From a virus, in IMG/VR virus record IMGVR_UViG_3300010391_002558, positions 1 through 34,496 of that record: DNA of 34,496 nt, one strand, 5' to 3'. A model generated the notes under the pieces. It had not been told where the DNA came from and did not search any database. It saw nothing but the letters and a program-made list of their open reading frames with translations. Numbering within the stretch: position 1 is the stretch's first letter; each line of letters opens with the position of its first letter. Position numbers and translations under genes: made by a program. Shown piece by piece: positions 1 to 34,496 of this stretch.

Positions 1-729
1 CTAAATGGACGAAGGACATAACGGACGAAAGAGACCGATGGCGATGCCGAAGATGCGGAGGTCAGCGGGTTCAACGGCGATGGTGTTGAAGGCAGAGTTG
101 AGGGGTTCGAGGAGGATGACGTTTTTCTGGGGGTTGAAGCGTTTGAAGGTCCACTCATCTTCTGTGGCAAATATGCCATAGCAATTTTTCTTTATTCGAT
201 CCCAGGGGATATTGCGTTCGATTAATAGGAGATCTTGATCGTGAAATTCGGGTTCCATGGAAGTGCCGGAGACGCGGACGAAGACAACGGGATCAGACAT
301 GACATATTTCAAACGGTGATAGAAAAATTCATCAATGATATCGGAGGCGTCAATATCTTCGAGGATATCATCATAGATGATGGTGGGTTCGCCGGCTGCG
401 ACTGAGGCGACAATGGGGATTTTGGAGAGTGGGAGTTGGGAGGATTTGTAGGGGGATTCATTCTCAGAGATACGATCAGGAAGTTTAAGGGGAGAAAAGA
501 AGCGGCGGCCTTCGGAATTAATGAATGTTTCAAGATCGATATTAAGGGCTTTGCAGATTTTTGCAAAACGTTCCACAGTAATGCTTTTCTGACCGCGGAA
601 AAAAGCACTAAGCATCGAAATAGAAATACCGGTTTCCTCGGAGATCATTTTTCGAGTTATGTTTTTTCGTTTTTTTAGGATTTCGAGGATTTTTTTTCCG
701 AAATCAATATCAATAATTCGCTTACTCAT
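1..729 (-). CDS. CI/LexA-type phage repressor (XRE HTH + S24 peptidase)
   Basis: Likely lysogeny repressor. The N-terminal ~70 residues form an XRE/lambda-repressor-like helix-turn-helix (RKMISEETGISISMLSAFFR region). The C-terminal half is a LexA/UmuD-like S24 peptidase. Counting from the upstream Met two codons before the chosen start, I see the Ala-Gly autocleavage site (SVAAGEP, A114-G115), the catalytic Ser in GTSMEP (S159) and the catalytic Lys in TFKRF (K198). The length of about 240 aa is normal for this class. I chose the second Met (MSKRII) because AAGGA lies 7 nt upstream of it but only 1-2 nt from the first ATG. It is divergent from all early genes. An intact cleavage site and Ser/Lys dyad imply RecA-dependent (SOS) inactivation. 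The stop codon occupies the first three bases of the window. Confidence 0.92.
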   Translation of the reverse strand: MSKRIIDIDFGKKILEILKKRKNITRKMISEETGISISMLSAFFRGQKSITVERFAKICKALNIDLETFINSEGRRFFSPLKLPDRISENESPYKSSQLPLSKIPIVASVAAGEPTIIYDDILEDIDASDIIDEFFYHRLKYVMSDPVVFVRVSGTSMEPEFHDQDLLLIERNIPWDRIKKNCYGIFATEDEWTFKRFNPQKNVILLEPLNSAFNTIAVEPADLRIFGIAIGLFRPLCPSSI

Positions 730-778
730 ATTCATATCCTTATTAAACTCAATGCTCTATTGTCCATTAAAAATAATA

Positions 779-792
779 CACTGGAGTGCACT
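779..792. promoter_or_regulatory. Candidate repressor operator (three overlapping half-sites)
   Basis: CACT-GG-AGTG-CACT contains two overlapping inverted repeats: CACT/AGTG with a 2-bp spacer, and the perfect palindrome AGTGCACT. It lies between the divergent repressor and early genes, directly upstream of the -35 box of the rightward promoter. This is the position expected for a CI/Cro operator. Function is inferred from position and symmetry only. Confidence 0.45.
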
Positions 793-798
793 TTTATC

Positions 799-828
799 TT
801 GACAGATTCTCCTTCTGTGGAATATAAA
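799..828 (+). promoter_or_regulatory. Rightward early promoter (sigma70-like)
   Basis: A perfect TTGACA (799-804) is followed at 17-18 bp by an A/T-rich -10 (ATATAA/TATAAA, 822-828). It lies 29 nt upstream of the first early gene, and is preceded by the candidate operator. The leftward repressor promoter is less clear; TATTAT on the minus strand at 773-778 is a possible -10. Confidence 0.7.
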
Positions 829-856
829 CATATCAATTTTACAGGAGAGGAATAAT

Positions 857-1153
857 ATGGATTACAAGAAATTCAAAGAGCGTCGGCTGACGGCGGTGCC
901 AAAGATAACTCTTCTGGAAGTATCTGAACTCACCGGTTTGTCGGTCTCCGGGATCAAGAAGATCGAAGACGGATATTCGGAAAACCCGGGTATCTACACG
1001 ATCCAGGCGATTGACGAAGCGCTGGATCTATTGGAGCGGGAGCGGGCGCTGGAACCTGGGGAAGAGAACAAATCCCAAAAAGCTGAAGAAGAATCAGAAA
1101 TCAAAGAAATTAATGAGGATATTGAGCTGACCAGGGAGGAATGTCATGAGTAA
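857..1153 (+). CDS. Small HTH early regulator (Cro-like position)
   Basis: A 98-aa protein whose first ~60 residues read as an XRE-like helix-turn-helix (TLLEVSELTGLSVSGIKKIE). A strongly charged, Glu/Lys-rich helical tail follows. It is the first gene of the rightward operon, with GGAGAGG 7-8 nt before the ATG, and it faces the repressor. The position suggests a Cro-type regulator. The fold assignment comes from the sequence pattern, and the Cro role from context. Confidence 0.6.
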   Translation: MDYKKFKERRLTAVPKITLLEVSELTGLSVSGIKKIEDGYSENPGIYTIQAIDEALDLLERERALEPGEENKSQKAEEESEIKEINEDIELTREECHE

Positions 1154-1370
1154 AAGCGCGGGGAAAATTATTCACCGGTCGGAATGGGCGAAACCGTTTG
1201 AGTCGGAGGGGTGCCCGAATCTATTTCAGTGGAGCATTGATGATGCCCTGGACGAGATGATCAACGGGGGGTTTGGGTTTCATAAAATCTGGTTCAATCT
1301 GGTAGGGACAATGCGATTCTGGGGATTGAAGCGGAAATTCAGGAAGGCGATTGGGGAATGGACGATATAG
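1146..1370 (+). CDS. Hypothetical small protein
   Basis: A 74-aa protein with a Trp/Phe/Gly-rich middle (WSIDDALDEMINGGFGFHKI) and a basic C-terminus. I recognise no family. GGAGGA lies 5 nt before the ATG and the gene overlaps the preceding one by 8 nt, so translational coupling in the early operon is likely. Confidence 0.6.
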   Translation: MSKSAGKIIHRSEWAKPFESEGCPNLFQWSIDDALDEMINGGFGFHKIWFNLVGTMRFWGLKRKFRKAIGEWTI

Positions 1371-1392
1371 ACGCAATAGACAAACACAGCCA
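1358..1392 (+). repeat. Family C/D repeat at a gene start
   Basis: ATGGACGATATAGACGCAAT followed by AGACAAACACAGCC: a TGGAC/TAGAC run merging into a family-D unit. It supplies the start codon of the 188-aa gene. Confidence 0.6.
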
Positions 1393-1924
1393 GCCGGTGA
1401 TGAGAATTATGGGAAGCATGGGAAGAATGGGTAAAATGAAAAGAAATAACAAAATAGATGTTCCGCTGGGTGATGTCGGCGATCGGCGCGTGAATCCGGG
1501 GAATCAGAAAATCCAAGAGCTCCTTTATCTTGAGACGATCGGGAAAGGGAAAATCCTGCCGAAGGCGGCTGTGATCGAGATGAATAAAGAAGGGTATGAG
1601 ATCGCGGCTTCCACGTTTTATGAAATTATTGAAGGAAAACGGAATATCAATTTCGATCTGGCGCGGGCATACGCGCGGGCGACAGGATCGACAATATTTG
1701 CGGAGTATTTATTGCCGGAATGGAGTTTGATCGTCCCTGCGCCGGTGGGATTGAAGATCACGCGGAATCATATCAAGCAGGCGATACGGATCATTAGCAT
1801 GACGGCAAAGGCGCTGGAAGACGGGTCGGAGGATGGCGGGAAGATCAGTTTGGAGGAGGCGCGTGAGATTGCCAGAGAGGCTGAGAGGCTACGGCTGGCT
1901 GTGGAGAAGGGATATGAAGATTGA
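1358..1924 (+). CDS. Possible phage regulatory protein (CII/CP76-like?), repeat-encoded N-terminus
   Basis: A 188-aa protein. Residues ~60-125 (PKAAVIEMNKEGYEIAASTF onward, then EIIEGKRNINFDLARAYARA) look like a helix-turn-helix plus helices, as in P2-type CII/CP76 regulators. The C-terminus is a long charged helix. The first ~28 residues (MDDIDAIDKHSQP, then MGSMGRMGKMK) are encoded by units of three dispersed repeat families (C, D and B), so the true start may be further downstream. The gene overlaps its upstream neighbour by 13 nt. The family assignment is weak. Confidence 0.45.
   Translation: MDDIDAIDKHSQPVMRIMGSMGRMGKMKRNNKIDVPLGDVGDRRVNPGNQKIQELLYLETIGKGKILPKAAVIEMNKEGYEIAASTFYEIIEGKRNINFDLARAYARATGSTIFAEYLLPEWSLIVPAPVGLKITRNHIKQAIRIISMTAKALEDGSEDGGKISLEEAREIAREAERLRLAVEKGYED
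1402..1438 (+). repeat. Family B repeat in 188-aa gene
   Basis: GAATTATGGGAAGCATGGGA followed by AGAATGGG, in-frame. Confidence 0.6.
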
Positions 1925-2063
1925 TTTCACTATAAATATGGATCAGAAGTGCAGGCGATGCGGGAAAAAGGGCGCGGTGAATGGCAGTTTGTGTTTAAAG
2001 TGCATCACGAAGGCGATTGGGGCTGGGGAATTCGATCATTATAGGATACGTAAGGAGAAATAA
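1914..2063 (+). CDS. Small zinc-ribbon protein
   Basis: A 49-aa protein with two CxxC pairs (CRRC and CLKC, about 14 residues apart), typical of a single zinc ribbon. The start is ATGAAGATT, preceded at 3 nt by GGAGAAGG and overlapping the end of the preceding gene. A longer in-frame extension has no better ribosome-binding site and an Arg-rich, shadow-like composition. Its role is unknown; such proteins are common in phage early operons. Confidence 0.6.
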   Translation: MKIDFTINMDQKCRRCGKKGAVNGSLCLKCITKAIGAGEFDHYRIRKEK

Positions 2064-2064
2064 A

Positions 2065-2301
2065 ATGGCATTACCGGGAAAACCGAGGCCGTTGATAAAC
2101 AGGGCGAGACTAGCGTTGATTGTGCGATTGGCGAATCCTAGAATTGAAATAATCAGAAGGGGATTTGTTGATTTGCTCGAAGCAAAAATAAGGAAGATTG
2201 TCCAGGAACATGCGAGGGCGTGTCCTCGCAAAACTCTGGACGGGGATTCGTTCGGCGGGATCCCGGCGAACGGTCCGAATGATAAGTTTCATAGGAATTG
2301 A
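2065..2301 (+). CDS. Hypothetical basic small protein
   Basis: A 78-aa basic protein, mostly predicted helix (NPRIEIIRRGFVDLLEAKIR region), with no recognised domain. AAGGAG lies 7 nt before this ATG, which sets the start. The preceding gene ends 1 nt upstream. The C-terminal ~20 residues are Gly/Pro/Asn-rich. Confidence 0.5.
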   Translation: MALPGKPRPLINRARLALIVRLANPRIEIIRRGFVDLLEAKIRKIVQEHARACPRKTLDGDSFGGIPANGPNDKFHRN

Positions 2302-2302
2302 T

Positions 2303-2330
2303 CCTCCGGCATGGAGGTACGGAGGACAGG
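2303..2330 (+). repeat. Family A element (degenerate)
   Basis: CCTCC and GGAGG (2313-2317) flank GGCAT, and a second GGAGG follows. It covers the start of a 46-aa gene. Confidence 0.45.
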
Positions 2331-2451
2331 GGGGGGTGATAAAAGCTGGTATGATCGCGCATGGCAAAAGGGTGTGGCCAAGGGGTTGCATACCGGGCTG
2401 GCGACCCGGGGGATTCCGCTGAACAGGTTGTGTGGAATGAGCCATGAGTAA
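2311..2451 (+). CDS. Small hypothetical protein (46 aa)
   Basis: A short open frame encoding DKSWYDRAWQKGVAKGLHTG followed by LATRGIPLNRLCGMSHE. The amino-acid composition is convincing (Trp, Tyr, His, amphipathic), unlike the other two frames. The first codons (MEVRRTGGG) are encoded by a degenerate family-A hairpin whose GGAGG arm covers the start region. The stop overlaps a following ATGAGTAA. No family is recognised; the start codon is uncertain. Confidence 0.45.
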   Translation: MEVRRTGGGDKSWYDRAWQKGVAKGLHTGLATRGIPLNRLCGMSHE

Positions 2452-2653
2452 GACGATCAATCCTAAGCAAAATACAAAATAGGACAGAACTACATGGAAC
2501 GGAAGAAGCAAGGCGTCTGCTGGGCGGAAAGCGTTTTCGGTGTCTCACAGTCGACCGGATCAATTGATCCCTTTGAGTAGGCGGCGAGGAGTGCGAGCGC
2601 GGCCGTTCACCAGCTCAATTCACAATCCCCTCTTGGAGCATAATGAACATTAA
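2452..2653 (+). other. Gap with only tiny ORFs
   Basis: No gene above 50 codons stands out. The frame at 2444-2482 encodes 12 residues (MSKTINPKQNTK). The frame at 2494-2580 encodes 28 residues (MERKKQGVCWAESVFGVSQS...) with only a weak AGGAC upstream. Minus-strand open frames here are Pro/Ser/Arg/Cys-rich and look like shadows. I see no clear RNA fold, tRNA or promoter. Confidence 0.4.
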
Positions 2654-2711
2654 ATGAGGGGGAAACGAGAGAAAGGCGCATGCAAAACCGGAGACCGTTC
2701 CTTGGTGCAGG

Positions 2712-2740
2712 TGGGAATAATAGGAGTTATGGGAATTATG
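2712..2740 (+). repeat. Family B repeat at HTH gene start
   Basis: GGGAATAATAGGAGTTATGG followed by GAATTATG; provides the ATG. Confidence 0.65.
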
Positions 2741-2980
2741 GATATTAAAAACATAATGAATCCGGAGGAGGCTGCGGAATATCTGGGGGTGAATCAGCGG
2801 GAACTCCGGAATATGAAGGCGAAAAGGCTGATACCATTTATAAAATATTCGGCACGAAAGACGAGATATTTGAAACGGGACCTGGATAAACACATCGAGA
2901 TGCACAGGGTGGAATCGGTGATTTCCTCGAATAGACGAACACCTGGGCGTCAAGTACTAACGACCGGTAATGACAATTAG
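2738..2980 (+). CDS. Excisionase/MerR-type HTH DNA-binding protein
   Basis: An HTH_17/excisionase-type winged helix: MNPEEAAEYLGVNQRELRNM, then a turn and TRYLKRDLDKHI. This is the pattern of small phage Xis or regulatory proteins. The frame is open back to 2654, but the upstream part is encoded by a family-B repeat (VGIIGVMGIM). ATGGATATT is the last of the repeat's ATG codons and directly precedes the conserved domain. The following gene is a directionality-factor homologue, which fits an excision-control role, but a transcriptional regulator is equally possible. Confidence 0.65.
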   Translation: MDIKNIMNPEEAAEYLGVNQRELRNMKAKRLIPFIKYSARKTRYLKRDLDKHIEMHRVESVISSNRRTPGRQVLTTGNDN

Positions 2981-3030
2981 GAACAAATAACAACTACCTT
3001 TGAAAGTTAAACGAAGTGGGGTGTAGATAA

Positions 3031-4179
3031 ATGATAAAAGGATTAACGGACCGAGAGGCGAGGTTTCCGAGGATCGGGATTCTTAGAAAAGGCGGACCAA
3101 AACAGGCGGATGGAAATATGGGACAGGATTTGCCGTATTTCCGTTTTGTGTCGGGGGACCCAGAGATTCTGAAAAAGTTCCATGATATTTATGGAACAGA
3201 ACCAAAGGATATAAATATTTCATTGCCTTACCAGACTGTTGAGGAGAATTTCCATTGCTGGCGAGAGGAACGGATTGCCGGAGGGCTTGTGCATCGGTGT
3301 AACGGAGAGCGGACGGTTATGTATATGGATAAAACAACAAGGCAATATGTGACGGATCCGCAGAAACAAATTAAATGCCCTGGGAATTGTGCGCCGGTGG
3401 GACGTCTCCAGGTAATCATCCCGGAACTGAAACGATTTGCGTTTGTAGAAGTGATTACAAGTTCGATTTGGGATATTATTGCGATCCAGGAAAGCCTGCT
3501 ATCGGCATTCCAGGTGCGGCATGATTTACGTGGGATGCCGTTTATTTTGAAGCGTGGACCGAGGAAGATCAGCACTCCCAGGAAGGACGGCAGACGGGTA
3601 ATGATGGAGAAATCGCTGCTATCCATTGAAATAGGGCCTGTATGGGCAGAAAAACATTTATCGGAATTGGAGCGACTGGCGCTGCCCGGTGCGCAGGAGC
3701 CGATTGTGGTGGAGAAGGAGGACGAACCCTCCTTCGCTCCTGGGGGATCTTCGGAGGGCGGGTCTGATGAGATCCCGATGGATTATGAGGGATGGGAACG
3801 GCCTGAGGGGGGAAACGAGACTGAATTAATCGACACGGACAAACACGAACAAACACAGACTGCAAAAGCAGGAGGGCAACCAGCGCCGGCGCAGAATTAT
3901 TCCATTGATGACGAGGAGAACGAGAAAGCGCTACGGCTGCATGAATTGGTCATAGAGATAGTGACCAAGTCTGGGGATCCGTATGAGCAGGTCATGAAAT
4001 CTATGACAGCCAGGCCGGGACAGGCTGAGACCGGGAAGCTGGATAAACCAGGTGTAAAATCAATTCATGAGTTTTTCCAATTCAAGCATATAAACGAGGC
4101 TTATCATATTGTGGGCATGAAGCGATTGGATGAAGCAATCGGCTTGGCGGAAGAGATTGTGAATGGGACGCGGCTATAA
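3031..4179 (+). CDS. Recombination directionality factor-like protein (phiC31 Gp3-like)
   Basis: A 382-aa protein. The N-terminal ~220 residues match my memory of the Gp3-like directionality factor family: MIKGLTDREARFPRIGILRK, then DLPYFRF, a WREE..GLVHRCNGE segment and putative metal-binding Cys at C90, C116 and C120. In phiC31-like systems this factor switches a serine integrase to excision. Residues ~233-245 (PSFAPGGSSEGG) and ~268-280 (DTDKHEQTQT) are in-frame copies of dispersed repeats A and D, lying in an acidic linker before a C-terminal helical domain. No integrase is visible here, so its partner would have to lie outside the window. Confidence 0.6.
   Translation: MIKGLTDREARFPRIGILRKGGPKQADGNMGQDLPYFRFVSGDPEILKKFHDIYGTEPKDINISLPYQTVEENFHCWREERIAGGLVHRCNGERTVMYMDKTTRQYVTDPQKQIKCPGNCAPVGRLQVIIPELKRFAFVEVITSSIWDIIAIQESLLSAFQVRHDLRGMPFILKRGPRKISTPRKDGRRVMMEKSLLSIEIGPVWAEKHLSELERLALPGAQEPIVVEKEDEPSFAPGGSSEGGSDEIPMDYEGWERPEGGNETELIDTDKHEQTQTAKAGGQPAPAQNYSIDDEENEKALRLHELVIEIVTKSGDPYEQVMKSMTARPGQAETGKLDKPGVKSIHEFFQFKHINEAYHIVGMKRLDEAIGLAEEIVNGTRL
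3727..3760 (+). repeat. Family A element inside the directionality-factor gene
   Basis: CCCTCCTTCGCTCCTG ... TCTTCGGAGGGC, in-frame, encoding PSFAPGGSSEGG in a linker. The outer CCCTCC/GGAGGG arms are intact; the inner stem is degraded. Confidence 0.7.
3832..3860 (+). repeat. Family D repeat (GACACGGACAAACACGAAC type)
   Basis: In-frame in the directionality-factor gene, encoding DTDKHEQTQT about 70 nt after the family-A unit. Confidence 0.7.
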
Positions 4180-4195
4180 TGGAAAGGAGAAAATC

Positions 4196-4945
4196 ATGAG
4201 CGGGAAATATTGGGATAAAGCATGGTCCCTTGTGCAGGGATGCACAAGGGTAAGTCCTGGGTGCGACCATTGCTGGTTGCTGGCGATGGATCCCAGATTC
4301 GGGACCGAAACGGCCGGCGTGACTTTCCGCATAGACCGGCAGGATATCCCGTTGAAGCGGAAGAAGCCAACTGTTTACGCAATATGGAGCGATTTGTTCC
4401 ATGAGGATATTCGGGCCGAGGATATAACATTGGCCTTTGAGGTAATGGAGGCATGTAAACAGCATACATTTCTCGTCCTCACGAAGAGGCCGGAGAGATT
4501 GGATCCGGTGCTATATGGTGAGGAAGGGGGGTGGTATCTGGGCGGCGGAGATTATTTACCAAATGTCTTCCTCATGACAACAGCAGAGAATCAGTATTAT
4601 GCAGAAAAACGAATACCGGAATTGTTGAAATGCAAACCATTTAAACTGGGTCTATCGTTGGAGCCGCTGCTGGGACCTATATCGCTGCGGCTGATTCCAT
4701 CTGCTTTGGAAAATCTCGATTGGGTGATAGTAGGCGGGGAATCTGGACCTGGGGCGCGAATGATGCTAGATTTCTGGGCTGAAGATATCAGGGAAGAATG
4801 CAGGGAGGCAGGGATTCCATTCTTCATGAAGCAAATGTCGGGTAGAGCGAAAATCCCGGAGAGTTTGAGACTGAGGGAATTTCCCCAGTTTATGATAGAC
4901 CGGATTGATGTCCTTGAATATCACCGGAGACTGGAAATCTATTAA
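4196..4945 (+). CDS. DUF5131 family (phage Gp37/Gp68-like) protein
   Basis: A 249-aa protein opening with the family's W..(T/V)QGC motif and a Cys cluster C16-x6-C23-x2-C26 (GCTRVSPGCDHCW), suggestive of a metal or Fe-S site. It continues through FLVLTKRPERL, GLSLEPLLGPI and VIVGGESGPGAR, all hallmark segments of DUF5131. The family is widespread in phages, is related to the radical-SAM-like fold, and has no established substrate. AAGGAGA lies 5 nt before the chosen ATG; an in-frame ATG 33 nt upstream overlaps the previous gene and lacks a site. Confidence 0.85.
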   Translation: MSGKYWDKAWSLVQGCTRVSPGCDHCWLLAMDPRFGTETAGVTFRIDRQDIPLKRKKPTVYAIWSDLFHEDIRAEDITLAFEVMEACKQHTFLVLTKRPERLDPVLYGEEGGWYLGGGDYLPNVFLMTTAENQYYAEKRIPELLKCKPFKLGLSLEPLLGPISLRLIPSALENLDWVIVGGESGPGARMMLDFWAEDIREECREAGIPFFMKQMSGRAKIPESLRLREFPQFMIDRIDVLEYHRRLEIY

Positions 4946-4964
4946 TGGGAGCTTGGAGTAAAAT

Positions 4965-5870
4965 ATGAGACCGGAGAAACTTACCGTTGATTTTTTTCCG
5001 CATTATGCGAATCATGGGAAAACGCTTTTTATTATTCAAAATGAGTTCGGGAATGATGGATATGCGTTCTGGTTTAAGCTGTTAGAAATCCTATGCGGGA
5101 GCAGAAACCAGGTTTATGATGCCAGAAACCCAGTTGATATAGAGTTTCTGGCAGCGAAAACCCATGTCACCGCGGAATTATGTATCCGGATATTAGATAA
5201 GCTCGCATTTTTAGGGGCAACTGATACATATTTGTGGCAAAAAAGGATAATATGGTCGGAAAATCTGATCAAAAATCTTGCGCCTGTGTATGCAAAAAGA
5301 AAGCAGAAAATTCCCGTTAAACCGGTTATGGACACCGGTAATAGGGTTATTGATGTCGGAAATGCAGACAAAGCAAAAACATCCGGCGTTTCCGGCATCA
5401 ATAACCCCACAGAGAGAGTAGAGAAACTAGAGAAGAGAGAGGAAGGGACCCCCCCTATAATCCCCCCCACGGGTGTGCTTCAGGGAGATAAAATCGACCA
5501 TACACGGGAGGCGAAGGGATTGCTGAGGATCTACGGAGAGATAATCAAAAGCCCAGAACGGGATATTTCCCGGACCAGGGCAAAGAAGAATATTTTAAAA
5601 CTGCTGAAAAGCGGATATAATAACGGGAACGGACGGATTAAGGTCACATTTGAGGACCTTAAACGAGCAATTCAGAATTATGAGAAATTCATTACGAATG
5701 AAAATATCGAGGTTACCTTTCGGAAAAACTCGGGCAATTTTTTTGGATCGGATGAAGTTTATCAAGAATTCATCAAGCCGGATTGGCAAGCGCCCCCTGA
5801 AAGGCATGGGACAGCGGAGAAAGTCAAAGCCGGATTGGATCAGTTCAAGACAGGAGAAAATCCATGGTGA
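4965..5870 (+). CDS. Phage replication initiator / replisome organizer (DUF4373-type N-terminus)
   Basis: A 301-aa protein. Residues 1-110 (DFFPHYANHGKTLFIIQNEF, GYAFWFKLLEIL) match the Lin1244/Lin1753-type winged-helix N-terminal domain found in phage replisome organizers. A low-complexity linker follows, then a C-terminal helical domain (TFEDLKRAIQNYEKFI) like those that recruit loaders. It overlaps the DnaC-like loader by 7 nt, the classical initiator-loader pairing. Its role at the phage origin is inferred. The linker DNA contains C-rich runs (5451-5469) but I could not identify iterons. Confidence 0.8.
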   Translation: MRPEKLTVDFFPHYANHGKTLFIIQNEFGNDGYAFWFKLLEILCGSRNQVYDARNPVDIEFLAAKTHVTAELCIRILDKLAFLGATDTYLWQKRIIWSENLIKNLAPVYAKRKQKIPVKPVMDTGNRVIDVGNADKAKTSGVSGINNPTERVEKLEKREEGTPPIIPPTGVLQGDKIDHTREAKGLLRIYGEIIKSPERDISRTRAKKNILKLLKSGYNNGNGRIKVTFEDLKRAIQNYEKFITNENIEVTFRKNSGNFFGSDEVYQEFIKPDWQAPPERHGTAEKVKAGLDQFKTGENPW

Positions 5871-6616
5871 AGTGTCCAAAATGCGGGGGAGTGGGTTGGA
5901 TCTGGAACGATGGGACAGATTGCAAGGCCTGCGATTGTCAAATGAATGGACTACGGCGCCTATTGGGAAGGCAGATGGGATTGGATCCGCTGTATAAACG
6001 GGCAAAATTAAAATCTCCGATGCGAGAAGTGGACGAGATCTATGACACAGCGCAAGATTTCGTAAATGAATACATCCCGTCGTGTGAAATTAACCTTGAA
6101 AAGAATTCGGTTCCTCCCCAGCGGGGCTTGATTATTGTGGGCATGGGAAGGTCGGGCAAAACATATCTGGCGTGCGCGATTCTGAACGCCTTAGTTGATA
6201 TGCTGATTTCGCAGCAGCGATTCGATTCATTCGACGCTATCGGGAAATTTTTAAATATCGCTTGGTTTGCGAAACAGCTTCGAGACGCACTAGAGCTTTC
6301 AGAGGTTGGATTTCTGGAGGAATATCTGCGGGTGGAGATTTTAGTTGTCGACGATTTGGCATCGACCAGGTTGACGGATTTCATGGCTGAAACGCTCTAT
6401 GTGTTAATCAATCGCCGGCTGTCGCAGCTGAAATGCACTATTTTCACGATTGATATGAATCCTCTGGATTTCGGATCGAATGATCGTGGCGAGGGCAAGC
6501 GGATCATAAATCGGATCCGCGAGATTACGAATTACTCGGTGCTGAAATTCCCAGATATTGATATAGCGAGAGTTATTAAGGAAAATGCCGAAGATCTTGA
6601 GCAGAAGCAGGGATAA
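5864..6616 (+). CDS. DnaC-like helicase loader (AAA+ ATPase)
   Basis: A 250-aa AAA+ protein. Walker A is GMGRSGKT (93-100) and Walker B is VEILVVDDLA (157-166). The N-terminus carries a Cys-rich ribbon CPKCGGVGW...CKACDC (C4, C7, C20, C23, C25). It would load a replicative helicase onto the phage origin with the upstream initiator. No phage DnaB is seen, so the host helicase is the likely client. Start MVKCPKCGG overlaps the initiator gene, with AGGAGA upstream. Confidence 0.85.
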   Translation: MVKCPKCGGVGWIWNDGTDCKACDCQMNGLRRLLGRQMGLDPLYKRAKLKSPMREVDEIYDTAQDFVNEYIPSCEINLEKNSVPPQRGLIIVGMGRSGKTYLACAILNALVDMLISQQRFDSFDAIGKFLNIAWFAKQLRDALELSEVGFLEEYLRVEILVVDDLASTRLTDFMAETLYVLINRRLSQLKCTIFTIDMNPLDFGSNDRGEGKRIINRIREITNYSVLKFPDIDIARVIKENAEDLEQKQG

Positions 6617-7475
6617 AAAATTGAAACATATCAGAGTCAAAACCCCGATAATCAACAATGCCCACCTTGAGCAATTGCTCTTATCTAATCCAATCGACGA
6701 AGAGAAATTAATAGAGGTTACTCGACCAATGATTGTTGGTATTATTGCGCATCATGGATGGGTTGACTGGCATGAGGACCTGACTCAGATTGGAGCGATA
6801 AAGGTAATAGAAATAGCAAGGGCCCGGTCCTTTGATCCCCGGCGCGGAAAGGCGTATTCATTACTGAGCAATTCTTTGTTTAATACGATGCTCAACTGGA
6901 TAAAAAAAGAAAGAAGAGTGCAGATATTAGAGCATGAATCAATATCTGGATTGATCGAGGGAGAGAGCGAACAGATCATGAATCCCCCCGCTGTGGGTGA
7001 GGTAAAACGAATCATTGCATCAATGAAATTATCCAAATCAGAGCATGAAATGGTGGATATGATCCTGACCGAGCCAAAGGATAGACCGATTGCAAAGGCG
7101 TTGGCGAGCCAGCATGATATTTCGTTTATCGACATGCTTAGGCGGGTACAATTAATGCGATTAAAGGTCAGATTACTCGTCCTAGATTATATGTCTATGC
7201 CTGATCGAGGGCGGTTCTCAAAGGATTATCTGCGATGGTCGGCAGGGAAACTAATAGAATTCCTAGCCGATTTATTCTCACCTACACTTCTTTACAAATT
7301 CCTACGATTGTACGGAGGTTACACAATTTATGTTCCGTCGATCTCAGATCTTATTAATAAAAAGGTACTTCCAAGACCCCTCCCCGAGCGGTGGGTTGAT
7401 AAAGTACCTGCGAAAAACGTGACGGGTATGAAAAAGGGGAAGGTTGACGGATCCGGGAGTAAACGAAAGAAGTGA
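6585..7475 (+). CDS. Sigma-factor-like / Mor-like transcription regulator
   Basis: A 296-aa protein. Residues 62-111 (HEDLTQIGAIKVIEIARA, FDPRRGKAYSLL, NWIKKERR) read as sigma-70 region 2. Residues ~147-200 resemble a region-4 HTH (SKSEHEMVDMI..). The segment around 213-262 (LYKFLRLYGGYTIYVPS) resembles the C-terminal DNA-binding part of Mor/C activators. A basic tail follows. Two starts are possible: this ATG, overlapping the loader by 32 nt, or TTG at 6621, which has AGGGA 7 nt upstream and sits just after the loader's stop. It may drive middle or late transcription. Confidence 0.6.
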   Translation: MPKILSRSRDKKLKHIRVKTPIINNAHLEQLLLSNPIDEEKLIEVTRPMIVGIIAHHGWVDWHEDLTQIGAIKVIEIARARSFDPRRGKAYSLLSNSLFNTMLNWIKKERRVQILEHESISGLIEGESEQIMNPPAVGEVKRIIASMKLSKSEHEMVDMILTEPKDRPIAKALASQHDISFIDMLRRVQLMRLKVRLLVLDYMSMPDRGRFSKDYLRWSAGKLIEFLADLFSPTLLYKFLRLYGGYTIYVPSISDLINKKVLPRPLPERWVDKVPAKNVTGMKKGKVDGSGSKRKK

Positions 7476-7513
7476 ATTAATATCCGATCGGTACAGAAAC
7501 CGGATGGTTGATT

Positions 7514-8293
7514 ATGGGGGAGAGATCAAAATATGTAGGATTGGGAACATTACTTGAGAAATTCGGAGTCAGCCGGCAGGCGGTTTGTCAATGGAGGAAA
7601 CAGGGATTGCCTTGCCGGAGGTCCGGGAGATCCTGGAAGTATAATCTGGAAGTGGTTGGGGCCTGGCTCAAGGAGCGTGAGTTAATAACCGGCAGACAAA
7701 CCCAGGTTAACAAAACTGATCAGGGGACACCGCCTCCTCCTGGGGGGAAAAAGACTCGAGGCGAATCCATTGAAGTGCCAAAAACCAAAACTGAAGTGAA
7801 GAAAATAAAGGAAGAAATAGAAAAGACAAATCATGAATCGGAGGGATCGGAAGGGGGTCTGTTAAAGTCCATAGAGCAATTAAATTCGATGCGCCGGGCA
7901 ATATTCGATCTAGCGGAAACATCAATAAAAAACAAGGACACGCCGGAGGCAAACCGATTATTGATGACCTTTAAGGAGCTGATTGAGACGCTGAGGAAGG
8001 CGGCGAAGGATGATATAGAAATCCGGAAGCAGGTTGGGGAAATCATTTTAAAATCCGAGGCTGAGGAGTTCTGCAAATTGCTTTGTTCCACGTTCAAAAC
8101 CACCCTATATCGCCAGGTTGACGAAATTGCCCAAGAGATTTTGACAGGAATGATAGCGGCGGCGGTCGGGATTAAATCGGAGTTTCATGACACGATATTG
8201 GTAAAAATCAGGGAAATGCTCAATGAAAAATTCGACAATATCCTGGGGGTTTTGCAGAGGATATTTGATGAGAAATCGGAGGGGAAAACATGA
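7514..8293 (+). CDS. Nu1-like HTH protein (possible terminase small subunit)
   Basis: A ~259-aa protein. The first 60 residues (LGTLLEKFGVSRQAVCQWRK, W.Y.LEVVGAWLKE) form a winged helix like lambda gpNu1, the DNA-recognition subunit of terminase. A long charged coiled-coil region follows (KTKTEVKKIKEEIEKT), and then a helical C-terminus. The large terminase lies ~6.2 kb downstream, an unusual separation, so another DNA-binding role is possible. It overlaps the next gene by 4 nt (ATGA). Confidence 0.55.
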   Translation: MGERSKYVGLGTLLEKFGVSRQAVCQWRKQGLPCRRSGRSWKYNLEVVGAWLKERELITGRQTQVNKTDQGTPPPPGGKKTRGESIEVPKTKTEVKKIKEEIEKTNHESEGSEGGLLKSIEQLNSMRRAIFDLAETSIKNKDTPEANRLLMTFKELIETLRKAAKDDIEIRKQVGEIILKSEAEEFCKLLCSTFKTTLYRQVDEIAQEILTGMIAAAVGIKSEFHDTILVKIREMLNEKFDNILGVLQRIFDEKSEGKT

Positions 8294-8538
8294 AACCGAT
8301 TGATGCGACACGATTAATCAGTAGCGAATATTTCCGGGCGTTACAAATACACTACAGAAAATTCAATTCATATCATGAGGGGATTTCCGTTATTCGGGAA
8401 GAGTTCGAGGAGCTTTGGGATGAAATAAAGAAGAATTCAGCCAATCGAGACCCTGAAAGAATTTTGGAGGAGGCGCGTCAATTGGGCGCCATGGCAATGC
8501 GATTTCTGATCGATCTTTGTGAGATTACGGATGAATAA
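8290..8538 (+). CDS. MazG-like all-alpha protein
   Basis: An 82-aa helical protein with HEGISVIREEFEELWDEIKK (a Glu cluster at 37-41) and EEARQLGAMAMRFLIDL. This is the E..EE and second-helix pattern of all-alpha NTP pyrophosphohydrolases (MazG/dUTPase type). Such proteins hydrolyse (d)NTPs in phages. It is shorter than typical active enzymes and one metal-binding position in the second helix is unclear, so activity is uncertain. It is coupled to the preceding gene by an ATGA overlap. Confidence 0.5.
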   Translation: MKPIDATRLISSEYFRALQIHYRKFNSYHEGISVIREEFEELWDEIKKNSANRDPERILEEARQLGAMAMRFLIDLCEITDE

Positions 8539-8610
8539 ACATTCGGATACCCATAAAGGACAGAAGCAAGCGGATCGAAAACCAAATCCATTCAGGGAAA
8601 GGAGGATTAA

Positions 8611-8787
8611 ATGTTTATAGTAGAACTGGAAAAAGGTGTTTATCTTGCAGATCTTCCCGGAGATCCGGGAAGAACCCTGGATAAATCTAACGCCCAAACA
8701 TTTGAAACAAGAGAGCAGGCCTATATTGCCCGGCGCGTTGCCCGAAAATATAGACCATTTTTGTTCGCTACGATTCACGAAATATAA
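8611..8787 (+). CDS. Small hypothetical protein (58 aa)
   Basis: Encodes MFIVELEKGVYLADLPGDPG followed by a helical, Arg-rich second half (TREQAYIARRVARKYRPF). A strong AAGGAGG lies 5-6 nt before the ATG, and the next gene starts 13 nt after its stop with another strong site. The pattern (short beta-hairpin, then helix) recalls small phage proteins with no assigned function. Confidence 0.75.
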   Translation: MFIVELEKGVYLADLPGDPGRTLDKSNAQTFETREQAYIARRVARKYRPFLFATIHEI

Positions 8788-8800
8788 AAAGGAGGAATAT

Positions 8801-9061
8801 ATGACTAAAATGAAGGATGATAAAGAGAGGATAGAGAACTGGAGCTGGATACCGACAGCCGAGAAACCGCATCCTGACAAACCCGGGCTTGAAAATTATG
8901 AACAAATCCCATGCCTTATTATTTATCATGGGGAAATACTCATCAGGCAATGGAATTGTGAGGAATTAGTATGGGATACGGAAGACGCCGATAATTTCTT
9001 TTGCGGGGCGGAAGAGGTAACGCATTGGGCGCTATTGCCTGAATTTCCGGAGGATTTGTAA
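8801..9061 (+). CDS. DUF551-like small protein
   Basis: An 86-aa protein with the DUF551 signature ends: an N-terminal W.WIPTAEKPHPDKPG segment and a C-terminal VTHWALLPEFPEDL (family consensus HWMPLPEPP). These are common in phage early and accessory regions; the molecular function is unknown. AAGGAGG 6 nt before the ATG fixes the start. The longer in-frame extension upstream overlaps the preceding gene in another frame and is discarded. Confidence 0.65.
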   Translation: MTKMKDDKERIENWSWIPTAEKPHPDKPGLENYEQIPCLIIYHGEILIRQWNCEELVWDTEDADNFFCGAEEVTHWALLPEFPEDL

Positions 9062-9063
9062 AA

Positions 9064-9936
9064 ATGTTCAGGAAATTCAAGACAATAAATTTTAGGCCGG
9101 AGTCGCTTAAGCGCATATCACTCTGTAATGAGATCGTTAAGGAGTATGAAAGACAGGGATTGCGATTGACCCTGCGACAACTCTATTATCAATTGGTAAC
9201 GCGGAATATCATATCGAACATTGAGCGATCATATAAGAATCTTTCCACATTGGTGAGCGATGCCCGGCTTTCGGGGTTGATGAATTGGGAAGCCATCGAG
9301 GACCGGATCCGCATACCGCGAAGACAAAATGAATTTTTGGATTTGAAGGACTTGGTTGATGTTGCAGTCGCGGCTTATCGTCTTCCACGGTGGGAAGGCC
9401 AGAATTATTATGCAGAACTCTGGGTCGAGAAAGATGCGCTTGCCGGGGTACTGGACCCTCTCGCCTCGGAATTCCATGTCACCATGATGGTTAACCGGGG
9501 GTATTCATCGCAGTCTGCGATGTATGAGAGCGCAATACGCTTTCATCATTGGCCGCGAATACCGATATTGTTCTATTTGGGTGATCACGATCCCAGCGGT
9601 GAGGATATGGTGAGGGATATAAGGGACCGGCTGAAATTGTTCGGCGTTGCGGGTATAATCGTAAAGAAGATCGCTTTGACGATGGAGCAGATTGAAAAAT
9701 ATAATCCACCGCCGAACCCGGCAAAGATATCCGATCCGCGAGCATCAGACTATATAGCACAGCATGGTGAGTCATCCTGGGAGGTTGATGCCTTACCTCC
9801 AGATGTTTTGAGCAATATGATCAGAAAAGAATTCAATCAAATAATCAATAAAACGAAAATGGATCGTATTATAAATCAAGAGGAAACTGATAAGGACTGG
9901 CTAAAAAAAATGGTGAATGGGAAAATTAAACAATGA
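9064..9936 (+). CDS. Spo11/Topo VI-A-like (mini-A type) Toprim protein
   Basis: A 290-aa protein combining two elements of type IIB topoisomerase A subunits. One is a winged-helix segment with LRQLYYQL (Y41/Y42), matching the catalytic-Tyr motif of Topo VI-A/Spo11. The other is a Toprim domain with the metal Glu in ELWVEKDALAGVL (E122) and the DxD in LGDHDPSGEDM (D174, D176). No ATPase B subunit is encoded nearby. This fits the stand-alone 'mini-A' proteins reported from mobile elements. It would act on DNA, but whether it cleaves is not known from sequence. It overlaps the next gene by 4 nt. Confidence 0.75.
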   Translation: MFRKFKTINFRPESLKRISLCNEIVKEYERQGLRLTLRQLYYQLVTRNIISNIERSYKNLSTLVSDARLSGLMNWEAIEDRIRIPRRQNEFLDLKDLVDVAVAAYRLPRWEGQNYYAELWVEKDALAGVLDPLASEFHVTMMVNRGYSSQSAMYESAIRFHHWPRIPILFYLGDHDPSGEDMVRDIRDRLKLFGVAGIIVKKIALTMEQIEKYNPPPNPAKISDPRASDYIAQHGESSWEVDALPPDVLSNMIRKEFNQIINKTKMDRIINQEETDKDWLKKMVNGKIKQ

Positions 9937-10790
9937 AAAGAATAATCAGAGTATTCCCGAGGTTTGTGAAGGCGGCAACGCCGGATGATGAATTGACGGC
10001 GGTAAACCGGGGACCGGGGATGTTTGACCAAGCTGACGAGATACATGTCAGCGTGACATTTACATGGGACAAGAAGAGAGCGGAGCAGTTGGCGCGGGAA
10101 TGGGGAGCGGTAGCGCCTGTGAAGATCGGAGGTCCGGCATACGGGGATCCCGGGGGGGAATTCGAGCCGGGGCTTTATATCAAAAAGGGATTTGTTTTTA
10201 CCAGTAGAGGTTGTCCCAGTTCCTGTTGGTTCTGCAACGCTTGGCGGAACGAAGGGAACAAAATCAGGGAATTGGAAATCAAGGACGGATATAATGTTGC
10301 TGATAGTAATCTCCTCGCCTGTTCAGAGGAACATCAGGCGAAGGTGTTCAATATGCTGATGAGGCAGAAGGAGCGGCCGCATTTCAGCGGAGGACTGGAA
10401 GCGGCGCGGATCAAGCCAGTACATATTGCCTGGTTTATAGTGTTAAAACCGAAGGTTATCTGGTTTGCCTATGATAAGTTGAATCAGTATGATGCCTTGG
10501 TTTATGTTGCGGAGGAACTGAAAAGAGCCGGAATCATGGATAGATCGCACAGGGTTTGTTGTTATGTCTTGGCGGGATGGTTCAGGCAAGGACGGATTGA
10601 TTGCATCGAGGGCGCGGAGAAGCGTGTCCGGGACATTGTCAAACTGGGATATTTTCCCCAGGTGATGTTGATGGATGACGGGCGGGATTGGTCGCCGGAA
10701 AATCGGAGAATATGGAAGGATTGGGCTTCGGGCTGGATTGTGAAAAGGAGCGTGGGGAAGAGGATGCGATATGACAGATGGGACAAATAG
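9933..10790 (+). CDS. Phage radical-SAM-like protein
   Basis: A 285-aa protein with TSRGCPSSCWFCNAWR, a canonical CxxxCxxC radical-SAM [4Fe-4S] motif (C94, C98, C101), preceded by GPAYGDPG. The C-terminal half (LKPKVIWFAYDKL, RVCCYVLAGWFRQG) is consistent with an incomplete TIM barrel. The substrate is not predictable. Homologues are common in phage genomes near DNA-modification genes. It is coupled by ATGA to the topoisomerase-like gene and overlaps the next gene by 20 nt. Confidence 0.75.
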   Translation: MKRIIRVFPRFVKAATPDDELTAVNRGPGMFDQADEIHVSVTFTWDKKRAEQLAREWGAVAPVKIGGPAYGDPGGEFEPGLYIKKGFVFTSRGCPSSCWFCNAWRNEGNKIRELEIKDGYNVADSNLLACSEEHQAKVFNMLMRQKERPHFSGGLEAARIKPVHIAWFIVLKPKVIWFAYDKLNQYDALVYVAEELKRAGIMDRSHRVCCYVLAGWFRQGRIDCIEGAEKRVRDIVKLGYFPQVMLMDDGRDWSPENRRIWKDWASGWIVKRSVGKRMRYDRWDK

Positions 10791-10992
10791 GACTTATGAG
10801 GAGTTATGTAAGGATATAACAGCTTCTCCGATAGAGAGGGAAATCGCATTATTGGAAGAATATTCAAAAGCGCTGCGTTCACTGGATTTTTACCGATTGC
10901 GCTGTGAACGTCTCCAGGAACATCAGGGCTTATTAAGAGATCCTGAGCGGAAGATTGTTTGTGATATATTGGCGAATGGACGCTTAAAATGA
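10771..10992 (+). CDS. Hypothetical small helical protein
   Basis: A 73-aa, mainly helical, charged protein (SPIEREIALLEEYSKALRSL, LRCERLQEHQGLL). No family is recognised. It overlaps the gene before it by 20 nt and the gene after it by 4 nt, so it belongs to the compact 9-14 kb block. The start lacks a strong ribosome-binding site. Confidence 0.55.
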   Translation: MTDGTNRTYEELCKDITASPIEREIALLEEYSKALRSLDFYRLRCERLQEHQGLLRDPERKIVCDILANGRLK

Positions 10993-11501
10993 ACGCCTTG
11001 GAAATAGAGATGGCGGTTGCCGAGCATTTTAATTATCGGCAAAATATCATAGTTCCAAACGTGAGTTGGGGGTTGTTTATTTCACATATGGAAGCAGATA
11101 TGATTATTGTGCGGCCATCGGGCTGGGCTATTGAGATCGAGATTAAAATCAGTAAGGGCGATATAAAAAGAGATCAAAAAAAATGGCATAGATTGAGATC
11201 GAATATTGATGGGATCAGGAATGAAATGATTAGGCAAACGTATTTTGCAATTCCAGATGGGTTAAAAATAGAGGATATACCAGAGTGGTCCGGGATTCTA
11301 AAAGTAAAAAAAGTCGAGGATAAATATCATAAAACTCCTCGATGGGTAGTATCCTGTGAGAGATCCGCGAAAATCTATAAGTTGGCCCGGAAATTGAAAA
11401 CGGAAGAAATCAATAAACTCTTACATCTGGGTTGCATGAGAATTTGGAGTTTGAAAAAGGCATTAATGAATGCAAAGAACAAGAAACATAATGGCAGCTG
11501 A
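10989..11501 (+). CDS. MmcB-like / PD-(D/E)xK nuclease-fold protein
   Basis: A 170-aa protein with a PD-(D/E)xK core: HMEADMIIV (acidic residue), then GWAIEIEIKIS (the E-x-K), then SKGDIKRDQKKWHR and TYFAIPDGL. This order matches MmcB-type and related restriction-endonuclease-fold proteins. The gene starts by ATGA overlap and runs 32 nt into the following C5 methyltransferase. That arrangement makes a nuclease-methylase pair conceivable, but no evidence links their specificities. Confidence 0.6.
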   Translation: MNALEIEMAVAEHFNYRQNIIVPNVSWGLFISHMEADMIIVRPSGWAIEIEIKISKGDIKRDQKKWHRLRSNIDGIRNEMIRQTYFAIPDGLKIEDIPEWSGILKVKKVEDKYHKTPRWVVSCERSAKIYKLARKLKTEEINKLLHLGCMRIWSLKKALMNAKNKKHNGS

Positions 11502-12801
11502 TTTGTTTTGCGGAGGTGGCGGGACAAGCACGGGGTTGGTGCGGGCTGCGAATGCCAGGGGATTGAAAATATCGCTGGTGGCGATTAATCATTGGAAAAT
11601 TGCGATTGAGACGCACAAACAAAATCATCCCTGGGCACGGCATGTATGCGCGGATCTGGCAAGCGTGGAGGCGGATCCATCAAGATTGATACCGGGGGGC
11701 AGACTCAATATCCTGGTGGCAAGTCCGGAGTGTACCCATCATAGTATTGCAAGGGGCGGGAAGCCGTGCAGCGATCAGAGCAGGGCAAGCGCCTGGCATG
11801 TACTGCATTGGGCTGATCGATTGAGGATTGAGGATATCCTGATCGAGAATGTGAGAGAATTCGAGACTTGGGGACCGCTGCTGAAAAATGGAAGACCAGA
11901 TAAGGATAGGAAGGGAGAGACTTATCAGGCATTTATCCGGGCGCTGGAATCTCTGGGATATCGCGTTGAATGGCGCGTTTTGAATGCTGCTGATTATGGA
12001 GATGCCACGACAAGGAAACGGCTTTTTATAAGAGCGAGCAGGGCGGGACGTATTACCTGGCCGGAGCAATCCCATGCAGGTAAATGGCGGCCGGCGCGGG
12101 AGATAATTGACTGGAATCTAAAGGGAAAATCAATTTTCAAGAGGAAATATCCGCTGAAACCGCGGACACTGGATCGGATCGAGGCAGGGCTGCGAAAGTT
12201 CGGAGGAGAACCGTTTATTGCGGTTTTGAGGGGGACGAATCCAGAACAGGCGAACAGCTGGGCAAAATCTGTTGATGAGCCTGTGCCGACAATAAGCGCA
12301 GGGGGAATACATGCCGGGATATGTGAGCCGTTTGTCATAGGACAACAATCAGGGGCAACACCGCGCTCTGTTAATGAACCATTGCCAACAGTGGCAGCGG
12401 CGGGAGCAATAGGATTATGTCAGCCATTCATCGTGCGGTTCCAGGGGGGAACTGATGCGCAGGCGTTAAGGACACACTCTGTAGATATTCCGCTTCCAAC
12501 ACAGCCATGTGAGAACCGCTTCGGGTTGTGCCGTCCGTTTCTGACGAAATATTATGGGAATGGCGGGGCGAAGAGCATAGACCAGCCGGTTGACACAATA
12601 ACGTCTATAGATCGTTTCGGATTGGTCGAGCCTACGAAGCTGGATATATTTTTCAGGATGCTACAACCGCATGAGCTGGCGGCGGCAATGGGGTTTGAGG
12701 ATTATCAGTTTGCGGGGACAAAGAGGGACCAGGTGAGACAGATTGGCAATGCTGTGCCGGTGAATATCGCCGAGGCATTGTGCGGAGCGATGATGGCATG
12801 A
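11470..12801 (+). CDS. C5-cytosine DNA methyltransferase
   Basis: A ~440-aa C5-methyltransferase. Motif I is DLFCGGGGTSTG. The catalytic Cys is in ASPECTHHSIARGG (motif IV, SPEC variant). Motif VI is IENVREF, motif VIII is DYGDATTRKRLFI and motif X is RQIGNAVPVNIAEAL. The variable region contains four tandem ~35-residue repeats (residues ~247-387) of the form PF...G....S(V/I)(D/N)xPxPT.....GLC. The start could be MQRTRNIM or the ATG seven codons later. It may protect phage DNA from host restriction or pair with the upstream nuclease-like gene. Confidence 0.9.
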   Translation: MQRTRNIMAADLFCGGGGTSTGLVRAANARGLKISLVAINHWKIAIETHKQNHPWARHVCADLASVEADPSRLIPGGRLNILVASPECTHHSIARGGKPCSDQSRASAWHVLHWADRLRIEDILIENVREFETWGPLLKNGRPDKDRKGETYQAFIRALESLGYRVEWRVLNAADYGDATTRKRLFIRASRAGRITWPEQSHAGKWRPAREIIDWNLKGKSIFKRKYPLKPRTLDRIEAGLRKFGGEPFIAVLRGTNPEQANSWAKSVDEPVPTISAGGIHAGICEPFVIGQQSGATPRSVNEPLPTVAAAGAIGLCQPFIVRFQGGTDAQALRTHSVDIPLPTQPCENRFGLCRPFLTKYYGNGGAKSIDQPVDTITSIDRFGLVEPTKLDIFFRMLQPHELAAAMGFEDYQFAGTKRDQVRQIGNAVPVNIAEALCGAMMA

Positions 12802-12807
12802 ATGATA

Positions 12808-12846
12808 AGAATTATAGGAGTTATGGGAATAATGGGAGGAATAAAA
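12808..12846 (+). repeat. Family B repeat before ATP-grasp gene
   Basis: AATTATAGGAGTTATGGGAA followed by TAATGGGAGGA, the last part being the ribosome-binding site. Confidence 0.7.
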
Positions 12847-12848
12847 AT

Positions 12849-13580
12849 ATGGAGAATATTAATAAGAATTGCATCAGTTATTGGTTTCCGGGGCTCAGAG
12901 ATAGCGGGGTGGAAGTGCCGAAGACGGAGATCATTCGATATACGGGAGAATCTCTGAGTGTGGCCCTTGATGGGAAAAAGCCGGATGGGATTGATGATCT
13001 CATCAGCAGGATCGATAGGGCTTCGGAGGCGGTCGGAGGATACCCGGTATTTTTAAAGACTGGGATGACGAGCGGGAAGTTTGATTTTGAAAATACATGT
13101 CTTGTGAAGGACAAGAATCAAATAGAAGGACATCTGATACGATTGGTAGAGGCAAGCGAGCTGGCAAGCATTTGGGGATTGCCGTATGATGTCTGGGCAG
13201 TGCGGGAATATTTAGAACATCCGCACTTGTTTTTTGCATTTCACGGGAAATTGCCAATTGGCTATGAACGAAGGTATTTCTTTCGGGATGGGAAGGTTGA
13301 ATTCCATCATCCATATTGGCCGCCAGGGGCAATCAAGGGACACGCGGAGCCGGGATGGGAAGGATTGTTATCAAAAATCAATACAGAAACATTAACTGAG
13401 ATAACTCGCCTCATCTGGTTGTCAGAAAAAGTGGCGAAAAACTTTGAAGGATACTGGAGCCTGGATTGGATGATGTGCTATGATCAGGGGCGATATCGTT
13501 GGGTGGCGATTGATATGGGGCTGGGGGATCAGAGCTATCGTTGGGATGAATATGAATTAGGGAGGGTCGGGGTTGAATGA
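12849..13580 (+). CDS. ATP-grasp-like protein
   Basis: A 243-aa protein with an ATP-grasp pattern: YPVFLKTG (Lys strand), WAVREYLEHP (the E.xL hinge), YERRYFFRDGK, YWSLDWMMCYDQGRYRWVAI and IDMGLGDQS (metal/Mg-binding end). ATP-grasp enzymes ligate carboxylates to amines or thiols; the substrate here is unknown. The start is set by GGGAGGA 8 nt upstream, inside a family-B repeat. The in-frame extension to 12780 would translate the repeat itself. It overlaps the next gene by 4 nt. Confidence 0.6.
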   Translation: MENINKNCISYWFPGLRDSGVEVPKTEIIRYTGESLSVALDGKKPDGIDDLISRIDRASEAVGGYPVFLKTGMTSGKFDFENTCLVKDKNQIEGHLIRLVEASELASIWGLPYDVWAVREYLEHPHLFFAFHGKLPIGYERRYFFRDGKVEFHHPYWPPGAIKGHAEPGWEGLLSKINTETLTEITRLIWLSEKVAKNFEGYWSLDWMMCYDQGRYRWVAIDMGLGDQSYRWDEYELGRVGVE

Positions 13581-13948
13581 TGATGAGGAAACCAGATTAT
13601 CAGGAAGAGGGGATAGCGCTATATTGCGGGGATAGTCTGGAGATTACGGATCAGATTATTGAGGATGAGAGCTTGGATTTGATTTTCACAGACCCCCCCT
13701 ATATCAAAAAATATATTCATTATTATTCCTGGCTTGCAGAAATGGCGAAGTTTAAGCTTAAAGTAAATTCACTGCTCGTTGCTTATGCCGGCGCATACTG
13801 GAAAGATAGCGAATTCTGTCGGGATATAAGAGCATCTTGGCTTATCAGAATGGGAAATTCAAGCCAAGATACAATGTCCTGGGATTGTTTCGAGGTTTTG
13901 GGTCAGATAAAAGATTTCATAAATGGGGCTAGGACGAACACACCATGA
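13577..13948 (+). CDS. N-terminal part of broken DPPY-type DNA methyltransferase
   Basis: Encodes LYCGDSLEI...LIFTDPPYIKKYIHYYSWL, the catalytic DPPY motif of an N6-adenine/N4-cytosine methyltransferase, then LKVNSLLVAYAGAYWKDSEF. After about residue 85 the frame departs from the family. The expected continuation (KSILAYQNGKFKPRYNVLGL, then GSDKRFHKWG) is found in the -1 frame. About 40 residues normally present between these parts are missing. The final 38 or so residues of this frame are therefore probably missense. See the downstream half. Confidence 0.7.
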   Translation: MMMRKPDYQEEGIALYCGDSLEITDQIIEDESLDLIFTDPPYIKKYIHYYSWLAEMAKFKLKVNSLLVAYAGAYWKDSEFCRDIRASWLIRMGNSSQDTMSWDCFEVLGQIKDFINGARTNTP

Positions 13949-14151
13949 GATATTATATCGAGGCATTTACGAAACCAGGAGATTTTATTTTCGATCCTTT
14001 CCTGGGGGGCGGGACATCGGCAGCAGTATGCAAGGGGATAGGGAGAAGGCTGATCGGGATTGATAATGATAAGAAAGCCTTTAAGGTCAGCGTAGAGAGG
14101 GTGAGGAACCAGATTCCGCAGGCTGGGGATCAGATTGTGATGGAGATGTGA
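13945..14151 (+). CDS. C-terminal part of broken DPPY-type DNA methyltransferase
   Basis: Encodes MRYYIEAFTKPGDFIFDPFL then GGGTSAAV...GRRLIGIDND, the AdoMet-binding motif I and the end of the methyltransferase. Its frame continues upstream as HKWG-stop-DEHT, where the stop is TAG (13930-13932) at a position that is Gln (HKWGQ) in relatives. Beyond that lies KFKPRYNVLG, joined by a frameshift to the DPPY half. It could be made separately from the ATG overlapping the upstream stop, but has no strong ribosome-binding site. Probably a decayed gene. Confidence 0.65.
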   Translation: MRYYIEAFTKPGDFIFDPFLGGGTSAAVCKGIGRRLIGIDNDKKAFKVSVERVRNQIPQAGDQIVMEM

Positions 14152-14184
14152 CTTATGGGAAATAGGGGAATTATGGGACGTATG
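14152..14184 (+). repeat. Family B repeat after methyltransferase fragment
   Basis: CTTATGGGAAATAGGGGAAT followed by TATGGGACGTATG; intergenic. Confidence 0.65.
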
Positions 14185-14202
14185 AGAAAGGAGCAAAAGT
14201 AA

Positions 14203-14373
14203 ATGATTAATAGCCAAGATAAAGTGGAAATCGCCATCAGGGCAGCGATGGCGGCGAAGGATTTATTGGGGTTGCTGGAGTGTTCCAATATTCAGTTGGC
14301 GCGGATGCAATTCGATATTGTGAAGGCACAAATGAGAGAATTGGATGATCGGCTGAAACTAATAAAGGAATAA
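14203..14373 (+). CDS. Small helical protein upstream of terminase (56 aa)
   Basis: Encodes MINSQDKVEIAIRAAMAAKD, then LLGLLECSNIQLARMQFDIV and a charged tail. It is a two-helix, coiled-coil-like protein with AAGGAG 9 nt before the ATG. The position just before the large terminase is where small packaging proteins occur, but no family is recognised. Confidence 0.65.
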   Translation: MINSQDKVEIAIRAAMAAKDLLGLLECSNIQLARMQFDIVKAQMRELDDRLKLIKE

Positions 14374-14390
14374 GACAGTAATTCTTCAGG

Positions 14391-14415
14391 AAATTTGGGA
14401 ATGATAGGACGAATG
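14391..14415 (+). repeat. Family B repeat (weak) before small membrane protein
   Basis: TTGGGAATGATAGGACGAATG supplies the ATG. Confidence 0.5.
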
Positions 14416-14538
14416 AGAATTAAGATGATTGTGGCGTGGCCGGTGCTTTTTATCATAGATCTGGGGCTGTGGTGGACTGGGGAGAGAACGTGGAGAGAAG
14501 CCAGGGAAGAGACGAGAAGGCTATGCAAAAGAATATAA
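14413..14538 (+). CDS. Small single-span membrane protein (41 aa)
   Basis: Encodes MRIKMIVAWPVLFIIDLGLW followed by a strongly basic/charged tail (TWREAREETRRLCKRI). One hydrophobic segment of ~16 residues fits a membrane span with a cytoplasmic charged tail. The ATG is part of a family-B repeat. The 3' end overlaps the terminase start by 16 nt. Function unknown. Confidence 0.4.
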   Translation: MRIKMIVAWPVLFIIDLGLWWTGERTWREAREETRRLCKRI

Positions 14539-16361
14539 AGAGCGGATTTTTGACGCTGGCGGTGACGTGCGGGTTTTTGTTCCAGGCGGCGGCGGAGATA
14601 TTGCGGCCGATGGAGAGGCTGACGCCGAATGAATGGGCGGAAAAGAATCGAATCTTGCCGGAGGGGAAAAGCCCACACCCGGGGCCTTGGCACAGCGAGG
14701 CGTGGCAGGGACAGATTATGGATGCGTTCCTGGATCGGAATTATAAGGGAATCATTTTAATGAAAGCCGGTCAGATAGGAGGAAGCGAGCTGGCTATCAA
14801 TTTGATTGGATATATTTTTTCACAGATACCGTGTCCGGTGCTTTTTTTGTGTTCTACGGATACGATTGCGAAGGAATTCAGTCTGGATAGATTTGGATAC
14901 ATGATTGAAAGCTGCAAGGATCTGCAGAGCCATTTCCTCCTAGGCAGAAAGCATCATGAGAGTATTGATATAAAAAGGGCGATCAGCGGGAAGCTGGTAA
15001 TCTGGGGTTCGCAATCGCCCAACAAATTGATGAGCGAGCCATTCAGGATTGTTTTTTTGGATGAATTTGACAGGTTGCCGACATTTCCGGGGATTGGGGA
15101 CGCTTATAAACTGGCAACTGTCAGGATATCGGCTTTCGGGCAATATGGCAAGATTATAGGATACAGCACGCCAACAGAAAAGGATAAGGGGATTGCTCAT
15201 GTGTATGAAAACGATTCGACAATGGAAAAATTCCATGTCCCATGTCCGAGGTGCGGGACAATGCAGGCGCTGGAATGGAAGTGGGTTGTTATACCGGAGA
15301 ACAATCCTAAAAATGCGCATTATGTATGCGCAAAGTGCGGGTATCAGATGTCGGATCATGAGAGATATGCAGCGGTTAAAAAGGGGAAATATATTTCTGA
15401 GATCCCGGAGGGGGACAGGGCCAAGGTCAGTTACCGGGGGTTCCACATAGGCCAGCAATATCAGCGGGATACGAGATTAGAGGACATGGCCAAGAATTTT
15501 CTGAGCTCTAAAAGTGAGGCAGATATCAAGGTTTTTTATAATAGCAGGTTGGGTTTGCCATACACATCGAATTTAGAGCCTATCACGATTTCGGAGTTGA
15601 GGGAGAAAATCGGGGATGCAGGCATGGACAATGTGCCGGAAGATACGCTTTTTATCACGGCAGGGGGCGATGTGCAGAAGGATATTCATAATCCTGTTTT
15701 TTATCTGGATATATCCGCCTGGGACAAGTGGGGGACGAAGCACTTGATCTCCATCAGGAAGATTGTGGGATACGAGGCGCTGCGGTTTTTCCTCCAGAGC
15801 AAGCGATTCAAGGACGGCAGGGGCAAGGATTGGGAAATCGCCCTGACTGTTATTGACAGCCAATTTGGGACTTTACAAGTTTATAAATTTTGCAAAGATA
15901 AAGGAAATAAGGCAATACCGATCCGACATGCGGGCAGGGAATTTATCACGAAAAAGAAATTGTATGGGGGGAATTTGACGCTCTGGATCATCCATGAGCA
16001 GCAATGGCTGGACAGGGTGATTGGCAGATACCAGGTTGAGACCGGTGAGGGGGGCGGGGTGACGCTGCCAAAGGATATCCCGGATGAATATTTCAATCAT
16101 TTCAAGGGGATGAGGCTGATTGAAAAGACCAATAATGACGGGAAAACCAATATGCTCTGGCAAAAAGAGGGCAGATACAGCAGGGTTGACTGGGTTTACT
16201 CTGCCGTCTATGCTGAGGTAGCGGCGCATCTGCTGAATTTGGAGGGGCTGGTTGAGATAAAGCCGGAGGTAAAGGCGAAAATGCGGACGGAGTTGCCCAG
16301 GGGGACGAGACTGGGGGTCCGGCAGAAGCAGAGAAGGTGGGGGAGGATAAGGACGGGGTAA
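14523..16361 (+). CDS. Terminase large subunit (lambda GpA family)
   Basis: A 612-aa packaging motor and nuclease. The N-terminus has the GpA-family ERLTPNEWAEKNRIL and HPGPWHSEAWQ. The ATPase has Walker A KAGQIGGSE (81-89) and Walker B IVFLDEFDRLP (176-186). A zinc ribbon follows, CPRCGTMQ...CAKCGYQMSDHERYAA. The nuclease part begins at TAGGDVQKD and includes VIDSQFGTLQVYKFC. I start it at ATGCAAAAG, which has GAGAAGG upstream. A GTG 87 nt earlier is open, but its extension overlaps the small membrane-protein gene. The A-W-B gene order follows. Confidence 0.93.
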   Translation: MQKNIKSGFLTLAVTCGFLFQAAAEILRPMERLTPNEWAEKNRILPEGKSPHPGPWHSEAWQGQIMDAFLDRNYKGIILMKAGQIGGSELAINLIGYIFSQIPCPVLFLCSTDTIAKEFSLDRFGYMIESCKDLQSHFLLGRKHHESIDIKRAISGKLVIWGSQSPNKLMSEPFRIVFLDEFDRLPTFPGIGDAYKLATVRISAFGQYGKIIGYSTPTEKDKGIAHVYENDSTMEKFHVPCPRCGTMQALEWKWVVIPENNPKNAHYVCAKCGYQMSDHERYAAVKKGKYISEIPEGDRAKVSYRGFHIGQQYQRDTRLEDMAKNFLSSKSEADIKVFYNSRLGLPYTSNLEPITISELREKIGDAGMDNVPEDTLFITAGGDVQKDIHNPVFYLDISAWDKWGTKHLISIRKIVGYEALRFFLQSKRFKDGRGKDWEIALTVIDSQFGTLQVYKFCKDKGNKAIPIRHAGREFITKKKLYGGNLTLWIIHEQQWLDRVIGRYQVETGEGGGVTLPKDIPDEYFNHFKGMRLIEKTNNDGKTNMLWQKEGRYSRVDWVYSAVYAEVAAHLLNLEGLVEIKPEVKAKMRTELPRGTRLGVRQKQRRWGRIRTG

Positions 16362-16378
16362 TCCTCCCCATGAAAGAA

Positions 16379-16627
16379 TCAATGTTCTTTATCGCGCGGA
16401 GGACATGGATCGTTACCGGGTTTGATTGTATCTTTGCTTACGATTTTCCCATGAATGCCCTGGGTAGTAAGTTCTCCACCACCCTGATTTTTCAACATAT
16501 CCTTGGCAGTTTTGATGGCATCTTTCTGAGTGGAATGGATAGATGATGCACGATCAGAGTCAGATTTTTTATTCACCCAGTTACCATCTGTTTTGCGATA
16601 AACAATACGATCTTGTTTTTTCCCCAT
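16379..16627 (-). CDS. DUF2188 family protein (moron)
   Basis: An 82-aa protein with the DUF2188 pattern: IVYRKTDGNWVNKKSDSDRA, STQKDAIKTAKDML, GELTTQGIHGKI and a final NDPCPPRDKEH. It is convergent to the terminase and lies inside the head operon, like a moron gene with its own transcription. AAGGTGA lies 7 nt before the ATG (MGKK). The family's function is unknown; it is usually found as a small stand-alone gene in bacteria and phages. Confidence 0.75.
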   Translation of the reverse strand: MGKKQDRIVYRKTDGNWVNKKSDSDRASSIHSTQKDAIKTAKDMLKNQGGGELTTQGIHGKIVSKDTIKPGNDPCPPRDKEH

Positions 16628-16703
16628 TGGAATCACCTTCTTTCATATTAAATACCTTCAAGAAGAAGATTGTTGGGGGTTTTGGGCATAAAGTCAATTG
16701 AAA

Positions 16704-16717
16704 ATTGTAATTTAAAG
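16704..16717 (+). promoter_or_regulatory. E-box ATTGTAATTTAAAG
   Basis: 13 nt upstream of the zinc-ribbon gene start; identical to the copy before the protease gene. Confidence 0.5.
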
Positions 16718-16729
16718 GGAGGCAATGTG

Positions 16730-17008
16730 ATGAAAAAGAAGAAATCCGGAAATAGACTAAATGGACTGGATAGACAAAATGGACAATCCCCGAGAATGGC
16801 GAGTTATCAGGATCGGATGATACATAAGGGCAGAACAAGGAAATGCCCAGATTGCGGGGGGCTGAAGATCATCGGGAAAACGCTGGCCCCGGGGCCGGAA
16901 GGCGGGGTGTGGTGCCATTGCCAGGAGTGCGGGAGAGCGTTTTTGTTCAGGACTGAGAAGAATGGGAAGTATGGGAAGGGTATAAATGAGCGATCTGGAT
17001 ACAATTAA
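16730..17008 (+). CDS. Small zinc-ribbon protein
   Basis: A 92-aa protein with CPDCGG...CHCQECG, a two-CxxC zinc ribbon. AAGGGAGG 7 nt upstream fixes the start, after an E-box (ATTGTAATTTAAAG). Residues ~11-19 (LNGLDRQNG) are encoded by a family-C repeat, and the C-terminus (EKNGKYGKGINE) by a family-B repeat, so repeats flank the domain. Relatives of such ribbons sit near phage head genes. It overlaps gpW by 23 nt. Confidence 0.65.
   Translation: MKKKKSGNRLNGLDRQNGQSPRMASYQDRMIHKGRTRKCPDCGGLKIIGKTLAPGPEGGVWCHCQECGRAFLFRTEKNGKYGKGINERSGYN
16760..16784 (+). repeat. Family C repeat in zinc-ribbon gene
   Basis: AATGGACTGGATAGACAAAA followed by TGGAC, in-frame, encoding NGLDRQNG. Confidence 0.6.
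16955..16980 (+). repeat. Family B repeat before gpW
   Basis: AGAATGGGAAGTATGGGAAG supplies the Shine-Dalgarno of gpW and the C-terminus of the gene before. Confidence 0.65.
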
Positions 17009-17189
17009 ACAGGAATTGCTGGATCAGCTGAAGAATAATCCGGAGGCGCTGCTGGCGAAATCTATCAGCGTGGGGGGGAAGACGTATGTTTTCCGGGATT
17101 TGAGCGACATTTTGAATGCGATTAAGGAGATTGAAAATAGTTTGGGGAGGAAATGGAGGAAGCCGGTGAGGGGGGTATTGGATTTCTGA
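16986..17189 (+). CDS. gpW-like head-tail joining protein
   Basis: A 67-aa protein, almost the length of lambda gpW. It has a helix (DTIKQELLDQLKNNPEALLA), a short hairpin (SISVGGKTYVFRDL) and a second helix (SDILNAIKEIENSLG), which is the gpW order. It lies between the large terminase and portal, exactly the lambda A-W-B position. gpW plugs the filled capsid before tail attachment. The ribosome-binding site GGAAGGG is supplied by a family-B repeat. Confidence 0.8.
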   Translation: MSDLDTIKQELLDQLKNNPEALLAKSISVGGKTYVFRDLSDILNAIKEIENSLGRKWRKPVRGVLDF

Positions 17190-17196
17190 TCGGAAC

Positions 17197-17233
17197 GATA
17201 AACACAGACAAACACACGGACGGACACAGACAC
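17197..17233 (+). repeat. Family D repeat before portal gene
   Basis: Units of ACACAGACAAACACACGGAC fill the gap between gpW and the portal GTG start, leaving no Shine-Dalgarno. Confidence 0.7.
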
Positions 17234-17234
17234 T

Positions 17235-18125
17235 GTGGAAATAAAGTCAAATTTTATTGATAGGATTGTGGGGTTTTTGAGTCCGAGCGCGGGGGCGCGG
17301 AGGCTCGCGGCCCGGGCAAGGATTGATTATATCCAATCCCTGCGGAGCCTCAATGATAATTATAATAAACGGCGAACGGCCAGAATTGTGCAGGCTGAGA
17401 CTCCGAATTATGCTCTGGAAGGGGTTGAAAATGTCAGGAATGAAATTCGGCAAATGTATTTGACTGATTCTGTGACGGCAGGCATCATCCGCAGATTGAG
17501 GCGCAGTACAGTAGGCAAGGGACTGATTCCCCAGGTCGTGATAAAGAATCATCCGGAACTGGATAAGGACGAACGCAGCGGGCTGGAAATGACAATCGAG
17601 CAGGGGTTCGATTATTGGGCGAAGAACAAGGAGATCTGCGACATCGAGAAACGGCAGAGTTTATATCTGAAAATGGGGCTGGTGGAGAAGAAGTTTTTCG
17701 AGGACGGAGAGGTCTTCCTCCTGATTGTCCGGGGCGAAGGCGGATATTCATTTGCAATACAGATGATCGAGGCGGACAGGGTGACCAGCATACAGATGAA
17801 GGCCGCGAACGGGAATCCGATCATACGCGGGATCGAAGTTGATCAGAACACGGGTGCGCCGGTGGCGATTTATCTGGCGAAAAATTACGAATTGCAGTCA
17901 TACAGCACGCCTCAGCGAATCCCGATCTATGATGAGAATGGATCCAGGCAGGTTTATCATTTGTATAATCAGGAGAGGCCGGAACAATACCGGGGGTATC
18001 CGGGGTTGTCGCCTGCAATAAAAAGAATCCAGGATCGTGACAGATATGTGGAATCGGAGATGACGGCGTCTATTTACAATTCCACATACGGAATTGTGAT
18101 AAATCGGACAGGGATATTGGAGTAG
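17235..18125 (+). CDS. Portal protein, N-terminal part (lambda GpB family), frameshifted
   Basis: Carries the lambda-type portal features: NYALEGVENVRNEIRQMYLT, FEDGEVFLLIV, VYHLYNQERPEQYRGYPGLS and ASIYNSTYGIVI. The frame ends in TAG directly after NRTGILE. The rest of the portal continues in the -1 frame from DEDLPIETNSSGETNY. The start is GTG, preceded by a family-D repeat and no obvious ribosome-binding site. It forms the dodecameric DNA channel at a capsid vertex if the two parts are joined. Confidence 0.88.
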   Translation: MEIKSNFIDRIVGFLSPSAGARRLAARARIDYIQSLRSLNDNYNKRRTARIVQAETPNYALEGVENVRNEIRQMYLTDSVTAGIIRRLRRSTVGKGLIPQVVIKNHPELDKDERSGLEMTIEQGFDYWAKNKEICDIEKRQSLYLKMGLVEKKFFEDGEVFLLIVRGEGGYSFAIQMIEADRVTSIQMKAANGNPIIRGIEVDQNTGAPVAIYLAKNYELQSYSTPQRIPIYDENGSRQVYHLYNQERPEQYRGYPGLSPAIKRIQDRDRYVESEMTASIYNSTYGIVINRTGILE

Positions 18126-18808
18126 ATGAGGATCTGCCCATCGAAACCAATAGCTCGGGAGAGACGAATTACACAAAGAATTTGACGCCGGGCTTCATCC
18201 AGGAAGTGGGGAAGGATGAAGACATCAAGGCGTTCGAGTATAACAGACCCACGGCACAATATCAGGCGACTCTCCGTGGATTGTTGGAGGAAATCGCGTT
18301 TGCAACGGGGATTCCATATTCGATTTTGTTCCAGGATATGAAGGCAATCAATTTTTCGAGCGCCAGGTTCGCCGGGGCGGATGCGGACAAGGTTTTCAAG
18401 GATGAATGGAGAGAGTTTTTTATTGGGGAATTGTGGGATCCTGTCTTCTTCAAATGGTTGAAAGATGAGATTGTTTCGGGACGGGTATGGTTGCCCGGGA
18501 CGGTGGGAATCCAGGACATAAGCACAAGCTGGATGGGGCCAAAGAACATTTGCTTCGACCCAAATAAGGAACAGGATGCAAATGAAAAGGGGCTGAAGCT
18601 GCTGACCACTACACTAGCGGAAATATCCAGTGATGGTGATTGGCAGGATATTGTAAAGCAGAGGATCAAGGAGCTAAAGTTCATCGGAGAGGAAGCGGAA
18701 GCGGCTGGGGTGGAGATCGGGGTGGGGACTGGGAAGAATCCGCCTTCGCAGAATGCCGGCGCGACAAGTGGGAAAAATGGGAAAGATGGGACGGATGAGA
18801 CAAAATGA
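18125..18808 (+). CDS. Portal protein, C-terminal part
   Basis: A continuation of the portal in the -1 frame: NLTPGFIQEVGKDEDIKAFE, YNRPTAQYQATLRGLLEEIA and SSARFAGADADKVFKDEW. No ATG with a ribosome-binding site precedes it; the first candidate is TTG at 18182, after conserved residues. A single missing base around 18119-18125, a -1 ribosomal slip or an assembly error would join it to the upstream half. No canonical slippery heptamer is visible. The C-terminal tail (AGATSGKNGKDGTDE) is encoded by a B-like repeat. Confidence 0.85.
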   Translation, partial: DEDLPIETNSSGETNYTKNLTPGFIQEVGKDEDIKAFEYNRPTAQYQATLRGLLEEIAFATGIPYSILFQDMKAINFSSARFAGADADKVFKDEWREFFIGELWDPVFFKWLKDEIVSGRVWLPGTVGIQDISTSWMGPKNICFDPNKEQDANEKGLKLLTTTLAEISSDGDWQDIVKQRIKELKFIGEEAEAAGVEIGVGTGKNPPSQNAGATSGKNGKDGTDETK

Positions 18809-18842
18809 AAAAGATAGAAAATAAAACAGGCATAGAGCCTCC

Positions 18843-18856
18843 ATTGTAATTTAAAG
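18843..18856 (+). promoter_or_regulatory. E-box ATTGTAATTTAAAG
   Basis: 15 nt upstream of the protease start; identical 14-mer to 16704. Confidence 0.5.
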
Positions 18857-18870
18857 TGAGGTAATAAAAA

Positions 18871-19755
18871 ATGGGCGAGAAATATAAAGACATGCATTTC
18901 AGGGCGGCGGAAATCCAGGAACGGGCGATTGATGAGAAAAACCGGACTGTGGAGGTGATTTTCTCATCGGAGACGCCGGTATCTTCATGGTGGGGCTACC
19001 CGGAAATTCTACTCCATACGGATGAAGCGGTTGATTTAAGTCGGCTGAAGACCGTGGCGGGGGTGCTTTTCAATCATGATCCGGACCGGATTGTGGCAGC
19101 TATTGAGGAAGCCTGGATTGACAAGGAAACGAGGACGGGTCGGGCGCGGATCAAGTTTGATGAGGATGCAGCAGCGCTGGAAATCTTCGGGAAGGTGAGG
19201 AGCGGCTCCCTGCGCGGAGTCAGCGTTGGATTTCTGATTGCGGAAAACGGATCTGAGAATGTGGCGGAAGGTGAAACAAAGGAAGGATTCAAGGGTCCGG
19301 TGGTGCTGGTGAGGAAATGGACGCCATACGAATTCTCTTTGACTCCGATTCCGGCGGATCAGAATTCGATGATCAAGAGGGCGGAACTGGTGAAGAGGAC
19401 GCTGCCCTCCTTCGCTCCTGACGGAGCTACGGAGGGTAAAGAAGAGACTGGGGAGGATCACGGACAGGCACGGACGGACACGGACACACACGGACCCGCC
19501 TCCATGGAGGGCAGGGAGAAGGTCATGGCGGAGCTCAGGAATGTGCGGAAGCAGGCGGGATTGGCGGGGGAATTGGAATATGGGATTGACCTCTTCATCG
19601 AGGGAAGATCGGTGGAAGAGATCGGGAAGGCGCTGATCGAGAAAATGAAGGAAAAGCGGTTGCCGCCAGTGCCTGTTGCGGTACGGGGCGAGGCTTCGGG
19701 ACAGCCGGGGAAGGGTGGAAAAGACACGAAGGAGATTGTGAAGAAATTCAAGTGA
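18871..19755 (+). CDS. HK97-type prohead protease (S78), repeat-containing tail
   Basis: A 294-aa protein. The first ~170 residues follow the U35/HK97 protease pattern: RTVEVIFSSETPV, AGVLFNHDPDRI (catalytic His), GSLRGVSVGFLI (catalytic Ser region) and WTPYEFSLTPIPADQ. It cleaves scaffold and capsid N-termini inside the prohead. Residues ~179-210 (PSFAPDGATEGK, then ARTDTDTHGPA) are encoded by an A repeat followed by a D repeat. A helical C-terminus (MAELRNVRKQAGLAGELEYG) follows, possibly scaffold. The start follows an E-box and GAGG. Confidence 0.85.
   Translation: MGEKYKDMHFRAAEIQERAIDEKNRTVEVIFSSETPVSSWWGYPEILLHTDEAVDLSRLKTVAGVLFNHDPDRIVAAIEEAWIDKETRTGRARIKFDEDAAALEIFGKVRSGSLRGVSVGFLIAENGSENVAEGETKEGFKGPVVLVRKWTPYEFSLTPIPADQNSMIKRAELVKRTLPSFAPDGATEGKEETGEDHGQARTDTDTHGPASMEGREKVMAELRNVRKQAGLAGELEYGIDLFIEGRSVEEIGKALIEKMKEKRLPPVPVAVRGEASGQPGKGGKDTKEIVKKFK
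19405..19436 (+). repeat. Family A element inside the protease gene
   Basis: CCCTCCTTC-GCTCC-TGAC-GGAGC-TACGGAGGG: outer and inner stems are both intact. In-frame, it encodes PSFAPDGATEG. Confidence 0.75.
19459..19497 (+). repeat. Family D repeat inside the protease gene
   Basis: Units of CACGGACAGGCACGGACGGA, in-frame, encoding ARTDTDTHGP; about 20 nt after the family-A unit. Confidence 0.75.
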
Positions 19756-19789
19756 GAGTTATGGGAAATATGGGAAGTATAGGACATAT
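19754..19789 (+). repeat. Family B repeat after protease gene
   Basis: GAGTTATGGGAAATATGGGA followed by AGTATAGGACATAT; intergenic, followed by an E-box. Confidence 0.7.
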
Positions 19790-19799
19790 TTTAAGAAGA

Positions 19800-19820
19800 A
19801 TTGTAATTTATAATATAAAG
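19800..19820 (+). promoter_or_regulatory. E-box variant ATTGTAATTTATAATATAAA
   Basis: Same box with TAATAT inserted before AAAG; contains TATAAT. Lies before the decoration gene. The following AAAGTGATCGGAGG is repeated before the capsid gene. Confidence 0.5.
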
Positions 19821-19839
19821 TGATCGGAGGTAGATGAAA

Positions 19840-20307
19840 ATGGGTTTCAAATTTCTCTATAATATTTTTGGTGCGGGGCCGCATTACCGCAGATGCGGGA
19901 AAGCGGCAGCCGGATCGACCGAAACATTCGCAGTGGGCGACATGATCCAATATGTGACAGGAGACGGCAGGATCAAGAAGGTGACCGCTGCTGTGGATTA
20001 TGACAAGCCTCTGGCGATTGCTGCAGAGCCGCAGTTGGTCGGAGACGTGGCGCGTCATCTGAACCTTTTGATCCCGAAACAGGGAGACGTGTTCGAGGTG
20101 GATGCGGATGCGGAAGCCTCATTAAAAGTCGGGAAGAAAGTGGAGATCGTGGATCATGAAACTGTTACTGCCTGCGCGGGCGGAACGACATACATCGGGA
20201 CGATCATCGGGGACGATCAGTATCTGCCCAATTCCACGACTATCATGGGGAAAACGAAGCTGCAGGTGGAGCTGACGGACCAGACGGGGAAGGAATTTTC
20301 GGACTGA
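19840..20307 (+). CDS. Probable head decoration protein
   Basis: A 155-aa, beta-rich protein (FAVGDMIQYVTGDGRIKKVT, then KPLAIAAEPQL and GKKVEIVDHETVTA) lying between protease and major capsid gene. In lambda this is the place of decoration protein gpD. The composition resembles capsid decoration proteins, but no signature is decisive. CGGAGG is 9 nt from this ATG and 3 nt from an ATG two codons earlier, so I use the later one. Confidence 0.65.
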   Translation: MGFKFLYNIFGAGPHYRRCGKAAAGSTETFAVGDMIQYVTGDGRIKKVTAAVDYDKPLAIAAEPQLVGDVARHLNLLIPKQGDVFEVDADAEASLKVGKKVEIVDHETVTACAGGTTYIGTIIGDDQYLPNSTTIMGKTKLQVELTDQTGKEFSD

Positions 20308-20315
20308 TAAATATA

Positions 20316-20369
20316 GTCCTCCTTCGTCCCGCTTGAGGCGGGACTATGGAGGACGATCACAAAGTGATC
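20316..20369 (+). repeat. Family A element with second hairpin, before capsid gene
   Basis: GTCCTCC/GGAGGAC outer arms enclose GTCCCGC-TTGAG-GCGGGAC. Directly after comes GATCAC-AAA-GTGATC, whose 3' arm abuts the capsid Shine-Dalgarno (GGAGG). Confidence 0.75.
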
Positions 20370-20382
20370 GGAGGAATAGAAA

Positions 20383-21657
20383 ATGGCAGATAAAATCAAA
20401 AAGAATCCATTTACGCGGGATTCGGCGATCATGACCTCGGACACGGTGAATATTTCCCATATCCGGGAGATTGCCCAGGCTGCGGACAAATCCGGCAGCC
20501 TGGAGGACGGTCAGAAGTTCGTGGATGCGATTGTGGGCTTGATCCAGGAAAAGAAATTGACCCTGGACAACATGCCCGAGTTCGCAGATCTGCGGTACAT
20601 CATCGAGAATTTCCGCGATGCCAAGATCAAGCATAATATCTACGATCCTGTCAAGTGTCAGATGCGCGAGGTCATCAGCTCTGCATTCGCCTTGATCGGC
20701 GGAAACATTGCAATCGCGAAGATCTCCGAGGCATACGATGAAATTGACCGGATTTCGGATGAAATCACGACTCCGCTCGAGGACAATGCCACGATCTCCA
20801 TCATTGCCGCGATCCATGACAAGGACAACAGCGTGGAGAGCCTGAAGGAAGGGGATGAATATCCCTTGATCGGCGGGGAAGAGGAATCGTGCGAGATCCG
20901 CGACAACAAGAACGGGCGCAGGGTGGAATTGTTCGAGGAAATGTTCCTGAACAACCAACTTGGCGCGGTCGTATCCAGGTTGACCAACTTGGGGAAAATC
21001 GCATCAAGGTGGGAGGAACGGATCACGATCAAGCGGGTTCTGGATGTGTGCGGATCCCGAACGGCATCAGCATCGGCGCCGTATGTTTATAATCCGCGTG
21101 TGAGCGGCCAGGCGACAGGGCAGGCCCTATATTTAAAGACGGCGCGAGCCAGGATCCCGGCGAACCGGATCGAGAACAATGCCCTCCAGAGCATCGACAA
21201 CATCGAACTCGCCTTCAAAGCCCTGGGAAAAGCCACGGACAATGACGGAAAGACACCGATCGCGATCTACCTGGCAAATATCCGGCTTCTGTGTCCCTGG
21301 GCGCTCGGATTCACAGCCCTCAAGCTCACGGATTCCGAACTTGTCCCTGGCGTGGAGAATGCGCGGAATCCCTACGGACCCGGAGCGAAATTCTCTTTGA
21401 CGGGGAAAGTCATCACGAGCAATTACCTGGATTACCATGATGCGACAACGTGGTATCTGGGCGATTTCAAGAGCCAGTTCGTGAAGAAGATCGCGCGCAG
21501 GATTGTGGTGGATTCCCTGGGCGGGATCACGGAATCGTATATCAAGAAGGGCGTGGCGCTCCAGGTCAGGGCTGCATGGAACATCAACGTGGGCGCCAGC
21601 GATTATGTATTCGTGACACAGAACCTGGAAGGCGTGACGTATCTGCCGACGAAGTAG
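20383..21657 (+). CDS. Major capsid protein (HK97 fold)
   Basis: A 424-aa protein. The N-terminal ~130 residues form a helical delta-like domain (GSLEDGQKFVDAIVGLIQEK). HK97-fold segments follow: EGDEYPLIGGEEES near the E-loop region, then LFEEMFLNNQLGAVVSRLTN, LYLKTARARIPANRIENNAL and a C-terminal YIKKGVALQVRAAWNINVGA. It is the only gene here with strong use of C-ending codons (ATC, GAC, TTC), as expected for the most abundant protein. GGAGG 8 nt upstream lies behind two hairpins. Confidence 0.88.
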   Translation: MADKIKKNPFTRDSAIMTSDTVNISHIREIAQAADKSGSLEDGQKFVDAIVGLIQEKKLTLDNMPEFADLRYIIENFRDAKIKHNIYDPVKCQMREVISSAFALIGGNIAIAKISEAYDEIDRISDEITTPLEDNATISIIAAIHDKDNSVESLKEGDEYPLIGGEEESCEIRDNKNGRRVELFEEMFLNNQLGAVVSRLTNLGKIASRWEERITIKRVLDVCGSRTASASAPYVYNPRVSGQATGQALYLKTARARIPANRIENNALQSIDNIELAFKALGKATDNDGKTPIAIYLANIRLLCPWALGFTALKLTDSELVPGVENARNPYGPGAKFSLTGKVITSNYLDYHDATTWYLGDFKSQFVKKIARRIVVDSLGGITESYIKKGVALQVRAAWNINVGASDYVFVTQNLEGVTYLPTK

Positions 21658-21659
21658 GA

Positions 21660-21690
21660 AACACGGACACACACGGACTGACACGGACCC
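21660..21690 (+). repeat. Family D repeat after capsid gene
   Basis: Units of ACACGGACACACACGGACTG start 3 nt after the capsid stop; a family-A element follows 24 nt later. Confidence 0.75.
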
Positions 21691-21713
21691 GCAAAAATAA
21701 AATAAGAAAGTGG

Positions 21714-21752
21714 CCCTCCCCTGCCAAAGGCGGGGCTACGGAGGGCAGGGAG
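21714..21752 (+). repeat. Family A element before the exported-protein gene
   Basis: CCCTCC and GGAGGG (21740-21745) flank CCTGCC-AAA-GGCGGGG. CAGGGAGG follows and serves as the ribosome-binding site. Confidence 0.7.
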
Positions 21753-21758
21753 GATTAT

Positions 21759-22163
21759 ATGAAAACATTCAAGTACGGTCTGGCGCTTTTGATCTTGGCA
21801 CTTGTGGCGATTGCGATCCCTATTCTGGCGGGGGATTTTTTGTATCCTGCGGTTGCGGTTGCAAATGGCGGGACGTATGGGACAGCAACCATTGGGAGAA
21901 AGACGGGTCAATTTACCCTGACCTATCTGATGGTGGTCCCGGACACGTTCACCACGGGCACCCTCAAATTGCAGATCCTGACAGATGAGAGCGCAGTGTT
22001 TTATGAATCGGGCAGCATAACCAGCGGAACTGCCGTAGAATTGGTCACGAATACGGATTCAAAGCCTGCCAAGCCCATTAAATCGAATTGGACGATCAAG
22101 ATGATCCATAGCGCAGCTACGTCCAAGACCACCAGTCACAAATTATATTATTTATTGGAATAA
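21759..22163 (+). CDS. Exported or membrane-anchored small protein
   Basis: A 134-aa protein with an N-terminal signal-like helix (YGLALLILALVAIAIPILAG, residues 6-25) and a beta-rich Thr/Gly domain (TYGTATIGRKTGQFTLTYLM, TFTTGTLKLQILTDES). It sits right after the capsid gene, where soluble head proteins are expected, so a signal peptide is odd. GGGAGG before the ATG is part of a family-A element. The extended upstream frame overlaps the capsid gene out of frame and is rejected. A terminator-like hairpin follows. Confidence 0.65.
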   Translation: MKTFKYGLALLILALVAIAIPILAGDFLYPAVAVANGGTYGTATIGRKTGQFTLTYLMVVPDTFTTGTLKLQILTDESAVFYESGSITSGTAVELVTNTDSKPAKPIKSNWTIKMIHSAATSKTTSHKLYYLLE

Positions 22164-22209
22164 CCTCTTTTCCCGAATCGCCCGACTCATCGGATCCCAG
22201 TCCCGGCAG

Positions 22210-22239
22210 CCCCCCTTGCGGTGAAGAACGCAAGGGGGG
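22210..22239 (+). terminator. Strong hairpin, likely terminator
   Basis: An 11-bp perfect stem (CCCCCCTTGCG / CGCAAGGGGGG) closes an 8-nt loop (GTGAAGAA). ACCTTATTTA follows, a weak U-tract. It lies after the capsid-region gene and before the head-tail joining genes. It could attenuate transcription to favour capsid over tail expression. Confidence 0.6.
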
Positions 22240-22250
22240 ACCTTATTTAG

Positions 22251-22289
22251 AATGGGAATTATAGGAAGAATAGGAGTCATGGGACTTAT
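22251..22289 (+). repeat. Family B repeat before head-tail gene
   Basis: AATGGGAATTATAGGAAGAA followed by TAGGAGTCATGGGACTTAT; an E-box follows. Confidence 0.7.
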
Positions 22290-22298
22290 AATTTATCA

Positions 22299-22309
22299 AT
22301 TGTAATTTA
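22299..22309 (+). promoter_or_regulatory. E-box core ATTGTAATTTA
   Basis: Immediately before the head-tail joining gene; TATAAT also occurs at 22287-22292. Confidence 0.4.
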
Positions 22310-22313
22310 TTAT

Positions 22314-22652
22314 ATGGGAATTGAAGAGACATTGACGGGGCTGAATCAATTTGTGCAAAGGCAACTGGGGGAGACGGTGGAATATAATGGGGAGGAGATT
22401 GTGGTTCTGATTGCGAATCAAAGCGGGGACAGGGAGGAAGTGGAGGTTGGGACGGATACGGTTGAACGAATGGAGATAACTGTTTTGCTGGGGGATGTGG
22501 CGGCGCCGGCAATCGAGGATGTGATTGAATATAAGTCAAAAACCTGGCAGGTAGTCAGGATAATCGAGATCTGCGAGAATACGAAAACGGCACGGCTGGA
22601 GGTGGAGAGGCGAGCGGGTCTGGAGGGGGCGAGGGGGGATTATAGGAAGTAA
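22314..22652 (+). CDS. Head-tail joining protein (candidate)
   Basis: A 112-aa protein: helix (EETLTGLNQFVQRQLGETV), then a beta barrel-like part (YNGEEIVVLIANQSGDREEV, MEITVLLGDVAA, IIEICENTKTARLEVERRA). The 'Y..G..IVVL....K..QVVRI' pattern and its position after the capsid suggest an FII-like neck protein. The start codon lies at the edge of a family-B/E repeat and no good Shine-Dalgarno is visible. Function assigned by context. Confidence 0.5.
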   Translation: MGIEETLTGLNQFVQRQLGETVEYNGEEIVVLIANQSGDREEVEVGTDTVERMEITVLLGDVAAPAIEDVIEYKSKTWQVVRIIEICENTKTARLEVERRAGLEGARGDYRK

Positions 22653-22681
22653 GAACGCGGAACGCGGAATTAGGAACAAAT

Positions 22682-23194
22682 ATGGGAGATAGCATTTTAA
22701 CAACACCGCTGGAGAATGTCCGGAATGGGATTGCCACTATCAAGATCTGGCAGGACTGGATTGAGGCTGAAGATGCGGAGGAGGCAGAAGCACAGATATT
22801 TCTCCGGGTGAAGGATATTCCGGATCTGGCAGAAATCACAAAGCCTTTTATTTTGCTCATGAATGGGGATGACTGGGTTTATGAGAAAATCGCACAGCCG
22901 GCGAGTTATGACATCACAAGCGGGAGTATTGTAATACGATTTACGGCACCGGTTTCGAGCATCATAGAGGAAGAGGAGCCGGAACCGGGAGAAGAGCCGG
23001 AGGAACCAAGTGAGGAAGAAATCAACCAGGCGTTTGATGAGCTTGTGGCGGGGATACTGGTGCCATTGACGCAGCTGGGGGAATACCTGGATATTCAGAG
23101 GATCATGAGGCGGGGGGGGAACCGGAGACCGGCGAAGGATCAGAAGGAGACATACGGGAATATAATCCAGGGAGAGTACATCATAGAGTATTAA
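22682..23194 (+). CDS. Structural/neck protein of unknown role
   Basis: A 170-aa acidic protein. The N-terminal ~100 residues are beta-rich (ILTTPLENVRNGIATIKIWQ, SGSIVIRFTAPVSSI). A Glu/Pro linker follows (EEEEPEPGEEPEEPSEEE), then a C-terminal helical part. No family is recognised. It lies between neck and tail-tube genes, so a connector role is plausible. The next gene's open frame begins immediately after its stop. Confidence 0.45.
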   Translation: MGDSILTTPLENVRNGIATIKIWQDWIEAEDAEEAEAQIFLRVKDIPDLAEITKPFILLMNGDDWVYEKIAQPASYDITSGSIVIRFTAPVSSIIEEEEPEPGEEPEEPSEEEINQAFDELVAGILVPLTQLGEYLDIQRIMRRGGNRRPAKDQKETYGNIIQGEYIIEY

Positions 23195-23224
23195 ATGGGA
23201 ATTATAGGAAGAATGGGACTTATG
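23194..23224 (+). repeat. Family B repeat at gene start
   Basis: ATGGGAATTATAGGAAGAAT followed by GGGACTTATG; nearly identical to the copy at 22251 for 21 nt. Confidence 0.75.
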
Positions 23225-23704
23225 ATCAGGGTAGTGATAAAAAAGCAGGGGACGTTCACGGATCAGAAGAAGATTTTGAAACGGGTTCTTCAGGAAGGGA
23301 TGGTCTTGATTATAGAGAGATGGCATGAGAAAAATCTGCCACAGCATTTTACGGTGCCGGGCAGTTTTAAATATGGATACAGAAGCAGGATGTTTGAGTA
23401 TAATAAACGGAAGAACCAGCAGAAGGGGCATTGGCGCCCTCTGGTGTTCACGGGGGATACGGAGGCGATGGCAACGGGCAGGATCATGGTCAGGGCAGCG
23501 GGAGAGAATGCCAGGGGGGTAATCAGAGTTCCTCCATACATCAATAAAAGCAATTTTGGCGGGGCTGGGAATACAATGAGGGATGAATTGGTGAGGATAA
23601 CGCCGGAGGAAACTGAGGAGATGGCGGGTATATTGGACGCATATATGACAGAAAAATTAAATCGAATTCCTGAAGGCGAAGATCTTTGGGAAGAAGGAGA
23701 CTGA
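23222..23704 (+). CDS. Tail-completion/neck protein candidate
   Basis: A 160-aa basic protein (IRVVIKKQGTFTDQKKILKR, WHEKNLPQHF, KGHWRPLVFTGDTEAMATGR, GVIRVPPYINKS). The 'G.W.PL..TG.t' segment and position recall virion-morphogenesis/tail-completion proteins. The frame is open from 23195, but those codons (MGIIGRMGL) are a family-B repeat. I choose the ATG at the repeat's end, with GGAAG upstream. The next gene follows 1 nt later. Confidence 0.45.
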   Translation: MIRVVIKKQGTFTDQKKILKRVLQEGMVLIIERWHEKNLPQHFTVPGSFKYGYRSRMFEYNKRKNQQKGHWRPLVFTGDTEAMATGRIMVRAAGENARGVIRVPPYINKSNFGGAGNTMRDELVRITPEETEEMAGILDAYMTEKLNRIPEGEDLWEEGD

Positions 23705-23705
23705 T

Positions 23706-24605
23706 ATGAGTAATCTTTTCGATCTTTATGCGGCTCAGGCTGCAACGAGCAAGTATTTCCGCGGTATCACGGACATGAATTTCAGGCCGAACAAGGAACT
23801 CGTCAAGAAAACGGCTGACGGGGAAGAGTCGCCGCGGTTTATAGCAATGAAGAGTTCAACGCCAGGGGTGGATTTGACAACGTTGAATGTGGAAGAGGCG
23901 CTTGATATTACAGGGGTGGATGGAGCGGAAGTGCCGGCAGAGCAAACTGCGATTTTCTCATTTTGCAAGAAGAGTTCATATCACGGGCGCGCGACCACGG
24001 GCGGGGAGAAATACACGTTCACCAAAGGACTATTTGTGCCGAGGACGCTGAGCGGAGAAGCAGGAGAGGATTCGGCGTTGCAGGTGGAGTTTTTCGGCAT
24101 TTCCGCGGATGGGGTCACAAGTCCCTATACCCGCAGCGCGAATGTCACCGCAATCACCCCCCTGGGTGTATCGGAGTCGTTTGTTTTTGGGAAATGCACG
24201 CTGGCAGCTGCTGCAATCCCCCAAATAGCCAGGTACAGGCTGGATTTTGGCGCGGCCATGGGCGCGGTCAGGTACAAAATTTATCCTGAAGAGATTGTAA
24301 GGGATGAATGGCTGCCGGTCCTGACTCTGTACACGCACGATCTGTCTGCGGAAGCCACAATCACGGAGCCAGGTGCTGCTGGGGAGGTGATCCTTTTCCT
24401 CCAGCAAAGAACGAAGCACGCGGGGCTGGCTGCAGCCTCGGCATCATCCCATATCAAAATCACGATGAAAGTGGGGTATCTGACAACGCAGGTCAGGGGC
24501 GGAACGCAGAAGGACAACAAGACCCTCGAGATCCAGATTCATGGGGAATGGGACGGCACGAATGTGGTGCTGGTGTATGAGAAGGATAAGGCGATGGAGA
24601 CGTAG
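23706..24605 (+). CDS. Major tail tube protein (candidate)
   Basis: A 299-aa protein, beta-rich with Ala/Gly/Thr-rich loops (FRGITDMNFRPNKELVKKTA, YTFTKGLFVPRTLSGEAGED, VTAITPLGVSESFVFGKCTL, HIKITMKVGYLTTQVRG). It lies directly before the tail-assembly chaperone pair and the tape measure, where the tail-tube gene always occurs in siphoviruses. C-ending codons are more common than in neighbours, second to the capsid gene. Position is the main evidence. Confidence 0.6.
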   Translation: MSNLFDLYAAQAATSKYFRGITDMNFRPNKELVKKTADGEESPRFIAMKSSTPGVDLTTLNVEEALDITGVDGAEVPAEQTAIFSFCKKSSYHGRATTGGEKYTFTKGLFVPRTLSGEAGEDSALQVEFFGISADGVTSPYTRSANVTAITPLGVSESFVFGKCTLAAAAIPQIARYRLDFGAAMGAVRYKIYPEEIVRDEWLPVLTLYTHDLSAEATITEPGAAGEVILFLQQRTKHAGLAAASASSHIKITMKVGYLTTQVRGGTQKDNKTLEIQIHGEWDGTNVVLVYEKDKAMET

Positions 24606-24635
24606 GAGAATATGGGAAGTATAAAAATGAAGGGA
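24605..24635 (+). repeat. Family B repeat before tail chaperone
   Basis: GAGAATATGGGAAGTATAAA; intergenic. Confidence 0.55.
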
Positions 24636-24643
24636 CTGGAAAT

Positions 24644-25327
24644 ATGTATTATTTTTTGGCTTTAAAAAATGAGATGGGGATTCAGGAGCAGATAGAGAAA
24701 GCATTGCCTCATTTGAAGGGGGAGGAGTTCAGCTTCAGAGAAGTCAACGGAGGCCCGGGAGGAGTATTTGGGGTGGTGGTGGGACCTACATCGGATGTGA
24801 TTTATGATCCTTCGCGGCAGGTATGGAAGGAAGGGAAGGATTATTTCATAGGCTGGGAAAAGGAGCAGGGCCAGCCAAAGCCGGAGGAATTGCGGAGAAA
24901 GGTTATATTCCCGGGGCATTGGGTAAAGCTCGGAGATGGAAATGAATGGCTTATTCCTGTGGCGCGGTATTGCGGGGGTGAAACCGGATTGGAGCGGGCA
25001 ATCACCATGGATAGGGATGGGAAGGTACGTCAGGAAATATTGGAGAAATATAAGGAATTTTATGAATATGCAGCATGGTATTTGTCCTGGATTGGGCTTG
25101 ATGGAGGGGATCCCGAAACGGTCAAGGACAAAACCGAGGCTGAATTTTATATGATGTGCTGCCGGATTTTGGGTGTGAATTATAGGGTGGGGGCAAATGA
25201 GGTCAGCGCGTTACAATTATTGACAAATCGGGTAGAGATCGAGATTATAAAGGCGCTGGCTGACTGGCCTTCCTGGGTTAAGATGATGGAGGCGATTAAG
25301 GAAAAAAAAAATTCACCAGCAGGCTGA
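24644..25327 (+). CDS. Tail assembly chaperone (gpG-like)
   Basis: A 227-aa, helical, charged protein between tail-tube and tape-measure genes. Its last codons are AAG GAA AAA AAA AAT, within a run of ten A. A -1 slip there enters a frame open through a further ~58 codons that ends just before the tape-measure gene. This is the G/GT organisation of long-tailed phages. The chaperone coats the tape measure until tail polymerisation. I see no sequence similarity to a named family beyond this. Confidence 0.7.
   Translation: MYYFLALKNEMGIQEQIEKALPHLKGEEFSFREVNGGPGGVFGVVVGPTSDVIYDPSRQVWKEGKDYFIGWEKEQGQPKPEELRRKVIFPGHWVKLGDGNEWLIPVARYCGGETGLERAITMDRDGKVRQEILEKYKEFYEYAAWYLSWIGLDGGDPETVKDKTEAEFYMMCCRILGVNYRVGANEVSALQLLTNRVEIEIIKALADWPSWVKMMEAIKEKKNSPAG
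25302..25311 (+). promoter_or_regulatory. Programmed -1 frameshift site (A10 slippery run)
   Basis: Ten consecutive A read as GAA AAA AAA AAT, so an A AAA AAA heptamer is in phase for tandem -1 slippage. The zero frame stops 14 nt after the run. The -1 frame continues as FTSRL-MTYRLWARG to 25485. Its place directly before the tape-measure gene is the canonical one for gpG/gpGT. Confidence 0.8.
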
Positions 25328-25485
25328 TGACATATAGATTGTGGGCGCGGGGGATGATTCCGGACTACGAACCTACCATGGCGGATATCATGATGTGGGA
25401 GCGGGAAGAAAAGAATACCGAGAATAGAAATCAGAGCATGATGTTGGATTTGTATGAGATCATGGCCATTGCGGCGAGGAGATAA
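25327..25485 (+). CDS. gpT-like frameshift extension of tail chaperone
   Basis: The part of the -1 frame after the gpG stop encodes MTYRLWARGMIPDYEPTMAD, IMMWEREEKNTENRNQSMML and a helical end. It can also start at an ATG overlapping the gpG stop (TGATG), but there is no good ribosome-binding site. I therefore read it mainly as the T domain of a G-T fusion, which in lambda binds the tail-tube protein. Confidence 0.65.
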   Translation: MTYRLWARGMIPDYEPTMADIMMWEREEKNTENRNQSMMLDLYEIMAIAARR

Positions 25486-25489
25486 CATA

Positions 25490-25510
25490 AAATAGGAATT
25501 ATGAAATGGG
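25490..25510 (+). repeat. Family B repeat (short) before tape measure
   Basis: AAATAGGAATTATGAAATGG; supplies the tape-measure ATG. Confidence 0.5.
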
Positions 25511-27284
25511 ATATATATCGCTACAATTGACGGCGAAGGATGCGCAGGCGGTAGAAGCCTTCATTAGGCTCTCGGATGCGGAGCGGAGGGCATTGCTCGA
25601 GGCGAAGAGACTCGAGGGGCAATTCCAAACAACTGGCCAGGCTGGGAAAAGGACCGGGGATGATGTGTCCGGGGGGTTTGATATTGCCGGACTAAGCGCT
25701 GGGAAACTCATGGGATTATTGGGCGTGGGCGGCGGGGTGATGGGAATCCTCATGAAAATAAGGGATGAAGTGAAGCAATTCATCCAGGAAGTCACTCAGC
25801 TGGGCCAGGTGGCAGACCAGGTCATGGACAAAACCATGAATGCGGCTCGAGAGATGCCGGGGGAATTGGGGGCAAACAAGAAATTTATTGACGAAATGGT
25901 TGATTGGTCAAGGAAAGCGCAAGCGCCGGTGTTGAGGGAGGATGTCCTGGGGGCGGTTGGGGCATTTGCGAAAGCGGCGGGCGATCAAGGCACGCAGGAG
26001 AGTATGAGGGAGAGCGTGCAGAGCGCCCTCCTCCAGCCTCAGAGATATAAGCCGGATGTATTTGCGGGGATCCAGGGAACGCTGGCTCAGGTATTCGGGG
26101 CGGAAGCATTAAAGCGGAGGGGAGATATTGATGACCTCACTGCATTTATAATCGAGCAAGGCCCGGAAAAAGCAGCGCGCATCCAGGAGGGATTGAGGAC
26201 TGCAAAGACAGCGGGAGTGGCGGGGTTCAGTCCGGAGGAGACTTTAGCCTGGATGATGGCAGGGCAAGAGACGGGCGGGGGAAAGGGGATTGAGGGATTT
26301 TTACGAATGCTGGCGGAACCTCAGCAGGTTGGGAAGTATCAGGCAAAAGCTTCCGCTGAAGAGGTGCTGGGAAAGCCGGAGATGCTCAAGCAGCTCAGAG
26401 AGGGCGCGCAACTTAGAAAGGATGTTTTCGGCAAAGAAATTTCAAACAAAGATTTAGAAGAATGGCTGATGCAAGGGCTTCCTCCAGAGAAGAGGCGGGA
26501 GGCGGCATTCGAGGGGAAGCTTGATCTCGACCTCATATTGGGAAATAAAGGGGTTCTGGTTCCGAAGGTTATTGAGAAATATAAGGAAAATTTAGCTCAG
26601 ATCAAGGAGGCAGAGAAGACTGATTTATTTGCCAGGAAACTGAAGGAGGGCGTGGCGCCGGAGTATCTGGAAAAAAAGAGACAGGATCAGGAGATCGAGC
26701 GGATTACGGAGAAGCGGGCAGATGAGGAAGAAAAAAAAGCGGATCTCATGAAACTCATTGCGGCGTATCAGGAGGAAAATCGGGCGGTGGAGAAAAAAGG
26801 GCCGTTCGGGTTGGATTTCCTCAAACCGGATATGCTGACATTGTTTGAGACCAATCTCGCGACGATGTCGGATCTGGGGATCAAGGAAATTTCAGAAAAA
26901 GAATTATGGCAGGCAGCATTGAGATCGAGCCATGAGCCGGGGAAATGGGCAAAATATGCGCATCAAAAAGGGATGTATGATTATGGGACTCCCCAGCAGA
27001 TTTATGAGGCGAGTATTCCTCCAACAGATCTGAGGAGCGATGTTTATCGTTTCCCGGGAGAGCCGGTCAGGGAATCTCCATATCTGGAGCAATTCAAACA
27101 AGTGCCGCGGGCGCGGAAAACAACAGAAGAGACTACTGCGACATACGCAGAGAGAACCAGGGAAGGGACGTTTTTGAGCAAACCAACGGAAGAATCTTTG
27201 CAAGAGATGAGGCGTATTTCCAGGGCGCTTATGGAAGCGAATACGATTGGGACATTTGCGCGTATGCTGGCGCCGATATTTTAA
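25506..27284 (+). CDS. Tape measure protein
   Basis: A 592-aa protein, the third longest coding frame here once terminase is counted. The N-terminal helix AKDAQAVEAFIRLSDAERRA is followed by a Gly/Ala hydrophobic stretch (SAGKLMGLLGVGGGVMGILM), typical of membrane-interacting segments. A long helical region and an extended coiled coil follow (DQEIERITEKRADEEEKKAD). It sits right after the G/GT pair. At roughly 0.15 nm per residue it would set a tail of about 90 nm, a family rule of thumb. The ATG follows a family-B unit. Confidence 0.85.
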   Translation: MGYISLQLTAKDAQAVEAFIRLSDAERRALLEAKRLEGQFQTTGQAGKRTGDDVSGGFDIAGLSAGKLMGLLGVGGGVMGILMKIRDEVKQFIQEVTQLGQVADQVMDKTMNAAREMPGELGANKKFIDEMVDWSRKAQAPVLREDVLGAVGAFAKAAGDQGTQESMRESVQSALLQPQRYKPDVFAGIQGTLAQVFGAEALKRRGDIDDLTAFIIEQGPEKAARIQEGLRTAKTAGVAGFSPEETLAWMMAGQETGGGKGIEGFLRMLAEPQQVGKYQAKASAEEVLGKPEMLKQLREGAQLRKDVFGKEISNKDLEEWLMQGLPPEKRREAAFEGKLDLDLILGNKGVLVPKVIEKYKENLAQIKEAEKTDLFARKLKEGVAPEYLEKKRQDQEIERITEKRADEEEKKADLMKLIAAYQEENRAVEKKGPFGLDFLKPDMLTLFETNLATMSDLGIKEISEKELWQAALRSSHEPGKWAKYAHQKGMYDYGTPQQIYEASIPPTDLRSDVYRFPGEPVRESPYLEQFKQVPRARKTTEETTATYAERTREGTFLSKPTEESLQEMRRISRALMEANTIGTFARMLAPIF

Positions 27285-27285
27285 A

Positions 27286-27317
27286 ATATGGGAATTATGT
27301 GATGGATGGGAATTATG
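27286..27317 (+). repeat. Family B repeat before minor tail gene
   Basis: ATATGGGAATTATGTGATGG followed by ATGGGAATTATG; two identical ATGGGAATTATG units. Confidence 0.7.
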
Positions 27318-27731
27318 ACACTTGTATGGAATAATGTGACGTTTACGGTTTGGCATCATGTAATCGAGCGGCGGCCGCGGAAGCCGGTGGAGAAGAATAT
27401 TGCATACGCAAATTGCCGGGGACGGGAAGTTGTGAATATGGGGAGCGGGATTGACAGGGAAACGAGCAAGATGATCGCTTTTGGGACAGAGGGGGACAAG
27501 CGGAATTGTTTGAGGGAGAGTTCGAGCAGCGCGGTAGCTGCAAAAATTGCGGAGATCGAGAGCAAATATCAGGCAGGCGGTGATGCGACTCTTACATTCG
27601 ATGGGGAAACGCATACACATATGCTGCTGGATGATTTTGCTTGCATTGGGGATATTCATCCCTTGAAATCCGGGGCGACAACGTATTGGGTATGCGAGGT
27701 CAGGATGGTGTTCAGGGAAGAGTATAGTTAA
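27306..27731 (+). CDS. Minor tail protein (candidate)
   Basis: A ~140-aa beta/alpha protein (WNNVTFTVWHHVIERRPRKP, YANCRGREVVNMGSGIDRET, YWVCEVRMVFREEY) after the tape measure, where lambda-type phages carry tail-tip genes. No family is recognised. The start may be this ATG or the one three codons later. Both ATGs belong to a family-B repeat, and the GGGA of the repeat is the only Shine-Dalgarno-like sequence. Confidence 0.5.
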   Translation: MGIMTLVWNNVTFTVWHHVIERRPRKPVEKNIAYANCRGREVVNMGSGIDRETSKMIAFGTEGDKRNCLRESSSSAVAAKIAEIESKYQAGGDATLTFDGETHTHMLLDDFACIGDIHPLKSGATTYWVCEVRMVFREEYS

Positions 27732-27767
27732 ATGGACGGTATAGACGGTATGGACAGAATGGACGGT
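27731..27767 (+). repeat. Family C repeat before a virion gene
   Basis: ATGGACGGTATAGACGGTAT followed by GGACAGAATGGACGG; it fills the intergenic gap. Confidence 0.7.
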
Positions 27768-27772
27768 GAATA

Positions 27773-28432
27773 ATGAAGAAATTTTTGGATGATATAAGCC
27801 CGGATCTGGTGCTTGTGACTGATGAGCGGGTGCAGGTTACTCAGGCGGTGACGATTGGGGGGGATCCGTTTTTCGAGGGATGGTTTTTTGGAACCACAGA
27901 TTACAGGATCAAGGGAACACAGGATGATATAGGGTTATGGACAGCAATTGTGAAAGGCGGGACGCAGTATGATATTATGCTGGAAGGGACACCGGGCGTG
28001 GGGGAGGCTCTGCTGGATCTGGATAACAGCAGGATCATCTGTTCAAGCGCTGTTTGTTTATATATGTGCTATTATGATTTTTGTCGAAATTTCAAATACT
28101 TCGAGTTGGGGACAGAGATTCAGATTCCGGTGGTCGGGATGGTGAATTGTGGAAGCGATAAAATCATTTATCAGCGGGTAATAGATCTCCCCACGCGATT
28201 CATTGCGGGGCGGGCGATTGGGGAGAACAACGCAGAGGATAATGTGCCATTCAAAATATATAATCTTACAACAGGATATTATAAAAGCATAAATATTCTG
28301 ACTGGGAATCGTGAGGCTCAGGCGGATTTTGGGGATGGCATAGAGTTCCAGCCTGGGGATGTGCAGAAATTGACGATACAGACGAATACGGGGAATTTCG
28401 TTAATCCCAGGGTGATGTTGCAGGTGGGATAG
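27773..28432 (+). CDS. Virion protein of unknown role (distal tail candidate)
   Basis: A 219-aa, beta-rich protein (TDERVQVTQAVTIGGDPFFE, LMCYY-like Cys-rich middle CSSAVCLYMCYYDFC, FVNPRVMLQVG end). No signature is recognised. It follows the tape-measure block and precedes fibre and hub genes, which suggests distal-tail structure. The ATG is preceded by a family-C repeat ending in GGACGG and TAATG; the Shine-Dalgarno is weak. Confidence 0.45.
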   Translation: MKKFLDDISPDLVLVTDERVQVTQAVTIGGDPFFEGWFFGTTDYRIKGTQDDIGLWTAIVKGGTQYDIMLEGTPGVGEALLDLDNSRIICSSAVCLYMCYYDFCRNFKYFELGTEIQIPVVGMVNCGSDKIIYQRVIDLPTRFIAGRAIGENNAEDNVPFKIYNLTTGYYKSINILTGNREAQADFGDGIEFQPGDVQKLTIQTNTGNFVNPRVMLQVG

Positions 28433-28450
28433 GGAAGGAAGGATACGAAT

Positions 28451-28478
28451 GTGAGTTATGGGAAATATGGGAAGTATG
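28451..28478 (+). repeat. Family B repeat after virion gene
   Basis: GTGAGTTATGGGAAATATGG followed by GAAGTATG; almost identical to the copy at 19754. Confidence 0.7.
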
Positions 28479-28516
28479 CAGAATTTTAATTTAGAATAAA
28501 ACCCTGCCTTTGATTT

Positions 28517-28675
28517 TTATAAACCTCTTTCTTTTAAAGATTTCTCGGCGTCATTGAGGATTGTGCGGCGGATATATTCTGCAAGGGTCGAATAATTTTT
28601 TCTTTTCTGGGTTGCGATATGGATTTTCTCCTTTATATTACTTATTTTCTGCTTCAATCCGGGCGGCTTCTGCAT
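28517..28675 (-). CDS. Small basic protein, start uncertain
   Basis: The reading frame encodes KRKNYSTLAEYIRRTILNDA then EKSLKERGL, an amphipathic helix pair reminiscent of CopG/ParD-type proteins, though too short to be sure. From the ATG used here it is 52 aa and overlaps the 3' end of the next minus-strand gene. However, AAGGAG is placed 9 nt before an ATC codon (28618). A mutated or non-ATG start giving 33 aa is possible. Confidence 0.3.
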   Translation of the reverse strand: MQKPPGLKQKISNIKEKIHIATQKRKNYSTLAEYIRRTILNDAEKSLKERGL

Positions 28676-29252
28676 CGAGGCGATTTGCTTTAGCGAAGCA
28701 TTCATCCCGGCGTTTTTCTTGCCCTTCTGGGGATATCCAGCCATCAGCATCATAAGTCATTGCGCCGCGTCCGAGGTGGCGCTGATGTTCTGCCTGGGAA
28801 TGAAGATTCGAGGCATGTTCAAGGGCAGCTGCTTTGGGATATTTAACACGCCATTCTTTGAGTCGGCGATCTGCCTCAATCCTCATGCGGATTGGGCCAG
28901 AAACATTATCCTCGGATTGAGAATTGGCGAGGCGTTCTGCCTTTTCATAGAGGTGATGGATGGCAGCGCGCTCGATATTTGCAGGATCACTTTGAAAAGC
29001 GGAGATTTCGGATTTGCGATCTTTGATGGCTTTTTCGATGGCGGAACGCATTTCATTGGGCAGGCAAAGCAGGGGGACTTTTTTGATATTTTTACCAGTA
29101 CGATAAACACAAAACCAATCATCTGGATTCTCTCCCATTTTTCGGAGCGCATTGGGAACATTATCGGGAAGGATCCCGGAAAATTCTTCCTGTCCCCAGA
29201 TACCGTAAGGATTTTTCACCTTTTGCGGAGGAAACAATAATCGAATCTCCAT
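28638..29252 (-). CDS. Minus-strand accessory protein (moron), 5' end probably frameshifted
   Basis: A 204-aa charged protein (NPYGIWGQEEFSGILPDNVP, NPDDWFCVYRTGKNIKKVPL) with a helical C-terminal half (SNLHSQAEHQRHLGRGAMTY, CFAKANRLDAEAARIEAENK). No family is recognised. It is transcribed against the late operon. The start ATG has no ribosome-binding site. A better-initiated frame (29161-29298) overlaps its 5' end, and joining the two across GGTGAAAAATCC would give a natural N-terminus. Confidence 0.5.
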   Translation of the reverse strand: MEIRLLFPPQKVKNPYGIWGQEEFSGILPDNVPNALRKMGENPDDWFCVYRTGKNIKKVPLLCLPNEMRSAIEKAIKDRKSEISAFQSDPANIERAAIHHLYEKAERLANSQSEDNVSGPIRMRIEADRRLKEWRVKYPKAAALEHASNLHSQAEHQRHLGRGAMTYDADGWISPEGQEKRRDECFAKANRLDAEAARIEAENK

Positions 29253-29298
29253 CTACCCAGGCTTGGCGGGTTTCGCTTTTGAAGATTTCTTTTTTCAT
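29161..29298 (-). CDS. Overlapping 45-aa frame, likely true N-terminus of the minus-strand gene
   Basis: Encodes MKKEIFKSETRQAWVDGDSI then IVSSAKGEK, with AAGGAG 7 nt before the ATG, the best initiation signal in this region. After SSAKGEK the text becomes unconvincing. One base change in the AAAAA run (about 29215) would switch to NPYGIWGQEEFSG in the longer frame. Likely one gene split by an indel. Confidence 0.45.
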   Translation of the reverse strand: MKKEIFKSETRQAWVDGDSIIVSSAKGEKSLRYLGTGRIFRDPSR

Positions 29299-29401
29299 CT
29301 TGAGGCTCCTTTCGAGCTAAAAATCTATATCGGTTATATATCTATTGTATATCTGACGGGACTTCGGCGCGACAAGTGGGAAGTATGAGTAATGGGGAAA
29401 T

Positions 29402-29415
29402 ATTGTAATTTAGAG
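29402..29415 (+). promoter_or_regulatory. E-box variant ATTGTAATTTAGAG
   Basis: Upstream of the 17-bp hairpin and the fibre gene. One difference from the 16704/18843 14-mer. Confidence 0.45.
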
Positions 29416-29425
29416 TATGGGCATA

Positions 29426-29462
29426 GCCCTCCATAGCTCCGCGGGGCGGAGCTATGGAGGGC
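29426..29462 (+). repeat. Family A element, perfect 17-bp hairpin
   Basis: GCCCTCCATAGCTCCGC pairs perfectly with GCGGAGCTATGGAGGGC across a GGG loop. AAGGAG and the fibre-gene ATG follow within 11 nt. Confidence 0.85.
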
Positions 29463-29472
29463 AAGGAGAAAT

Positions 29473-30729
29473 ATGAGACAACGGAGATTACATTGCAGCA
29501 GCAGGGTTTCGGGATGGGGGTATAGACCGCTGGGGGTGGCGGCATCCATTGAATTGGAAGAGACTGTCAGCGATGCATTCAGGGTCTGGCGGGTGGAGAC
29601 GGCGGTGCCGGCACCGTTCCAGGGATGGGAGAAACTGGGGCTGATTGTCAGGAATGGTCAGCTGGAAACATTCATTGATGTGAAAGAGGATAAAGAGTTC
29701 GGAGTAGTAAGGGATACGATACCGCGACTTGGGTATGGATTGGGGAGGAATCAAAATTATCGGGGGTATTTGTGTCAGAGCCGGCAGAATTTTGAGGAAA
29801 TAGCGGAATCGGGGCTGCTGCATTGTGATCATATAGGGAAGAGGATAAGGCTAACGTGGGAGAAATGCGAGTCGGAGGATTTCTGGGCATATAAGATTTA
29901 TTGGGATGCAGGGCTGGGTGGCGATCCTACAATAGAACTATATGAAATCAATGACAGGGAAGAAACGGAATATATCACTGAGGAGGAATTGGAGGCAGGG
30001 ACATACAAATTCCTCCTGGTATTTGAGGACAGGGTAGGGAATGAATGCGGGGATACGGAGCCGAGTTCGGTAAAAACAATTGTCCTGGTTACGCCTCCGG
30101 ATATGCCAGCGGTTACCCACCTTTATAATCAAACTACGAGGAAACTGGAACTGACCATCACTACAACAGATATTGTGGTAGTATTTTCAAATTTCCTGGT
30201 TCCACATGGGATGATGAATTATGCACAATTCCTGCACAAATATCCAATCATTCATGTGAGCGGTGTGAGTTATACCTCATTGAAATTATGGGAAGGGGTG
30301 TGGGAATTCCGGGTATTTGCAAGCGATAAATACGGGAATTATTCGGATCCGGAGATCATCAGGTTTGAGTTGAAGGAGAGCGGGGACGATCTGGTGGAGG
30401 TAGTGCCGATTGAAACAGAGCTTGTCCTAGAAGCGGAACTGGCAGCGGCTGCGCATATTCTGTTGTCCTGGTATCCGCTAACGCCGGCTTTGCATTCGGT
30501 TGAGATATGGAAGAGTCTGGATGGGGAGGCGTGGGCATTGGAGAATACGACAACCGGCAGCAGTTATGATTTTGCGGGACTTGATGCAACGGAATACTGG
30601 TTCAAAGTAAGATTGAAAAATGTTCAGGGCGGGATAACGGTATATGGGCCTTTCTCCAATATTGTGGAAGAGACGGCGGACGGGGCAGCGCCGGTTGGGA
30701 GCCAAGTATTGGAGGGGGAAATACTTTGA
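29473..30729 (+). CDS. Tail fibre/tip protein with FN3-like domains
   Basis: A 418-aa protein with at least two, probably three, fibronectin-III-like modules: IRLTWEKCESEDFWAYKIYW...YKFLLVFEDRVGN, then LELTITTTD...WEFRVFASDKYGNYSD, then ILLSWYPLTPALHSVEIWKS...YWFKVRLKNVQGG. FN3 repeats are common in tail-tip and fibre proteins that contact the cell surface. The start follows AAGGAG, itself right behind a perfect 17-bp hairpin. Confidence 0.65.
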   Translation: MRQRRLHCSSRVSGWGYRPLGVAASIELEETVSDAFRVWRVETAVPAPFQGWEKLGLIVRNGQLETFIDVKEDKEFGVVRDTIPRLGYGLGRNQNYRGYLCQSRQNFEEIAESGLLHCDHIGKRIRLTWEKCESEDFWAYKIYWDAGLGGDPTIELYEINDREETEYITEEELEAGTYKFLLVFEDRVGNECGDTEPSSVKTIVLVTPPDMPAVTHLYNQTTRKLELTITTTDIVVVFSNFLVPHGMMNYAQFLHKYPIIHVSGVSYTSLKLWEGVWEFRVFASDKYGNYSDPEIIRFELKESGDDLVEVVPIETELVLEAELAAAAHILLSWYPLTPALHSVEIWKSLDGEAWALENTTTGSSYDFAGLDATEYWFKVRLKNVQGGITVYGPFSNIVEETADGAAPVGSQVLEGEIL

Positions 30730-30739
30730 AAAAGTACGA

Positions 30740-30780
30740 CCCTCCTTCGCGGTCATTCATTGGATGACCGCTATGGAGGG
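30740..30780 (+). repeat. Family A element before the membrane-protein gene
   Basis: CCCTCCTTC, GCGGTCAT and ATGACCGC (inner stem, 7-nt loop), TATGGAGGG. The 3' arm and the following CAGGGGGCAGGG precede the ATG. Confidence 0.75.
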
Positions 30781-30792
30781 CAGGGGGCAGGG

Positions 30793-31122
30793 ATGATAAC
30801 TGTGCTGGTGATGATATATTTCTCGAAGCGGGGGTTCGGGGCAAGGGCGATGCTTGCGGGGCTGGTGATATGCGTTTGCCTGGACCTGGGGGTTTTGACA
30901 GTTATCGCTCATAATTTCTGGGAGATGAGGAGAAAATCGGAGATGGTGTTCAATCGGGTGAGGGTGGTGGATTTGGGGAAACTAAAAGGGAAAGGACACA
31001 CGGACGAACACAGACGAGCACAGACGAACACAGACAAAGAAATAGTTATAAGGGTGGGGACGGATGGAAAGGTTGAGGTTATTGTGGAGCCGGGAGTAGA
31101 GGTAAAAAAGATAAAAAAATGA
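30793..31122 (+). CDS. Small membrane protein with repeat-encoded loop
   Basis: A 109-aa protein. The N-terminal half has hydrophobic segments (MITVLVMIYF; MLAGLVICVCLDLGVLTVIA) suggesting one or two membrane spans. The C-terminal half is soluble and beta-like (EIVIRVGTDGKVEVIVEPGV). Between them, HTDEHRRAQTNTD is encoded by a family-D repeat. Codons upstream of this ATG belong to a family-A hairpin. It overlaps the next gene by 4 nt. A holin-like role is possible but unsupported. Confidence 0.5.
   Translation: MITVLVMIYFSKRGFGARAMLAGLVICVCLDLGVLTVIAHNFWEMRRKSEMVFNRVRVVDLGKLKGKGHTDEHRRAQTNTDKEIVIRVGTDGKVEVIVEPGVEVKKIKK
30994..31037 (+). repeat. Family D repeat inside the membrane-protein gene
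   Basis: Four units of the CACAGACGARCA type, in-frame, encoding HTDEHRRAQTNTD. Confidence 0.75.
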
Positions 31123-32813
31123 GCACGAGCAGAAACATTTTGAATAGGGTTTATGTGAATGGGCACATGCGGGACGAGCTAAGGGTAATAAGCGTGACGC
31201 AGAGAGCGGGTTTATCCACGCCTGGGACTGCTGTTATATCGGCGCCATACGATAAATTCGGGAATTATCCATTGCTGGATTGGATCCCGATAAAGATTTA
31301 TCTGGATTGGTATGGGGCGCGAAAATTGAAGTTCACCGGGTATATCTGGCGGCGGATATTGTCTGAAGCGCCGGGATCAAGGGATGCATTTTATGAATGC
31401 GTGGATGGGCGGGTGCATTTGATGCATAATCCATGTGCGCGGGATTATAATGTGCGGTCTGATAAGGGAAACAGTTATGATACTGACGAAAATTCGGGGG
31501 CCTGTCAGATCGCGATTGATATTATCAATAGATTCAATGCATATGCTGAACGCGCAACGCAGTATGATTTCTCTGCACTGAATAAAATTTATAATGGGAA
31601 TGAATATCAGCTAAGAAACACGACGGTCGCGCAGGCATTAGATGGGATAGCGCAGGGGAATTCGCAATATTCAAAGCCGCGGTTCAGGGTGCAATATCTG
31701 GAGGACCGGGGATATACAGGAGTTAATCACGGGGATATAAAAATCAGCATCTTCGGGATTGGGTATGGCAAACCTGTCAGGGTAGTTTTGGGGAGCAATC
31801 CGGCGAAGAGTTTCAAGGCACAACGGGGCGGGCATCCGAATGTGAGCGAGGCGGATCAGACGCAGACCATTGGGGATTTTTTTAATAATTTAATTGCAGA
31901 GGGGGATTTTAAAAAGGTACAGACAGCGATGCTATTGACTCCGGCCTGGGACGAGTCAGATCCGGCGGTTGTGCAGACAGTGATGAAAAATCGAACAAAA
32001 TACTGCATGCCGCTTATTAATGGTCAGCCAAATCCGTATTATCAGAAAAAATATGAGATCATAGGGAAGGTATGGAAAATCAATAAGGTGACACTGTGGG
32101 ATCCCATCACTCAGGCCTGGAAGGAATTCGATCCGATATTCGAGACATATTTGGTACAGAACAGGGGCGGGGTGGAGGAGATGACAACCAAGAACCCGAT
32201 CCCGCATTTTGTAGTGATTGGGGGAGCGCCGGCAGTGTCGCCAGGTGGAGAGCCGGGAGAGCCGATATACAGGGCAATAACGCAGGGATATACGATATTG
32301 CAGGGGAGTTTTGTTGAGTTTGCAGAACCATTATTTACGCTCAATTACAGCGTGGAGGCTGGGTTTTATTACACATTCCCGGACGATATTTGTTTGGTTG
32401 CGAGTGTAAAAGATAGTTTGAGAGTTGCGTACAATACGGGGAAGGTCGGGGAGGCGCCTTACACCGTAACCCGACGGCTGACGCGACCATTGTTCCAGCA
32501 TTGGCGGATTGAGGATGGTTGGAAGATCGATCCTCTGACAGGGGAAGTGACGTGGGTAGATGATGAGGTATGCAGAGATGATACGTCAAAACTCCAGAGT
32601 TATGCGCTGGGATATATAAAGGAGAGATTTATATTGGAGAATGTGTATCATTTCACGCTGCCACATTTTACACTTAATTACGAGGTTGGGTACAGGGTGG
32701 AGAGCAATTATTCGGAGATAAACCATGCATCAATCATAGAGATAACATATATATGCTGGAACGGGGAGAAGGCAGTGTTCGAGACGAGGATTGGAGTGGC
32801 GGGGGGGCAATAG
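31119..32813 (+). CDS. Baseplate hub / tail-tip protein (gp27-like candidate)
   Basis: A 564-aa protein. Residues ~1-110 (GLSTPGTAVISAPYDKFGNY, WIPIKIYLDWYGARKLKFTG, YECVDGRVHLMHNP) follow the beta-barrel hub pattern of phage baseplate/late-control proteins. The centre contains a Q-rich region (SEADQTQTIGDFFNNLIAEG). The C-terminus repeats FTLNY-type beta strands. It sits between fibre-like genes. Catalytic residues of a tail lysozyme were not seen. Confidence 0.55.
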   Translation: MSTSRNILNRVYVNGHMRDELRVISVTQRAGLSTPGTAVISAPYDKFGNYPLLDWIPIKIYLDWYGARKLKFTGYIWRRILSEAPGSRDAFYECVDGRVHLMHNPCARDYNVRSDKGNSYDTDENSGACQIAIDIINRFNAYAERATQYDFSALNKIYNGNEYQLRNTTVAQALDGIAQGNSQYSKPRFRVQYLEDRGYTGVNHGDIKISIFGIGYGKPVRVVLGSNPAKSFKAQRGGHPNVSEADQTQTIGDFFNNLIAEGDFKKVQTAMLLTPAWDESDPAVVQTVMKNRTKYCMPLINGQPNPYYQKKYEIIGKVWKINKVTLWDPITQAWKEFDPIFETYLVQNRGGVEEMTTKNPIPHFVVIGGAPAVSPGGEPGEPIYRAITQGYTILQGSFVEFAEPLFTLNYSVEAGFYYTFPDDICLVASVKDSLRVAYNTGKVGEAPYTVTRRLTRPLFQHWRIEDGWKIDPLTGEVTWVDDEVCRDDTSKLQSYALGYIKERFILENVYHFTLPHFTLNYEVGYRVESNYSEINHASIIEITYICWNGEKAVFETRIGVAGGQ

Positions 32814-32815
32814 GC

Positions 32816-32842
32816 CCCTCCTTCGCTAAAGCTACGGCGGGC
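32816..32842 (+). repeat. Family A element (short, one arm mutated)
   Basis: CCCTCCTTCGCTAAAGCTACGGCGGG. The 3' arm is GGCGGG instead of GGAGGG. Confidence 0.65.
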
Positions 32843-32856
32843 AAGGGGGATAACGG

Positions 32857-33240
32857 ATGAATGATCAGAATATAAATGAATATAAGAGTCAGCATAGCAG
32901 GCACCAGGACAAGGGCGCACGGTATGATATGACCGGGCATTCGGCGAGGCCCGGGGGGCCGGGCGCGCAGGTGTATAGGTGCAAGGTCCTGGAATACCTG
33001 GGTGTCAGGGACGGGACAAAGCGATATGACGTGGCAATGATCGGGGGAGAATCGCCGACCGAGCTATTTGTGATACGGAATTGCACGGTAGCGGACCAAG
33101 CTGCGGATGAATTGAGCGTGGGCACATACGCGATGATGGTAATGCAGCCTGGGGAGCCTCCGGTAATCATAACGGGAGGAGCTGGGGGAAGCGGGGCTGA
33201 ATATGAGATTGTGGGGAAATTGGGGTTTTGCAGCGAGTAA
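32857..33240 (+). CDS. Small tail protein (OB-like?)
   Basis: A 127-aa protein with a polar, disordered-looking N-terminus (NEYKSQHSRHQDKGARYDMT) and a beta-rich core (YRCKVLEYLGVRDGTKRYDV, TELFVIRNCTVADQAADELS, MMVMQPGEPPVIITGGAGGS). The core resembles small tail-tip beta barrels. No family is recognised. The GGGGGA before the ATG comes from a family-A unit. Confidence 0.45.
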   Translation: MNDQNINEYKSQHSRHQDKGARYDMTGHSARPGGPGAQVYRCKVLEYLGVRDGTKRYDVAMIGGESPTELFVIRNCTVADQAADELSVGTYAMMVMQPGEPPVIITGGAGGSGAEYEIVGKLGFCSE

Positions 33241-33306
33241 CCCTCCTTCGCTCGAGCTGACGCTCGAGCTATGGAGGGCGATCATGCCATAGGCATGATC
33301 GGAGGG
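33241..33306 (+). repeat. Family A element with second hairpin, before last gene
   Basis: CCCTCCTTC, GCTCGAGC-TGAC-GCTCGAGC, TATGGAGGG. Next comes CGATCATGCC-ATA-GGCATGATCG (10-bp stem), flush with GAGGGCAGTGAGG before the ATG. Confidence 0.8.
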
Positions 33307-33317
33307 CAGTGAGGATT

Positions 33318-34496
33318 ATGGGAGCTGGAGAAACATTTGAGGGGGATATACTAAGCCAGGCGAAGACGGCGGCGCCACAATTGAGCGGGGGGAGGTGCAA
33401 TTTTACATTTCCCCCTTTGTTGTTGGGGGCAACTTTAAAATCGAAAACGCCACGGCTTTGTGATGATTGCGCGAAAAAGGCGGCGCATGATCCGGCAAAT
33501 AAGGTTTATTTCACGCCAGCAGCAGATCATAAGGTGAGTGAATATGTGGCGCCGGAATATAGGGTCCTGACTGAGGATATGGCAAGGCTTGTAAATGCCA
33601 TTTTCATTTTATCCCGAATTTATTATGGCGTTGAATATGATCTGCTTTATAACCAGGGCTGGACAGCGAACAATATCAGTCAGCAGGAGACGTATCAGAT
33701 CGAGGATACAAAACTGACGGATCCGGCATTGGAGCAAAATCAATTGAGATTGCGGGGCCGGAATCCAGAACACCTGGGAGTGGGAAGATCCAGGGAGAAT
33801 CCTGAGTGGATCGGAAACGGAGGGCTGGAACTAAACAGACTGATTACGGAAACTGAATACTACCATCTCCCAATCGGGGCGATGGGGGTATTCGGCTGGC
33901 CGAGCGTATTGAGAAACAAGCAGCTGCCATGGATAAAGAAAATTGAAAATGTGCAGAAGGATGGGGATAATTACACTTTTGTGGTGACAATGTCGAAGGA
34001 TTGTTCGTATGCCCGGGCCCCGGATGACCTGGCGTTCGGGGATGTGCAGGATTACAGCATTACGTTTTATTATTATCGCAATACGCCGGAGAGTTGGCCC
34101 TATATCCAGCCATCGCCGGAAATGTATTGGACTCGCGGGGCGGTGGAGATATTACCCGGAGATCTAGTGGAGGGGAAATGGATAGCCCCAAAGCGGATAT
34201 TATTCCCCGGGTTGATAGATACGGATGGACTGACAGTTTGCTCCTGCGTGGTGACAGTTGGCGGACAACAGATAGTAGTGGATTGGGATGACATTGCTGT
34301 TGAGACAACGCAAAGCGAGGGCGGGTGGATAACGGTTTTTGATTTCAGCAATTTTTTTGAGTTTGAGAAGATCAGCCTTACCTATTTTCATGAGGCGTTG
34401 CCTTCGGATACAGTATGGTTCAGGACGAGATCGAGTTGCGCAAATTCGAGGAAGGACTGGAGCGGGAGCTACACGCATGATGGGACATGCTTTTGC
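33318..34496 (+). CDS. Tail/fibre-like protein, 3' truncated by window end
   Basis: An open frame of 393 codons with no stop before the edge. The product starts MGAGETFEGDILSQAKTAAP and has a Cys pair in TPRLCDDCAKKA. A beta-rich middle follows (YNQGWTANNISQQETYQIED, YSITFYYYRNTPESWPYIQP), then a Cys-rich end (CSCVVTVGG, SSCANSRKDW). No family is recognised; position suggests tail tip or fibre. TGAGG upstream and a two-hairpin family-A element precede the ATG. Confidence 0.6.
   Translation, partial: MGAGETFEGDILSQAKTAAPQLSGGRCNFTFPPLLLGATLKSKTPRLCDDCAKKAAHDPANKVYFTPAADHKVSEYVAPEYRVLTEDMARLVNAIFILSRIYYGVEYDLLYNQGWTANNISQQETYQIEDTKLTDPALEQNQLRLRGRNPEHLGVGRSRENPEWIGNGGLELNRLITETEYYHLPIGAMGVFGWPSVLRNKQLPWIKKIENVQKDGDNYTFVVTMSKDCSYARAPDDLAFGDVQDYSITFYYYRNTPESWPYIQPSPEMYWTRGAVEILPGDLVEGKWIAPKRILFPGLIDTDGLTVCSCVVTVGGQQIVVDWDDIAVETTQSEGGWITVFDFSNFFEFEKISLTYFHEALPSDTVWFRTRSSCANSRKDWSGSYTHDGTCFC

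Follow-up and report, generated by a model that had tools for sequence, protein, structure and literature searches.

Two short repeats lie in frame in a linker of a phage recombination directionality factor (RDF) and again, in the same order, in a linker of the prohead protease of the same phage. We consider it likely, at a probability of roughly 0.75, that they are independent in-frame copies of two interspersed families such as those of bacterial genomes, most likely genomes of the host group, and that they sit in linkers which tolerate extra residues. Both families, called A and D here, are real: they occur inside and outside genes and in phage and bacteria alike, and A is under structural constraint. 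The window is the whole stretch of DNA analysed, here a viral record that is 34,496 nt long.

Paired repeats in the linkers of two phage proteins

The features of the two genes are as follows.

3031..4179, + strand: gene for a Gp3-like RDF, an ORF of 382 aa with Pfam PF18897 at residues 15-186 (E 3.8e-22)
3727..3758, + strand: A palindrome in the RDF gene, read as PSFAPGGSSEG; decayed, hairpin z -0.38
3834..3860, + strand: D array in the RDF gene, 3 heptamers with period 10, one with 1 mismatch; 0/200 shuffles
18871..19755, + strand: S78 prohead protease gene, 294 aa; PF04586, phrog_4523, phrog_617
19405..19436, + strand: A palindrome in the protease linker, read as PSFAPDGATEG; hairpin intact, RNA fold z -4.56
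19459..19495, + strand: D array in the protease linker, 4 perfect heptamers

The earlier note had claimed that A is followed in frame by D in the RDF linker and that the same order recurs in the protease, and both claims agree with what we find. In the RDF, both repeats lie C-terminal of the PF18897 domain in an acidic linker, the A copy having the sequence CCCTCCTTCGCTCCTGGGGGATCTTCGGAGGG and the D array running CACGGACAAA CACGAACAAA CACAGAC, which codes within DTDKHEQTQT; in the protease, the linker carrying them sits behind the catalytic domain. The A copies of the two genes are identical at 28 of 32 positions (among the differences, CTAC and GAGC of the protease copy are CTTC and GATC in the RDF copy) and have a common inner stem unlike that of the other five window copies, so the coding pair resemble one another more than they resemble the rest. 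A structure of the protease predicted from its single sequence had a mean pLDDT of 36 and gave no usable model.

A is a hairpin with a constant foot and a variable stem

The window holds seven copies of A, the two in genes and five between genes, the latter being:

20317..20353, + strand: A palindrome, intergenic, 5' of the major capsid start; fold z -6.11
21714..21745, + strand: A-related palindrome, intergenic, preceded by a D array, the order being D then A; fold z -2.19
29427..29461, + strand: A palindrome with perfectly matched arms, just 5' of a start codon; fold z -8.89
30740..30780, + strand: A palindrome lying 5' of ORF 30793-31122; fold z -6.50
33241..33278, + strand: A palindrome, intergenic; fold z -6.06

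As a control for chance, consensus searches of the window were compared with searches of 200 dinucleotide-preserving shuffles of it, and exact A was found four times in the window and never in the shuffles. The element is a hairpin made up of a constant foot, CCTCCTTCG...CTAYGGAGG (in fuller form YCCTCCTTCG...CTAYGGAGGR), an internal loop and a variable, self-complementary inner stem; read on the opposite strand it becomes RTAG-stem-CGAA, somewhat like a tagged REP. Six of the seven window copies outdo shuffles in RNA folding (z -2.2 to -8.9, five of them at -4.6 to -8.9 and one at -2.2), and in the folds of four of these six the outer stem is set off from the inner one by the same 3x3 internal loop. 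The RDF copy does not fold better than shuffles owing to changes in its foot and stem. The earlier description of the repeats as palindromic elements holds for the A family, though not for the RDF copy as it now stands, and it fails for D, which is an array of heptamers with period 10.

Structural constraint was assessed on 161 distinct copies, in which the foot is fixed by the search pattern and the next outer pair is free to vary. That free pair was Watson-Crick in 151 of the 161, mostly C-G or T-A, against 73.8 expected from base frequencies, and the inner stems were completely different in sequence while most remained complementary. In the copy at 29427-29461 the internal loop has been lost, TTCG having become ATAG, and the left arm is now the exact complement of the right; one arm looks as if it had been corrected on the other, and such correction could explain how stems change and yet stay paired. 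A role for A as a rho-independent terminator was considered and rejected for the copies read, as no T run follows the hairpin. Directly 3' of the A hairpin, at 20353-20378 and 33278-33310, stands another hairpin whose stem varies, CGATC...GATCGGAGG, followed by a ribosome-binding site; GTGATCGGAGG also occurs 5' of the gene at 19834.

Heptamer arrays and other elements at gene junctions

The D family consists of the word CACRGAC followed by three free bases, so that words recur every 10 nt, or one helical turn, and it forms no palindrome. Its window total is five arrays, those in the RDF and protease genes and three more:

17215..17231, + strand: short D array, intergenic, before the portal gene; 2 heptamers
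21662..21688, + strand: D array, intergenic, directly 3' of the capsid stop codon
30999..31035, + strand: D array inside the small ORF 30793-31122; 4 perfect heptamers

Triplets of D words, allowing at most one mismatch, were observed six times against none in the 200 shuffles. A third family, B (ATGGGA-N3, period 9), lies at gene junctions, with 10 triplets observed and again none in the shuffles:

1400, 2702, 12796, 14146, 16957, 18762, 19752, 22252, 23195, 27288, 28443, + strand: B arrays at gene junctions

The B array at 23195 forms the start codon of the next gene, and those at 14146 and 19752 contain the stop codon of the previous one. A further junction motif, resembling ATTGTAATTTA, is found at 16704, 18843, 19795, 22294, 28478 and 29397, often after a B array and before a ribosome-binding site. 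Its stricter form, ATTGTAATTTAWWRT, had no match in 14 Hydrogenedentota genomes and is therefore, at that stringency, not a shared host repeat; the motif is perhaps a signal of the phage's own. At 22205-22240 lies a terminator-like hairpin, CCCCCCTTGCGGTGAAGAACGCAAGGGGGG, after the gene that ends at 22163. A limited search of the literature by sequence found no description of D-like arrays, which is weak evidence that none exists.

Occurrence in bacterial genomes and viral contigs

The core of A was found in at least 119 bacterial genome stretches from many phyla, the matches listed including Patescibacteria, Opitutae, Lentisphaerae, Planctomycetota, Omnitrophota and Nitrospira; viral contigs supplied a further 25 stretches with it. 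The bacterial copies stand in every kind of gene context and are oriented either way. Of 68 Hydrogenedentota genomes, 25 contain the D family, the richest with 147 matches, against control counts of 0-6; there it often lies soon 3' of stop codons and also forms inverted pairs about 50 nt apart. D was also present in 12 of the 195 genomes from the phylum to which a Lentisphaerae MAG belongs. B arrays are abundant in Hydrogenedentota, with matches in 29 of 60 genomes and none in the controls. The A pattern was absent from 64 of the 68 Hydrogenedentota genomes, D-rich ones among them, and numbered one to seven exact copies in each genome having any. One Hydrogenedentota genome, G233, has A, B and D together, its A having the 35-nt form seen in the window at 20318. 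Since these repeats are held in common, the host is probably a member of Hydrogenedentota or of a neighbouring group, an assignment drawn solely from the shared repeats.

In another genome, G278 (L291, L294, L296, L298 and L300), A stands at the apex of a longer inverted repeat, GTGTTTCGCTT...ACAAGCCGC...GCGAAAGACGGTG, as though it were nested inside a MITE-like element. Two viral contigs of about 40 kb, L143 and L131, carry both A and D, their A inner stems being 24 nt long and largely self-complementary; the pieces of these contigs that were compared gave no protein match to the window.

In-frame insertion in cellular genes

Cellular proteins provided insertion sites that could be compared with related proteins. 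In the threonyl-tRNA synthetase of a Portnoybacteria MAG, the A copy (24 nt) coincides with eight residues that are missing from 1nyq, the best-matching solved enzyme; in the oligopeptidase A of an Opitutae MAG, it falls within a stretch that has no counterpart in 4ka8; and in the isoleucyl-tRNA synthetase of a Flammeovirgaceae MAG, it lies inside 26 residues without a counterpart. The reading frame in which A is translated in the window (SFAxATE, as SFAKATE or SFAEATE) is used again at L023, L095, L108, L119, L129 and L134. For D, a copy lies within residues 185-239 of a HrpA-like helicase, in a genome from the Verrucomicrobiota search; this segment joins the RecA1 and RecA2 domains, which in HrpA are only a few residues apart. 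Judged by these alignments, A is an in-frame insertion in three cellular genes and D in one, and the earlier likening of the coding repeats to Rickettsia palindromic elements is apt as to their mode of action.

Other candidates were not counted. Copies of D in several long ORFs of G+C-rich genomes were set aside because such ORFs may be spurious, the helicase being the only case with domains of one protein on both sides, and D copies following the PMT_2 domain in two glycosyltransferase-like proteins (L224 and L250) aligned too poorly to count as one site.

The earlier note had proposed that absence of the repeats from homologues of the two phage proteins would mark them as insertions. In the alignments, the linkers of homologues at the repeat sites are different or absent, and the homologues, below 40% identity for most of their length, are too diverged to show an empty site. 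No relatives of the phage were found in the viral contigs searched with its RDF, protease and terminase proteins. We infer that the repeats in the RDF and the protease are likewise insertions.

Alternative explanations

The two linkers might be ordinary low-complexity acidic linkers whose likeness to A and D arises by convergence in coding for Pro, Ser, Gly, Thr and Asp. The variability of both linker sites, the low-complexity tails also seen in RDF homologues and the degenerate state of A and D in the RDF are all compatible with this. However, the linker DNA matches same-strand copies that lie outside genes in the same genome, neither A nor D arose in any of the 200 shuffles, and D, owing to its 10-nt period, passes through all three frames, which is unlike the outcome of selection on residues; we regard convergence as very improbable. 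Another alternative is that the A hairpins by start codons are RNA elements controlling translation or mRNA processing, with the coding copies as by-products of the same spread. Four intergenic copies (20317, 21714, 29427 and 30740) do have a start codon shortly downstream, all window copies of A and D, as of B, are on the coding strand, and the 3' arm GGAGG resembles a ribosome-binding sequence with which the 5' arm CCUCC would pair. Nevertheless, the A hairpins have separate Shine-Dalgarno-like sequences downstream, and the freedom of bacterial A as to context and orientation does not fit such a role, so that we hold this alternative to be possible but doubtful.

The earlier note had also argued that the same pair of repeats in two unrelated genes points to mobility, with A and D travelling as a single compound element. 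The identical order and orientation in the RDF and protease genes, together with the closeness of their A copies, speak for such an element, and A is modestly enriched near D in the window (3 of 7 copies within 80 nt, P about 0.003, a figure to be taken as a guide only because its null, in which copies were placed at gene junctions, was built after the data had been seen). G233, moreover, has a D-like run within 70 nt of two of its seven A copies, as compared with 3% of intergenic points, and one of these two lies inside the array. A compound element should nonetheless have constant order, spacing and ends at several places, and this is not what is found: the gap from A to D is about 75 nt in the RDF, about 22 nt in the protease and about 219 nt at ORF 30793, the intervening DNA is unrelated, and the order is reversed to D then A at 21662-21688 and 21714-21745. 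For four of the seven window copies of A the nearest D is more than 200 nt away, most A copies in G233 also lack a nearby D, and a search elsewhere for a strict A-then-D pattern, as the note had suggested, found it absent from the bacterial genome and viral contig collections. The compound reading is thus already largely refuted, and we think it improbable; a common preference of A and D for the same tolerant places, or the use of D as a target, fits better.

Proposed origin of the linker repeats

If the linker repeats are independent copies of two host-type families, A would be moved by a host enzyme that acts on the hairpin and reads the foot and internal loop of its single-stranded form; TnpA-REP, for comparison, recognises GTAG and a bulge (PMC8266576). 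Both families would reach the phage during replication in a repeat-carrying host, and copies in genes would persist only when the frame stays open and a flexible linker is hit, selection keeping these. The insertions in the RDF and the protease are probably neutral, and the decayed A copy of the RDF has the look that would be expected of a neutral passenger.

A wider reading, which we put forward tentatively and think rather unlikely to hold, is that A is one very widespread hairpin element whose foot and internal loop are read by a putative enzyme while the inner stem is rewritten with each copy, and that it moves between phyla and into genes by way of phages, D being another, undescribed kind of heptamer array, phased with the helix and attracting A. 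Phages as carriers would help to account for the same hairpin in many phyla. The combination of a constant foot with variable self-complementary stems makes what the moving enzyme reads a testable matter, for which the tRNA synthetase insertions are clean sites. Intragenic REPs are known from bacteria; here, comparable insertions are found in a phage, in two proteins relevant to its life cycle, alongside a second family that is not palindromic.

Comparison with known repeat systems

Short heptamer repeats stand in tandem between genes in cyanobacteria. D resembles these in having seven-base words in tandem at intergenic sites, but differs in the three free bases between words and hence in its 10-nt period. 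REP mosaics (BIMEs) and REPINs are similar to the present case in that repeats cluster with other repeats at the same junctions, and D forms inverted pairs in Hydrogenedentota; they differ in that A and D are unrelated families at inconstant spacing.

The closest likeness is to the GTAG-tagged REPs, which, intragenic ones included, are described from many bacteria in several phyla, Verrucomicrobia among them (Di Nocera et al. 2013, PMC3733652). Like these, A is a palindrome of the 20-40 nt class, folding as a stem-loop in every window copy except that of the RDF and sometimes intragenic in flexible linkers, with GTAG beside the stem and alternative complementary bases within it. The REPs are of high copy number and mainly extragenic; A has seven copies in 34.5 kb of phage DNA, five of them intergenic, and one to seven exact copies in each Hydrogenedentota genome having any. 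A differs in having an extra constant outer stem, CCTCC/GGAGG, which places the tag inside the hairpin with no free end: its RTAG, facing CGAA, is not at an unpaired end but enclosed by an outer stem of some 6 bp. Nor was an association with RAYT genes found: no copy of A lay within 1.5 kb of 30 Y1_Tnp genes, genes which 16 of the 18 genomes searched carry. The present case further differs in being set in a phage and in including D, a family without a palindrome.

Intragenic REPs in flexible linkers may be neutral, Opitutus terrae is among the genomes richest in them, and the Rickettsia palindromic elements are the classic case of such insertion (PMC3733652). From their description, A is like the Rickettsia elements in being an in-frame palindrome in unrelated protein genes, although it belongs to other organisms and, at 24-40 nt, is shorter than the palindromic insertions of RPE-1 (PMC3733652). 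Being in frame and absent from related proteins in the threonyl-tRNA synthetase, oligopeptidase A and isoleucyl-tRNA synthetase, A is, by this analogy, an element that appears to work in the manner of intragenic REPs and Rickettsia palindromic elements.
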